64,000 nucleotides of DNA from Prorocentrum cordatum (Eukaryota > Sar > Dinophyceae > Prorocentrales > Prorocentraceae): NCBI GenBank assembly GCA_963575745.1, contig CAUYUJ010020740.1, forward strand, positions 77,501 through 141,500, in the 5' to 3' direction. Shown here one piece after another: positions 1 to 64,000 of this stretch (positions are counted from its first letter, which is position 1; each line of letters starts with the position of its first letter). The translations under genes were made by a program, and so were the position numbers. A model generated the notes under the pieces. That model ran no database searches. It worked only from the letters and a program-made list of their open reading frames with translations, and was not told where the DNA came from.

Positions 1-387
1 AGCGAGGTGCGCTGCGGGCGCCACGGGTCCTGGAAGGTCTCCCGAAGGGTCTAGGGCGCGCGAGGTTTGTATTGTTCATGAGGATCATATGGTCACACGT
101 CTCATGGAGTTTCAACGGCATACGGGGCTCATCGGCTTCAACAGGAACGAACAGCTCCTTGGGGCTCATGTTTCATGAGGCCGGGGCTGGAGTTGGGCTC
201 GAGCTGGATCTGGGGCTTGATCTGGATCTAGAGCTGGAACTGGACCTGGGAACTCCTGCAAGTTCTGCTACAGCTTCTCATCCTCCTCCTCCTCCTCCTC
301 CTCCCCTGCCTCCTCCTGTCGGAGAACACGAAACGCTGAACGGTTGGATCGGGAAAGGAGTTCTGGCAACACGGACAGCATGATTAC
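1..387. other. Non-coding stretch, no gene seen
   Basis: No gene recognised. A short TCC run lies near 281-312. Positions 185-260 are a GA/CT-rich degenerate repeat (CTGGATCTGGAGCTG-like units). Confidence 0.5.
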
Positions 388-745
388 CCATGCAGAGCTT
401 TCGAATAGCAGCGCAGGTGACCCATGGGACCTGGTGGACTTGTGGGACCTGCGGGTTTACCGGACTTGCGGCACCTGTGGGACCCATAGGACATGCGCCA
501 CTTGTGGGAATTGCGGGACATTCGACACCTGTAGTAGGACCCGTGGGATTTGTGGGAGTTGTGATATGTATGGTATTTGCGATACTTGCGATTTTTTGGG
601 GACTTATGGAACGCGCGGGACTTGTAGGACCCGTGAGACTTGTTGTGCCTGTGGAGCCCGCGAGACGTGCGACATTTGTGGGACCTGTGCGACTTTGGGA
701 CATGCGAGACTGTGGCATTTGTTGGTCTTGCAAGACCTGTAAACT
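388..745. repeat. 9-bp minisatellite, consensus GGGACCTGT
   Basis: Degenerate tandem units of nine bases, GGGACCTGT with variants such as GGGACTTGC and GAGACCTGT. Because nine is a multiple of three, both strands give periodic open frames (Gly-Thr-Cys on plus, Lys-Ser-His on minus). A second array of the same unit lies at 3880-4178. Confidence 0.85.
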
Positions 746-2390
746 TGTGTCGTCGGTTGGCCCAGACAGGAGGCCCTTTTGCAAACATATTCGACTGCGG
801 AAAATACCAAAAGCATAGTTTTCATGAGTACACGAAAATTGCCAACACTATGCGCAGACAAGTATATGTGTTGTGCGCACAATTGTTGTATACATTAGTT
901 GGTGTGTCTCTCGCATTGGAGGGGCGTGCCACTTATCTTTCGCGAGCCGAGAGCTATTTGGCATGCCGCTCCAATGCACTTTTGTTTGTATACGGATGTT
1001 GCGCCGCCGCCGATTGGCTTGCAGGGCAGGTCCAGGTTGGCCCCGGAAACGCGTCGACGCCGGCCCTCCTCGCGGGGGCCCCTGCCAAAGAGCTCCAGAA
1101 GGGCCAGAAGGGAAGCTCGAGAGGCCACCCGCCAAAGGGATCCATCCTCCCGGGGCCCTCTCCTCTCGGGGGCCTTCCCGAAGCCCTCCAGAAATTTGGA
1201 ATGGGCCCCCAGACGGCCCGATAGGGTTCCCTCTGGGTTCAGAGACCTTGGCTGCGTTTGCGCCTTCTCGGGGCTTGGGCGTGTCGCGGGGGGCCCGGGA
1301 GGCGTCCCAGAAGGACCCAAGAAGGGCCCAGGAGAGTCCAAAGAAGGGCTCCCGATTGTGGCACCTAGAGGGCCCTCTTGGGTGCCACTGGGGGGGTTCT
1401 CCTCCTTGGGCCCTCTTGGGCCGCTCCTTGGGCCTCTTGGAGCCTCGTTGAACTCTCTGGGGGCTCATTCGGGGCTTCGGGGGGGCTTCGGCGGAGCCCC
1501 AAGAAAAAGGGCCCAAGAGGCCCAGGAAGATTCCAAGAAGGCTCCAAGAGCGCTCCAAGAGGGCCCCCCAAAGAGGCGCAAAGTATGTGCACGAGTGTGC
1601 CTCTTTTTGCGGGCCTCTGGGCGCAATCTTTGGTCCTTTTCGGGCCTTTTTTGGGGGCCTCTTGAGCCGTCCAGGGGCTTGTTTGGAATTCTTGCGGGGC
1701 TTGGGGAAGGCCCCGAGAGGGGCCCTGCAGGGCCCAGGGAGGATGAGGCCCGTTGGCTTTGTTTCGAGCTAGTGTTGCGCGGATCTAGAAGTGATTTTCC
1801 GGCTCCTCTCAGGCCGTCTCGGGGGGGGTGGGGGGGGGGGCGACGTGCGGGGTGGGTGGGGGGGCGGCGTGGCGCGGATGAGTGAGCGTTGTCTTTGTGG
1901 GCGGCGGTAGGCACGGTTGTCCTGAAGGGCCCCGCGATCATTTGGCAGGGACCAGGCGCGATCGGCGCCCCGATGAGGGCCGACAACGAAGAGGAGCGGG
2001 CGCGCGCCGAGCACAATCAGGCGTGCCCGGAGACGCCCTTAATTTAATTGTATGTTTTGGTTTCTTGTTGGCATTATTGTTGTATTTCGGGATCTCGGAA
2101 TCGCGTTTTATAAAGTTCATTTTTCACATACATATATATAGAGAGAGAGAGAGAGATAAACTAGTTTCTGCATTTCGCAACACAGTGATAATAGTACGTT
2201 ATTGATTTGTGCGTGGTATTCCGTAGGTTTGGCAGTTTGCAAAAGTTGTAATATAGGTGTTTTGCAAAACCGATCGTTGCTTCAAAAGTTGTAATATAGG
2301 AGTTTTGAAAACGCAGCGGTTTGGCAGCTGGGGAAAATTACATCCGGGCTGTTTTGCAAAACGCGCGCGCCCGCATTCGCCGGCGCCGCA
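746..2390. other. GC-rich intergenic sequence with repeat fragments
   Basis: No gene recognised. 980-1760 carries fragments rich in CCAAGAGG and CCTCTTGGG words, related to the family filling 6360-10980. A short GA microsatellite lies near 2134-2157 beside ATATATAT. A direct repeat based on CAAAAGTTGTAATATAGG occurs twice between about 2240 and 2310, 43 bp apart. Confidence 0.5.
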
Positions 2391-3704
2391 TTCAGAGCCT
2401 TGGAGGGCCCGAGGAGCCCCAAGACTTGTCTAATATTGCCGCGAGCAGATCCCATGGGCGCCGGCCGGAAGGGGCCCCCGCGGGGGCCCAAGTCTGCCCC
2501 GCGCGCATTGCGTGACTCGGGGGCGCTTTCGGGGCCCACCAGGGTTCCCCCGTGCCCTCGCACCCCGTCGCGGAGGCCACTGGAGGGCCCCATGAGGCCA
2601 AGAGAGCTCCGAAGAGCTAGCTCCCCTCGGGGCCCTATAAGGCGCGTCTGGCCCCCAAAGGCTCCTCCCAGAGCTCCTGGAGGGTCTTGGGAGGGCTCCT
2701 CAAAGGGGCTTCCCTGCTGTCAAGGACGAGGGCCGCCATCTTGACCGCAGGAGGCCCCTCTCTGGGTCTCTTGGGGCCCTCTCGGGGCCCTGCCTCGCAG
2801 GGCCTGTCCAGGTTTGGCGCAGCTAGGTGCGACCGGTTCGGCCTGCGCGAGGTTGGACGCGCTTTCGGGGATTCGCGTGCTCCTGTGGGAGTTGTCGCAT
2901 CAGTCGCGCTGTCGTGACATTGCGTTTCAGCGTCGGGCTGGGGGTCAAACAGCAAAGTGGCGCGTGCCCGCGTTGATCCTGGCCTGTTCGAAATGGCGCG
3001 GGGGGTGGCTTAGAATGGGAGCGCCGAGGACCAATTGTCATTCGCGCGCATGGCCCCGCGACAGAAACCGCGAACGGGGATTGCTTACTGCTTGAGCATC
3101 CGTGCGCTGAGCAATTTTGTGTACCTTGGGCTTGTCGCGAGCTGCGGCGGCCTTGCTTCTGCGGCAACTGACGCCCACTGCGACCCCCCCCAAAGATCCA
3201 ATCAGCGATGCTTTTGGAGGCAAGCGTGCGGATCCACGGTTGGCTAGCGCGCCGCGGCTTGCGCGGGGCGTGCGGTCCACCATGCACCCTTGGCAGCGGC
3301 GCTAGTGCGTGAGCCATTGCACTGTCGTCTACGATTCGGCGCAGACGGTCTCTCGTTCATTACAACGCAGGACAAAGACATGACGTCAGCGAGAACAGCG
3401 GGCGTTGCCAAAACTTTCGGGCAACGGCGTTGTAACGACCACGGGAATGTCCAGCGCAAGCGCGCATCACTCCTGCAACTTACTTTTGGTGCGTATACGT
3501 GCCCAGTTCAAACGTTCACGCAATGCGAAATGCGCGCGCGTCCTCCGTATTCTGATGGTTCCGTACAAGGTTCTGTGCTTGGTAATATAGGTGGCTTGAA
3601 AGGGCAGAACCCTGTTGCGTAATTTTCGTATTTCGGAAAACGCATGTTTGACGGATTTATGGCATTGTTAAATTATTTTGCATATATGGCCCTGTTGATG
3701 AGCC
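2391..3704. other. Intergenic; repeat fragments then unique sequence
   Basis: 2391-2800 holds further GGCCCC/CCAAGAG fragments of the large repeat family. 2800-3704 looks unique, with lower GC toward the right. No frame on either strand resembles a known protein. Confidence 0.45.
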
Positions 3705-3812
3705 TGTTTTCCACCACCACCACCATAAGTTGGAGGGGGGAAGGAAGAGGAGGAAGAGGAGGAGGAGGAGGACCCCACCCCCTCCAACTTATGATGGTGG
3801 TGGTGGAAAACA
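3705..3812. repeat. Long inverted repeat (35-bp arms, 38-nt loop)
   Basis: Left arm 3705-3739 and right arm 3778-3812 are reverse complements with one mismatch. The arms include TTTTCCACCACCACC and ATAAGTTGGAGG. The loop is purine-rich (GGA repeats). On one strand it would fold into a stable hairpin. It may be a small foldback element; no flanking duplication is evident. Confidence 0.85.
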
Positions 3813-3879
3813 CGCCCATCACCTGTGTGGGTCCACCCGACAACACACTTGTAAACCCACTGGGCTTGTGGGGGCTGAG

Positions 3880-4178
3880 GGACCAGTGGAACCTGTGAGA
3901 CTAGTAAGACTTGCGAAATCTCCGATACTTGTGAGACCTGTGGGACCTGAGGTACCTGTAGGACTTATGGGACTTGCGGCTCCTTAGACATTTGTCTGAC
4001 CTCTGGGGCCAGTGGTACCTGTTGGACGTGGGGGACCTGCCACTGTGGGGTTTGTGGGACTTGTGGGACCAGGGGGACCTGCGAGACCTGTGGGATCTGT
4101 TGTGCATGTGGGACGTGCGGGACATGTGTGGCTTTTGAAACCTGCGAGACATTTGGGACCTGTGGAACGTGAGTGACT
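3880..4178. repeat. Second 9-bp GGGACCTGT minisatellite
   Basis: Same nine-base unit and same orientation as 388-745 (GGGACCTGC, GAGACCTGT, GGGATCTGT, GGGACATGT). The array ends where the inverted-orientation CCTCTTGGGG family begins. Confidence 0.85.
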
Positions 4179-4189
4179 TGCAGTGGCCT

Positions 4190-4770
4190 CTATGGGAGAC
4201 CTCTTTGGATCTCTTGGGGGCCCCCGAGATCAGATGATTCAAGCATTTTTGGGGCTTCCCCTCTTGAGGGCCTCTTGGGAGCCTCTGGGGGCGTCTTGGG
4301 AGCACATTGGCGGTCTCTAGGTCCATATCGGTGGGAAACGGCTCCAAATGTCAGTTCGGGTTGTCCATCTTGGGGCCCTATTGGGCCGTGTTGCGGGGTT
4401 TCTTGGGTTGTCTTGGGGCCCTCTTCGGCCGTTTTGGGGGCCTCTTGGGCAGTTTTGGGGCCCTCTTGAGACGCACTTGGGCAGCCTTCGGGCGATCTTT
4501 GGTGCCTCTTGGGCGTTCTTGCGCGGTCGGAAGCTCGACAAAGCAAGAACGTTCACATTGATCGAACACCCAAGGACAATCAATGATATGATTTTTGGCG
4601 TCTGGGGCCCTCTTGGGGGCCATCTTCGGGGTCTCGTGAGTGGGTGTTCTGGGGCAGTTTTGTGCCGTGTTGGTGCTCCGCAGGACCGTCCAGGCAACGA
4701 GCTTGGGCCAACTTTGGCAGTTTGGGGTGCCCCGAAGGGGCTCCCGCAACCGAGCATTCAAATTTCTTCC
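4190..4770 (-). repeat. Large repeat family, reverse orientation
   Basis: Reads CCTCTTGGGGGCC on plus, the complement of the words at 6360-10980. The spacer module of that family (a GGAAG...TCAATGA stretch, about 4527-4590) is also present here in reverse complement, so the block is inverted as a whole. Confidence 0.75.
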
Positions 4771-5068
4771 CGATGGGGGCGCCCAGGGCCAAATTTATGT
4801 AGAGGTGGTCACCCATGGCTTTCCGCTGCAAGAATATTCGAAGAGGAATCTATGTGTGGCCACCCCCCTCCCAGCTGCCCAAAACCACCAACACTACAAA
4901 CCTTTCCGGAGTGTTTGCTCGTCGGCGCCCTCCTCCTCACATTCCTCATCTTCCTCCTCTTTCTCCCCCGTTCCTCCTCTTCCTCCTCCTCAGCCCCCTT
5001 TCCCGAGTCCAGCACCACAGGTCTCCTCCCCTTCATCCTTGTTTGCGGCAGCACAACACCAAAAATAG

Positions 5069-5560
5069 GAAGCGTTTGGCGTCGTTGATACACGGAAGCG
5101 CTGTGCATGTTTGGTTGTTGTGTTTGTTTGTCTGGGAAGCAAGGGAACAATGTCTAGTGTTGTTGCTCTGTTTTCTGTTGTTCTTGGGGATTTTGCAGGC
5201 AGCATTGCTCGCACGGGCCTCCCTCCCAGCACCATGCTCTGCGCCCCCCAGGCCCAACAGCCAACCACGCACAGTGTTTGGCGCCGTCGGTGCAAGGAAG
5301 CGTTGTGTACGCTTTCATGTAATGTTTCAGCATGTTTTTGAAGGAGGCATTGCGTATGTTTTCTGAGTTGCTCTAGTTATGGGCGCTCCACTGTTCGCCG
5401 CGGCTTCCCTCCCAGCACTCCTTTCTGAGCCTTCCAAACCCACCTCCCCCCTCCCGCCCAACAAAAAAAACGTGTGTCACCGTGCTTTCCAAACAAACAA
5501 CCAAGCACCACTCATACACAGCGTTTCCTTGCGCCGAAGGCGCCGCACGCTGTACATTGT
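5069..5560. repeat. Imperfect foldback with arms 5069-5150 and 5479-5560
   Basis: The left arm (TTTGGCGTCGTTGATACACG... then TTGGTTGTTG) recurs in reverse complement in the right arm (CCAAACAAACAACCAAGC... then GCGCCGAAGGCGCC). A third, direct copy of the core lies at about 5270-5313. TCC-rich low complexity lies just left, at 4920-5010. Confidence 0.6.
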
Positions 5561-6360
5561 TTGGTTTTGCGTTGCGGAACCAGTCAAACCTTGAGCCACA
5601 ACGGTTTGAGGAGGAGGGGAAAGGTAGGGAGGGGTACGGAGCAGTGGCGGAATCAATCAGGAACGGGTGCCGTTCGTTTGCTGAATCTTTTCTGCAACGG
5701 TGGTGCTCTCCAGGGCATCTAAAAACATGATGCCTCCATCCCCATGCCTTTTTATCCTCCACCTCTTCCTCGCTCCTCCTGCTCTTTGCTCCTTCCCAGA
5801 AGGAGTGTTGCAAGAAGGAGGCTGGCCATGGCAAACCGTCTGAAGTCAACTTTGGAACCCACCGCAGGACGTGGAAAACGGGGAGGACGTGGAGGAGGGT
5901 GAGTGAGAACGAGGCGGAGGACGAAACACCTATGCTCGTTCACCTCCCCAAGCGCTGGATGATGATGCGTGCCAGGGAGATGAGGAGGACGAGGAGGGAG
6001 ATGAGGAGGGAGATGAGGATGACAAGGATGAGGAGATGAGGACGATGAGGATGAAAATGCAGATGCGGATGAGGAGAGGCGGAAGATCAAGAGGATGTGG
6101 AATATGAGGAGGTTGGGGATGAGGACGAGGGTGGGGAGGGCGAGGATGATGAAGATAATTAGGACGAACAATGAGGAGGAGGAGGAGGAGAGAAGCGAGA
6201 CGGAGGGAACCGGAGTACCGGGGGCCTGGGCCCAGGTCCTGGGACACCCTCCCGGATTTCCCCCCCCCCCCCCCTTCTTTGGGACCCCCCCCGGGCCTCC
6301 TGGGCCCCCCCCGGCCCGACCACAAGAGTTCCAGGGAGCACGATTCAGCGACAAGAGCGG
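5561..6360. other. Intergenic, low complexity in part
   Basis: 5870-6190 is GA-rich (GAGGA and GATGAGG units). 6258-6310 is C-rich with long C runs. No gene recognised. Confidence 0.5.
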
Positions 6361-7417
6361 CGCAATAGCGGCCAAGACGACCCAAGATGACCTCAAGATG
6401 GCCGAGGAGCCCCCAGGAGGCCCCCAAAACGCCCCAAGAAGGTTCAAACATGCTCACAAGAGCGCCCCAGATGCCCAAAATTGCCCCATTCTCTCCAGAA
6501 ACTGTACATGTTCAGCATATTCGTTTCTTTGGTTTTGGCAGCGTATAACAGCGTCCAAGACGGCCCAAGAGGCCCCAAAGATCGCCCCATGGCCCAAGAC
6601 GGTCCAAGAGTCCCCAAGAGAGCCCAAAGGCGGCCCAAGAGAGCCCCAAGACGGTCCAAGAGGCGCCCCTGACGGCCTGAGATGGGCCACAGGGGGGGAA
6701 CTCCACCTCACATTCCTAGCCCCCCGCCCCAAGTCGACCCCCCAGACCGCAAGCAGGCCCCCAAGAGGCCCAAAGGCCCCGAGAGGCCCCAAACAGCTCC
6801 CAAGAGGCTCCCTAGAGGCTAGAGACCCCAAACAGGTATCCCAGAAGCCTCTGACCCACAACCCAGGCACGGTGGCAGTATGAGCCGACGACCCGTAGAT
6901 CCGCCGCCCCCTGTCGATTCATCGCAGAGGTGCCTGGCGTGCTGGATCTCTCGGTTTGGGTTTTGTTTTTTTTCCAAAAGAACTGTGCCAGTGGGTTTCG
7001 GCCCGTCCCGCCAGGGTCCCGGGACGCCCCAAGACGGCCCAAGAGGCCTCCAACACGCCCAAGATGGCCTCCAAGACGCCCAAGATGGCCTCCAAGACAG
7101 CCCCGAAGCGCCCCAAGAGGGTTCCCCGTTGGCCCAGAAACGCCCCCAAGACGGCTCCCGACGGCGTCAGACGTGCCAGGAACCCACCAAGATGGCCGAA
7201 GTTGGCTCGAAGCTGGCCCAAGACGGCCCAAGAGGCCCCCAAGAGGGCCTCCAGGAAGGCCAGAAAAGGCCAAAAACCTTAATTGTCCCAAGGTTTTCGA
7301 CGGATTTTGACATTTCCTTCTTTTCGGCCTTCCGACGGCCCGAGACGGCCCAAGAGCCCCCAAAGATCGCCGAAAGATCGCCCAAGAGGCCTCCAAGATG
7401 ACCTTCAAGATGCCCAC

Positions 7418-7456
7418 GTGTTCCCCGAAGGCTTTCCAAACCGATTCGGGGAACAC
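7418..7456. repeat. Perfect 12-bp inverted repeat at a higher-order unit end
   Basis: GTGTTCCCCGAA at 7418-7429 pairs with TTCGGGGAACAC at 7445-7456 across a 15-nt loop. The same hairpin ends the other two units: 9326-9363 (left arm lacks one C) and 10842-10880 (perfect). Confidence 0.85.
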
Positions 7457-10400
7457 ATGGTCCGATGGCTTGGCAGGTCTGGCCTCAACGTTCGGCCACA
7501 TCGGCGCTTCCAAAAAGGCAGAGGGCGGCGGTGATTCGCCGTAGGCGTCTTCGAGTCGCCGCCCCCTTTTGATGTATCAAAGGGGTGCCTGGCGTGCCGG
7601 ACGATATGGCTTTTGTGTTTTTTTCTAAAAGAGCTCCCCCTGGGGCTTCGGCCCGTCCCGCAGGCCACCCGGAAGACCCGGTTGCCCACGCTTTTCTTGC
7701 CCCAGACGGCCCCAAGATGGCCTCCAAGACGACCAAGGTGCCTCCAAGACAGCCAAGATGGCCTCCAAGACAGCTCAGATGGCCCCAAGATGCCTCCAAG
7801 ACGGCCCAAGCTGTACCCTAGACGGCCTAAGATAGCTTGAAGATGGCCCAAGACGGCCCACGAGACCCCCAAGAGGCCTCCAAGAGGTCCTCCAGGAAGG
7901 CCCGCAGAGGTCAAAATCATTGATGTTCCATAGGTTTTGGAAGGATTTTGGGATTTGCTTCTTCTCGGCATTCCGACGGCTCAAGACGGCCCAAGAGGCC
8001 CCCAAGATCGCCCAAAGATCGCCCACGAGGTCTCCAAGATGGCCCCATGACGGCCCAAGAGGCCCCCAAGACGGCCCCGAGAGGGCCCCAAGAGGCCTCC
8101 AAGACGGCCAAGATGGCCTCCAAGACAGCCAAGATGGCTTCCAAGATGGTTCAATATGGCCTCCAAGTCCGCCCAAGAGAGGAGGAGATGCCTCAAAGTC
8201 CGCCCAAGAAACCTCGAAGACGGCCCAAGACGGCCCAAGAGGTGCCCAAGAGGCCTCCAAGACGGCCCAGGAGGCATCCGAGAGGTCCTCCAGGAGGACT
8301 CGAAGAGGCCAAACTCATTGATTTTCCGTAGGTTGTTGAAGGATTTTCGTATTTGTTGCTTTTCGGTTTTCCGACGACCCAGCCGTCCCAAGAGGCCCCA
8401 AAGATCGCCCCCACAGCGCCCAAGAGGCATCCAAGATGGCCTCAGGACTGCCCAAGAGGCCCCCAAGAGGGCCCCATGAGAGTACAAAGACTATCCAAGC
8501 GGCCTCCAGGACGCCCAAGATGGCCTCTAACACGGCCCTGGAGCACCCCAAGAGGTCCCCAAGTCGGCCCCGAGAGGCCCCCCACACGGCTTCCGACGGC
8601 GTCAGACGGGCCAGGAGCCCGACGTTGGCGCTCGAAGCTGGCCCAAGATGGCCCAAGACGGCCTCCAAGAGGGCCTCCAGGAAGGCAAACCATATTGTTT
8701 GTCATACGTGTTTTAAAGTTTTTGGCATGTGTTCCTTTTCGGCCATCCGAAGGCCCAATACGGCCCAGGAGGCTTTTAAGACGCCCAAGATAGCCTCTAA
8801 GACTGCCCTGGAGCATTCCAAGAAGACCCCAAGTCGGCCCAGAGAGGCCCCCCAAACCGCTTCCGACGGCGTCGGACGGGCCAGGAGCCCACCAAAACGA
8901 CAGAAGATGGCCCTAAGATGGCCCAAGACGGCCCAAGAGGCTTCCAAACGGGCCTCCAGGAAGGGCCGAAAAGGTCAAAACCATTGATTTTCCATGAGTT
9001 TTTGAAGGATTGTGGCAGTTGTTTTCTGTTCTGCCTTCCGACGGCCCGCGACGGCCCAAGTGCACCCAAAGATCGCCCAAGAGGCCCACGACGCCCCCCG
9101 AGGCCCCCAAGAGGGCCCAAGACCAAGACGCTCAAGATGGCCCCCAAGACGGCCCAAGAGACCCCCAAGACGGCCCCAAGAGGCCCCCAAGACGGCCCAA
9201 GAGGCGTCCAAGACGCTCAAGATGGCCTCCAAGACGGCCCACGAGCCTTCCAAGACGTCCTACAAGAAGGCCCGAAAGGGTCAAAATGGCCTCCAGGCGG
9301 CCAAGATGACTTTCAAGATGCCCACGTGTTCCCGAAGGCTCTCCAAACCGATTCGGGGAACACATGGTCCGATGGCTTGGCAGGTCTGGCCTCAACGTTC
9401 GGCCACATCGGCGCTTCCAAAAAGGCAGAGGGCGGCGGTGATTCGCCGTAGGCGCCTTAGATCCGCCGCCCCCTGATGGCTTGCCACAGGGGTGCCTGGC
9501 GTGCTAAATGATTTCGGTTTTGGTTTTGGTTCTTTTCCAAAGAGCTCCCCCTGGGTCTCCGGCGCGTCCCGCCAGGGCCCCGGGAAGGATCTCAAAACGC
9601 ATCTGTCGATGCATTTGTTGCCTCAAGTTGGCCCAAGATGGCCTCCAAGACGGCCAAGATGGCCCAGGATGGCCCCCAAGTTCGCCCAAGATGGTCCCAG
9701 ACGGCCTCCAAGACGGCCCAAGAGGCCCCCACAGACTTCCAAGACGGCCCAAAAGGCCTCCAAGAGGTCCTCCAGGAGGGCCCGAAAAGGTCACAATCAC
9801 TGATTTTCCATTGGTTTTTGAAGGATTTGGGCATTCGCTTCTTCTCGGTATTCCGACGGCTCAAGATGGCCCAAGAGGCCCCCAAGGTCGCCCCAAAATC
9901 GCCCAAGAGGGCTCCATGATGACCCCATGACGGTCCAAGAGGCCTCCAAGACGGCCCCAAGAGGGCCCCAAGACGGCGCAAGAGACCTTCAAGACGCCCA
10001 AGATGGCCTCCAAGACGGCCCTGGAGCACCCCAAGAGGACCACAATTCGGTTCGGAGAGGCCCCCCACACGGCTCCCGACGGCGTCAGACGGGCCAGGAG
10101 CCCACCACGATGGCCGACGCTGGCTCGAAGTTGGCCCAAGAGGCCTCCAAGAGGGCCTCCAGGAAGGCCAGAACAAAAGCCAAAAACACAAGTTTTCCAT
10201 TAGGTTTTTGAAGGATTGTGGCCCGAGACGGCCCAAGAGCCCCCAAAGATCACCCACAGATCGCCCAAGAGGCCTCCAAGATGGCCCCCAAGACGGCCCA
10301 AGAGACCCCCAAGACAGCCCCAAGGGGCCCCCAAGACGGCCCAGGAGGTTTTTAAGACGCCCAAGATGGCCTCCAAGACGGCCCTGGAGCATTGCAAGAG

Positions 10401-10841
10401 GGCCCCAAGTCGGCCCAGAGAGGCCCCCCAAACGGCTTCCGACGGCGTCGGACGGGCCAGGAGCCCACCAAAACGGCTGAAGATGGCCCTAAGATGGCCC
10501 AAGCCGGCCCAGGAGGCCTCCAAAAGGGCCTCCAGGAAGGGCCGAAAATGCCAAACTCATTGATTTCCCATGAGTTTTTGAAGGATTGTGGCATTTGTTT
10601 TTTTTCTGCCTTCCGACGGCCCGAGACGGCCCAAGTGCCCCAACGACGGCCCAAGAGGCCCCCAACGTCGCCCAAGAGGCCCACGACGGCCCCAAGAGGC
10701 CCCCAAGACGGCCCAAGAGGCGTCCAAGACGCTCAAGATGGCCTCCAAGAGGGCCCACGAGCCTTCCAAGACGTCCTCAAAGAAGGCCCGAAAGGGTCAA
10801 CATGTCCTCCAGACGGCCAAGATGACCTTCAAGATGCCCAC

Positions 10842-10880
10842 GTGTTCCCCGAAGGCTTTCCAAACCGATTCGGGGAACAC
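10842..10880. repeat. Third copy of the unit-end hairpin
   Basis: Arms and loop match the copy at 7418-7456. The loop is again GGCTTTCCAAACCGA. This conserved end lies at the right boundary of the array. Confidence 0.85.
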
Positions 10881-10980
10881 ATGGTCAGATAGCTTGGCAG
10901 GTCTGGCCTCAACGGTTGGCCACATAGGCGCTTCCAAAAAGGCAGTGGGCGGCGGCGATTCGCCATAGGCGTCTTCGATA

Positions 10981-11310
10981 AGCAAACAAATAGCCCGGGG
11001 AAGGGCGCAACCTTCTGCAGTCACGCGTAGCGCAGGGCGCGGCCCTCTATTCATATACTGCGCGCCGCGGGGCAATGCGGATAGGGGGCGTGCGCAGGCG
11101 CGCTGAACTCCTTGTTGTGGTCACGGTCCGCGTGAAGGGTGTGCCGAATAATCTGGAAGCACCCGCGGGAACACGCCCACTGACGCAGCAGGTGCATCTC
11201 CCTGTGGGGCACCACCCGTGTGAGGCATGTGCCGAAATGGGCGGGGGGACGCCATGCGAAGTTGCCCATGGGCTCCACAGGTGGAGCTCTTTCCGGGACA
11301 ATTCGTGTGA
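10981..11310. other. Unique sequence, no gene recognised
   Basis: A plus-strand frame here has several Cys and His (HHPCEACAEM, about 11212-11241), but nothing I can match to a family. It ends ahead of the exon-like piece that follows. Confidence 0.35.
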
Positions 11311-11486
11311 GGGGCGAATCGGACTCCACAGAGAGGCAAACAGTTCTTGGAGGAGATATGTTGGTGGCTTCGCAACGTCGCATCTGGACATGTGCTGATG
11401 GACGCAGTGCAGGAGCAGCAGCTGCCGCCGAATCATTGGTGGCAGTTCAAGGCTGCGTGGCTGCTACGGCAGCTACCAGGCTTCAG
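11311..11486 (+). pseudogene. Exon-like coding piece ending in a GTAAGA donor
   Basis: After a TGA at 11308-11310 the frame stays open and reads as a Trp-rich helical peptide with pieces such as EEICWWLRNVASG and WWQFKAAWLLRQLPGF. At 11486/11487 it runs into CAG then GTAAGAG, a good 5' splice donor, and the frame stops at once if read through. The composition is unlike the surrounding repeats. No family was recognised. It could be an internal exon of a host gene, a relic, or chance; no matching downstream exon was found. Confidence 0.35.
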
Positions 11487-12115
11487 GTAAGAGGCCAGAG
11501 CCACGTGATGGAACCAACCGACAGAAGCGTGTGATCCGTTGGCTATAAAACATTGCCCAACATGGTATCAAGACGATCCCAGTACGGCCCAAAGAGATTT
11601 CCAATATGGCCCAGGAGGCCCCCAATATGGCTCCCGAACGGCCCAACATGCCCCGAAAACCATATATACAGCATGCTTCCGAGAGGTTCCAAGACGGCCC
11701 AAAGACGGCTGGCAGTGGCCAGTAAGCTTTTTAACCGTGCCTTCGAGAAGCCAACGTCATCAAACTTCATGCCCTACCGGTGCGACCTGGAGGGGGCCTT
11801 CGTTGCATAGTGGTTTGGCCCCAGATGCGTGGCGAGGAGGGCAGGGCGGCCTTCAATGCACCCTGGCTCGGCCCTGGTGGCGTGTACCATGGAGCCAGAC
11901 TCGGGCACCCCTCTTCTTTGCTCAGTTCCTCCTCCGGTCCCAGGGCGGATCGAGAGAAGCGCAAGATGCGTAGAAGAAACCCTCACGACTCCCCTACACG
12001 TCGCTGGGGTCTCCAAACTTGATTGCCGCAGGTCCCATTACTGCCCCCAAAGAAGCTCCAGAAGCGCCTATTCATGCCTCATCGGCAACTCGCGATGCGA
12101 GTTCCTTAGGCGCGG
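11487..12115. other. Intergenic, weak repeat traces
   Basis: 11560-11720 has AT-richer variants of the CCAAGACGGCCC words. The remainder is unique, and no gene was recognised. Confidence 0.4.
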
Positions 12116-12153
12116 CTAGAACCTGAGCGCGCGCGAAGCGCGCGTGGTTCTAG
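12116..12153. repeat. Two-part hairpin beside a tetranucleotide block
   Basis: CTAGAACC (12116-12123) pairs with GGTTCTAG (12146-12153). Inside, CGCGCGC (12128-12134) pairs with GCGCGCG (12138-12144) around a GAA loop. The hairpin abuts the start of the GTAT block exactly. Confidence 0.85.
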
Positions 12154-12618
12154 TATGTATGTATGTATGTATGTATGTATGCATGCATGCATGCATGCAT
12201 GCATGTATGTATGTCTGTGTGTGTATGTATGTACGTATATATGTATGTATGTATTTATGTATGTATGTATGTATGTATGTATGTATGTATGTATGTATGT
12301 ATGTATGTATGTATGTATGTATGTATGTGTGTGTATGTATGTATGTATGTATGTATGTATGTATGTATGTATGTATTTATGTATGTATGTATGTATGTAT
12401 GTATGTACGTACGTACGTATGTATGTATGTAATGTATGTATGTATGTATGTATGTATGTATGTATGTATGTATGTATGCATGTATGTATGTATGTATGTA
12501 TGTATGTATGTATGCATGTATGTATGTATGTATGTATGTATGTATGTATGTATGTATGTATGTATGTATGTGCGTGTGCATGTATGTATATATGTTTGTA
12601 TGTATGTATCTACCTATA
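12152..12618. repeat. (GTAT)n tetranucleotide microsatellite
   Basis: About 460 bp of GTAT units with a GCAT sub-block at the left and scattered variants (GTGT, TTAT, GTAC). It gives artefactual Met-Tyr-Val-Cys frames on plus and Ile-His-Thr-Tyr frames on minus. Confidence 0.95.
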
Positions 12619-13740
12619 TGAATGTACAGACGTGTGTATGGGTGCGATCATGCGAATCCTGTTTTCGAAGCCTGTTGTTGCAATATGCCCATCAAGTGCG
12701 ACCAAGCAGGCCTCTCGCGCGCGCAAGTCGATTCAATTCGAACGCCCTTGCGCGATGGCTGGGGAAGGGCACGACCCCATTCAGATAACAACATGCGGAC
12801 CACTCGGGTCCGTCGACCCCGCGCGCATGTCGAAATTGTTCCAAATTGCTTTCCTGAGCGACGCGCGGACTACATCGCCGTCATCGGCGTGACCAGCATG
12901 GGCGCCGTTATTGGCCTTGCCGTCGTCATTGTCAGCATCGTCACCCTCATCGCTACTATCATCACCGCGTCCGCCCTTGTCGACGTCACCATGAGACCGC
13001 GCCCGCCCGAGCCACCGACTCGCACCGAAGTGCCCGCGCGTCAGCGCGGCCTGCGAGACGCGCTGGGAAGCCCCCAGCTGTCAGCGCCACCGCGGCTGCG
13101 TCGGTCTCGCCGGAATTGCTGGCCGCTCTACGACAGAGTTCGTGCGCGCTAGCGCGGCCGCAGCGATGCGCCACCTAGAGCCAAGCAGTCACTCCAATCG
13201 CGCCGCATTGGTTTTGAGAACCAAGTTGCGGGTGGGTGGGTGTGTTGATTGCGCGAGCAGTGGAGTTGACCCTTCCTAGTTCCGCCAAGTACGCTATGCC
13301 GACTCGAACGAATTAGCCACATACATTGCACCACATACGTTGCATTAGATAGATATTGCACCACGTAGAGTGCACTGCGTAGTATGCTAGAACATACAGC
13401 TTGTGGTCCACGCGGGCTAACGTGCTATTCCCTCGGGGTGAAGGGGAAAGAAAGAGAATTAGAGGATGCGGGAACAGTGGGATCTTGTCGGATCGGAGGG
13501 GACTGTTGTTAGCTCCCCCGGATAATCTCACAGTGTCCGTTGCGCAGGTCCGAATGGGGTACGCAGTCATGGTGCGCGCGCGGGCATACGTGGAGTTGCC
13601 CAACGCGGAAGGGTTCGGTTATCGGCAGGCACTTCTTCTCCACCCGCCGGATAACATGGGATACCGCCGAAAAAACAATTTCGAGGTCCACGACAGTTCT
13701 TTGCCGAGGAGACTGCTACGGGGGGGGTGAGAAGTGAAAG
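12619..13740. other. Intergenic, no gene recognised
   Basis: A plus frame at 12622-13152 has one hydrophobic run (about 12870-12980) built from GTCATC-like repeats, so I do not treat it as a gene. 13290-13370 has short repeats of a TTGCACCAC word. Confidence 0.4.
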
Positions 13741-13975
13741 CTCCATCCCAAGGAGGAAGAGAGGGGGAGGAGGGGGAGGGTGGGACGAAACGGGAGGGAG
13801 ATGAACAGGGCGGAGGGAAGAGTGCGGATGGAGGACGGAGGAGGAGGGAGGAGGAGAAGGAAAAGGAAGACGGAGGAAGGCGGAGGAGGAGGAGGAGGAG
13901 GAGGAGGAGGAGGAGGAAACGTGGAGGAGGAAAAGGAAGAGGAGGACGAGGAAGAGGAGGAGAGTGGCAGCTCGC
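13741..13975. repeat. GGA/GAG purine-rich microsatellite
   Basis: Nearly pure purine on plus, with a clean GGA run near 13878-13917. Confidence 0.9.
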
Positions 13976-14429
13976 CTGCTCTACGCTGCCTCCTCGTCGC
14001 CTCCCTGCGCGCCTGCTGGCGCCCGCGGCCGCCGCGCCCCGCCAGCGCCTGCTTGGAGTGGCCGCTCGGCACGTTCGCGCAGCCAGTCTTCAAGGCTGCT
14101 GTGGCCCCTCCCCCGTCGATGAGGAGGGTCAGAGAATTGAGACTGGAGCCACCCTGTATGCTGGGATTGGGTTCCTTCCTTGGCATGGCCAGCGGCTGCC
14201 GCCGGCCACGGTAGCACGACTCGACCAAGCCGACAGAGCTTCGCCGAGCCGCGCAACGCAGCGGCCCATCCTACGTCATAGCCGAAAGGGCAGCCCGCAA
14301 CCGCTGTGGCGAGGTCGTGGGCCGTCCCTCTGCCGAGCTTGGAGCAGTCTGCTTCAGGTGCACAGTCTGTGTCTTGCGAGTACCAAGCTTAGAGGAAAGT
14401 TGCATAGCACGCACATATAAACATGCATC
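13976..14429. other. Unique stretch between microsatellites
   Basis: No gene recognised on either strand. Confidence 0.4.
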
Positions 14430-14923
14430 CAGAGAGACAGGAACATCAGAGAGACCGAGAGAGATAAAGAGGGGGGATACTGAGAGAGAGAGATAACTAC
14501 AAACACATACATAACACACATAATACACAAGAGAAGATGGCGACGCGGGCGGCGAGGGCGACGGGAACACATGTACAGATACCCCACCCACATGTAGGTT
14601 GAGAGAGATAGAAAGCAAGAGAAAGAGAGAGAGAGAGAGAGAGAGCGCAAGAGAGAGAGAGCGAGAAATAGAGCGACACTTCTGTAACGTATGCACATGC
14701 GTATCCATACATACACAGTTTGCGAAGGATCGAGAGATAACGAGATAGAGAGAGAGAGAGAGGGAGGGAGGGAGGGAGGGAGGCAAGCGAGGGAGGGAAT
14801 GAGGGGGATATTGAGAGGGAGAGGTGGGCGACGAGGGTGGCGAGGGCGACGGGGGCGAGGGGAGGAGGGATGGAAGGAGAGCGAAAAAGGTGAGGGGAAA
14901 GAGTAGAAGGGAGGGGGGGCGCG

Positions 14924-14955
<32 letters not shown>

Positions 14956-15090
14956 AAGGGAGGAGGAGGAGGAGGAGGAGGGAGGAGGAGGAGGAGGAGG
15001 AGGAGGAGGAGGAGGAGGAGGAGGAGGAGGAGGAGGAGGAGGAGGAGGAGGAGGAGGAGGAGGCGTGGGAAGGTAGGGGGAAGACGGAGG
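14430..15090. repeat. GA and GGA microsatellite blocks
   Basis: GAGA runs near 14624-14645 and 14745-14762, GGGA near 14760-14785, and a long GGA run at about 14936-15062. Purine-rich on plus throughout. Confidence 0.9.
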
Positions 15091-15924
15091 GAAGCATGAG
15101 AGGGGGCGGTGGGATGCAGAGAAAGGGGACGGGAGTGAGAGTACTAGAGAAGGGCGGGGGAGAGGGATGGGCAGAGTTGACAAAGAGGAAGAGTAGAAGA
15201 AGAGAGGCGAGGAGAGGATAGGACAACGGAAAGATGGTAAGGAGACAATGTGCGTTTTTCTTGATTGGACGTCTTGCGATCTCGGAGGGCGAAGGGGATG
15301 AGGAGCGGAGGGGTTGGGGAAGGGAGGGGCTCCCTCCCTCCTCCCCTTCTCTCCTCCTCCTCCTCCTCCTCCTCAGCCCTCTCTCGCTCTTCCTCCTCTT
15401 CCGCAGAAGAGTTGCAGCGTTACAGGACGACGAGGACGGCGACGGTGACGCCGCCCGCGGCGACGACAGACGGCGTCAACGGCAACGACCCCGCGGCGGC
15501 GGCGGCGATCAGGACGACAGGCGGCGGCGGCGACGACGACCGCAACGGTGAGGACAGTGACGGAGTCGGGGCGCAGTGCGCCGGGCGAAGACGACGACGA
15601 CGACGACAACGACGGGTTGGAGAATTTCTGGCCCTTCGTCGTCTTCGTCGCGGCGGTGAAATCGCCGCCGCAACCCCTCGCCGCAGCCCTCGCCGCCGTC
15701 GTCTCGCCCGCACCACCGCCCTCGCCGCCGCCACCGTCTTCGCCGCCAGCGCCGTCCCGAGGTCTCTCCGGACGTGGAGGGCGAGGCGCTGAACGCCGAC
15801 CAGGCGGGGAGCGCCCGCAGGTTTTTTGGGGTGCGTGCCCCTACCCAGGGGGGAGGTGGGCTGGGCGCGGTCTACTCGCCGCGGGGCTTGAACGCACTCG
15901 TGCTGCATACAGTCAAGACACTGA
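15091..15924. other. Low-complexity GC-rich sequence
   Basis: CTC runs (15340-15400) and GAC/GGC-type triplet repeats (15420-15770). No gene recognised. Confidence 0.45.
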
Positions 15925-16070
15925 GACCAGGACCACTTTGGCCTCAGGAGGGTCTCTGGTTTCCGGGCCGCTCCTCACATCCATGTCGGGGAACTTGTTC
16001 GTGTTCGAGGCTCGCCGTGGCTGGAGAAACTTTTTCGTTCCCAATTCAGCGTTCCTTCTGGGAGCACGCT
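15925..16070 (+). repeat. Dispersed repeat, copy 1 (partner at 27285-27432)
   Basis: Shares GGACCACTTTGGCC, GGCTCGCCGTGGC and TTCCTTCTGG-type blocks in the same order and spacing with 27285-27432. Both copies are open in the same reading sense (EARRGWRNFFVP here, GARRGQESSFVP there), so a decayed coding sequence is possible. The product is unknown. Confidence 0.55.
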
Positions 16071-16279
16071 GGCTGTAGGAATAATGTCGTTCTGGCGAAG
16101 AAGGGGCTGGTGGAGCAATCAACGTGAAGTCCAGCCACCTCCGCCACCGCCCGCTGCCAAAGCGTGAAGAGGGCGGGGGGAGTGGAGCAGGGGGAGGTTA
16201 CATGTCGGGCCTCCTCCCACGGGGTGTTTTTTGGGGGAGGGGGGGTCGTCGGTTGCTGGAGGTCTTCCGAACCGAGCTA

Positions 16280-16870
16280 GTTCATCCGATGCCTAACTCA
16301 CCAGGTACCTTAGCTTCTCCGGGTCTTAATTCACCCGCGCCTAACTCACCCGATCGTTTACTTACCCGGTGTAGCTCACCCGATCCTTAATTCGTCCGGT
16401 CTAGCTCACGTGATCTTTATCTCGCCCAGGCTATGTCACCCGATCTTAAATTCACCTTGTCTATGTCACCCGTTCTCTAGTTCACGCGGACTAACTCACC
16501 TTGCGCTCAGCGAACCTTGCCCCTGACTCACCCAGCGCCGAACTGACCCCGTGCCTAACTCACCTGGTGCCTAGCCTATCTCAACTGGGCCAAACTCACC
16601 CAGCGCCTAACTCACCCGGTGCCGACTTCGCCCGAAGCCCAATTCATCTGGTGCCTCACTCATTTGATGCCTAACTCACGTGGTGCCTAACTCACATGGT
16701 GCCTAACTCACCCCGAGCCTAATTCACCCGATGCCTAACTCACTCGGTGCCAAACTCACCCAGCGCCGACCTCATCCGTTGCCTAATTCACCCCGTGCAG
16801 AACACACACACACACACCCTAACTCACCCAGTGCCTAACTCACCTGGCACCCAGCTCACCCAGTGCCCAT
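16280..16870. repeat. 16-bp minisatellite, consensus GTGCCTAACTCACCCG
   Basis: About 35 degenerate 16-base units, clearest at 16660-16770. A short CA run at 16801-16817 interrupts it. Confidence 0.9.
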
Positions 16871-16914
16871 TGGCAACCTGCATTGCAAGGATGAGCAATT
16901 TCCAAGGTTGTTGT

Positions 16915-17052
16915 TGGGAGGAGTGGGAGTAGGACGGGGCAGAGGAGGAGGAAGAAGAGAAGGCGGTGGGAGGCGAGAGGGAGATAGAGGGGACGTCGAC
17001 GACGACGGCGATGACCACAACAACGACAACCACGACGACGACAACGACGACC

Positions 17053-17087
<35 letters not shown>

Positions 17088-17088
17088 C

Positions 17089-17131
<43 letters not shown>

Positions 17132-17362
17132 AAACGACGACGACAACGACTACGACGACCCCGCCTGATCCCCTTTAGCTCCTCCTTGTGGGGGGAGTGG
17201 GAGTAGGACGGGGCAGAGGAGGAGTAGGAGGAGGAAGAAAAGAAGGCGGCAGGAGACGAGAGGGAGATAGCGGCGACGACGGCGATGACCACAACAACGA
17301 CATCCACGACGACGACAACGACAACGACGACAACGACGACTACGACGACGACAACGACGAGT
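16915..17362. repeat. Tandem duplication containing (GAC)n
   Basis: A unit of about 280 bp starting GGAGTGGGAGTAGGACGGGG, followed by GGA-rich sequence and then GAC repeats, occurs at about 16917-17165 and 17193-17362. The GAC runs give Asp-, Thr- or Arg-rich frames that are artefacts. Confidence 0.85.
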
Positions 17363-17379
17363 TAACCATCAATGGCCTT

Positions 17380-17960
17380 TCTGGGCCCTTCTCTCTGAGA
17401 GCCTCTTGGAGGCATCTTGGGGCTATCCAAATGCCTTCTTGGCGATCTTCTGGAGGTCTCTGGGCCCTGTTGGGGTCCCCGTGGTGCCTCTTGGGGCACC
17501 CTTGGGGCTCTTTCGGGGGGCTTTGGGCCCTCCTAGAGCTCTTCGGGGGGGTCTGGGAGGTCTCTTGGGACAATTTTTTGGGGGAGCCACGGCCCAAAAA
17601 AGGAGCGCGGCGTCATTTACGCCCCCCCCCCTGGACTCCGAAGCGTCGCCTGTCGGGGCCCTCTTGGGGCGCTATTGGGCGCTCTTGGGCCCACATTGGG
17701 CCTCTCTGCGGCCTATCTTGGGGCTCTCTGGGGCCATCTTAAAGCAATCTTGACGCTTCAAGGGCCCATTGAAAGCGAAAAGGCGAGAAGGCAAACCACG
17801 TTGATTTGCCTTAGGTTGTTGAAAGATGTTGGCCTCTCGGGAGCGTCCTTGGGAGGCTCCGTGGCCATTTGAGGCCGTCTTGGGGCGGTCTTGGAGCCTC
17901 GTGTAGGCTTGTTAAGGCTATCTTGAGTCATCGAGGGCTATCTTGAGCGATCTTGGAGGT
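17380..17960 (-). repeat. CCAAGAGGCC family in reverse orientation
   Basis: Plus strand reads CCTCTTGGGG. The family's spacer module (TTGATTTGCCTTAGGTTGTT, 17802-17821) is here in the same direction as at 8310-8340 although the flanking words are inverted, so a junction or rearrangement lies inside this block. Confidence 0.65.
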
Positions 17961-18209
17961 CTCCTTGAGCTCTCTTGAGCTGCCTTGGCGCCACCTTATG
18001 CCAAAACAGACGCTCCAACGACCCGCCCCCCCCCCCATCCTGGCCCAGGGGGAGGGGGCAGGGGGAGGGGTCAAGACACCCACTCGCCCGCAAGCCGCCT
18101 AGCTCACTCCCATCCGCCCTCCCTACACATATGTAGCACCCGAGCCTGAGCATGTTCAGCGGTCGTCTTTGGATGGACAGCTACTGGGAACCAAAGCCGG
18201 CCCCAGGTG

Positions 18210-18430
18210 CGCGACGTTTGGGCGAGGTGCCCCACGCGTGCCAGGGGCGCCACGTGTGCCAGGGGCGCCACGCGCGCCAGGCACCCCTGGGGCCCGAGCG
18301 TGCCAGGCACGCCTGATGCGCCAGATGCGCCACGTGCTCCGAGTACGCCAGGCGTGCCGCCTACTCCAGCCGCGCCAGGTGCGCCGCGTTCGGGGCTCGT
18401 GCAGAGTGCGTCAGGTGCGCCTGCGTACGT
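18210..18430. repeat. GC-rich minisatellite, CGCCAGG-type units
   Basis: Short degenerate repeats of GTGCCAGGGGCGCCAC and GCGCCAGGTGCG. A stem can form between CGCCAGGCACCCC and GGGGCGCCACG-like words. No gene recognised. Confidence 0.65.
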
Positions 18431-18542
18431 GACAGCACACATCGGGAAACATGACGGCCCCGGCCATCCGCGTCGTACCGATGCCCATCAGTGTGTCTGC
18501 TGGGTTTGCGCACAGCAGGCCACGCGCCACCACCCCCGCCGT

Positions 18543-18815
18543 CCCTGTCAAAAACCACGAGACAGTGATCGCGGAATGGCCGCGCAGGGTCCAGATTCAG
18601 CCGCGAGGTGCATGTTGTATTGTTTTTGTCAGGGATGGTAGCACTGCTGACACCCCCGCCGTCCTTGTCCTCATGACTCAATACTTTGCCCCAGATTGTA
18701 CTTTGCATGGGTTTTTGACAGGGGTGGTAGGGGGGACCTCGTCGGGTTGGCCGCGCATGCTCCAAATTTGGAGGCAGAGTGCGGTTCGTATCGTTTTTTG
18801 ACAGGGATGGTGGGG
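18543..18815. repeat. Tandem ~171-bp repeat with inverted CCCTGTCAAAAACC core
   Basis: CCCTGTCAAAAACC (18543-18556) is perfectly inverted at 18710-18723, and close variants recur at about 18628-18640 and 18794-18806. A GGCCGCGCA...CAGGGATGGT unit starts at 18578 and again at 18749. Confidence 0.65.
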
Positions 18816-18837
18816 CGCGGGTGGGCATGGTGTCGGC

Positions 18838-19112
18838 ATGGTGCCTGATTGGCCCCCGGTCGCCTGGGAGAGGGGGCGTATATTCATTTGGAATAGTGAT
18901 AAACTCCTCCCCGAAGGGGAAAAAGGGGGTTGGACACAGGGGGCTCTAAACCACTCACGCCGAAAGGGCTGGTGGGATTACCCATTCGAGCTCCAATCTC
19001 TGCTGACGCCTACCTGCTGCAGAGTCGGCCCTGCGGAAGCCAGCGCTGCCTCCATGCGTTTCCCGCGATGTCCAGATTTGGCCGATTACAGTGAAACTAG
19101 AAGAAAAACGAG
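18838..19112 (+). other. Open frame running into a GTGAGT donor
   Basis: A plus frame of about 92 codons starting ATG at 18838 ends in AAACGAG followed by GTGAGTGAG, a consensus 5' splice donor. The peptide has no recognisable domain. It could be a first exon or chance. Confidence 0.2.
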
Positions 19113-19435
19113 GTGAGTGAGCGATAGCCGCAAGCAGAGGCGGCCGACAGGGCAGGAGGGAAGGAGGGAAGTGGGGCCAGGAGGCGGTGGGGGGGCGGAC
19201 GTTGCGTCGTCGTGGTGGCGGTCGTTGTGGTGGTCGTGGCTGTTGTGACCGTGTCCTGTCGTAGTAGTCATGACGGTGGTTGTCCTGGTGGTGGTCGTGG
19301 AAGTCGTATTGTAGGTCGCGGTAGTGGGCGCGCGGTCAAGGTGGTCTTGAAGGTGGTCGTGTCCTGTCGCAGGTGGCCGCGATGGTCGTCGTGTTGGTTG
19401 TCGTCGTAGGCGTGGTCGCTGTTACCGCTGCTGGC
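19113..19435. repeat. GTC/GTGG-rich low-complexity block
   Basis: GTGGTCGT-type degenerate repeats from about 19205 to 19430. No gene seen. Confidence 0.6.
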
Positions 19436-21640
19436 CTAGCGCCCGAGCGCGCTCAGGAGCATGTCAGCATTGCCCCCTCGGAGGGTTCCGCTGATTTGCC
19501 GCCAGAGGCCGCCAAGCAGCTCGGAGCGTTCGCCGTCGTTCAAGGTCGCCCCGTTGCTGCGAGCGAAGCTGGCTGCTGCGTCGCTGGGCCGCCACCCCGT
19601 TTCGAAGACGATCGGGAGCAGCTCGCCCCCGTGGGATGGGGCACCCTTGCGTGAAGCGCAGGTTGAGTGTGCGCAGGTGATGCACCAGTCGACCAAGATC
19701 TGGCGGCCGGTGGCCAGGTCGCTAGTGGAGAGGTCGAGGACGGCTTGCTGGAGCACCCCTGTGCAGGCGCTGCGGCGATCCAAGGCGGGGGCGGCCTGCT
19801 CGCTCCGTGGGCTTCGCGACGCCTGTGACTTCTTTGTGCTTCGCGGAGTGCCAGTCGCGGCGTCTCTTGTGGCGGTTGTTCGCGATCTGCCCACCTCTTG
19901 CTTGATTGCGTGCCATCTGTGCGGGTCGAGGGGCTCGAGAGTGTCGTGCTGCCGTCTTGGCGGTGGTGCTGACAGCGGGAGCCCGACGGGCATATTGGGA
20001 TGCAAAGCCGCCGCCTCAGGTTATTGTTGAAGTGCCCGTCGGGCTGGCCCTGCTGTTTGCTTTTTTGCTTCCTTTCTCTCGCAAGCGAAAGCGGCGGTCC
20101 TCGTCACGCAGCCGCACACGTTTCTCTCTGTTGGCCGCGGACGCAGCTGTGCCCCAGTGGGCCTGTAGCCTGGGTTGTGACTCTGCCGCGCAGCCAATCC
20201 AGTCGAAGGGCGATTGGAGGACGTCTGGTCGAGCGTCTGTTGCGGTCGCGCGCAGAAGGGCCCAGAACTCTTCCAGCGAGTTGGCCCCGAGGCAGGCCAT
20301 CATGTCGTGGAGCACGAGGGCCCATTTTGCGGCGTAGGCGGCGGGCGCCGTCAGGATAGCCGAGGGGAGGGCACACCCGCCGTCGGCGAGGCGAAGCGAG
20401 GCTTGGAGGCGCTGGTGGTCCAAGGGTCCGCCAGGGAGCTGTTCGAGGCAGCCGCCGAACAGCACGCGTCCAGCAGCTCCGTCCAGTCCACTGCAGCTTG
20501 GTGCGGACGTGTTGCGTGACGCATCCGCGGGCGAAGGTCTGCAGCAAAGTGAAGGTGCTCTCGGTCTGGAGGCCCGCCTGCCGCAGCTCGTGTAGACCAG
20601 CGGCGAACTCCGTTGCATTGGCCACGGCTGTGGCCCCGTCCAAGTAGGCACGGACGTTGACCCGTTCCCCCTCCTGTTGGAGCCAGGGGGCCGTGTTTCC
20701 GAAGCAGGTGAGGTGGTCCACCCAGCGCGCCTGGGCGGTGGCTGTCAGGTGGTCGCGTCCCCCCGCCGAGCACGCCTGGGTCTTGCTCTGATTGACCGCT
20801 AGGCGCTAGGCCTTCCCTCGTGAGGGTGTCCGTTGCGAGCCGCATGGCTTCGTCTGCAAGCTCTGGCAGCCTTCGAGGTAGCTGACACTCTGCTGCAGGG
20901 CGAGAGGGCTTGGATGCACACGTAGAGCTCGTCGAGCGCGTCCGCAGTACCGATTGCGAAATGCGCTGGTGGGAGCGGGCACCCTTGGTCCACGCCGCTG
21001 CTGGCTCGAATGCGGTGGGCGCTGTCAGTTGGGTCCTCCCACTAGTCGTGCCGGGTGATACCCGTGATCCAGTGGTGGGTGCTCCAGCCGAGGGGCCCGC
21101 TGGCGCACGCGGTCCAGCACCTGTTTGCGAGGGATGTTGTTGAAGGCGCTGAGGCAGTCGATCGCCAGAACGACCCCGCGTGGGCAAGCCTCTAAGACTG
21201 CTGTAGGACACTTGCGCGCGAGCGCGCACCCGCCGCGCGCCCGACGGCGGTCTGATAGAGGCTGACTGCTCCTTGTGTGTCGTCCATGTAGACATCGCAA
21301 GCGGCCCGCGCAGCGAGGCGGCCGAGCACAGAGCCGCAGGCGATCGGTCGGATGGTGCCGTTGCGCTTGCGCTGGGCCAGCAGCCGGGCGCCCAGGTTCG
21401 CGCGCGTGGCCTCCGGGCTGAGCTCGCCGAGGAGGAAGGCGACCGTAACCTGGCCCTTCTGGGAAGAGGCTCTGGTGGCCAGCGTGGGAGCCGCTTGGGC
21501 AGAGGGCTCGCCAGCGCCTTGCTGGTGAGGGGCTCCTCCAGCAGCGGCTCCACCGCGAGCGTATCCTGCTTGGCCGTTGGGGCGATGCCTCCTCTTCTCG
21601 GTCCGCGGCTCGCGGTTATACGTCGTGGACACGCGCCAGG
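19436..21640 (-). pseudogene. Reverse transcriptase relic of a non-LTR element
   Basis: Read on minus in three alternating frames, the hallmarks of a retrotransposon RT appear in order. They are a finger motif IRPIACGSVLGRL (about 21320-21360), motif A AIDCLSAFNNIPR (about 21130-21175), motif B GVDQGCPLPPAHFAIG (about 20945-20995), a following LDELYV where the YxDD box is expected, a QSKTQACSAG segment (about 20770-20800), and a C-terminal tail with LPGGPLDHQRL and APAAYAAKWALVL (20300-20460). A further tail runs to 19436. Frameshifts separate the blocks, and the spacing from motif B to the putative catalytic box is too short, so it is dead. It belongs to a different RT lineage from the element at 44037-50469. 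Confidence 0.8.
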
Positions 21641-22344
21641 GCCCGCCCCAGACCCTCTTTCGGCCAACCGCATGCGTTCCGTTGTCATCCCCATCCCGCT
21701 CGTCCTCATCCCTCCCGCCCCCCCCCCCCCTCTCTCTCTCTCCGGCACCACCCCACAATTTCCAGTTCCGCCGTCCTCCCGCCCGGTCCTTCCCCCCTCC
21801 CCGTCCTCATCCTCCCCCCGCCCCTTTCGCGTCTTCGCCGTCACGCGCCGTCATCTGCTGCCACCCTCGTCGTCATCTGCGATCCTCCTGATCGTCTGCC
21901 ATCCTCGTCGTCGTCGTCGTCGCGGCCGTCGTCGTCGAAGCCGTCGTCGCGGCTGCCGTTCCCGAGGCCGTCGCGGGGATCGTGGCGGCCGCCGAGGAGA
22001 CACCTTCTCCCCCCCTTGCCGTCGCGCCGCCGGCCTCGGCCTGGCCGCGGGGCGCGGCTCTCTTCCTAGCGACGAGGACTCGTCCTCGTCGTCGTCGTCG
22101 TCTTCCCCGCTTCGTCGTCTTCTGGCTCGTCGTCGTTCAGAGGAGCGAAAGATGCCGATGCCGCTGCCCTACCCTTGTCGCCACGGCTGGATTCGCCTCG
22201 AGTCGAAGTCCAGGGAGTATCGGTATTGTGTATTGTTTTCCTCTGTTACCCCAGTCGTCGTCCTGATCGTCGTCGTCGTCGTCGTCGCTGCCGTCGTCGT
22301 CGTCCTCCTCCTCCTCGTCGTCGTTGCCGTCGTCGTCGTCGTCC

Positions 22345-22375
<31 letters not shown>

Positions 22376-22929
22376 CCTCCGGACGAGAAGAGGGCGGAGG
22401 ACGAGGAACTGAGGGGTGGATCTTGCAGGATCATGGAAATTCTGACTGGCCCTGGTCAGCATTGCCCCGATCATGACGTGTCGCCTATGCCCTCTCCCTC
22501 GAGAAGTGGACGCGCCATGCAAGACACATCGGCGGCGCGCGCATAGGGCGAGGCAGCGCGGGCGGGCCTTCTCGGGGACGGGGCTTCAGAATGCGCAGTG
22601 GGCGCCAGGGATTCCGAGGAGCATTCGGAGCCTTCTCCGAAGCCCTGCCGCCTGAGAAGGCCTGCCCCTCTTGCTCCTCCGGACTTCGCGCCGCCGCCTG
22701 GGACCATTCCTGCGTCGTGCCGACAGCCGGCGTCGCCGGCCGCGGCCGCCCAGGACCACCGCGAGGCCGCCGAAGCACGAGAGGCCTGGCCCCCGCCGCC
22801 CGCCGCTGCGGGCCGCCGCCACCGTCGTCGCCGCCGCGGCCGCGGTTGCCGGCGGTGCCGCCGCCGTAGCCGCCGTGGTGGCCGTTGCGGCCGGGGTGGA
22901 GGAGGGGGAGGCACGAGGCGGGAGGCACG
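21641..22929. other. Low-complexity GC-rich sequence, no gene
   Basis: C-rich 21715-21830 and GTC/CGTCGT runs at 21900-22130 and 22250-22380. Nothing resembling a protein family. Confidence 0.5.
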
Positions 22930-23030
22930 AGGAGTTATTTAGGAGGAGGAGGAGGAGGAGGAGGAGGAGGAGGAGGAGGAGGAGGAGGAGCAGCAGGAAG
23001 CACGAGGAGGAGGAGGAGGAGGAGGACGTG
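22930..23030. repeat. GGA microsatellite
   Basis: Clean GGA units on plus, encoding Arg or Glu runs. It overlaps the left edge of the exon-like piece described next. Confidence 0.9.
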
Positions 23031-23138
23031 AGCGTCGAGAAGCGGTCGACGACCGCCGCTGCGCCGCCGATCGGTCAGGTGGAGGCGGCCGCCCGCACCG
23101 CCCAGCTCGCGGAGGAGCGTCTGCTGCGGGAGGAGCAG
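22990..23138 (+). pseudogene. Exon-like piece, charged helix (possible UBX-type gene)
   Basis: The frame reads EAAARTAQLAEERLLREEQ before a possible GC donor at 23139 (CAG then GCG). A GT donor also exists at 23161. If joined to 24254-24297 the junction would give EEQ then DREFQESLLMDQM, resembling the (E/Q)QDxxYxxSLxxD segment common upstream of UBX domains. GC-AG introns are known in dinoflagellates. The charged start comes from a GGA microsatellite, so chance is a real alternative. Confidence 0.3.
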
Positions 23139-24253
23139 GCGCACGGCCGCGCCGAGGGGAGGGTAAATTCGTTTCGGGTCGTCTTGTCTTCTTCCCCTCC
23201 TCGCCGTTGGCTTCCTCTGTCCTGGCGCTACTTCTGCTGCTGTTCACATAATTATTGCACTGGCTTCTCGAGTTCTGCAGAGCGCATAGTCAGAAAAGTG
23301 GTTGTCCCCTTCAAGGGGCCTTCAGATCACCGCGCCAGAACTCGAGAGGGGAGGGAGGAGAAGGCGGAGGAGGAGGAGGAGGAGGAGGAGGAGGAGGCGC
23401 TCGATGCATTAACGATGCTGCAATGCATCCTCCCGTCCACCGTCCCCGAAGCCAGCGTGGAGTCGGCAATGCTGGGGGGGCGGGCGCATGGTTGGTTAGT
23501 CCGCTCATTTCGATGAGTAGCCGTTTTTACAGTTGCGGAAGAGATGAAGCTTTGCACCGCATCGGTGAATGTCAATTTCAGTGCGCGTGTTCGTTAGATC
23601 TCCCTCCTGCTTGTCTTGCCCATCGTTGTTCTCCCTTGTCCAGGTGCCCACCCCCTCCTCTTTCAAGAGAGCCGACATGGGGCTGAACAAGCCGGGAGCG
23701 AACACCGATAACAGCCCCTGCCAATTTTCAGCAGGACTCGTCGGAATCGTCGCGCTCGTCGTCAGCAGGTCAGGCCAAGCGCCCGTCCAACAGCGGCCGC
23801 TGTCGCTTGGGGTGTGGACATCGCTGCCATTCCTGATGTCAGCATTCCAGGCGACCAACTTTCCAGCCCTGACCCTTCGTCCTGTTGCCGTCGCTGTCGC
23901 AACCGTTGCTGCTGCTGCTGATTTCAATGCTGCTGCTGCTTGAGCCCGTCGTCCTGCTAATTACTTACGCTTCCTGCCTGTGCTTACGTTTCTTCCGTCT
24001 CCGCCTCTGCGAGGTGGGGATGTAGCTATATCCGCCGCCTGGGGATCCGACGCCCTAGGAGTCCCGCGGGTTGTGGACAAGGATATCTGTTAGCCTTTGG
24101 CGGGGGGGGCAACTATGCAGATATCCACCGCCTGCCGAGGTCCCCGAAGATCGATTTCCCAGGCGGTGGTGATAGATACATCCCCGCCTCGCACTCTTGC
24201 TCTTCGTCCGCATCTTCCTCTTCTCCCTCGTCGTCGTCCTCCTCATCTGGCAG
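23139..24253. other. Possible intron, or intergenic sequence
   Basis: Contains a GGA run (23360-23397) and triplet repeats near 23880-23940. No gene recognised. If the two flanking exon-like pieces are real, this is a GC-AG intron of about 1.1 kb. Confidence 0.3.
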
Positions 24254-24297
24254 GACCGCGAGTTCCAGGAGTCGCTGCTCATGGACCAGATGTCCGA
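24254..24297 (+). pseudogene. Short exon-like piece DREFQESLLMDQM
   Basis: Preceded by a strong pyrimidine tract ending TCTGGCAG (acceptor at 24253/24254). It encodes DREFQESLLMDQMSE and is followed by GTTTCG (possible donor) or by a TGA six codons on. The resemblance to the QDxxYxxSLxxDQ segment of UBX/FAF-type proteins is suggestive only. Confidence 0.3.
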
Positions 24298-24409
24298 GGT
24301 TTCGCGGTGAAGGGGGGAGAAGCTAGCTCGGCATCAGTGGCGCAACGATCGTGGTACCTTTCTCAGCGAGGGGCATGCGGAGGGACGGGATGGGGCGCGC
24401 GCGCACACG

Positions 24410-24416
24410 CGCGCCT

Positions 24417-24463
<47 letters not shown>

Positions 24464-24965
24464 CACACATTCACACACACACACACTGACACACATTGAC
24501 ACACACACACCAACGCACGCGCGCGCACGCACGCACGCACGCACTCACACACACAGACACACACAGACACACACACACATACACACACATACACACACAG
24601 CAAACACACATGCACACACAGGACACACACACACAAACACGCGCACACACAAACCACTTTGATCGTCATCCTGCTCCTCCTTCTTCGTGCGCCCCTCCTC
24701 GTCCTCCTCATCCACCTCCTCTGTCTCCTTCTCCTCCTCCTCCTCTTCCCCCCTGTGCTCCTCCTCTTCCGCCTCCTCCTCTTCCTCCTCCTCCTCCTCC
24801 TCCTCCTCCTCCTCCTCCCTCCTCCTCCTCCTCCTCCTCCTCCTCCTCCTCCCCCTGCCCTCCTCTTCCTCCTCCCCCCCCTCCTCCTCATCCTCATCCT
24901 CATCCTCTCCTCCTCTTCCCCCTGCCCCTCCTCTTCCTCCTCCTCCTCCACCTCGTCCTGTTCCT
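24410..24965. repeat. CGCA/CA microsatellite followed by TCC block
   Basis: (GCAC)n and (CA)n from about 24412 to 24660, then (TCC)n with C runs from 24670 to 24960. Both give long artefactual frames on both strands. Confidence 0.95.
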
Positions 24966-25329
24966 GGCAGCAATATGGCTGCATACTACCCCGCCCCTGG
25001 CAGCATTGCCTCCTCGCGCCCCCTCCCCCCCCCACCCCCTGCCAGGTGCGGAGAAGCGAGGCGTGCGGGAGTCGGGCCCCCGCTGCGGAGGAGGAGGGAC
25101 GATGACGAGCAGAAGGAGGAGGACGTGGTCTTCCGTCCCTCGCTCTCCCTTCTTCTCCGCCTCCTTGCCCCGTCTCCCCATCATCTCCCGCCCCGTGCCC
25201 CCTGCCATCCCGGAGGGAGAGGAGGAGGTGGAGGAGGAGGAGGAGGAGGAATCGGTATCGGAATCGGAACAGACGAATCTTCACAACACGCGGCTACTCC
25301 TTGGTCCTTGGGCCTCAAGCCTTTGGTTA

Positions 25330-26220
25330 AACGATCGAAATTATCCCGCCTCTTGGGCGTGAGGTTGGCGGTGGAACAGCCTGTCCAAGGTCACGAGCCA
25401 GAACCGATCCGAACCGAGAGCACACCCTACAGAACCAATACCCATGGAAACACATGCGGTGGGATCGATGAGCGAATATTCTCCCCACGTGCACAGCCCC
25501 TGACCCTGAGGCCGCCTTGAAGAGCCCCCGCCGACGGCCTCCAGCGGCCAGCACGGGGATGCGAGCCAGGCCGTCCTGGTCGCCTTGGTGGCTCTCGTGA
25601 AGCATCTGGTGCACCTCCTGCCTGCCCCGTCCGCTTGATGGGACGAACAGAACAAGGCGACGGCAGCGGAAGACGGCGGCGGTAGCCTGGGAGGGAGAGA
25701 AGGGCGAGGAGAAGCAGCAGCAGCAGACAGGGATGAAGAAGAACTCTCAGGCTTCTTATTCGTCACTGCCATGACATCAAGGTTGTCCCTCATCAATATC
25801 TTCCGAACCAGACTGGCATTGCTTTCGACCTCAAGCACCTTCGACCTGACAGCGTGCGGCAGCCGAACCTCTGAACCACAGTGGCCTGAGAGCTTGTCTG
25901 CAACAATATTCCCGATCACGAAGGGGAATGGAAACCGACGCTGGATGATATCGATCGCTCTGGGGTGCGAGGAAACCCAGAGGACGATGATTTCATGATG
26001 AGGACGCTGCTGAGTATTCAATACCGTGCTTTGTAGACCTCCAGAGCTGAGCCATCTCCCCAGTATTATCAATGTACTTTTGAGCCCACAACCCCTCCAC
26101 CACCTCCACATTATCAGCGACGTAGACGACGGGGCCGATGGTGTAACGGATCGCGAGCTCCAAAGCAGTTAACTCACTTTTAGGAACAGCTTGAGGTGGC
26201 CCTACCAGGAGCCCGTACAT
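25330..26220 (-). pseudogene. RNase H and C-terminal zinc-finger tail of a LINE ORF2
   Basis: Minus strand 26220-25993 reads VPKSELTALELAI and VVYVADNVEVVEG. A second frame continues with IIVLWVSSHPRA and FVIGNIVADKLSG (about 26000-25880). These are the Glu, Asp and terminal Asp motifs of RNase H; the first Asp block is missing, being replaced by low complexity right of 26220. Further on, about 25470-25400, WFCRVCSRFGSVLARDLGQ fits the C-terminal Cys finger of dinoflagellate LINE ORF2, with an expected final Cys changed to Val. The frame change and missing 5' part mark it as a 5'-truncated, decayed copy. Confidence 0.75.
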
Positions 26221-26437
26221 GTGAGGATGAGGAGCAGGAGCAGGAGCACGAGCAAGAGGAGGAGGAGGAGGAAGAAAAAGAAGAAGAGGGGATGGAGGAT
26301 ATAGACGATGGAGGATATAGACGAGGGAGGATATAGACGATGGAGGATTTGGAGAGGCACGGAAATGAGAGAGCAGGACCAGGACGAGGGCCGGATATTT
26401 AGTGCGAGGAGAGCGGGGAGCTCCCGAGGGGTACGGA

Positions 26438-26470
<33 letters not shown>

Positions 26471-27284
26471 CATGACCACCACCACGATTACGACCACGAC
26501 CACGACCACCACCACGACCACGACGGCGTCGGCCTCGGCGGCGGCGGCGCAGCCCACGCCGCTCCCTGGCGGCGACAGGAGGCCCTGGCCGCGGCCGCCC
26601 CGCCCCCGCGGGCCACGGAGGCCCCCTCGCGGCTGCGGAGCGCCCGCCCCTCTCGCGGTGACCGCCGCCTGCCGCCGCCCCTCTCTCGCGCCGCCGCCGC
26701 CGCCGCCTGCCGAGCGCCCGCCCATCTCGCGGCCGCTGCCGCCGCGTCCGCCGCCATCGCCGTCGTTGCCAGGGGCCCCGCCGCCGTCGTCGGCGGCGGC
26801 GGCGGCGTCGTCGGCGGCGGCGCCGTCGTCGTCAGGACCACGGCTCGCTTTTGGCCCGTCGTTGGCTCCCGAGGGCCTCAAGAGGGCGTCGTCGTCTTCG
26901 TCGGCGCCGTCCGCGCCGCCGCCGTCATGGGTAGATACAGTTCGGCTTCGGGCGCCGCCTCGCCTTGACGCAAACTGGCACAGAGAGAAGCAGGTCCTGA
27001 GACATCTCCCCGCTTTGCAAGCTCCCCGCGCCCTCCACGGGAGATAGGCTTGGCAGAAGACCACTCAGGGTGAAGAGCTGGTCTTGAGGATGGCCACCAG
27101 GCTTCAGGACCCGCTTCTTCCAGGACCCGTGGGCTTCATGCCGCTCGTTGCCGTCGCCGTTGCCTTTGCCGTTGTCCTCGTCGTCGGCGGCGTCGCCGTC
27201 CTGGTGTCAAGTTGGGCCCGGGCGCCGCCGGAGCACGGGCCCCCCACTTGGGCAGCTCCGCGCCAGAGGAGGGGGCCGCCTCGG
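26221..27284. other. Low-complexity and intergenic sequence
   Basis: GGA-rich at 26225-26350, (GAC)n at about 26430-26470, GACCAC repeats to 26525, and CGCCGC runs at 26690-26830. No gene recognised. Confidence 0.5.
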
Positions 27285-27432
27285 GGAGGACCACTTTTGG
27301 CCAGCCGGAGGGGCGTCGGTTCTGGGGCCTCGCCTTCGGTGCAGGTCGGGGGGGCCTGTTCGTGGCAGGGGCTCGCCGTGGCCAGGAAAGCTCCTTCGTT
27401 CCTGCCATCGGCGTTCCCTTCTGGTGGCGCTG
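27285..27432 (+). repeat. Dispersed repeat, copy 2 (partner at 15925-16070)
   Basis: Aligns collinearly with 15925-16070. Shared words include GGACCACTTTTGGCC, GGCTCGCCGTGGCC and TTCCCTTCTGG. Confidence 0.55.
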
Positions 27433-27639
27433 TAACCGTGTGGGCGGCCTCCGTCGCCGTTCGCCCGCGGCGCGAGGGGCTCCCGCCCGCTCGCCGGGGG
27501 GCCCGTCTTTCGAGCTTTCCTCTGGCGGGCCTTGGGTTGCTTCGGCTGTCGAGGTGCGTGAGTCTTACATAGTAGTGATGAAACAACACAACCATTGGGA
27601 TTTATACACGCTATATGTGTGAACGGACACGTGGGATAC

Positions 27640-27705
27640 ATACATATATATATATATGTATATATATAGTATATATACACATATGTATATATATATATAT
27701 ACGTA
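27640..27705. repeat. (TA)n microsatellite
   Basis: AT-rich block of ATATAT with ACATATG interruptions, unusual in this GC-rich window. Confidence 0.9.
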
Positions 27706-27817
27706 AGGGCTTCGCCTCATGCCGCCAGCTCGCTGTCTCGGATAATGGGAGATGCAAAAGCTAAACCATGAGGTCTGGGCGCCGCCGTGAAGCAGTGTCG
27801 GGACCTGTTGGTTGTTC

Positions 27818-28165
27818 GACCCTGACCCTACGGATATGCGTCACGGGTGCCACCGAATTTCAGAAATGTTGCAAATCCCTAGTGTTTTTCGACCCTGACC
27901 CCGCCAACCTGCGTGAGGGGTGCCACCGAATGTTAGAAACGTGGCACATCCCATATGTTTTGGGACCCTGAGGCTGCCGATCTGCGTGAGGGGTGCCACC
28001 GAATGTCAGAAATGTGGCACATCCCATTTGTTTTCGGACCCTGACCCCGCCGATCTGCGTGAAGGGTGCCACCGAATGTTAGAAAGGTAGCACATCCATT
28101 TGTTTTTGCACCCTGACCCCGCCGATCTGCGTGAGGGGTGCCACCGAATGTCAGAAATGACGCAA
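27818..28165. repeat. 72-bp satellite, left block
   Basis: About five units of 72-73 bp, each with CCCTGACCCCGCCGATCTG, then GGGTGCCACCGAATGTC and a TGTTTT end. The same unit returns at 30058-30240, on the far side of the 98-bp satellite. Confidence 0.9.
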
Positions 28166-28621
28166 CTCCCATATGTTTTTCCCAACCATCCTGTGGTGTT
28201 GGGTCCTCGTTTTGAAGAGACGGTCCCCGCGTTCCTTTCCTGTTCTCCTCATCTTCCCCCTCCTCCTCTCCACCGCCCGCATGCGTCCCCCAGACCCATT
28301 CGGCACATCGCTAACACGTGTCGTGGCCATAGGGAGCTCCACCGAAGCCCCCAGTGGTACCGCCCACACGCGCCCCCCTACACCTAATTTGGGATTTTCA
28401 CCCACCCAGTATAGCGTTTCGTGGCCCACTAGGGAGCACCACCGAAGCCCCCAGTGGGACCGCCCGCATGCGTCCCCCACGCTCAATTTGGCAATTTCAC
28501 CCACCCAGTACAGCGTTTCGTGGCCCCATAGGAGCTCCACCCAAACCCCCAGTGGGACCGCCCGCATGCGTCCCCACGCCCATTTTGGCATTGCCACCCA
28601 CCCTGAACAACGCTTCGTGAC

Positions 28622-28815
28622 CCCATGTCGGGGGCGGAAAAGAGGGGGGGGGATGACTAGGGGGGGGTGGATATCATGGCGTGGGCCATGATATCTCCCC
28701 AGATCTCGTGGCGCCTCTTCTTGTTTCATTACGTCCCTGGCCCCCCCGCTGGGTCGTGCACGTGCCGCCGGTCATGATTTGCACCCCCCCCTCTTGGACC
28801 CCCCCCTCTTGGCCG
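28622..28815. repeat. Insert in the 98-bp satellite with a perfect palindrome
   Basis: G-rich then C-rich sequence interrupts the satellite. GATATCATGG (28670-28679) pairs perfectly with CCATGATATC (28686-28695) around six bases. A small foldback insertion is possible. Confidence 0.65.
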
Positions 28816-29638
28816 CTTCCGACCATAGGGAGCTCCACCGAAGCCCCCAGTGGTACCGCCCACATGCGTCCCCCACATCCAATTGTGCATTTTCACCCAC
28901 CCCGTGCAGACCGAAGCCACCAGTGGTACCGCCCACATGCGCCCCCCACATCCAATTTGGCATTTCCGCTCACCCAGTACAGCGTTTCGTTGCCCACGAG
29001 GGAGCCCCACCGAAGCCCTCAGTGGTACCGCCCACACGCGCCCCCCACATCCAATGTGGTATTTTCACATACCCGGCACAGCGCTTCGTGACCCCATAGA
29101 GAGCTCCACCGAACCCCCCAGTGGGACCGCCCACATGCGTCCGCCTCACCCAACTTGGCACTGTCACCCACCCAGCACAGCGCTTCGTGGCCCGATAGGG
29201 AGCCCCGGCGAAGTGGGACCGTCCGCATGCGTCCCCCGCACCCGATTTGGCACTGTCACCCACCCAGTACAGCGCTCCGTGGCCCCATAGGGAGCTCCAC
29301 CGAAGCCCCCAGTGGGACCGCCCGCATGCGCCCACCATGCCCAATTTGGCATTTTCGCCCGCCCAGCACAGCGCTTCGTGGCCCCATAGGGAGCTCCACC
29401 GAAACCCCCAGTGGGACCGCCCGCATGCGTCCCCACACCCAATTTGGCATTTTCACCGACCCAGTACAACGCTTCGTGGCTTCATAGGGAGCCCCACCGA
29501 AGCCCCCAGTGGGGCCGCCCGCGTGCGCCCCCCACACGCATTTTGGCATTGCCACCCACCCCTAACAACGCCTCGTGGCCCCATAGTGAGCTCCACCGAA
29601 GGCTCCACTGGGACCGCCCGCAGGCGTCCGCCCCCCCC

Positions 29639-29768
<130 letters not shown>

Positions 29769-30057
29769 TTGGCATTTTCACCCGCCCAGTACAGCGCTTC
29801 GTGGCCCCATAGGGAACTCCACCGAAACCCCCATTGGGACCGCCCGCGTGCGTCCCACACGCATTTTTTGTTTCGCCCACCCAGTGCAGCGTTTCGTGGC
29901 CTCATAGGGAGCTTCACCGACGGCCCCAGTGCTACCGCCCGCATGCGTCCCCCCCCGCCCAACGCAGCGCTTCGTGGTCCCATAGTGAGCTTCACCGAAG
30001 AAGATATTCACAATTGCGGTACCCACAAATTCATATGGGTGGGTCATTCGCCCGGAT

Positions 30058-30240
30058 AGTTGCACTCTGACCCCGCCGATCGGCTTGAGGGGAGCCAGCA
30101 AATTTCAGAAATGTTGCAACCCCCATATGTTTTTGGACTCTGACCCCGCCGATCTGCGTGAGAGGTGCCACCGGATTTCAGAAATGTGGCAAATCATATG
30201 TTTTTGGACCCTGACCCCACCGATCTGCGTGAGGGGTGTA
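30058..30240. repeat. 72-bp satellite, right block
   Basis: Two and a half units of the satellite at 27818-28165, same orientation (CTCTGACCCCGCCGATC, TTTCAGAAATGTTGC). Confidence 0.85.
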
Positions 30241-30574
30241 AATTTTTAGCCACCCCAGCAAGTCAGACAACACGCTCAGGGCGTTGTGAAAAATGCCCGT
30301 TTTGGGCCTCCCCCCGTCGCGCGGTCCATCAACAAGGGACAGTAAGCAGCAAGAAGCAAAATTGTAACAAGGAGCAGTAAGCAGCAAGAAGCAGAACTGT
30401 AACAGTGGAAACTGGAAGCTGCAACTGGCACAGGAAACTGCGAACCTTCGCCCTACAGCCTGGTGGCCCCACAAGGGGGCCCGCGGATATATGATCCAGG
30501 GTCGAGGGCCCACGGGCCCCCCCCCCCCTGGTCCCAGGATTCCTCGGGCCCCCCCCCCCCCAGATGGTATGGTC
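30241..30574. other. Intergenic with a short direct repeat
   Basis: AGTAAGCAGCAAGAAGCA and TGTAAC words occur twice near 30340-30405. C runs lie at 30519-30528 and 30549-30560. No gene. Confidence 0.5.
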
Positions 30575-30579
30575 CCAGA

Positions 30580-30644
<65 letters not shown>

Positions 30645-30665
30645 CTGCGACGACGGCCACGACGG

Positions 30666-30696
<31 letters not shown>

Positions 30697-30867
30697 CACG
30701 ACGACGACGACCACGACGACGACAACGACGGCTGCGGCGGCGACGACGCCGGCGGCGGCGGCGACGACGACGATGACGACGATGACGACGGCGACGACGA
30801 CTATGACGACGACGACGATGACGACGACGATTACGACGACGACGATGACGACGACGAGGACGACGAG

Positions 30868-30915
<48 letters not shown>

Positions 30916-31130
30916 CTCTCAACCACCGCAGCACCACACCACATCCACAGGGGGGGGGGAGGGGGGCACCGCAGTGCAACACCACGCCACGCCCACCTCT
31001 GAACTACCACAGCACCACACCACATCCACAGGGGGGGGGGAACCGCAGCGCAGCACCACGCCACGCCCTCAGGGGGGGGCGGGGGGGACCATCGCGCGGG
31101 GGGGGGGGGGCCAATGGCATCAGCATTGGG
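30575..31130. repeat. (GAC)n block and 81-bp tandem repeat
   Basis: (GAC)n with GGC and GAT variants from 30575 to 30915. Then two units 81 bp apart sharing GCACCACACCACATCCACAG (30931 and 31012), ended by long G runs. Confidence 0.9.
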
Positions 31131-31219
31131 GGGGGGGGCCAAACCCTGGACCATATATAGCCACCTCCAGACGTGAACTTCTCTCGTTCTCGCGGGGTGC
31201 ATGTCCACAGCACGTGCAT

Positions 31220-31480
31220 CAAAGTCGTTGTGGGGCCTCCTGGGAGCTTCTTGGGGGCCTTTTGGATGCCTCTTGGGGGCCTCTTCGGATCTCTCGGGGT
31301 ATTTGTTTTTTTGGGCAAGCGGTGCGGACACCACATCTCGGCGGAGCAGCCATGGGGCGGGCATTCTCGGACGGCTCAGATGGCTTCCAGCCTTCTGAAG
31401 GGCTGTCTTTGAGCTTTCGCCAAAACCATCAGGAGCGTTTCAGAAGGCCAGAGGGCTTCTGACAAGCCCCGCTTGCTTCT
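31220..31480 (-). repeat. CCAAGAGGCC family fragment, reverse orientation
   Basis: Plus strand reads GGGGGCCTTTTGGATGCC and CCTCTTGGGGGCC. No gene. Confidence 0.6.
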
Positions 31481-31631
31481 GGGAAGCCTTGCCCCCTTTA
31501 ATCCTTTCGGCGCGCCGCCGAACGCTGTGTGGTGACTCAGTGGGGAAACGGGGCGACCGCACGGATTTGGGGCTTGGGTCGTTTTCAGAGGATGTCTGGG
31601 GCGATCGGGACCTCCAGGGTCCCAGAGCCCT

Positions 31632-31695
31632 GCGGTGACAGACCGTGCCTTGAGGCGTTTGGAGATTTCGAGGTCACCGCACGGTCTGTGACCGC
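31632..31695. repeat. 17-bp inverted repeat
   Basis: GCGGTGACAGACCGTGC (31632-31648) pairs with GCACGGTCTGTGACCGC (31679-31695) with one mismatch across 30 nt. Confidence 0.8.
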
Positions 31696-31782
31696 ACCGC
31701 TTCGGGACCCCAAGTGGTCCTCGACGGGGACAAGTCGGCATAGGCACAAATTTTGGAGGTTCCATGCCGGACCCCATGGCCG

Positions 31783-31842
31783 TGCTCCGCGCGCAAGGGG
31801 AGGAGCGTCCAGCGCCGATGACCCAGGACATCCGCGCGGACC
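31783..31842. repeat. Half copy of a foldback element
   Basis: GCTCCGCGCGC, GTCCAGCGC and CGCGCGGACC occur in the order and spacing seen in the right half of the foldback at 60917-61032. No left half was found within 200 bp. Confidence 0.5.
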
Positions 31843-33299
31843 GCCGACAGTTTATGTATATGCAGTTATTGGATCTTCGAATATTCTGTTATGACCCGTG
31901 TTAGTATTGATATCAGTATTCTTATTGTTGTGTGTCTTCTATTTCGTCTTCTTCTTCTTACCCTTTTCTTCTTCTCTTAATAATCAGTTGTGCTGGTTTT
32001 TCATAATTATTGTGCTTCTGCTACGTCTGCGCCCGCGTTGCGCGCGCACCCCGCCCGCACGTGGCTGGAGGCTCGGCCTGGGCCGCCAGACTGATTGTGT
32101 GCACGCGTGTTCACCACCCCCCTATCTTGCCCTCTCAGGGGTGCTGTTCCATGCGCTCGCTTTCCTCAGCGCAGCCACCCCCTCGCTACGCCGAAAATTT
32201 TGCATCCTAGTCTAGCTCTCGCTGTGGTGACGCCAGGCACATGGCAAATGGCACGAGCGTGCGCTAGACAGTATACTTGCGCACTGCTGCTTTCCAGGCT
32301 TCCGCCGGAAACGCGCCCAAATGTGACAAGTTCCAACCCGAATTGCGACATAGTTGCATGGCATCCTTCGACAATCCTGGGCCTGCCCCACAGGGAGGGG
32401 GGAAACTCGCTTGTACGTGCCCCATGCAGCGTTTCGGGGCGTCGGTGTCGCTGCGCCGGCGGAAGAAAATCCCCCCCTCTTCCGTGACTTCGGTCCCGTG
32501 CGGCCCCTTGGCGCGCGACTCCCCGAGAGAGTCCGAGGCCGCCCCCGTCTTCTGCGCGGCGGTGCGTGTTCTGAGCGTGCCTCTCCCTTGCTGCCCTCCT
32601 CCGCAGCCGCCCTCTGCCTTTCCCGGGCCTGTCCAGAGCACATTCGGCCTCGGCACAGGAGGTTCCCAAACGCGTCGTGGTCCGCTCACCTCGCTGCCAC
32701 AAGAAAAGTCTCCCCGTTCCGTCCCCCCACCCCCGCAGACGTGTCCAGCGACGCCCACGGCTTGTTGAGATGCGGGGCAATTTCTGGACGAGCGTGGTGA
32801 CCTCCTGCCGTGGGGTGTCTCGCTGGCACTGCGCACGCGATCTGCTCTGCCGCCGCCTCTTGGGTCGCGCAAGCTGCCCGCCACTCGCAGGCTGTAGTTT
32901 GCCTTGGCGACGGCGCCGATCTTCGCATCGCGCAGCAAGCGCCTGCAGCTTGCCATTTGCTGGCTGCAGTTTGCCAGCGGCTCGCTTGCTTTCGCTGGCC
33001 ACGGCTCCGATCGTCGCATCGCGCAGCAGACACACGCAACTTGCCGCTGGCAGGATGGCATTTGCGCTCCGTGAAACTGGTCAAAATATTGGTTTGCCTC
33101 ATCGGAGCGAGGCCTCTGGCGGAGAGTCGAAAGACTGGGGAGCCACATCAAAAGTTACTAGCCAGAGGCATGCCAGCTGGACCCGCCACGCGGTGGCGCA
33201 TGCGTCCGGGACGTTCCTGACGTGTCTTATCCCGTGCGGAGACATGATCAGATTGCCTGTGCTTTTGGCTTCGAATATGGTTATTCAGCCGATCTAACC
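31843..33299. other. Intergenic, no gene recognised
   Basis: 31890-32020 is AT-rich with CTT runs. About 32890-33050 holds two degenerate ~95-bp units with GCCGATCTTCGCATCGCGCA and GCTCCGATCGTCGCATCGCG. The rest looks unique on both strands. Confidence 0.45.
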
Positions 33300-33903
33300 A
33301 ACCTTGCAGCTAACGACCTTACCGAGCCATGGCTCGACTTCATCCGCCGCGCAACACACAGAGCGAATTAATTACTTGATATACCTACACGACATGGAGC
33401 CATGAGTCACAAAACAGCGACGACTTGTGTGGAGACAGGCCCACACAATAGCCCGTCACAGCGCCACCCGATGAACTCAACAAGTTGCTCACTGGCATCC
33501 TGGTCTTGCTGCGGGACACCGAGGATAGGGCCAACAAGGTCGACAACCGTAACGGTGGGAGGACGAATTGCACGACTACATCCGACAGCGGATTACGGCC
33601 ACGCGCACGAACGACGGTTTGAGTGACACCATGAACGATATTACGTGGACCCATGTAGCCTCCGACACAACCACCTGGATGAGCATGGAGTCCGACTTCA
33701 TCTTATCGACGGGAGCCCAGCACCCGAACAACACGACCAAGACACCTGCCAACACGACGCCAACCGACACAGGCGCCGAAACCAATTCCAGCAGGGAAGT
33801 TCACCAGTGTTGTCTGGCCTTTGCTTTCCCCAGCACGTGTGCGCATAGAGAGGTTACGACCTCCACGCTCTGGCCCAAGGAGACAAGGACCATGTCCCGA
33901 TGA
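33300..33903 (+). pseudogene. C-terminal tail of a non-LTR reverse transcriptase
   Basis: The plus frame shows the ordered tail motifs found after many LINE RT domains: EPWLDFIRRATHRA, VTKQRRLVWRQAHTIARH, then RWEDELHDYIRQ, WTHV and WMSMESDFI. In-frame stops lie where Trp or Arg is expected: TGA after EP (33402-33404), TGA after ATR, TAG in the GRG turn, and TAA before RWEDEL. A frame change lies near 33369. From about 33568 the frame is clean for 111 codons to the TGA at 33901. No catalytic domain is nearby upstream, so this is a 5'-truncated relic. Confidence 0.65.
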
Positions 33904-34552
33904 GAGTGCGACTGCGAATGCGAATGCTCATGCAATTTAGCATGCCAGCTGACATAGACTTGCTCGCGGGAGTTAAACAAAGCTTTCAAAACCGAACCTG
34001 GCTCCCCCTCGAGTGAGTGGTGGCCTGGCTGTCTCCCAGTCATCGAACAACCGAAACGGTGGGAGGACGAATTGCACGACTACATCCGACAGCGGATTAC
34101 GGCCACGCGCACGAACGACGGTTTGAGTGACACCATGAACGATATTACGTGGACCCATGTAGCCCCCGACACAACCACCTGGATGAGCATGGCGTCCGAT
34201 TTCATCTTATCGACGGGAGCCCAGCACCCGAACAACACGACCAAGACACCTGCCAACACGACGCCAACCGACACAGGCGCCGAAACCAATTCCAGCAGGG
34301 AAGTTCACCAGTGTTGTCTGGCCTTTGCTTTCCCCAGCACGTGTGCGCATAGAGAGGTTACGACCTCCACGCTCTGGCCCAAGGAGACAAGGACCATGTC
34401 CCGATGAGAGTGCGACTGCGAATGCGAATGCTCATGCAATTTAGCATGCCAGCTGACATAGACTTGCTCGCGGGAGTTAAACAAAGCTTTCAAAACCGAA
34501 CCTGGCTCCCCCTCGAGTGAGTGGTGGCTTGGCTGTCTCCCAGTCATCGAAC
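33543..34552 (+). repeat. 504-bp tandem duplication, two near-identical copies
   Basis: 33543-34046 is repeated at 34047-34552 with only a handful of substitutions. In the tail frame they change Ser to Pro and Glu to Ala, plus one silent change. The TAA before RWEDEL in copy 1 is AAA in copy 2, so copy 2's frame is open across the junction. The high identity indicates a recent event. Confidence 0.95.
34047..34407 (+). pseudogene. Second copy of the RT tail frame
   Basis: Same frame as 33568-33903, reading PKRWEDELHDYIRQ, WTHV and WMSMASDFI, stopping at TGA 34405-34407. It is open further upstream into the end of copy 1, so a longer peptide could be read here, but no start codon or promoter evidence supports expression. 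Confidence 0.55.
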
Positions 34553-34789
34553 TGGGCTCACCCATGCAGCTGGAGCCCCCTGGCAACAAACATCGTCTTA
34601 TCGCTCACTCTTACCTCCCTCCTCTCCCCCCCGCTACCCTTTCACCTCCTGGTCCTCCTCCTCCTCCTCCTCCTCCACCCTAGCCCCCGAGACGCAAACT
34701 TTTTTTCGCGGGGCAACCAGGGCCCCCCGGGATGCTCCTGAACTTCCACGACACCCTCCAAGATGTCAGCCTTGGGCGGCCATGCAGGT

Positions 34790-37700
34790 ACGCTGCTGCG
34801 CATGGAGCCCACTTTCTATGCGCCAAGCAGGCCTTTGGCAGATGCAGCGCGCCAGTTCAAGAATTGCGGTACTGTGGCATAGCAGGTACACAGGTGGCTA
34901 CGGATACTCCTTGTGCTCAGGATCGCCTTGGCCGATTTCTTCGATTCCAATGGGGCGGAGGGAGTGCGGGTAGCCCTACGGGAATAGCGCTGCTCGCGAG
35001 TGGTACGTTTTATTTCCGCCCAAACACGTCAGACGCATATGGGCGTTTCTTGGTGATCTTGCGGGTCGCATCGGCGCTTTTCGGATGAAGTCAGAGCGTT
35101 CGGACGTTGCCATCATAGTGGCACATGCCCCTGTGGAACCACCAGGGGGCAGAGGTCGTGCTACTGCTGTCAAGTTCCGTAAGGAGTTCTGGGACGCGCT
35201 GAAGGGGGGTTCTCCACGAGTTTCCTGCGCGTGCGGTGCCCGTCGTGCTGTTGGGCGCCAGCGCTAGGGTTGGCAGTGAGTTGGGTGTGGTGCTGGGGAC
35301 ACACTGTCGACTAGGACAGTACCAACGGAGACTACTTCAGGGAGACGCTGGAAGAACACCACCTGCGCGCGGTGAGCACTTTTTGAATGCAACCTGGCAT
35401 GCTACCATTGGGATGGAATTTCAGCTGCCAGGGCTAATTACATTTGCGGTACGAAAGATGTGGGAGCTTGCGCTACTGCATGCAGAGCTTGGGAACGGGC
35501 TGGAGAGGCGCTTCAGCTCATCGATACGAGGACTCGTGGAGCTCATTATCATGTTGTGGCAGTTCTACAGATTGGGCCCTCCTTCCCAGCGAATCAGGAT
35601 CGTGATGGGTGGGTTCACACCAAACTGTGTCGGGCAGTTGCGTTTGGAGAAGATAGGCACGCCTTCTTAACTGAGGTCAATCGCGCCGTCGGACAGGTGG
35701 CGTTCGACGCGGAGACGCTGACGAGGCAGGGTGCGGACTCGATGCGTTTGGAGTTCCACCGCGCTGCGATGCCAGTAGCCCAGGCTGCTTTTTCTTGCGA
35801 AGCCGAATCGAGCTGCGAGGCCGAAAGACACGAGAGATGCTTGGCGGCTGCGCATCGAGCGCATGCTGCAATTGAGGGCTTTGCTTTCTCGTCCCTTTCT
35901 TTTCTTCCCTGTGCCTTCCCACCTGTTTCGTCCTCTGTCTTGCTTGATCTTCGCCCTCTCACCTTCTGTGGCGCGCTCGGTTGTGCTTGTTAGCAAGCAA
36001 TATGGGGAGTGTTTGGCCGATATGTGCGAGTATGCTAAGCATGGGGCCCTGTGGAGGCGTTCCGGCCGCGTTGTGAGGTATTTCGCGCGACGCGACAGAA
36101 ACCGGCATCTCGGGCTGCGGGCGTCTGAGCTCGAAGATTCCTGGGACGAGTGGTCATTTGCGGCCTCTTGGGAATTTATTCGCAAGCTGAGTGGGGAGTC
36201 GCGGGGGCCCAGGCCGGGCCTGCGCACGACCCCCAGCATGCATTTAGACTGCGAGACTTGGCCTGACTTCCTGCCGAGGCCTGGGGGGGGGGGGCGGGGG
36301 ATTTTCGGCCGGCGCCCCCAAGTACGACGCAGCGCTAGGTGAACGTCTCACTCGCGAGCCGCGAGAGGGCGACTTGCAAGATGCCGCTGCAGCCGCGAAA
36401 GAGGTGCGCGGACAGATCGCGGGGCTCTTTAGACGCGCTAAGTCGCGCCGCGCACTCCCGTCATGGTCAATGCTGGCTGGCGCATGGCGCATGTTGTTCT
36501 GGCCTGAGGAGCTCGAGCCACGCGCGAGAGCAGGTCTCGGCGCGGAGTCAGAGAGCTGGGACTTGCTGGCGATTCGGCACTGACTGTTCGCACTTTAAGT
36601 AGCTGTGAGATACCATGCAGAAGCGCCGCTGATTTGGCACTGCAGTCAGGCGTTTACGCTCGGTCAGGCCAGCGGGGGAGCTGACTGGGCAGGGCTTCGT
36701 CTGGTTCATAGTTTAGATCCGTTCGGGAAGGCGTTCTACAAGTATCTTTGGAAGGCTAACCCTATGCCATCGCGCGAAGCCTCCAGGCATTGCGCGCGCG
36801 CGGATGCCTTGAGCATTGGCGGAGGGAAAGAGCTATCCTAGTTCAGAGCCTGGTGCAATAATGACTAGGAGAAGCGGGTTTGCGTTTCAACGGGGACTTT
36901 CACGACGCGACGAACGCGTTCCACAGTGCAGCGCACGAGACGTTCATGATCCTTGCCCGCCTGCGCGCGGACAAGTTCGCCACTGCGCTCTTTGCAGAGA
37001 GATGGGTGCAAGGTCGCGTCAGCCTGGAGTGCGTCGACGGTGTTTTAGAGATGGGGATCGGATATGGTACTCTGTGTGGGGGCTCTATCGCGCGCCGTTG
37101 GTCCCTGGCTCCGCATCATTGGTCTGTTGATGGGGTCGCGTGCACCGAGCGCCCTGGGCTAAGCGTCGCGCTTATGTTCCCTAGTTGAAGCACTGTTTGG
37201 CGGATGACGTGCACGATCGTGTCCGCCTCTGTTTTAGGTCGCACCAGCCAGTCGACGTGTCCCTGACTGCGTTCGCTGACGTTCTGGCTAGGACTCGTTT
37301 CGCGCGCCCGCTTGAAGGCGCGGCCAGGCTAAACAAAACCAACGCAGAACATTTCAAGGACAGACTCGGCATCGTCAACGTTCAGGCCAACTTCAGCACT
37401 CAGGAATGTTTAGTGCACCTTGGAGGTAGAGGTGCCGCTGCCGCACGTCGTCGCCAGTTTGGAGGGAGGTGCGTGGAGGGAAGGGCATCTGGAGACTGAG
37501 GGGCGGAGAGGAGATGTCTGGCATAGTTGCGCGCGCTCGCAGGCGCCCTGGACCGTTTCTTTACGCGGCGGCAGCCCAGCGGGATGTCCGATTTTTTGTT
37601 CCAGGGATTCTGGCAGCATTGCTTCAACGAGCGTTGGAAGAGTATTGTGTTTCGTCCTGTGGTTGAGGGAGCGCTGATGTCTGGCCTTGTCGCTCGCGTT

Positions 37701-38640
37701 TTGCGCGGCGAGAGCGAGTGTGAGCTGGGGGGCGCGCGGGCCGCCATGTCGCGCAGATTGTTGAGGGGCAAGGCTAGCGGTGCGCATCGGGAGGAAGAGG
37801 AGGCCCAGTATTGTACCATGAGTGATACGAAGGGTTTTTTCTCAGTTGAGGTTCGCGCCTGTTTCGCTTGCGCTTCGCGCGCGGAGACTGAAGTGGATGC
37901 AAGACATAGCGGGACGGCCTCTCCGCAACTGGCAAACCCGTGGGGCGCTGTTTGGAGAGAGTTAATCGGGGGGGCGCGGAGTTCAGAAGCTTGGGCGGGG
38001 TGGGGTATCGAGTGGGGCCTGTTCGGACCTGGTGGGGGCAGTTTCAAGCTGATATTGTTGACCTTTTTTATCGTGCTGGCGAGTGCCTGCAGCGCGTTGA
38101 GCATGTGCGCGCGCGACCTCCGGCCATCCTCTGCGACGACGGCGTGCGACATGTCTTGCTCTCCACGGATCCTCGTGTTCTCGCCACTGAATGCCTAAGT
38201 TAACAGATGCTTCCCTCCGTCTCCCTGGGCGCCTCTCCTCCCTCTCCTCCCCCGCCTACGCCCCCTCCTGCACTTGGCTTTGTCTGTGGTCTCAGTCTGG
38301 GAGAGAGGGGGAGGTACCTGTACTGCTGTATCCCCCACTTGGCGACAGCTCCTTCTTCATTAAGTCAACTCTCAGCTTCCACATGGTTTTAGAGATCTTG
38401 CTCGTGTGGCTACTGCTTCTAACGCGTGTTTACTGTGTGGAAATATGTCTGCTATTACAAGAACCATTAGCGAGCATTTTCTGCGTAGTCTGGTCCTCCC
38501 CCCCCCCGCCCGTTACGAGTGTCTGATGTGCAGGGCGTCTGTATGTAGATATTCCGAGGCTCAGTGGCATTTGCTTGAACTCGTACCGTTGGAGTTTTCT
38601 TATATTTGTCTAAAAAGATATTCCCGCACGGTAAGCATGT
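34790..38640 (+). pseudogene. Decayed endonuclease-RT retrotransposon
   Basis: Plus-strand remains in several frames keep the order of a LINE ORF2. An endonuclease/exonuclease/phosphatase-like region lies at 34800-35700 (VAIIVAHAPVEPP, YFRETLEEHHLRAVSTF, WVHTKLCRAVAFG). A linker follows at 36340-36580. The RT core has motif A FNGDFHDATNAFHS (about 36880-36925), motif B LEMGIGYGTLCGGSIA (about 37045-37095) and a catalytic box FADV at 37272-37283 where FADD is expected. Post-RT sequence is VVEGALMSGLVARVL (about 37660). A terminal Cys/His finger pair (CLLCG, CLMCRAS, 38420-38570) closes it. Frames break at about 35085, 35270 and 37190 among others. The catalytic Asp loss and frameshifts mean it is inactive. 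It differs from the element at 44037. Confidence 0.75.
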
Positions 38641-38689
38641 CCCAGTCACATGTGCCCAATCACATGTGTTTTCGGTTTTTGGCCAGGTG

Positions 38690-39170
38690 GGTACGAACCC
38701 TGCTGACCCAGGTGTTCAGGTTCGCAAGCGCACGGCCGTTGAAGATGGCAGCACGGAGAAGAAAACCGACCCGGCCTTCAAGGTAGGCGTCATCATCTCC
38801 CAGAGGACCCGCCTTCTTGAGGCGGCGTGCACCACGCAGTTCACGATCAAGGTTGCCGATCCCGGCGACCAAGTCATGAAGTCCGCATTCGAGAATGAGC
38901 ACATCCCCCGTGTCAGGGGCCAGAAGGGGCACGGTCTGAGCGCGCCTGACAGCTTCATGATCACTGGTAGCCACATTGCCGCGACGTGATGCGCCAGAGC
39001 AGCGGGCAGTGCTTCGCAAGTTTCTAGATAACTTTGTTGCAGGCAGTCACCAGTCCCAGCTCCTGATCAGTCGTTATTCGCATGGAAAACGTGTTCGATT
39101 CTGAAGTGCGCGGGCTGATGGTAGCCATCAACGATCCCGTGCTGGAGGCAGCGGTTCTCTAGATGTTAAG
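38690..39170 (+). pseudogene. Unrecognised coding relic with frame changes
   Basis: From about 38690 to the TGA at 38986 the plus frame reads as an ordinary protein with GC-rich third positions (KTDPAFKVGVIISQRTRLLE, GHGLSAPDSFMITGSHIAAT). The next frame continues coherently with RAVLRKFLDNFVAGSHQSQ and SRYSHGKRVRF, and a third with SEVRGLMVAINDPVLEAAVL before a stop near 39160. Two single-base shifts would join them. The family is unknown: possibly a retrotransposon accessory ORF or a captured host gene. A possible acceptor (TTTGGCCAG) lies at 38685. Confidence 0.4.
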
Positions 39171-41640
39171 CTCTTCGAGAGAAGAGGCCCGTGTCTTCAC
39201 TGGCCCGAGACCCGCGGGCTACCTTGAACTCGAGGGGCAAAGGTTGGTTGTTTCTTGAGTGCGCAGCAGCCTCAAGAATTTGGCCGTGCGCCGACGTAGC
39301 CCGACGGGCACCGTCGCTGGCGCCCTCTAGTGGTGGAGTGCCGAGTGCTTGATGTGAGGGGGGTTTCCCTAACTTCTCCCAATTCCATCCGGCCCTTGGA
39401 TTCAGAGGAGCGGTACCGCTACTTCCTCCTCATCCTTCTCTTGCTCCTCCTCCTCCTCCTCATTTTCCTCTTCCTCCGCCCCTTTCCGTCCTCGTCCTCT
39501 TCCTCCTCCTCCTCCTCCTCCTCCTTCTCCTTCCGCTTTTCCTCTTTTTTTTCCTGCACCTCTTCCTCCTTTCCCTCCTCCCCCTTCCCCTGTCGTTCGC
39601 CCTCTGCCTTCGCCGTTCGCTGTTCTGCACCCTCCTCGAGGTGGCCGCCTCCGCCGCCCGCCCTGCGGAGCAGGCCCCGCGCCTTGCCGCGAGCGCGGGG
39701 CGGGCCGCTCTCGGAGCTCCTCGAAGCCCCGGGTCCCCCTCGCCTCCTCGCGGGGCGGGCCGTTCTCGGAACCCCTCGAAGCCCCGAGCCCCCTCGCGCT
39801 GCGAAGCAATCGCGGCGGGAGGTTCTGAACCATTCTCAGCACCTGGAGGGGCCTTCGCCGGGCCCCTGGGCGGCCCAGCAAGATATTGGGGATGAACGTC
39901 ATCGGGTCTCGGGGACAGGGTCTGGGCCTCCGGGAGAGTCCGCTTGGACAGCAATCAGGACGTCGAAGCGTTTGCTCTGGGGCGGCCTTGTTGCCTTTTC
40001 GTTGGCCTCCCGGAGGCTTCTCGTGGTCACGGCTGGATCCGCCTCGAAAAGCGGACAGGGATGGGCCCCGGGACGGGCCCAAGGACCGTCTCTGAGCGGT
40101 TTTGGGCCAGACGGGAGTGTCGTTGTTGTCTCTGCTTGCCCTCCTCCGACCTTGCCTTGTTCCGGAATCCTGCGATGGCGTCGGAGTCTCTGGCGTTTCG
40201 TTTTGGGTGTTGCAGGCAAGGGTCGTGGGGCGAGTATCCGTACTCATGGCTTCGCAGGCGGGGCCCGCGGTCCGCGACCCCGAGGATACGGATCGTTTTT
40301 GTTGCCGGATGTCCTGCGCGGAATTCATTCGTTTCTCCGCTTAAGTATCCGCGGGACCGCGCCCCGCAATCCAGACCGCGAGAGCGCGGGTACGGATATG
40401 TTCGCCGCTCGAGAAAGGGGCTTTGGAGGTGCCCCATAGGGGCCGTGAAGGTGTACAAACGGGGCACCTGTTCTTCATCCCCACTTTGCATTGTCCCCCC
40501 ATTAAGCATCGCCCGAATGTGGTGCCGCCATGAAGGGAGTGCGTCCTGCAGCGAGTGTGGTCCCGCCATGTGCCATGTGGCACTCGGCTCTCCTCCCCAG
40601 CTTGCTTCCCCGCCCCCCGAGGCCTTCGGCGAAGGGGGCACCGTATGGTCCGTGGCGGACCGGGCAGCCGCCCCGTGTCGGTGCGGGGCCGAACTCGAAT
40701 TCACAAAGGCTCACGACTCCGTGTCGCCCGCTGTCGCACTCGAATTCGCAAGGGCTTTCGACTCCTCCTCCTCCGTGGGCGGCCGTGGCCTCGCCGTGGT
40801 GGCTGGCGCGGGGGAGGCTCTTCAGAGGCCTGCGGGGGTGTTCCGAGGTCTTCAGGGTCGTCATGGAAACGAAAGCACGGATACGTGCGCGTGGGTTCAC
40901 GACTGGTCCCGCTCCCATCATGCGACCGCACGCTTGAGAAATGCCCTGGGGAGTCGCAGCGCCCAACCTCGGACGTGGACGATCAACAAGGGAATTCCCA
41001 GGTCGTCGTCGACGTCGCCGTCGAGGCCGCCAGGCCGCAGCCAGCGACCCAGACGAGAAACAGCTCATTGTTCAATCCTCCCTGCCTTTTTAACCTTTTG
41101 GCCGCACTGTGCAGCATCGGCGGGCTCCGTCGCCAGGTCGGACGCTGCTGGCTTCGTGTTTCGGGGTGTACGTTTCCCGATTCGGCGCCCTCGCCAGATC
41201 GACGGATCCGTAATCAATGTTGGCGGGCGTTTACTAATGTAGGGGCCGGGTAAACATTGAGAGAACGCCCATCCAGACAGGTTGATCGATTGAGGATTTT
41301 TTCAGTTCCCAATCGGATTCGCCAGTAAATGGGTTTTTGCCAATTCTCGAAGGCGCCTTGAGGGTTTGCAAGGCGTCCTTCCTGGGCCAGAGCAGATGGG
41401 GTAGGAGGTTTCTGGGATCGCGCTGCAACTCCGATGCATCGGTGATGCGGCGCGATCATCCGACCCCGCATGCTCTGGTCCGATTGGGAGGCTTCCAGCA
41501 GTGTTTAGCCCTCGCGGGCACTGGGATTGCCGAGGCTGTCTCGGGCCACTACTGGTGGACGGCGTTGGGGGGGAGAGGAGGAAACCAGAGCTTCTCGACC
41601 GTGTTCGCAGGTGTTCGGAGGCCTTCGCCTGGGCCCCCGA
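39171..41640. other. Intergenic; no gene recognised
   Basis: 39430-39600 is a TCC/TTCC low-complexity block. 39600-41250 has long plus frames, but with Arg/Ser/Pro-rich content and no motif. 40680-40760 has a short direct repeat of an ACTCGAATTC word. I see no supported gene. Confidence 0.4.
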
Positions 41641-41649
41641 GGGGTTCGG

Positions 41650-43085
41650 AAGGCCTCAGCGGCCGTCGGAGGAGGAGGAGACGACCAGTAATATGAATCG
41701 TAATGAGATAGGGGAGGACAAGAGGAAGATTCGGAGGCGAAAGGGGATGGAGGAACAGGAGAAGCAGGAGGAGGAGGAGGAAGAACAGGAAGAGGAGGAG
41801 GAGGAGGAGGACGCGGACTAAGAGGAAGAGGAGGCGGATGAGAAGGATGGAGGAGGTGGAGGTCAGAGGTCGCCAGCACCAATTGCCGATGCTTGCGAAC
41901 AAGCGATGTGAAGGAACGGGTAAGATGATGTGGAGACGAAGGGAGGAGGAGGAGGAGCAGGAGGAGCAGGAGGAGGAGGAGGAAGAGGAAGGCACAGGCA
42001 GAGGGCAGGAGGGACGAGGAGGAGCTGGGGATTTGTCCTACAACCACCAAAACACACTGTACGCACCCCTCCAACCAGCAGCAAACCATGAGACCTGCAG
42101 CTGTAGAGGCCACCTCAGAGCGCAAGTAGCTGGTAGTGCGGGACCTGCCATCATCACCGCTAAAAGGCACCCACAGTTTGCGAGACGACAGGCTTGAAGC
42201 ACGAGACATTGCATCGCATGCGACTGACCTCAGCGGTGGCGAACCCAGGGCCAGGACACACGGAGCCAGGAACCCCGACCAAGCGCGGGCAGTTCGGTAG
42301 GGTTTTAAGAGACACTGAGGCAGGGCATTGCACCAAGCAAAATGCCAGCGGCCATGTCTCGAGTGGCCAAGCGAGCCGGGCTGAAAAGCGCCACTGCTGA
42401 GGCAGCGGTGGCGACGTGGGGAGCATAGGGAAGAGGCTGCAGCCTGTATCGTGCCATCCTCCAATTCTCGCTGCAAGCTGGGCCCGAGGCCGTCGGCCCG
42501 AGGCCGAGAACAGGAGGAGGAGGAGGAGAAGGGGAAGTTGAGCAGGACAGGAAGAGGCGGAGGACGATAGAGACGACGAGGAGGAGAGGAGGAACAGGAT
42601 GAGGAGGAGGAGGAGGAGGAGGAGGAGGAGGCGGCAGTGGAGGAGGAGGAGGAGGAGGAGGGGGAGAGAGTGTGAGGATGAGAACGCGGAGGGTGAGGAC
42701 GACAAGGACGACGACGCGGAGGAACAGGAGGCAGCGGCAGGAGGGCCCCTCCTCCCGACATGCCAGCAGGCGCCTGCGCCGGCGCAGGAGCGCCCCACGC
42801 TTCCTTGCTCTGCTTTCCAGAGGGGAGGAGGAGAAGGAGGAGGAGGAGGAGGAGGCGGACATGAGGAGGAGGAGGAGAAGGAAGGAAGACAGGAGGAGGA
42901 GGATGAGGTGGAGGAGAAGGAGGCGGGAGGAGGAGGAGGAGGAGGAGGAGGAGGAGGAGGAGGGCGGAGAAGGAGGAGGAGGAGGAGGAGGAAGGAGGCT
43001 GAGCTGGGCGGAGGGGGGAGGAGAACAGAAAGAAGGCGGATGGGGGAGGAGGATGAAGGAGGCGAGAGGAGAAGGAGACGGCTCG
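41650..43085. repeat. GGA/GAG purine-rich microsatellite region
   Basis: Clean GGA runs near 41765-41815, 41940-41990, 42600-42665 and 42835-43000, separated by less regular purine-rich sequence. 42000-42500 is mixed sequence with no gene seen. Confidence 0.85.
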
Positions 43086-43723
43086 TGAAGGCGGAGAAGC
43101 CTTGAAGGGGACCTCCTCTCATGTCGAATGGGGGGCCTAGGGGAGACGTAAAGGGGTGAGGATGCTTGAATTGATATGGCTCAGGGGAGCCTGAATCCCG
43201 TTGGTGGGATCATAGGCTTGGTGTACCATCATGGTGTACCACTCGAGGCCAGTCGAAACTATGGGGCAAAGTGGCGAAATTCCTGAAGAACGGACGGATG
43301 GAGGGGGAGGAGTGAAGAGTAGGAGGTGGATGCCTGCCTTGCTCGTGCATAGGCGGAGACGGCTCCTCGAGCGGCTCGCGAGGATTGGTCCCCCCCAGTC
43401 CCCTATGCCCTCCCACAGACCAAACATACAGCCCAGAAGGGAAATCGGACTTGGGGATCCCCCCCCCGCAGGGCCACTCGGCCGCTCCTTGATCGAGGAT
43501 TGACGCCTACCCCTCATCTATCCCCGAGTTGGGGTATATGTTGTTTTGGTCCAGTCGAACGGCCCATAGAGTCAGGGATTGGGGTCGCCATACCTTCATT
43601 AGTGCTCGGCGGCGGCGTCATCGTCGTGGTCGTCGTGGTCGTTTCGGCGGCTGCTCCTCGGCGTGGTCGTCGTCGGCATCGTCGTCGACTCGGAGAAAGA
43701 AAGGTTCACAAATGAGCTGCCGT
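43086..43723. other. Intergenic; no gene recognised
   Basis: A direct repeat TGGTGTACCA occurs twice at 43212-43235. GTCGTGGTCGT runs lie at 43620-43690. Confidence 0.45.
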
Positions 43724-43817
43724 AGGTTCGCGCGGATTTCTCGGGTCTGCGCTCGACCCCCGCTCCGCGCGCCAGGGGAGGGTGATCCAGCTCGGATCCC
43801 AGAAGTCCGCGAGGACC
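43724..43817. repeat. Foldback element, copy A
   Basis: The left arm AGGTTCGCGCGGATTTCTCG and the right arm ending AAGTCCGCGAGGACC are imperfect reverse complements. The centre GCTCCGCGCGCCAGGG is shared with the foldback at 60917-61032. Confidence 0.6.
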
Positions 43818-44019
43818 CTCCGGCGGTTGATGCGTAAGTCTGCAGGTATCCGCCTGAACAGCTTGTCTGTGGGGGTCCACAGTGCTTCTGAGAGGCCAGG
43901 TAGGGGGCTGCCATGATCTGGAATCGGTGGGGCGCCGTTGTCTCCCAGTGACTCCCGGTGCCTCCCTTTCCCTAGCCCTCTATCCCTATCCCTTGTCTCC
44001 TTCCTGTCCTCATCCCTTA
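43818..44019. other. Left flank of the retrotransposon
   Basis: Pyrimidine-rich toward the right (CCCTCTATCCCTATCCC), into which the element has inserted. No gene. Confidence 0.5.
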
Positions 44020-44036
44020 CCCCTGCCCCTACACCT
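44020..44036 (+). repeat. Left target-site duplication (17 bp)
   Basis: CCCCTGCCCCTACACCT, identical to 50470-50486. It ends directly at the first base of the spliced leader. Confidence 0.85.
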
Positions 44037-44057
44037 CCGTAGCCATTTTGGCTCAAG
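44037..44057 (+). other. Complete dinoflagellate spliced leader at the element's 5' end
   Basis: The 21 bases begin CCGTAGCCATTTT and end GGCTCAAG. With the T at 44036 they equal the 22-nt leader, whose first base is degenerate (A, G or T). In dinoflagellates this leader is added to nuclear mRNAs by trans-splicing and is not normally encoded next to genes. Its presence here, flush with the target-site duplication, marks a cDNA copied from a mature trans-spliced RNA. Confidence 0.95.
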
Positions 44058-44170
44058 ATGCTTGCACTTGGGGGCTTCCGCGCCCTCGTGCCAAAGTGTG
44101 ATAGCTCTGTTTCCCGAGCCAGACAATCCGATTTTTCAGGGGTCCTCCTGCTGGAGGGTTCGCGAGCCCC

Positions 44171-45271
44171 ATGGTCCCACCGCCTCCCGTCTCCGATGTG
44201 CTGCGCGGGCCCAGGACACCGTTCTGGGGATGCAGTTGTGGCGCAGACAAGAACTGGGCGTGCCGAGTCCGCTGCCGCTGCGGCACCGCTGCCCCAGCCC
44301 GCATTGTCGCCGCAGCCAAGACCGCACACGCCAGAGCTGAGAGAGCTGAGAAGGAAGTGCAAGGGAGGAAGCCCGTGCTTGGTGGCCGTCGAGCCACACC
44401 AGCGCCATGGGCACGGGACCAGAACGAGGAGCTCCGCAAGCAGGTGGCCGCGCTCGAGCGCAAGTTGGCCAACACCAGCCTCAAGGACCCGACGCCCGAC
44501 CAGGGTACAGGTGCTGAGAGGCCGAAGGATGCAGGAACTACCCGTGCAGAGATCCTCGCGTCGATCTCTCTCTATGAAAAGTACCTCAAGGAGCCGTCGC
44601 TGCCGCCTAATGTCAAGCAGGCGCACCAGCATGAGATTGAGACCCTCCGTGTGCAGCTCGAGAGTGTCCAGTCTCCTGAGGCTGCCCATCGCAGGGCCCA
44701 GGATAAGCTCAAGAATGCGCAGTCGCAGCTGGTCAAGCTCCAGCGCGAGGCTGAGAAGATGTCCAAGCAAGTTCATGATCTCCAGGCTGCACTGGAGAAT
44801 AAGAGGGCCGCAATTACTTCCAAGGAGGCGGAGATCGACGGCTACAAGAAGTCGTTCGCTGAGACCGCCAAGGCCGTCGCCCCAGAGCGGTCCCTTTTCC
44901 CTGAGTTCAAGTTCGACAAGGATGGGCTCCCCGAGGAGATCCGCACCGCCCTCGAGTCCATCGGAGCGGAGACCACCGCCAAGTTGTTCGCGGACCTCGA
45001 GGGCCAGGTGCGGAAGGCAACCGCACCCGAGCCAGCGGACGCCCCTATGCCACAGCAGCCCGCTGCGAGTCCTGATGAGACTCCTACTCCTGGTGATGGT
45101 GACTCCCCTGGTGGCGGCGTCAAGCGTGACCTCGACCCCACCTTTGAGGAGTCAAAGGAACTGTTCGAGCTCGTCAAAGGGGGCAACCCTGCAGACAGCA
45201 ACGAAGACCTCATGCAGAAGTTCCATGACAAGCTGCTGGCCATGCACCGAGACAAACGGCAGCGTCTTTGA
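44171..45271 (+). CDS. Retrotransposon ORF1 protein (zinc finger, coiled coil)
   Basis: 366 residues. ORF1 proteins of LINEs bind element RNA and act as chaperones in the ribonucleoprotein; this role is inferred. Residues 19-38 form a RanBP2-like zinc finger: Trp19, Cys21, Cys23, Asn28, Cys35, Cys37, with spacing one residue shorter than the usual CxxC at each pair. Residues about 70-110 and 140-235 are rich in Leu, Lys, Glu and Gln with heptad-like spacing, typical of coiled coil. The C-terminal third is Pro/Asp-rich and then acidic/basic. The ATG at 44171 is the first in this frame after a stop at 44102-44104. An earlier ATG at 44058, directly after the leader, opens a different frame. The stop TGA at 45269-45271 is followed by one T and the ATG of ORF2. 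Third positions are GC-rich. Confidence 0.88.
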   Translation: MVPPPPVSDVLRGPRTPFWGCSCGADKNWACRVRCRCGTAAPARIVAAAKTAHARAERAEKEVQGRKPVLGGRRATPAPWARDQNEELRKQVAALERKLANTSLKDPTPDQGTGAERPKDAGTTRAEILASISLYEKYLKEPSLPPNVKQAHQHEIETLRVQLESVQSPEAAHRRAQDKLKNAQSQLVKLQREAEKMSKQVHDLQAALENKRAAITSKEAEIDGYKKSFAETAKAVAPERSLFPEFKFDKDGLPEEIRTALESIGAETTAKLFADLEGQVRKATAPEPADAPMPQQPAASPDETPTPGDGDSPGGGVKRDLDPTFEESKELFELVKGGNPADSNEDLMQKFHDKLLAMHRDKRQRL

Positions 45272-45272
45272 T

Positions 45273-48200
45273 ATGCCTGTATTAGTCAGCAGCTTGCCTG
45301 TTCATCACGGCCAAGTGCGGCCACCACCGAATGCTGACCCTAGAAGCCAGTTCTTCGTGGAGTCCTTCAATGCCAACCGTGGCATCCGTACGCTGAAGGA
45401 AAAGATACAGGCTTCGGCAGCGACCATCTTCGTCGCGCAAGAAGTTGGATTCCATGATGATGATAATGATGATTTTGTTGCTTGGGCAGGTCGTCGTGGG
45501 TGGAAGTGTCTTACCAGCCCTGGCGCTAAGTCCAAGGGAACAACGCCCACGCAAGGTGTTGCTGTACTTGCTAGGGATCACGTTGGACTTCGGGGACCAG
45601 GTTGCGCCCACGCTGTCCTTCACCATCGCCGCGCACTGCACGCTGTTGTGCACCTTCCTGGACGGCCACCGTTGCACATCGTCTGTTTCTACTTGGTGGT
45701 CAACCAGGGCATCAAGGGCAGGAATGCGCGTATCCTGGCTCAGATCGGCACGAGGGTTTCCGGGATTGCCGACCCCGTCGTCCTGGTTGGCGACTGGAAT
45801 GCCACGCCGAGGGACATCGAGGAGTCAGGCTTCCCGAGAGTAGCCAAGATGGTACTTGTGGCCCCGTCCCTGCCCACATGCATTACACCCGAGTCTAGCC
45901 GTGCGATTGATTTCTTTGCTGTCAACATTGTTGCTAAGAGGTTGCTCGAGTCCGTCCACGTGGACACCTCATGGCCGAAGCGTCCTCACCGTACTATTTC
46001 ACTGGGCCTCTCTACGGAAGGCCTAAGGCAGCAGTACATGGTATACACGGTGGCAAAGATGTGTGGGACCGAACGTTTCATTGGTCCTGCACGAGAAGGC
46101 TCTGACTGGCAGTGCCCCGCAGCGATGGCTGAGGCGGCCGTCGATGCGAGTCGCCAGAAGCCTGTTCGTGAAGCATGGTGCATTTTGTCGCGAGCGTGGG
46201 CCACCTTCGCCCATGCCGCCGAGAAGGAGGTCAGTGCAGTCACTGGCCAGTGTACGTCCAGCAGCGCCTCGTGGGGAGCGCCGCCCAAAGCTAGATGGGT
46301 TGACTACAATCACCGCCCCGAGACAGTTGCTGAAGCCAAGGCAATCTCTCGCGGCTGGACATGGCTAACGCAGTCCCTGGACAATTTGTGCGAGCTCATG
46401 AGGCCCAAGCACGCCGCGGTACGTTGTTTGGAAGCCGAGCTGGATGTGTTTTCTTCCGCTGAGCATTTCGGGCAGGGTCTATGCGCACGTTTGGATGCCA
46501 GTGTTCTTGAGGCGCGGGTCGCTGTGGGTAATGCCTTACTTAGTGCAGCTGGAGCCCAAGGCCCGCCACCAGCACCGTCCACAGCACATTTACGCTCTGA
46601 AGTGGCCCCTGCGGCCGCTACCGTGGTTGGTCCCTCAGGCCAGGAAGGATTGCAAGTTGATGGCCTGTCCCCTGATCAGTTTGACGAGCCTGACATCGAC
46701 CAGGACGATTTCTTTGGCATCAATGCGCAGCTCGGGGGCCAGACTGGAACCGTGACTCAGGACGATGATTTCGAGACCTGCGTCGCCCCTCGGATCCACC
46801 GTGGCAGCCACCGAGCTGCTCAAATTCTTGAGAAGTACCGTCGAGACATTGCAGCTGATGCACGCAAGGCCGAGCTGGATGAAGTAAAGGATGATCGCCA
46901 ACGGTGGCAGGACTGGTGCGACGCGGCATCGTCCAATGGTGCACGAGGACTTCACCGCGCTACCCGAGTTCCCAATGCACCTCACCCTACGGTAGTTCGT
47001 ACTGCTGGAGGGCTTACGGCACATCCTCATGATATCGCCGAGGCCGGGGTTCGCAAGTATGAGAAGCTCTGGCATGCTAGCCGGGTTCCGAGCCAAGCCT
47101 GGACGCCTGACAGGTCGGCAATGGACAGGGCCAGCGCGGACATGATCCGCGACGTGGCCAACAGCTTCCCGCACGCCACAACGGCCAGTCTTGATCGAGT
47201 GCATCCTCGTCACTTCGGGCTACTTCCTCGCGCTGCGCTCGACACCGTGGCAGCGCTGTTCGAGGCGTGCGAACGGATTGGTCGATTGCCTCGCCAGTTA
47301 TGTTTCATTGTCATGCCCATGCTTGCGAAGCCTGACCAGGGCCACCGTCTGATAATATTGTACTCGGGCATGTACCGTGTCTGGCAGAGGCTTCGTCGCC
47401 GCGACCTCGATGGCCTTCACCAGCAGCTGCGCCGCCCGTACTGGGGCGCCCTGGCAGGCCGTAGTGCATTCAACCTGTCTTGGCTGCAGGCTGCGCGCAG
47501 TGAGGCTGAGGCCAGCCAGAACAATTATAGCCTTTTGATTCTGATGGACTACAGCAAGTTCTATGAGGGCATCCCGCTGGAGGTATTACGTGGTCGCCTC
47601 CTTGCCTGCGGCATGCCCACGCCGATTCTCAAGTTAATTTTCAACACGTGGCAGTCCCCGCGTATCATTCGCCTGGGCCTGCACCACAGTTGCACAGTCT
47701 TGTTCGCCACTTTCGGGCCACCAGCAGGCTGTGCATCTTCTGATGTTGCGGTTCGAGCCTTCACGATCACAGAGTACGACCAGTTTGTGCGCCGCAACCG
47801 CCCGTCGGTCGATTTCATGAGCTACATCGACGACACTGGGGTCCACGTGAGCGGCCATGACCGAGACATCGTTGCAGGCGTCGCGATCCAAGCGGGTGTG
47901 CAGTTCCAAGCAGTTTCGAGACGACTTCAGGCCACTCTCAATGATAAGGTCGCCGTCGTGGCCAGTGATAGTGCCCCTGGCATGGAGGTGACCACGAAGC
48001 TCGGCCTCGCCAAAGATATGTCCAAGCCAGCGGCCGCCTACCTCGGCGCGGACTTCGCCTGCGGACGGCGACGGGCGCAAGCCCGCACCGCTGGCAAGAG
48101 GAAGATGCGTTTGAGGAAGTCCTCCCAGCGCCTGGCCAAGGCGGCCAAGCACAAGTCCATGAGGAAGCCCGACGAGAGGCTCGGAAGAGTCTACACCACT

Positions 48201-50316
48201 GGAATCAAGATGGCAGCTCACTACGGGTCGAGGTCAACGGCGTCGACGACCAGGAGTTGCTCGCCATCCGTCGCCAGGCCTTGTCCTACCTGGCGCCCGC
48301 GACGAGGGGTGCGAGCTTGCGCGCCAAGCTGGCCTTGCACGGTGAGCCCGCGGCGCGTGAGGCCATGGCGCCCGCGCTCCAGTGGTCTAAGCATGCTGTG
48401 GCTTTCCCGTCTGATGCACTCGTAGGCCTAACTGAATTAGAACGTATGTGGGACCGCGTTTTTTCCCCAGGCTCAGTCGGATGCGTCCTGGGCCCAAACT
48501 CGCGGACCGATCTCCAGGATCCCGCTTTGCCTTGCTCGCGTAAGGTGGAAGCCTGTGTCGGCCACCGAGTGGATCGACCAGGATGGCATCACCATCCAGC
48601 TCACGCAACGCTCCCCTGCGATGCTAGGTAAAATGTTCAGCACCGCGTTCCAGGCTGCCCATGAGAAGCCGCTTGGGGAGAAGTGGGGGTTTGCTGAAGG
48701 AGTTAGGGCCAACCTGGACGTGGTCAGGTCTTGCCTCAGGTCCAAGACTAAGTATAACAAGTACCAGAAATATTTAGTTCAAGCTGCTGTCTGCGACTGT
48801 TTGTGGACAGAACAGCTTGCACATGACAATGGCTATGTCACTCTCCGAGCTGGCCGATGTGAATGCGGCGAGCCTGACACCACCCATCATCGGCTTTTTT
48901 GTTGCCAGCTCCCAGCTGTAGCCCAGGCCCGCGAGGAGGCGGAAGTGCCTTTGACTTTCCTGGACGAAGCTCGGGAGGACCCTGGCAGTTTACTCCATTT
49001 GAAAGGTGTCGTCTCGGTGTTCCCAGGGGACATCCCTCTTGTCAAAGGGGCCCCCGAGGCCATGGTCCTGGACGGTCTTGGGGAGGCTGTTCCCGATCTG
49101 GAGCCTGAGAAGTCTGTGCAATTTGTTGGTCATAGCGATAACTTACATATCGCGGTGGACGGCAGTAGCACCATGCCGGTTTTGTCTTGTTTTCAGCGTG
49201 CTGCGTATGCGGTAGTTCTGTGTGACCCCCAGGCCGAGGCTACCTTTTCGGTAGTGCGCGGCACTGTGCCTGTAGTTTTTCCGCAGTCCCCCGCGATGGC
49301 CGAAAATTTCTCGATCGCTGTCGCCTGCCAGATCGCCGATCGCAGTCCCTACATGCATGCCGATTGTAAAGCAGCAGTAAGTCAGGCCCTCCTTCCTGAG
49401 CACGAACAGCTTCGTGCGAGCAAGGTGTTCGCTGGCGTATCGGCCTTCGCCCGTTCCCTCAGTGGACACTGCCGCATCAGGTCCATCCAGCATGTCAAAA
49501 GCCCATCGAAGCGAGGGCGAGATATATAATTTGCCGCTTGTGGAGCGGGCGCCCGCGAAAGGTAACCGTGCTGCTGATCTCCACGCCAAGGAGGCTCTTA
49601 AGATGCACGCTCCCATCGGACCCGAGGCAGCCAATCGCCTAGAGTCTGAAGTAGAGACCGCCAGGCATTTTGTCAAACTTGCAGCTAGTGTGCTACCAGC
49701 CTTCCAGTCCCGAGCGAAGCGCGTCAGGCCCTTCGCCCGTCACCGTTCTGTAAAGTCAGCTCCTGGGTGGCACGAGTGGGAGAGTGGATTGCTTGGTATG
49801 CAGTGCAAGCATTGTCTGGTGGTCGCCCATGAGGGTACCCCCCAGGAGGCTCTGGGTTGCTCTGGGGCCCCCGATTTCGTTCGTCAGGTCGTCCGCCGTT
49901 CCCTGGGGCACCTGATTGTTGGTGTGGCCTCTCACGAGATCCACCCCAGAGCCCCAGAGCCATCGCAAGCCAAGTTGAGTAGGCTTCAGTTTTTGTGCGT
50001 TCGTTGCGGCTGCTGGGCCCAGAGGTGCTCCCGTAATCTTGACAAGGAGTGCCAACGACCCTCTAGGAAGGGACGCGAGGTACTAAGTAAGTACTCGCGA
50101 GGCCTGGGCCCCAGCAGTCGTGTCCGTCAATTGATTGATAGAGCTGCTGCGGTCACTGCAATGTCTGTGGTTCCCAAGCCGCGGTCTAAGACTCTTGCCT
50201 GTACGTCTGTTCCCTCGGCCCATTCGAGTGCCCCCACCGTCCCTGAGCACGAGAGACGGATGGCCGCCCTTGCTGAGCGAGTGCGAGCCAAGGAGGCCCT
50301 CCAGGCTGAGAAGTAG
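45273..50316 (+). CDS. Retrotransposon ORF2 polyprotein (endonuclease, RT, RNase H), frameshifted
   Basis: About 1,680 codons if three single-base shifts are allowed for. Residues 30-245 are an endonuclease/exonuclease/phosphatase domain with Asn33, Glu57 (AQEVG), Asp174 and Asn176 (GDWNATP), Asp213 (AIDFF) and His239 (RPHR). The RT spans roughly 590-900: DRVHPRHFGLLP, LIILYSGMYRVWQR, motif A LILMDYSKFYE (Asp759), motif B GPPAGC (815-820), and motif C YIDD (851-854), all intact. Then come a Cys/His cluster (CECGEPDTTHHRLFCC, about 48862-48909), and RNase H with Asp (49158), Glu (49302), Asp (49362) and Asp (49576). A terminal Cys finger (LCVRCGCWAQRCS, about 49995-50040) ends it. Frame changes: one base lost in GGG at 48225-48227, one gained near 48459-48471, one gained in AAAA at 49497-49500. 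The start codon sits one base after the ORF1 stop, suggesting coupled re-initiation. Confidence 0.9.
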
Positions 50317-50469
50317 TTTTGGGTCGTGGCACCCCGTCGCGGGCCCTGGTCAGAGTGTGGGGAGCTCTATCCTCCAGGGTAACAAATCCCTCTCCGAAGG
50401 GTGCCACTTCCCCCCCTTTGTTTGTTTTAGTCTTGCGAGACTCTTCCCCTCGGGGCTGTCCTAACCTAG
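50317..50469 (+). other. 3' untranslated region of the retrotransposon
   Basis: Follows the ORF2 TAG (50314-50316) and ends at the right target-site duplication. No poly(A) or simple-repeat tail, so reverse transcription presumably began at the 3' terminus itself. Confidence 0.7.
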
Positions 50470-50486
50470 CCCCTGCCCCTACACCT
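50470..50486 (+). repeat. Right target-site duplication (17 bp)
   Basis: CCCCTGCCCCTACACCT, a perfect match to 44020-44036. The flanks beyond the two copies differ, as expected of a target duplication. Confidence 0.85.
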
Positions 50487-51306
50487 GTAATCTTGGGAAG
50501 GCCCTGCGGTCGGTGCCGCCGACCCTGAAGGGGGACGACGACGGCGGCGGCGTTGGCGACGACGACGACACCGCTGACGCTCTGGCGCACTTTTTGGATC
50601 TCGCTTGGGGCCTCCTGGGCTCTGTCGGAGGGCCTCTTGGGGACTTCCGGGGAAGCGTCGTGGTCACTGGGAGCCACCTCGGAGCGGATCTGAGGCGCCC
50701 TGGCGGCATGTGGGAACACCCCGCAACAGCAGACAAGAGTGAGGACGGTGCCTCCGGGGGGGATCCAGGAGGAGGGGGGGTGGTCTCTCGTCCACGGGAG
50801 GGAGGCGGGGGGAGAGGTCTTGAGTTCCCCTTTGTCCACGGGGGGACCACCCCCTTTTGTCCCATTTGTCCACAGGGCGAACCCCGGGGGGAGGTCACAA
50901 CCCCCGGGGCCCCCCTGGGACCCGGACCCCACCTCGGGTCTCCGCCTGGAGGGTCCCTCGCCGGACCCCCCCCTGTCTTGAGCTCCCCTGCCCACAGGGA
51001 GACCCACCCACTTTTGCCCCCCTTCTTCTCCGGAGGGGGTCACGACCCTGGGGACCCCCCGCCCTTAACCCCCCCCCTACTGGGCAGGGAAGGGATCAAA
51101 GGGAAGGGCTTCCCTTCAAATCGATTACGACGTTGTTTGCTTTCCGTTTGGCTGGATCGCTTGAGTGGGAGGGCCCAGGGTGAAGGGGGGAGCGGCGACG
51201 GCGACGGCGACGACGACCCAAACGAAAACACGTCTAACACACGCCGTCAGGGACAGCAAACGGGGTAACAGGAAACGGCCAGATCGAGACAACAAACGCA
51301 CATGTT
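50487..51306. other. G/C-run-rich intergenic sequence
   Basis: Short GGCCTCTTGGGG fragments at 50600-50650. 50750-51080 is dominated by G and C runs with TTTGTCCAC words. GAC repeats occur at 50535-50570 and 51185-51215. No gene. Confidence 0.45.
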
Positions 51307-51391
51307 GTTGCAGTGCAGTTTTGTTCGGCTTCCGCGTTCAACGCAGCACCCAGTTGTTTGCGTTGGAAATATTCGGCTGCTGCACTGCAAC
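51307..51391. repeat. 12-bp inverted repeat
   Basis: GTTGCAGTGCAG (51307-51318) pairs with CTGCACTGCAAC (51380-51391). The 51300-51540 stretch is rich in GCAGTGCAG and GTTGCAG words. Confidence 0.7.
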
Positions 51392-52339
51392 TTTTTGTTT
51401 TGGGCCTTGTGTTCCTCGTCTGTGGTGCTTGTTCGCGGTTATTCCGCAACCAGTTGCAGAACAAATGCAGTGCAGCTTTTTCGCGTTGCAGAACATTGCC
51501 GTGCAGTCTTTTTCCCGGCCGTTGCAGTCTCTTCGTTTGGACCCCATGGTGGGTCGGTTATCCCGTTTTGGTGTTATTTGGTTTAGTCTTCCCTGGCGCC
51601 GACAGGGCCGGTGGATTTTCAGTAATTTTCAGATTGGTGATCACATTCCAGTGTGTATTGGTGGTTGTCGTCGAAGCAGTGTTTGTTTTTACTCGTTTAC
51701 GTTCTTGTTTATTGTATTCTGCCGCGAGGCGAAGGTGTAATTTTCGTATTCTTTCGTTGGCGGTGTCGTCGACGGGGTGAACAGGGCAATGGAAGGGGGG
51801 GAAGAGGAGGTCTGAGGCGGCTGATGATGAGGGGAGGAGGAGGATCGAGGTTTCCGTGCGTTCTGGTGTGTTCAGTTGGCCTCTTCAGGCCCTCAGAGGC
51901 ATCCAGGCACCTCTAGGAAGGGGAGGGAGCATGATTACACCTTTGCGGCAGAAGATATAAACAGTTTCACACTGTGGCGGAAAGAGGGGCATAAACGGAA
52001 ACATCTAGAGTGATCATGCAGACAACGGGAAATATCGGCAATAATGGGAGATAACGGGAGCTAGCGGGAGTCAATATGAGGCAGTGGGAGACAACGAGAG
52101 ACAACAGGAGAACACGGGAGACAGTGGGAGACAACAGGCGACAGCGTGAGACAATTGGAGACAATGGCGCTACGGTTGCCCTATGTGTCTTCGAAACATT
52201 GTTTAGGACCCTTACACAAGCTGTTTAGGACAAAAACTGAAGTGGAGGCCGAGGGGGAGGATCGAGGTTTTCGTGTCTTTGGGTTTCAGATGTTAGCCTC
52301 CAGGGGCATCTGGAGGTCCCAGAAGGCCTCTGGGGGGGA
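51392..52339. other. Intergenic with a ~10-bp GGGAGACAAC minisatellite
   Basis: 52017-52170 is a degenerate 10-11 bp repeat (GGGAGACAAC, GGGAGATAAC). A GGATCGAGGTTTTCGTG stretch near 52258 repeats one near 51840. No gene. Confidence 0.55.
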
Positions 52340-52570
52340 GCACCGCTGCCATAATCGGCATGTCTCGTCGCGCCGATGGCAGCGCGGTCACGACGGTGGA
52401 CTGGAGGCCAAACCGCTCGGCCGATGCCATGGCCAAGGCGGCTGTCGGTTGCCTGCTGCCGCGCGTCGCAGCCCAGCGCCTCCTCAAGACCGCGGAGAAG
52501 CTTGGAGCGCACGAGGCCGCGGTCTTCGGGTCCACGACTGACGCGGCGAACAACCACGTGAAGGTAAAAC
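52340..52570 (+). pseudogene. C-terminal RNase H relic
   Basis: The plus frame reads SRRADGSAVTTVDWRPNRSADAMAKAAV (split here as SRRADGSAVTTVDW and RPNRSADAMAKAAV) followed by LGAHEAAVFGSTTDAANNHVK. RPNRSADAMAKAA fits the last RNase H motif (G/R-N-x-x-A-D-x-x-A-K), and the trailing helix is the type seen after RNase H in dinoflagellate LINEs. The frame loses protein character after about 52570. No upstream RNase H motif is left. It is a short relic of another element family. Confidence 0.55.
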
Positions 52571-53149
52571 TCGGCCCGGGCGGCCGCCCGCGGCGCGTGC
52601 TTGAGTGTGACGCCGCCCCCGCGCGGCGGCCGAGGGCGCAGGCTCGCGGGCAGAGCGCGTGCCGCCGCGGTGCTCGCTGCCTCGGCGGCTCGGGCCGCGG
52701 CGGGCGCGGCCGCCACGAAGGGGTCGTTCGTGCGGCTCGTGCGGCCGCGATGCGGCCTTCCTCCGCGCCGCCGGCTGCCGAGCGGATGGCTGTTCTGAGG
52801 GCGCGCGTGCGGGCCAGGCTGGGCGCCCCGCCGCAGCCCGTCCGGCTGCGACTCACTTGGTGCCGCGGGCCCTCGTGGGCGCGCGCGCCCCCCCCGCGCG
52901 CTGAAGCTCCGAGCGCCTCTCTCAGATCAAGAGGAAGAGTGAGGAGTGGCGCGGCGCATTGCCGATGCATCGGTGCTGTGGCGCGATCCCTAGCCTGCTC
53001 ATCTCCATCCCGTCGTCGCCGATGCATCGCTGGTGCGTCGCTGGTGCGGCCAGACCCTCAGACCCCATCATGGCCCAAACCACATTTAAAACATCTCCAA
53101 ACGAGGAGGAGGAAGAGGAGGGGGAGGAAACCCAATATTCACCATCGAT
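52571..53149. other. GC-rich intergenic sequence
   Basis: No gene recognised. CCGATGCATCG words at 52960-53035 recall those at 41430 and 60200-60330. Confidence 0.45.
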
Positions 53150-53950
53150 GTTGGAGCACACCCTTCCTTCAAGCTTCCTCTTCATAGGCCCCTGCAAGGG
53201 TTCATTTCCACTGATGGAGTTGCCTCGCTCGGGGACAACTGTGCGGAAATCCTGAAGCGCACCGAAGCACCATTTTCAGCATTTCAGCGCCACGAGTTAA
53301 CCTGACTGTTGCGTCTCGGCGATCTTGAATCGTGCCAGAACGCGAATCCTGGGACTGCAGCGTCGCGAATCAACGTAAGTGGTGCGCCCTGACCATCATG
53401 AGTCGCTTCAAAAACAGCATTTCTGGTACGGTGGCCATGCAATCAGTGAAGCCGTTGCTGTTTATGGCAACGAGCGCGCGCGGCGCTCGGGCCAGAGCCA
53501 CATTTTGAACATGAGCCGTCCTCAATTCGAGAAGCTCATGCGAACTTGCAGAAAGAATGTGTGCGGCGCTAAGGCGAAATCCACATCATTTAAAACGGCC
53601 TGCTCTCGATCCATGACATTTGCACTTGTTCAACGAATGCGCGCGGCCCTAAGGCGAGAACCACATTTTGAAAACGATCTGCCCTCAATCCGTGTAGTTT
53701 CCACATTGTTGGTTACAGCACACACACGCCTTCAATCCGTGTTTCTTTCTCCATTTGTTTGAGACGAGTCTGCGCGGCCCTAAGGCGAGAGCCATATTTG
53801 TGAAACGACCAGCTCTAAATCAGTGAAGCTGCCATCAACTTGTAACCTTCAGGGTCACAATGGTGCGGAAGTCTCAGGCCCAACGCCTTGCCCGCCCGTT
53901 CGGTTGGCCTCGCGGCGCGACAGGGAGAGGTTATCGGTAAGGAAAATAAC
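53150..53950. repeat. Composite repeat element, copy 1 (with 81-bp units)
   Basis: Head: CTTCCTCTTCATAGGCCCCT (from about 53174) to about 53380. Middle: about four degenerate 81-bp units with GCGCGGCGCTAAGGCGAGAG and CCACATTTTGAAAA. Tail: about 53815-53950, with AGGGTCACAATGGTGCGGAAG and GCGCGACAGGGAGA. A collinear copy follows at 54480-55400. Confidence 0.8.
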
Positions 53951-54479
53951 CGAGGAGAGGGAGCAGGAGGAGGAGCAGGAGGAGGAGGAGGAGGCGGAAG
54001 AGGATAATGAGGAGGAAGAGGAGGAGGAGGGGGAGGAGAACGGGAGAACAGGAGGAAGAAGACTCCTGGCAGGCAGGTCGGGCACAGACACAGAAGGACA
54101 ATGAGGAGCAGGAGGAGGAGGAGGAGGGAGAGCATGAGGAGGAGGAGGAGGAGGAGGAGGAGGAACGAGGAGGAAAAAGAGAAGGGAGAAGGGGGGGTAT
54201 CGGAGTTGGACGGGTAGGGGGAGGGAGGAGGAGGACGGGCCGGTGAGAGGGGGCGCGGCCGTGGCCAAGACACAAAGTGGACCTCAAGACTGAGAGTTCT
54301 GTCTCCCCCTGTGGCGACTGCGCCGGGGAAGCACGAGTCTGGAGTGTTTGATATGGATAAGGGGGTGGAGAGGAGGAGGAGGAGTTGGAGGAGTAGTAGT
54401 AGTAGCAGGAGGAGGAGGAGGAAGAAGAGGATGAGGAGGAGGACCAGCGTAAATCCAAGAGTCATCAATGATGTTGGAA
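53951..54479. repeat. GGA/GAG block between composite elements
   Basis: GAGGAGGAG-rich at 53950-54180 and 54360-54440. No gene. Confidence 0.8.
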
Positions 54480-55400
54480 TTCGCCCTCCCTCCAAGCTCC
54501 CTCTTCATAGGCCCCTACAACGGTTAATTTCCATTGAGGGAACTGCGTCGTTGGAAGGCAATCGTTTGAAGACCCTGAAGCATGCCAATACATGGTTCTC
54601 GGGATTTTAACGCCACGGGTCAACCTGACTTTGCGTCTTGACGATCCAGAATCGTGCCAAAAGGCCATTTACACCGCGAACCAACATAATTGTTTGCACC
54701 CGCCGAATCCCTAATCATTCCAAAACACTATTCTGGTACGTTGATCATGTGAGTCCGTGGAACTTTTCCAATCTTTGAAGCGAATGTGCGCGGCGCTAAA
54801 GTGAGAGCCACATTCTGAAACATATTCGACCCCAATCCGTGAAACTCTTGCAACTTTCAGAATCGAATGTGCGCGGCGCTATGGCGAGAGCCACATTTAA
54901 AAAACCACCGGCCCTCAATCCGTGAAGCCGTTTGCACAGGTTCAAGCCGTGAAGTTCTTGCAAGTTTTGTTTAACGAATGTGCACGGCGCTAAACCGAGA
55001 GCCACATGTTGAACACGACCCGCCCTCAATACGTGAGACTGTTGCAAAGTTTTGAAACGAATGTACGCATCGCTAAGGCGAGAGCCACATTTTGAAAACC
55101 ACCCACCCTCAATCCGTGACGCTCTTGGCAATGTTTCAACGAATGTCCGCAGCGCTAAGCGAGAGCAACATTTTGAAAACCACCCGCCCTCAATCCGTGA
55201 AGTTCTTGCACATGTTTGAAGCGAGTGCGCGCGGCGCTAAGGCGAGAGCCACATTATGAAAACCAGCCGCCCTCAATCCGTGAAATTGTCGCCACTTTAA
55301 GCTTCAGAGTTAAAGTGGTGAGGCAGACTCAGGCGAAACGCCCGGCCCGCCCTAAAAACTGGCTTCGGGGTGCGACAGGGAGATGTTGGTTCGAAGGCAT
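54480..55400. repeat. Composite repeat element, copy 2 (81-bp units)
   Basis: Head with CTCCCTCTTCATAGGCCCCT (about 54498) aligned to copy 1. Six units start near 54785, 54866, 54976, 55060, 55141 and 55219 (period 81, one enlarged). Tail with GTTAAAGTGGTGAGGCAGAC and GTGCGACAGGGAGA to about 55385. A further tail fragment (GGTGCGACAGGGAAAC) lies at 55559. Confidence 0.85.
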
Positions 55401-55830
55401 TACGGCAGGTGCCGCCGACCCTGAAGACGACGAAGATCAAAAGGAGTGAGGGGGTGCAGGGGGAGGAGGAGGAGGAGGAGTGGAAGGGGAGGAGGAGGAA
55501 GGGGTGCAGGAGGTGGATGAGGGAGTAAGAGGGGGGAGGGCAGGAGAAGGAGGAGGAGGGTGCGACAGGGAAACAATTATCTATAAGGGAAAGGAATGGG
55601 AGACGATGAGGAGAAGGAGGAGGAGGAGGAGGACCACTCCTTGCAGGAAAGAATAATGGAAAAGGAGGAGGAGTAGGAGTTCAGAGCCGTGACGGGGCCG
55701 AAGTGGGCCAGAACAGGCGTCGGAGGAGGAGTCGGAGGAGGAGGAGGAGAAGGAGGAGGAAGAGGACGAGGACGAGGAGGAGGAGGAGGAGGAGGAGGAG
55801 GAGGAGGAGGAGGAGGGGGGAGCAGATCAA
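55401..55830. repeat. GGA-rich microsatellite
   Basis: GGA runs near 55460-55500, 55605-55635 and 55735-55815. GGTGCCGCCGACCCTGAAG at 55408-55426 is identical to 50512-50530. Confidence 0.85.
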
Positions 55831-56199
55831 TGCTGAGGGCCCGAGGTCCTCTGTGGAGGAGGAGCCCTGCGCCCTCCGCTCCGAGGCCGCCAGCTCCGCG
55901 GGCGAGTCCCCGTCCAGGGAGCGAGGGCTCTCGGACGAGGAGGAGCGCGCGTTGGGGGGCGGTGGCTCCGTCTCAGGGGCAGCGTTGAGGTCGTCGTCGG
56001 CGGCGGCGTCAGCGGAGGCGGCAGCGGCAGCGGTGGACTCGGCCTCTCAGGGGCAATGTTTGGGGGGTTGGTTCTCGTCGGTTCGCGGTTCTCTGGCTTC
56101 GGGATGCGTATTAGCGGCTGTGCCTCGCCGAGAGCGTTGGATCGTCCCGAACGGCGCAGGAGGGCTGAGTCATCGATTTGTGGGCCTAGAACCACGAGG
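55831..56199. other. GC-rich intergenic sequence
   Basis: No gene recognised. Confidence 0.4.
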
Positions 56200-56345
56200 G
56201 AACGGTGCGGGGGATAGGCTCAGGGGGGACGCATCGACTTCCAATCGCCCATTCGTCGCCGATGGGGCCTTGATGGTCCACACCACTCAGGGGCATGCGG
56301 ATTCGCCATTGGGGGCCTATCGCCGATCTATTGCCGATTCCAGCT
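56200..56345 (+). repeat. Dispersed repeat, copy 1 (partner at 60176-60332)
   Basis: Shares GGATAGGCTC, GCATCGAC, CCAATCGCCCAT, TCGCCGATGGGG and CGCCGAT words in the same order with 60176-60332. Confidence 0.65.
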
Positions 56346-57329
56346 CTGTGTTTCCTCCCCCAGGCCCAGCCCCCATGACGTTCCTCTCATCGTCCTCCCG
56401 GGCATCCCATCCAACCTCCCTCGTCGTCGGTTTCGTCTTCCCCGTCGTCTGGCTGCGCTTCATTATCCTCATCGTTCTTGATCGCCTTTTCATAAATGTA
56501 TCGTCCTTGTTTGTTTGTTTGTTTCCAAAGCTGTACGATCTTACATCATCACCCTCACTACCATCACGACCACCATCATCATCATCAGCATCATCATCAA
56601 AAAAAAGCGGGCACTGGCGCTCCTCCTCGGCTGGAGACTCCAAAGGCATCTTGCTTTCGGACAGTAACAGGGGGAGGGAACGAGAGAGCGAGGGCTCGGA
56701 CAAGGACAAGCGCGCTCCCGTCTTCCTCATGTTGCTGATTGCCCTCCTACCTCTTACCTCATTTTCATTTCCGCTTTCGTTTTTCGGGATTCGTGCGTCG
56801 TTTGGCCTTCGGGCAGCGCCCTCCAGATCGTCCTCGCTCCCATTGGTGGATTTGGCTTTGATTCTGAATTCTGGATCCTTGTCAGAATCGGGAACATGTA
56901 CATCTGCGACCGCTTGCGAGCCCTACCCATACGAGTCCACTCGACGCTGAGGTATCGGACAACCCCGCTGGGGTCCACCCGGCTGCATACATCCCTCGAA
57001 TCCCGAACCCCGATTTTGTCTTTCAGAAATCTGATTTGCAGGGAAACGGTTCACACGTGGTTGCCCAGTACGGGGAGCGATTTTGAGGGCCAGGATAGAA
57101 CTCAGGGCGTCGGGAGCATTCCGTAGTGCATGTTCTGTTGTTCGCATTTTTGTGATGTTGGACCCTGTTATGAAAGGCAGCGGCCTCCGGCGAAACAAAT
57201 GTCCCAAATACGAGGTTCAGGCTCAGCTCCCCGGGATCCGCGCGGAGGAGACAAGACGACGTCGGAGTCTCAGGTACACCGCACTCACATCTATACCCCT
57301 GGGTGGGTGTATGGGCGGCCGTTTTTGCG
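56346..57329. other. Intergenic, no gene recognised
   Basis: CATCAT repeats at about 56555-56600, then unique sequence. No convincing frame. Confidence 0.4.
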
Positions 57330-57690
57330 CTGTCATGTGCGCGCATGTGCGCGGCATGTGCCAGTCATGTGCCAGGCCTGTGCGGTCCTTCTTGGATGAA
57401 CTTCCTACTGTGCACGTCGTGCCCGGACATGTGCGGGGGCATGTGCGCTGTGTTTTGATGTATCCATCATACGCACATGCACGCACAGTCCGACGCACAT
57501 GCGCGCACATGCCTGCACATGCGGGAGGTGTTCGAGAATCGCAGATCTGTCATCGGCACATGCACGCACATGCCTGCGCAACCTCTCTTCGGGAGGCCGC
57601 GCGGGCCCGCACATGCACGCACATGCGGTGAAGCGCGCGGGCGCACATGCGTGCACATCCCAATGCACATGCACGCTCATGCCCTAGGAG
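57330..57690. repeat. Strand-switching CATGTGCG minisatellite
   Basis: 57330-57460 carries GCATGTGC-type words. 57465-57690 carries the complement GCACATGC, so the two halves face each other and could fold. A single-orientation array of the same word lies at 59235-59420. Confidence 0.75.
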
Positions 57691-58062
57691 CTGTCTGGGA
57701 CCCCTGTGCCTCCAATGCCTCCTGGCCTTCGCAGAGCTAACCTGGGGCGTGCCAGGGCTTCCTGAAAGAGTTTGTTGTGCGTTTAGACTCGCCCGCTGCT
57801 GGCGGGGGCGGTTCTTCGCCCGGTTCGTGAGCTGGCGGTGGCGCGCCCGCCTAATAAAATACTCTCCCGCGCGCCTTCTCAGCTCGGCCGGAGAAGCAGG
57901 GATGGGGGGGGGGAGGTGGAGGGGGGGGGAGGAGGGGGGGGCGGAGGAGGCGGGCGCCCCCGGCTCGGCCGGCCCGCCTGCCTGTTCGGCTCGGCCAGAG
58001 GAGAAGGAGGAGGAGGAGGAGGAGGAGGAGGAGGAGGAGGAGGAGGAGGAGGAGGAGGAGGT
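57691..58062. other. Intergenic; G runs and GGA block
   Basis: 57900-57950 G runs; 58003-58062 GGA units. No gene. Confidence 0.6.
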
Positions 58063-59235
58063 GAGAGTTGCGAGGATGTCTCAGGCGAAAGTGGCTTGAC
58101 GGCCCGAGCTCAGGGAATCTCGGAATCGCTGGCCTGGCTCGGCCACTGGCGAGCTCGGCCTGTGCGAATACTGCGCGTACCTGTGCAGTGCATGTGCGGG
58201 ACGTGCAAGAATGCCGGGGCCGGCGTTCGTCTCCGGACGCCGGCGCGTTCGCGTCCGGCCAGTTCCGCGTGAGACGTCGTCGGCAATTTGGAGGCCGACG
58301 TGCTTTGACATGAAGTGATCTGGCCACCTTCGCCTGAGACATCCTCGCAACTCTGGTCTCGGAGATGCCCTGCCCCATGGTGGCCCGGCCACTTTCGCTT
58401 GAGACATCCTCGGGACTCTGGGTTTCGAGACGCCCTGAGCTGAGGTGGTTAGACCACTTTCGCCTGAGACATCCTCGCAACTCTGACCTCAGAGATCTCC
58501 TGCCCCATGCTGGTCAGGCCACGGTCGCCTGAGACATCCTCGCAAGTCTCGATTCCGATATGCCCCGAGCTGAGGTGGTCAGCCACTGTCGCCTGAGACA
58601 TCCTCGCAACCCTGATCTCAATGATGCCCTGCTCGATAGTGTCTCGGCCCCTTTCGCCTGAGACATCCTCGGAACTCTGGGTTCCGAGACGCCCTGAGCT
58701 GAGGTGGTTAGACCACTTTCGCTTTAGACATCCTCGCCCGAGATGCCCTGAGTTGAGCTGTTCAGGCCACTTTTGCCTGAGACATCCTCGCAACTCTGAC
58801 CTCAATGATGCCCTGCTCCATAGTGTCTCGGCCTTTTTCGCCTGAGACCCTCGCAACTCTGGGTTCTGAGATGCCCTGAGCAGGTGGTCAGGCCAGTCCT
58901 GCCTGAGACATCCTCGCAACTCTGGGCTCCGAGATGCCCTGGGCTGAGGTGGTCAGACCACTCTCCCCAGAGACATCCTCGCAACTCTGACCTCAGAGAT
59001 CTCTTGCCCCATGGTGGTCAGGCCACTTTCGCTTGAGACATCCTCACAACTCAGACCTCGGAGGTGTCCTGCCCCATGGTCGTCTGGTCACCTTGACCAG
59101 CGACATCCTCGCCACTCTGGTTTCCAAGATGCCCTGCCCCATGGTGATCCGGCCACGCTTGCCTGAGACATCCTCGGAACTCTGGGTTGCGAAATGCCCC
59201 GAGCTCAGGTGGTCAGGCCACTATCGCCTGCGACA
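58063..59235. repeat. 65-bp satellite with one inverted copy at its left
   Basis: Forward units at 58331, 58396, 58461, 58526, 58590 and onward (period 65, about 14 copies) contain TTCGCCTGAGACATCCTCGC and AACTCTG. The segment 58063-58122 is the reverse complement of one unit. About 200 bp of unrelated sequence separates it from the first forward unit. Confidence 0.9.
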
Positions 59236-59420
59236 TCTCTGCGGCATGTGCGGGCATGTGCGTCTATGCTTTCAGAGTTTTGCTTGACCGTGCATTCGAC
59301 TGTGCGTCGGACGGTGTGGCATGTGCGCGCATGTGCGGCAATGCTGTTGAGGCTTTTGTATATTTGCATGGGCATGTGCATGCGACTGTGCGGCATGTGC
59401 CTGCATGTGCGGCCCCTTCC
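59236..59420. repeat. CATGTGCG minisatellite, single orientation
   Basis: Repeated GGCATGTGCG and GCGCATGTGCGG words, matching the left half of 57330-57690. Confidence 0.75.
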
Positions 59421-60175
59421 GGACCACAATTTCAAAGTGAGCACTATAGAAGTGAGCGCTATAGAAGTGAGTCCGGTGTAGCCCTCGTCCTCTTGCTGAT
59501 CATCCTCCTGCCCCCTCCTCGGTTGGCTGGTTCTCTCGGTGAGGCGGAGCGGAGAGAGTAGAGACGAGGATATGGTTTGCAGTGCCGCTTGGAAGACAGG
59601 AAGGGAGGAGTGAAGGAGGGACGGAGTGAGCTGGCGACGACGACAGCGTCACCACGTCGACTTCAACGCCGCCGCCGGCGATGGCGGCGGCAGCGGCGAC
59701 ATCGACCCTGAGATCCGACGTTGAGAATCACGACTGGAGCTCGACATCCCAATATTTCTGCTGCATTCGCAGCGCTGGAACGATTTGCGCCAGCAAAATG
59801 CAGCGCCGGGATCTCGGGGGACGACGAGGCCGAGGCAGACGAGCCGCAGTCTGGCGAGCTGTGGTCATTACCCCCTCCTGGAGAGACCTTGCGGCTTCGA
59901 CGCTACTCGAGAGAGATCTCTGGCACGATGGGCTCCCCACGGGGGCGGCTGCGGTCAGGGAAGTTTGCTCAGCGAGCCGCCCCCGTGGCTCTGGCCCGCC
60001 ACGCTCCGGCGCGGCACACTGACCACGTGCCAGTCCCCAGGCATCACCGTCCCGAATGTCCCAGCCCCCCCGCCTCACAGTGGGAGTGGCACGCCATCGG
60101 CCAGCAAGGCATGGCGTGTCGCAGGGGCCGTCGACGCGACACGCTGAGCAAAAGATCTGGACCGTAAGGCGGGGA
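59421..60175. other. Intergenic, no firm gene
   Basis: A plus frame at 59721-60167 has a short stretch WHAIGQQGMACRRG that faintly recalls C-terminal fingers of retrotransposon proteins, too weak to call. Confidence 0.35.
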
Positions 60176-60332
60176 CAACGCTGGGAGGGCATAGGCTCGG
60201 GAGATGATGCATCGACCCCCAATCGCTCATCGATCGCCGATAGGGTCCCGATAGCCCACTTCGCTCAGTGTGCGGATTCGCTGTCGGGGGCCCATTGCCG
60301 ATCCATCGGCGATGTATCGCCGATTTCAGGTC
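60176..60332 (+). repeat. Dispersed repeat, copy 2 (partner at 56200-56345)
   Basis: Collinear with 56200-56345. It ends in overlapping CGATCCATCGGCGATG and ATCGCCGAT words. Confidence 0.65.
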
Positions 60333-60916
60333 AAAAGTTTCTCCCCCCCTCCGCCTGAGCCAGTAGTCCCCCCCATGTCGTGCCCCCTCGTGTCAGGAGC
60401 TGAAGCCGGCGCCGACGTCGCCACCATGGATTCTCTCGCCGAAGCACCTCGTTAAGGCAGAATCTTGTAGCAGGTGCAGGGCGGCGCGTCGGCAGAGGGC
60501 AGACAGGGAGCAGGGGACCGAGCGCTTGAGGTTCCCCTCCCCCCCGACGAGCCGGCCCTCCGCCCCAGAAAGATGGTGAAGTAGGCTTGAGAAAGGCAAG
60601 CTCGGGAAACTCTGACGGAGGCTTCTGGCGATAGTGACGTGCAAATCGCTCGCCATAACTTGGGTATACGCCTAACGTCCCCCCCAGCTGCGGCCGGCCA
60701 GCGAGGCCAAGGCCGCCGCCGCCGCGGCGCGGCGCGGCGGGCGGCCACGGCGGCGGGCGGGGGTTGCGCCCGTGGCCAGGATGCTCAGCGCCGCGCGCGG
60801 GGCGCGGAGATCTCGGCCGCGCCCGAGCCGGAGCCCCCCTCACGGCGCGGGGATGGAAGTGGAACTCCAGGGGAGGGGATCGGTGAGCGAAGAGTTGTGA
60901 GAACGTGCGCTTTCGG
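60333..60916. other. Intergenic, GC-rich
   Basis: No gene recognised. GGCGGC-rich near 60700-60760. Confidence 0.4.
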
Positions 60917-61032
60917 AGGTCCGCGCGGATTGCTTGGATCCGCGCTGGAGTCCCTTGGCGGCGCCGCCCCTGGCGCGCTCCGCGCGCCAGGGAAGGGGGT
61001 CCAGCGCAGATCCAGCAAATTCGCGGGGACCT
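60917..61032. repeat. Foldback element, copy B (two nested stems)
   Basis: The outer arms (about 60917-60956 and 60994-61032) are imperfect reverse complements (AGGTCCGCGCGGATT with AATTCGCGGGGACCT). The inner stem is perfect: CCCTGGCGCG (60968-60977) with CGCGCCAGGG (60983-60992), loop CTCCG. Confidence 0.8.
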
Positions 61033-61319
61033 GCGAAAAGTTGAGTGTTTGTTCTGCAATCCCCCAAACAACGCTTGCACTTAGGGGTATTTTAGTTCTT
61101 GCTGAGGAACTGGGCCTGTCTGGCGGTCTGGCGGCTATGTAGCCGCCGTCAACGCCCCGTCGCCGCCCGTCGTCAGGGCCTGTCTAGCACTCTGACCGCC
61201 ATGCCGCCGCCGTCGCCGCCCCGTCGCCGCCTGGTTGCGCCCCGTCGCCGCCCCGTCGTCGCCTTGATCGTCCGGGCCTGTCTTGCGTGCTGGCCGCCAT
61301 GTCGCCGCCCCGTGGCCGC
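61033..61319. other. Intergenic; CCGTCGCCGC repeats
   Basis: Triplet-rich CGCCGC/GTCGCC sequence at 61140-61320. No gene. Confidence 0.5.
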
Positions 61320-61517
61320 CTAGACTTTCTTTTGCTCAGAGAACTTAGATTCTACCCCCATCACTCGCCAGGGGTTATCCGTTACGCGCTTCGATTGGAA
61401 ATTCATATGTGATCGTAACCCTTCGCTCATTTTCCCGATGAACTCATACCATCCCAAGCCAGCCGGTATCGACGCCCCCCCGCCATACTTTGCAACGAAA
61501 GCGCTATGTGCGCGCAC
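61320..61517 (-). CDS. Small hypothetical ORF (65 residues)
   Basis: A minus frame starting ATG at 61517 with non-repetitive, protein-like content (AKYGGGASIPAGLGWYEF, NPWRVMGVESKFS) and a stop at 61320-61322. Codon third positions are not GC-rich, unlike the retrotransposon frames. No family recognised and no neighbour supports it. It may be chance. Confidence 0.2.
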   Translation of the reverse strand: MRAHSAFVAKYGGGASIPAGLGWYEFIGKMSEGLRSHMNFQSKRVTDNPWRVMGVESKFSEQKKV

Positions 61518-61689
61518 TCCTCTTTATCAACAATCTCAAGTTTTCAAAAACCTGTTGCAATTTACCTAACAGCGAAGACTGATGGGTTTCTAATGGTCTC
61601 AAAAGAAAGCATCTTGACTCCTCAGGGGGGTCTGGGCAGATGCCGGACGGGTGCCAGGGAGAATCCGCGGAAGTCGTTTTAAGCAAACA

Positions 61690-62190
61690 GTTACACATTT
61701 CGTGGTCTTCGAGTTCCCAGAATTCCATTCCCGGGCCACATTCTGAATGCCCCAAGCCAACTGTAGGCCACTGTGTGCTCTTCGAGTTCCCAGAACTCCA
61801 TTCCCGGGCCACATTCTGAATGCCCGGAGCCAACTGTAGGCCACTTCGTGCTCTTCGAGTTCCCAGAACTCCATTACCGGGCCACATTTTGAATGCCCGG
61901 AGCCAACTGTAGGCCACTTCGTGGTCCTCGAGTTCCCAGACCTCCATTCCTGGGCATGATTTTGAATGCCTGGAGCCAACTGTAGGCCACTTCGTGGTCT
62001 TCGAGTTCCCAGAACTCCATTCCTGGGCATGATTTTGAATGGCCAGAGCCAACTGTTCGCCACTTCGTGGTCTTCGAGTTCCCAGAATTCCATTCCTCGG
62101 CATGATTTTGAATGCCCGGAGCCAAATGCAGGCCACTTCGTGTTCTTCGAGTTCCCAGAACTCCATTCCCGGGCCACATTTTGAATGCTG
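61690..62190. repeat. 73-bp satellite, seven units
   Basis: GAGTTCCCAGAACTCCATTC recurs at exactly 73-bp steps (61711, 61784, 61857, 61930, 62003, 62076, 62149), with GGCCACTTCGTGGTCTTC and TTTTGAATGCCCGGAGCC. Since 73 is not a multiple of three, each minus frame rotates through all phases, and all three stay open. Confidence 0.95.
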
Positions 62191-63075
62191 AGGCAGGCTG
62201 AGGCTGAGGCTGAGGCAGGCTGAGGCTGAGGCAGGTTGAGACTGAGGCCGAGGCTGAAGGCAGACTGAGGCTGAGGCTGAAGCAGGCTGAGGCTCAGGCT
62301 GAGGCTGAAGCAGGCTGATGCTGAGGCAGACTGAGGCTGAGGCTCAGGCTGATGCAGGCTGAGGCTGAGGCAGGCTGAGGCTGAGGCTGAGGCTGAAGGC
62401 AGACTGAGGCTGAGGCTGAAGCAGGCTGAGGCTGAGGCAGGCAGGCTGAGGCTGAGGCTGAGGCAGGCTGAGGCTGAGGCTGAGGCAGGCAGGCTGAGGC
62501 AGAGGCTGAGGCAGGCTGAGGCTGAGGCTGAGGCTGAGGCTGAGGCAGGGTGAGGCTGAGGCAGGCAGGCTGAGGCTGAGGCTGAGGCTGAAGCAGGCTG
62601 AGGCTGAGGCTGAGGCTGAAGGCAGACTGAGGCTGAGGCTGAGGCTGAGGCTGAGGCAGGCTGAGGCAGGCTGAGGCTGAGGCAGGCTGAGGCAGGCTGA
62701 GGCTGAGGCTGAGGCAGGCTGAGGCTGAGGCAGGCTGAGGCGGAGGCTGAAGGCAGACTGAGGCTGAGGCTGAAGCAGGCTGAGGCTGAGGCTGAGGCTG
62801 AGGCTGAGGCAGAGGCTGAGGCAGGCTGATGTTGAGGCAGGCTGACGCTGAGGCTGAGGCTGATGCAGGCTGAGGCTGAGGCGGGCTGAGGCTGAGGCTG
62901 AGGCAGGCTGAGACTGAGGCTGGCTGAGGCTGAGGCTGAGGCAGGGTGAGGCTGAGGCAGGCTGAGGCCGAGGCTGAAGGCAGACTGAGGCTGAGGCTGA
63001 AGCAGGCTGAGGCTGAGGCTGAGGCAGGCTGAGGCTGAGGCTAAGGCAGGCTGAGGCTGAGGCAGGCTGAGGCTG
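62190..63075. repeat. AGGCTG hexanucleotide block with AGGC shifts
   Basis: About 880 bp of GAGGCT units punctuated by GAGGCAGGCT and GAAGGCAGACT variants. 63078-63140 continues as a GCGACT-type repeat. Units such as AAGGCAGACTGAGGC recur and suggest a longer superimposed period. Confidence 0.95.
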
Positions 63076-63234
63076 GTGCTGTGACTGCGACTGCCGTTGC
63101 CACTGCGACTGTCATCGCGAATGCGACTGCGACTGCGAGAACAGCAGAATTCTACAACTGGATTATCATCTGAATCTTAAGGGGAATGCTTCCAGATATG
63201 CTTCTACACATCGCTGTTAGGTTGCTTTGCCGGG

Positions 63235-63900
63235 ATAATTCAAAAACCTGTTCGGAATCGTTCGAACGACCTTGCGCGCGTGCCGTCGCGAGAATCCTTT
63301 GCAACAGCTGAGACGAAGTGCACGCGCGCGTCGTCGCGTGCGCACGCCGAAATCCTTGAAACACAGTCGGTTTCGAAAGGATTTCGAAATCGACTGTCCA
63401 AACCACATATAAAACACATGATGTTGCAACACGTTTGGTTTTGGCGCCCTGCGAATTCTTCATAAAAACCACAGTGTTATTTTTGCAACATTCCAGAATA
63501 TACTACCAAACGGGCTGCGCGCGCGCATGTCGGAGTCGGTCGAACGACCTTGCGCGCGTGCTGTCGCGAGAATCCTCTGCAACAAATGAGACGAAATGCA
63601 CGCGAGCGTCGTCGCGCGCGCATGCCGAAATCCTTCACAAACCAGTGGTTTCGGAAGGGTTTCAAAGTTGAGTGTCCACACGACATACACAACATAAGGG
63701 TTCGCAGCACGGGTGTTTAACAACAGCGTGCGCGCGTTCTTGCGAATTCTTAAGACAACCGTGCGTTTTTCCTTCCCGGATGTTCACAACATGCTACCAA
63801 ACGGGGTTCGCGCGTGCATGTGAAAATCGTTCGAACGCCCTTTGCGCGCGTGCTGGGGTGGCACGATCCGTGTCAAATCATACCATGCGAGCCACTTCCG
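63235..63900. repeat. ~280-bp tandem repeat, about 2.3 units
   Basis: GAACGACCTTGCGCGCGTGC starts at 63264 and 63542, with a variant at 63833. Shared internal words include TCGCGAGAATCC, CGAAATCCTT and CTACCAAACGGG. No gene. Confidence 0.85.
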
Positions 63901-64000
63901 CGCGTTTGCCGCGCGCATTGCGAATTCCTCCAACACCTTCATCACCGACGCGAAGACGCCGTCGTCATCGTCGTCGGCGTGATCGGCATTGGCGCCTTCG
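63901..64000. other. Right end of window
   Basis: GTCGTC-rich tail, nothing recognised. Confidence 0.4.

Follow-up and report, generated by a model that had tools for sequence, protein, structure and literature searches.

At every round, a LINE has to bring along or reacquire both a promoter and a full 5′ end. SLACS, CRE, CZAR and NeSL are LINEs physically linked to spliced leader (SL) sequence, inserting into SL RNA genes, and SLACS, CRE and NeSL use a restriction-like endonuclease. Waldo and similar LINEs target microsatellites, and to our knowledge no link has been drawn in such LINEs between the target and RNA processing. A different kind of unit, dinoRNAV, is an RNA virus not known to have a reverse transcriptase (RT) of its own. 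LINE-mediated integration has been proposed for dinoRNAV in the available text of one study (PMC10235124). In the trypanosomatids, the available sections of another describe L1Tc as having its own 5′ promoter, Pr77, with transcripts characterized as unspliced and with reporter mRNAs from Pr77 constructs that lack the SL (PMC4748587). Genomic SLs in dinoflagellates are known from SL-tagged retrogenes, where they derive from retroposed trans-spliced RNA, and relic SLs are known as well (Slamovits and Keeling, as cited in excerpts of PMC3229502 and PMC6050394). According to the excerpt of PMC6050394, it is not known which element moves these retrogenes, LTR elements being the favoured candidates. 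No paper on SL-headed LINEs was among the literature matches listed, which were drawn from a coverage that excludes most subscription journals.

The window, meaning the whole 64-kb stretch of DNA analysed from Prorocentrum cordatum, a dinoflagellate that forms blooms, holds a LINE at 44036-50469 with a complete dinoflagellate SL flush at its 5′ end and a perfect direct repeat on both sides. Its parts and immediate surroundings are as follows.

43962..44019, + strand: pyrimidine-rich target tract upstream of the insertion (the 75 nt up to 44036 are 85% pyrimidine)
44020..44035, + strand: left target-site duplication, 16 bp (17 bp counting T 44036), exact repeat of 50470-50485/86
44036..44057, + strand: complete 22-nt dinoflagellate SL as the element 5′ end, exact match, start identical in 40/40 loci listed
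44058..44170, + strand: 5′ untranslated stretch, ATG immediately after the SL (SL then ATG in 37/38 copies tallied)
44171..45271, + strand: ORF1, 366 aa, Pfam matches sub-threshold only, many of them coiled-coil families
45273..48425, + strand: first part of ORF2, with AP-type endonuclease (~45363-45833) and RT (~47325-47939), Pfam above cut-off
48215..50316, + strand: C-terminal part of ORF2, RNase H-like motifs (by eye) and then a Cys-rich stretch, three frames here
50317..50469, + strand: 3′ untranslated region, last bases CCTAACCTAG, a (CCTAA)n tail without poly(A)
50470..50485, + strand: right target-site duplication (50486 T optional), exact repeat

The AP-type endonuclease lies upstream of the RT within one ORF, and Pfam recognizes both in the window ORF2 (Exo_endo_phos, 6.8e-07, 29.7 bits against a cut-off of 24.5; RVT_1, 2e-07, 31.4 bits against 29.6); another copy scores under the cut-off for both (19.4 and 25.9 bits, respectively). 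For RNase H, a domain of I-group LINEs, Pfam gives no match in either the window ORF2 or another copy, and the order of those motifs was read by eye. The window copy is not intact, as its coding frame shifts near 48.2, 48.54 and 49.5 kb; ORF2 is open over 1,645 aa in another copy of the family. Protein searches with ORF2 and with the RT region (8,000 candidates each) returned nothing at E ≤ 0.001, while a shorter RT piece matched four short proteins, 39-69% identical, that lack 5′ ends. Relatives were found neither in IMG/VR scans with ORF2 and ORF1 nor in PDB, a scan of IMG/VR for the SL-to-ATG pattern was also negative, and no Rfam match at gathering score falls within the window.

At 44036-44057 stands an exact copy of the SL, TCCGTAGCCATTTTGGCTCAAG, the sole window match at up to 3 mismatches, with none in 100 shuffles. 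The repeat, CCCCTGCCCCTACACCT, occurs without mismatch at 44020-44036 and again at 50470-50486, with one further window match, carrying 3 mismatches, at the same tolerance. Shuffled windows contain on average 0.34 matches to this C-rich 17-mer at up to 3 mismatches, and 2 of 100 shuffles hold at least 3, such that the repeat by itself is weak evidence; its position flush with both ends of the element is decisive, because those ends are independently fixed by other copies. Target duplications of 13-17 bp were seen in six copies (window, L014, L015, L019, L026 and L025/L124), all with flanks other than pure (CCT)n; most others lie in simple repeats and are uninformative, and short duplications inside simple repeats (e.g. 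12 bp in L021) were excluded. In L015, L019, L026 and L025/L124 the duplication ends one base before CCGTAG, that base being T in all four, and in L014 it ends two bases before (CT). As T precedes CCGTAG outside the duplication in five copies, the leader is taken to be 22 nt, and T 44036 is most likely its first base; T precedes CCGTAG in 34 of 38 family copies and at 55 of 60 SL sites sampled genome-wide. The original prediction, which placed the leader at 44037-44057 beside a perfect 17-bp duplication, was thus correct in that the leader is complete and both repeats exact, but the leader starts one base earlier and the duplication is more plausibly 16 bp, with one T that could be assigned either to it or to the leader. 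No empty paralogue of the site was found among the matches listed: 40 of 841 candidates were scored, skipping simple repeats, and only the locus itself, of 57 5′-flank matches, reaches the junction.

Searches of the 4.13 Gb P. cordatum assembly confirmed that this LINE starts with the SL. The SL stands at base 1 in 40/40 loci listed (39 distinct), on 40 contigs and in three sequence groups, and none of these loci continues collinearly upstream of the SL, the finding that the original prediction had named as contrary to it. The upstream flanks of the window and of 20 long loci share nothing, save for one identical pair (L029/L030). A candidate 5′-truncated copy, L025, was rejected as such, since ~1.2 kb inserted at element base 65 separates the rest of the copy from its SL-bearing 5′ end. 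CDNA contamination, misassembly or a chance repeat could in principle mimic such a family, and two pairs of loci are suspicious: L029/L030 are identical, 1,200 nt of 5′ flank included, and L022/L023 share 778 nt of identical 3′ flank with different 5′ flanks. These are just two pairs, however, against 40 loci on as many contigs with different flanks, independent duplications, and terminal branches of 1.3-4.2% across 20 copies, and the probability of an artefact is negligible.

The tree of these 20 copies is star-like, with terminal branches making up 0.417 of a total of 0.488, as would be expected if the SL-headed copies were the dead offspring of one or a few SL-less sources with their own promoter and acceptor. 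This explanation is improbable on other evidence. The 25-mer directly after the SL, a count unbiased by the SL because the 25-mer starts after it, occurs 24 times genome-wide and is SL-headed in 24/24, leaving no SL-less source among exact matches, although a diverged source would escape and the assembly may be incomplete. The tree also contains nested clades with support of 1.0, and two of the three sequence groups (B and C) would each require an unseen master of their own. Differences shared by copies favour third codon positions in both ORF1 (57/78 over 44337-45236) and ORF2 (172/324 over 45537-48236), and the ancestors were therefore coding. Private changes in ORF2 show a mild third-position excess (236 vs 170 and 184); part of the terminal branches may therefore predate insertion.

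Three features go beyond the original prediction, which mentions neither a pyrimidine-tract target nor a (CCTAA)n tail nor further SL-headed families. Copies of this family lie within tracts of pyrimidines, chiefly (CCT)n, with a single orientation. At least 85% pyrimidine over the 40 nt upstream was found in 36 of 38 copies (window background 1.4%), and at least 4 CCT-type units within 80 nt in 30 of 38 (window background 77/6,392); at the window locus itself, 85% over 75 nt is reached by just 0.76% of same-size + strand windows of the 64 kb. At the other end, a CCTAA-type tail of 1-3 units followed by target sequence was found in 19/19 readable group A 3′ ends, with poly(A) absent from the 60 nt that follow; such tails were also seen in group B (4/4) and in one of four group C stretches. 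These features bear on whether the family consists of ordinary processed retrocopies, in which a LINE-like host gene gave rise to a trans-spliced, polyadenylated RNA that the enzyme of another element then retroposed. SL-tagged retrogenes are indeed common in dinoflagellates (available text of PMC6050394 and PMC12014239), but such an origin is very improbable here given a family of 39 or more distinct copies, a fixed 3′ end without poly(A) (19/19 readable), a strong family-specific target, an endonuclease and RT encoded by the element itself, and coding ancestors.

The SL heading 40/40 loci listed strongly supports the original proposal that the SL was present on the element RNA and that reverse transcription reached the 5′ end of this RNA. 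The SL is also the same on group B, in which the first ~150 nt are largely different, and on group C, at 71-74% identity. One change, T to G at position 12, is shared by two group C copies (L046 and L050) and could have been inherited, have arisen by chance or have come from a variant donor; the same ATGTTGG occurs in a transcript of Polarella (excerpt of PMC7245778). No group-wide SL change was seen in the family. Changes within the AG at positions 6-7 (L015, L018, L033) are too few to use, and none of the 5 changes expected for element bases 22-42 was seen across 19 copies.

An encoded mimic would account for a constant SL differently: the SL would be permanent in the element and kept for helping translation, the tract would be a core promoter, and transcription would start at the first base, with no trans-splicing of element RNA. 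Splicing onto a stored SL at its first AG (position 7), which is the published pattern, leaves a relic (excerpt of PMC3229502), and the absence of relics from the family (0/38 copies, none in L124), hence of any sign of such splicing, favours the mimic and counts against SL renewal. In the available text of PMC2488372, an Amphidinium gene has a 21/22 SL match exactly at its RNA 5′ end, and its authors leave the same two options; mimicry was also proposed for a dinoflagellate RNA virus with a 5′ SL (excerpt of PMC10235124). A mimic nevertheless appears unlikely. For groups ~26% apart to keep the same SL, all 21 bases would have to be constrained in the active lineage. Stored SLs carry 2 substitutions where private changes predict 4.8; this rate is consistent with neutrality, and stored SLs therefore look free to decay. 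SL-plus-relic arrangements are moreover common in the genome, where 1,202 of 14,218 exact SL copies precede the exact 15-nt relic expected from splicing at position 7, and the SL also heads other repeat families, behind different upstream tracts. A distant LINE-like element is SL-headed as well. A sampled pair of SL sites, one with a relic and one without (L067/L081), is 86% identical over 43 nt; it is not claimed as a LINE, as a Pfam RT match was absent in the ORFs tried.

It is likely, then, that the window element is an autonomous APE-type LINE whose RNA was trans-spliced by the host, that reverse transcription ran through to the RNA 5′ end, and that the product was inserted behind a possible splice-acceptor tract. 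The element mRNA would read SL, ORF1, ORF2 and (CCUAA)n, with the SL joined to ATGCTTGCA. Target priming would take place in (CCT)n/(AGG)n or another pyrimidine-rich tract, where the CCU-rich 3′ end of the RNA could pair with the (AGG)n primer strand. Copying to the RNA 5′ end would make the whole 22-nt SL the DNA 5′ end, beside a duplication of 13-17 bp. The target tract is pyrimidine on the sense strand, so each new copy would have a polypyrimidine tract just upstream of the AGs in its own SL. This arrangement would be a plausible trans-splice acceptor, through which a read-through transcript could become a newly SL-capped genomic RNA with no need to inherit a promoter. The Amphidinium acceptor shows no simple consensus beyond AG (available text of PMC2488372). 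The further claim that the SL is regained each cycle has indirect support from its identity on all three groups, and renewal in every cycle is what we infer; as splicing at position 7 leaves a relic and the family has none, renewal would need the last AG (position 22).

Across the genome, 27% of the exact SL copies lie behind 14 pure pyrimidines (window background 1%), while 12 of 60 sampled SL sites are behind purine tracts and 21 behind neither type, so a pyrimidine tract is dispensable for SL-headed insertions in general. A tentative extension is that a P. cordatum LINE class gave up its own 5′ end and promoter and uses host SL trans-splicing as the start of its unit, with sense-strand pyrimidine-tract targeting building an acceptor at each landing site and with the stored SL spliced at its last AG, so that it is replaced exactly and leaves no relics; its enzymes may seed the ~14,000 SL copies and the SL-tagged retrogenes. 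An SL-headed LINE is a concrete candidate for the machinery behind dinoflagellate mRNA recycling.

Like other APE-type LINEs, the window element has an ORF1, an ORF2 with AP endonuclease and RT, target duplications and a short-repeat tail; it differs from them in a 5′ end that is a host trans-spliced leader and in a pyrimidine-tract target with fixed orientation. It shares a simple-repeat target with Waldo and similar LINEs, which are not known to carry an SL. In contrast to SLACS, CRE, CZAR and NeSL, the SL here is the element's own 5′ end, with ATG after it and the target tract before it. Insertion inside an SL RNA gene is ruled out by that upstream tract and by a next codon that is ATG in 37/38 rather than the intron start GT, and the endonuclease is APE-type, not restriction-like. 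As in SL-tagged retrogenes, an SL left by retroposition stands at the genomic 5′ end, but those are host genes, whereas this is an autonomous LINE with its own endonuclease and RT. With dinoRNAV and its endogenous copies it has in common that a selfish unit bears a 5′ dinoSL. Host RNA processing appears to provide the 5′ end of this LINE, and the splice acceptor could come from the choice of target; the element probably borrows host RNA splicing to restore its 5′ terminus as it transposes. L1Tc/ingi and the window element are both LINEs in hosts with SL trans-splicing, and L1Tc represents the opposite solution, with its own promoter and unspliced RNA, to a family whose 5′ end is the SL itself.

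The exact dinoflagellate spliced leader (SL), TCCGTAGCCATTTTGGCTCAAG, was found by motif search at 44036-44057 and nowhere else in the window, where the runner-up match to its 21-mer (the SL minus its first base) has six mismatches. The original prediction of a complete SL at the 5' end of a LINE framed by a 17-bp duplication therefore held, with both copies of the 17-mer exact.

Features of the window copy (forward strand)
44020-44036: left copy of the 17-mer, exact
44171-45271: ORF1, between the two copies of the 17-mer
From 45273: ORF2, AP-type endonuclease and reverse transcriptase, both above Pfam cut-offs
50470-50486: right copy of the 17-mer, exact

Between the ORF1 stop and the ATG of ORF2 lies a single base, and ORF2 carries three frame shifts beyond 48.2 kb. 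Among 20 other copies fetched at length, one keeps an unbroken ORF2 of 1,645 aa; its RVT_1 and Exo_endo_phos matches fall short of the Pfam cut-offs. The window has a GC content of 60.5%; long overlapping ORFs with repeated MYVC-type units at 12144-12892 lie on a simple-repeat stretch and are unlikely to be a gene.

The host genome (4,128,499,153 bases, 21,875 contigs) was searched with a query covering element bases 1-1,264, SL included, giving at least 43 matches at at least 40 loci on 40 contigs, a lower bound because 40 of 308 candidates were scored. The 5' ends were read in the window, in 20 loci at 8.4-8.6 kb and in 19 loci as 281-651 bases, with the end of locus L025 fetched separately. 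All 40 listed loci start with the SL; none has element sequence 5' of it or runs collinearly upstream of 44037, in agreement with the predicted start. L030, a duplicate of L029, was left out of counts (39 distinct loci). Apart from this identical pair, no common upstream flanks were seen when the window copy and the 20 loci fetched at 8.4-8.6 kb were compared with one another. Since the first query itself included the SL, the exact 25-mer that follows it was also searched; it occurs at 24 loci genome-wide, each of which is SL-headed and already in the list of 40. The SL is common to three sequence groups.

Sequence groups of family copies
Group A: window and 24 loci, 91-98% identity over the query
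Group B: seven loci (L033-L039), match from base 98, first ~150 nt after the SL largely different
Group C: eight loci (L043-L050), 71-74% identity

Some loci have unusual structures. L025, with its companion stretch L124 (G000:C1069, about 221.4-222.6 kb), contains a ~1.2-kb insert at element base 65 and a clean 16-bp duplication. L022 and L023 have a 3' flank in common, identical over 778 bases, yet their 5' flanks differ and their bodies have diverged, which may be read as rearrangement or misassembly.

The base preceding CCGTAG is T in 34 of 38 tallied copies (C in two, G and A in one each) and also in L025/L124, outside that tally. In L015, L019 and L026 the duplication stops just before this T, one base short of CCGTAG, and in L025/L124 the 16 bp are followed by T upstream and C downstream; in L014 a 13-bp duplication ends two bases before CCGTAG. 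The dinoflagellate SL is quoted in published form with D as its first position. Because duplications stop before the T and it is so frequent, the T is most likely the D position, and the leader complete.

Insertion sites are similar. Of 38 copies, 36 have a pyrimidine content of at least 85% in the upstream 40 nt (the exceptions being L014, 0.75, and L027, 0.70), a level reached at 1.4% of window positions, and at least four CCT-type units lie within 80 nt in 30 of 38 copies versus 77 of 6,392 window positions; in tract-borne copies, the sense strand is the pyrimidine-rich one. The 3' end could be read in the window copy and in 18 of the 20 long loci, gaps interrupting L013 and L030; each of these 19 ends has a CCTAAC-type tail ahead of target sequence, and the 60 nt displayed contain no poly(A). 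Tails parsed at 18 ends have 1 to 3 units. The tail was seen in four of four group B stretches and one of four from group C; a search of the remaining three group C stretches did not find the motif.

In a tree of 20 distinct copies, terminal branches make up 0.417 of the total length of 0.488, and several clades nested within it reach a support of 1.0. Leaving out the pair L029/L030, each copy is 2.8-5.7% away from its closest relative; Symbiodiniaceae LINEs, by contrast, have been described as old and diverged (PMC8045281). Sites shared by at least two copies fall mainly at third codon positions, in 57 of 78 cases in ORF1 (44337-45236) and 172 of 324 in ORF2 (45537-48236), and where the window copy changes frame, the favoured phase shifts with it. 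Much less skew is seen in private changes (58 third-position versus 44 and 50 in ORF1; 236 versus 170 and 184 in ORF2). This difference indicates that the lineages were coding and that most sampled copies have decayed since. Among private changes in 19 aligned copies, A>G and T>C outnumber C>T and G>A; the rate of change at CpG sites is no higher than elsewhere.

The stored leaders carry 12 substitutions in 798 positions, 28 of 38 copies being unchanged; the 19 group A copies with aligned 5' ends show 2 versus 4.8 expected. That count fits neutral decay after insertion. For four substitution types there are two occurrences each, the only recurrence within a group being T to G at SL position 12 (L046 and L050, group C); an identical change is quoted for a variant Polarella SL. 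Element bases 22-42 (44058-44078) show no changes in 19 copies versus 5 expected, a pattern not shared by the 21 bases that follow.

The data show the SL as the 5' end of the inserted DNA, along with the target duplications, the tract target, the tail and coding ancestors. In the probable mechanism, an inserted element would be transcribed by read-through, its RNA trans-spliced at one of the AGs within the stored SL, downstream of the pyrimidine tract, primed at the target, where an (AGG)n primer may pair with the CCU-rich RNA end, and reverse-copied up to the cap. The published pattern of splicing onto a stored dinoflagellate SL uses AG7, its first AG (PMC3229502), which is expected to leave a 15-nt relic. 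An exact relic adjoins 1,202 of 14,218 exact SL copies in the genome, versus none of 38 family copies; L124 also lacks one. Therefore, if re-splicing occurs, it uses the last AG (position 22), or else AG7-spliced RNAs do not move. The main rival is an encoded mimic with transcription starting at the SL; for an Amphidinium gene with a 21/22 SL match, the authors left trans-splicing versus encoded mimic undecided (PMC2488372).

Leaders are widespread in this genome, where the 21-mer occurs 14,218 times (reversed control: 0), behind 14 pure pyrimidines in 3,860 (27%) versus 1.0% of window positions on both strands. The first 60 of 100 listed sites were inspected, a non-random sample because 31 come from contigs C1-C3. 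T precedes the 21-mer in 55; an exact relic follows in six and a near relic in three. Upstream lies a pyrimidine tract in 27, a purine tract in 12 and neither in 21 (some (TA)n or CA-rich), and the purine-tract sites speak against a general requirement for a pyrimidine acceptor tract. SL copies behind (AGG)n tracts (e.g. L073, L076, L092, L094, L110, L111), some with recurrent downstream sequence (e.g. L092/L094, L061/L096), are probably further SL-headed repeat families in opposite tract orientation. Three near-identical sites (L119-L121; G000:C39, about 19.9, 25.1 and 28.2 kb), alike in both their upstream and their downstream sequence, count as one repeated array and may be a tandem array of a host gene or repeat. 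One SL-headed stretch with CA-rich upstream sequence (L098/L102; G000:C26:180962-184962) is a distant LINE-like relative (tblastn versus ORF2, 1.3e-06 for the RT part and 7e-06 for the EN part; RVT_1 1.1e-05 and Exo_endo_phos 0.0013, both below Pfam cut-off), so SL heads are not limited to one LINE family. In four other 4-kb SL-site stretches tblastn gave no ORF1/ORF2 match.

Leaders were also seen outside the host genome. A 7.2-kb IMG/VR contig (L001) has two exact SLs on the minus strand (2746-2766 and 2893-2913), 147 bp apart in AT-rich surroundings, one closely before a GC-richer ATG-led stretch. In a contig filed as a Dehalococcoidia MAG (L003:4334-4354, minus strand), the SL is followed by GT, and the adjoining sequence looks like the end of a large-subunit rRNA gene; the contig may be an alveolate contaminant carrying an rDNA-linked SL RNA gene.

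Among known systems, L1Tc is reported to have a promoter of its own whose transcripts stay unspliced; reporter mRNAs made from it carried no SL (PMC4748587). SL-tagged retrogenes are well known in dinoflagellates, and the element behind them is termed unknown in the reports cited (PMC6050394, PMC12014239). The dinoSL has been described on, or next to, dinoRNAV RNA and some endogenous copies, for which LINE involvement was proposed (PMC10235124).
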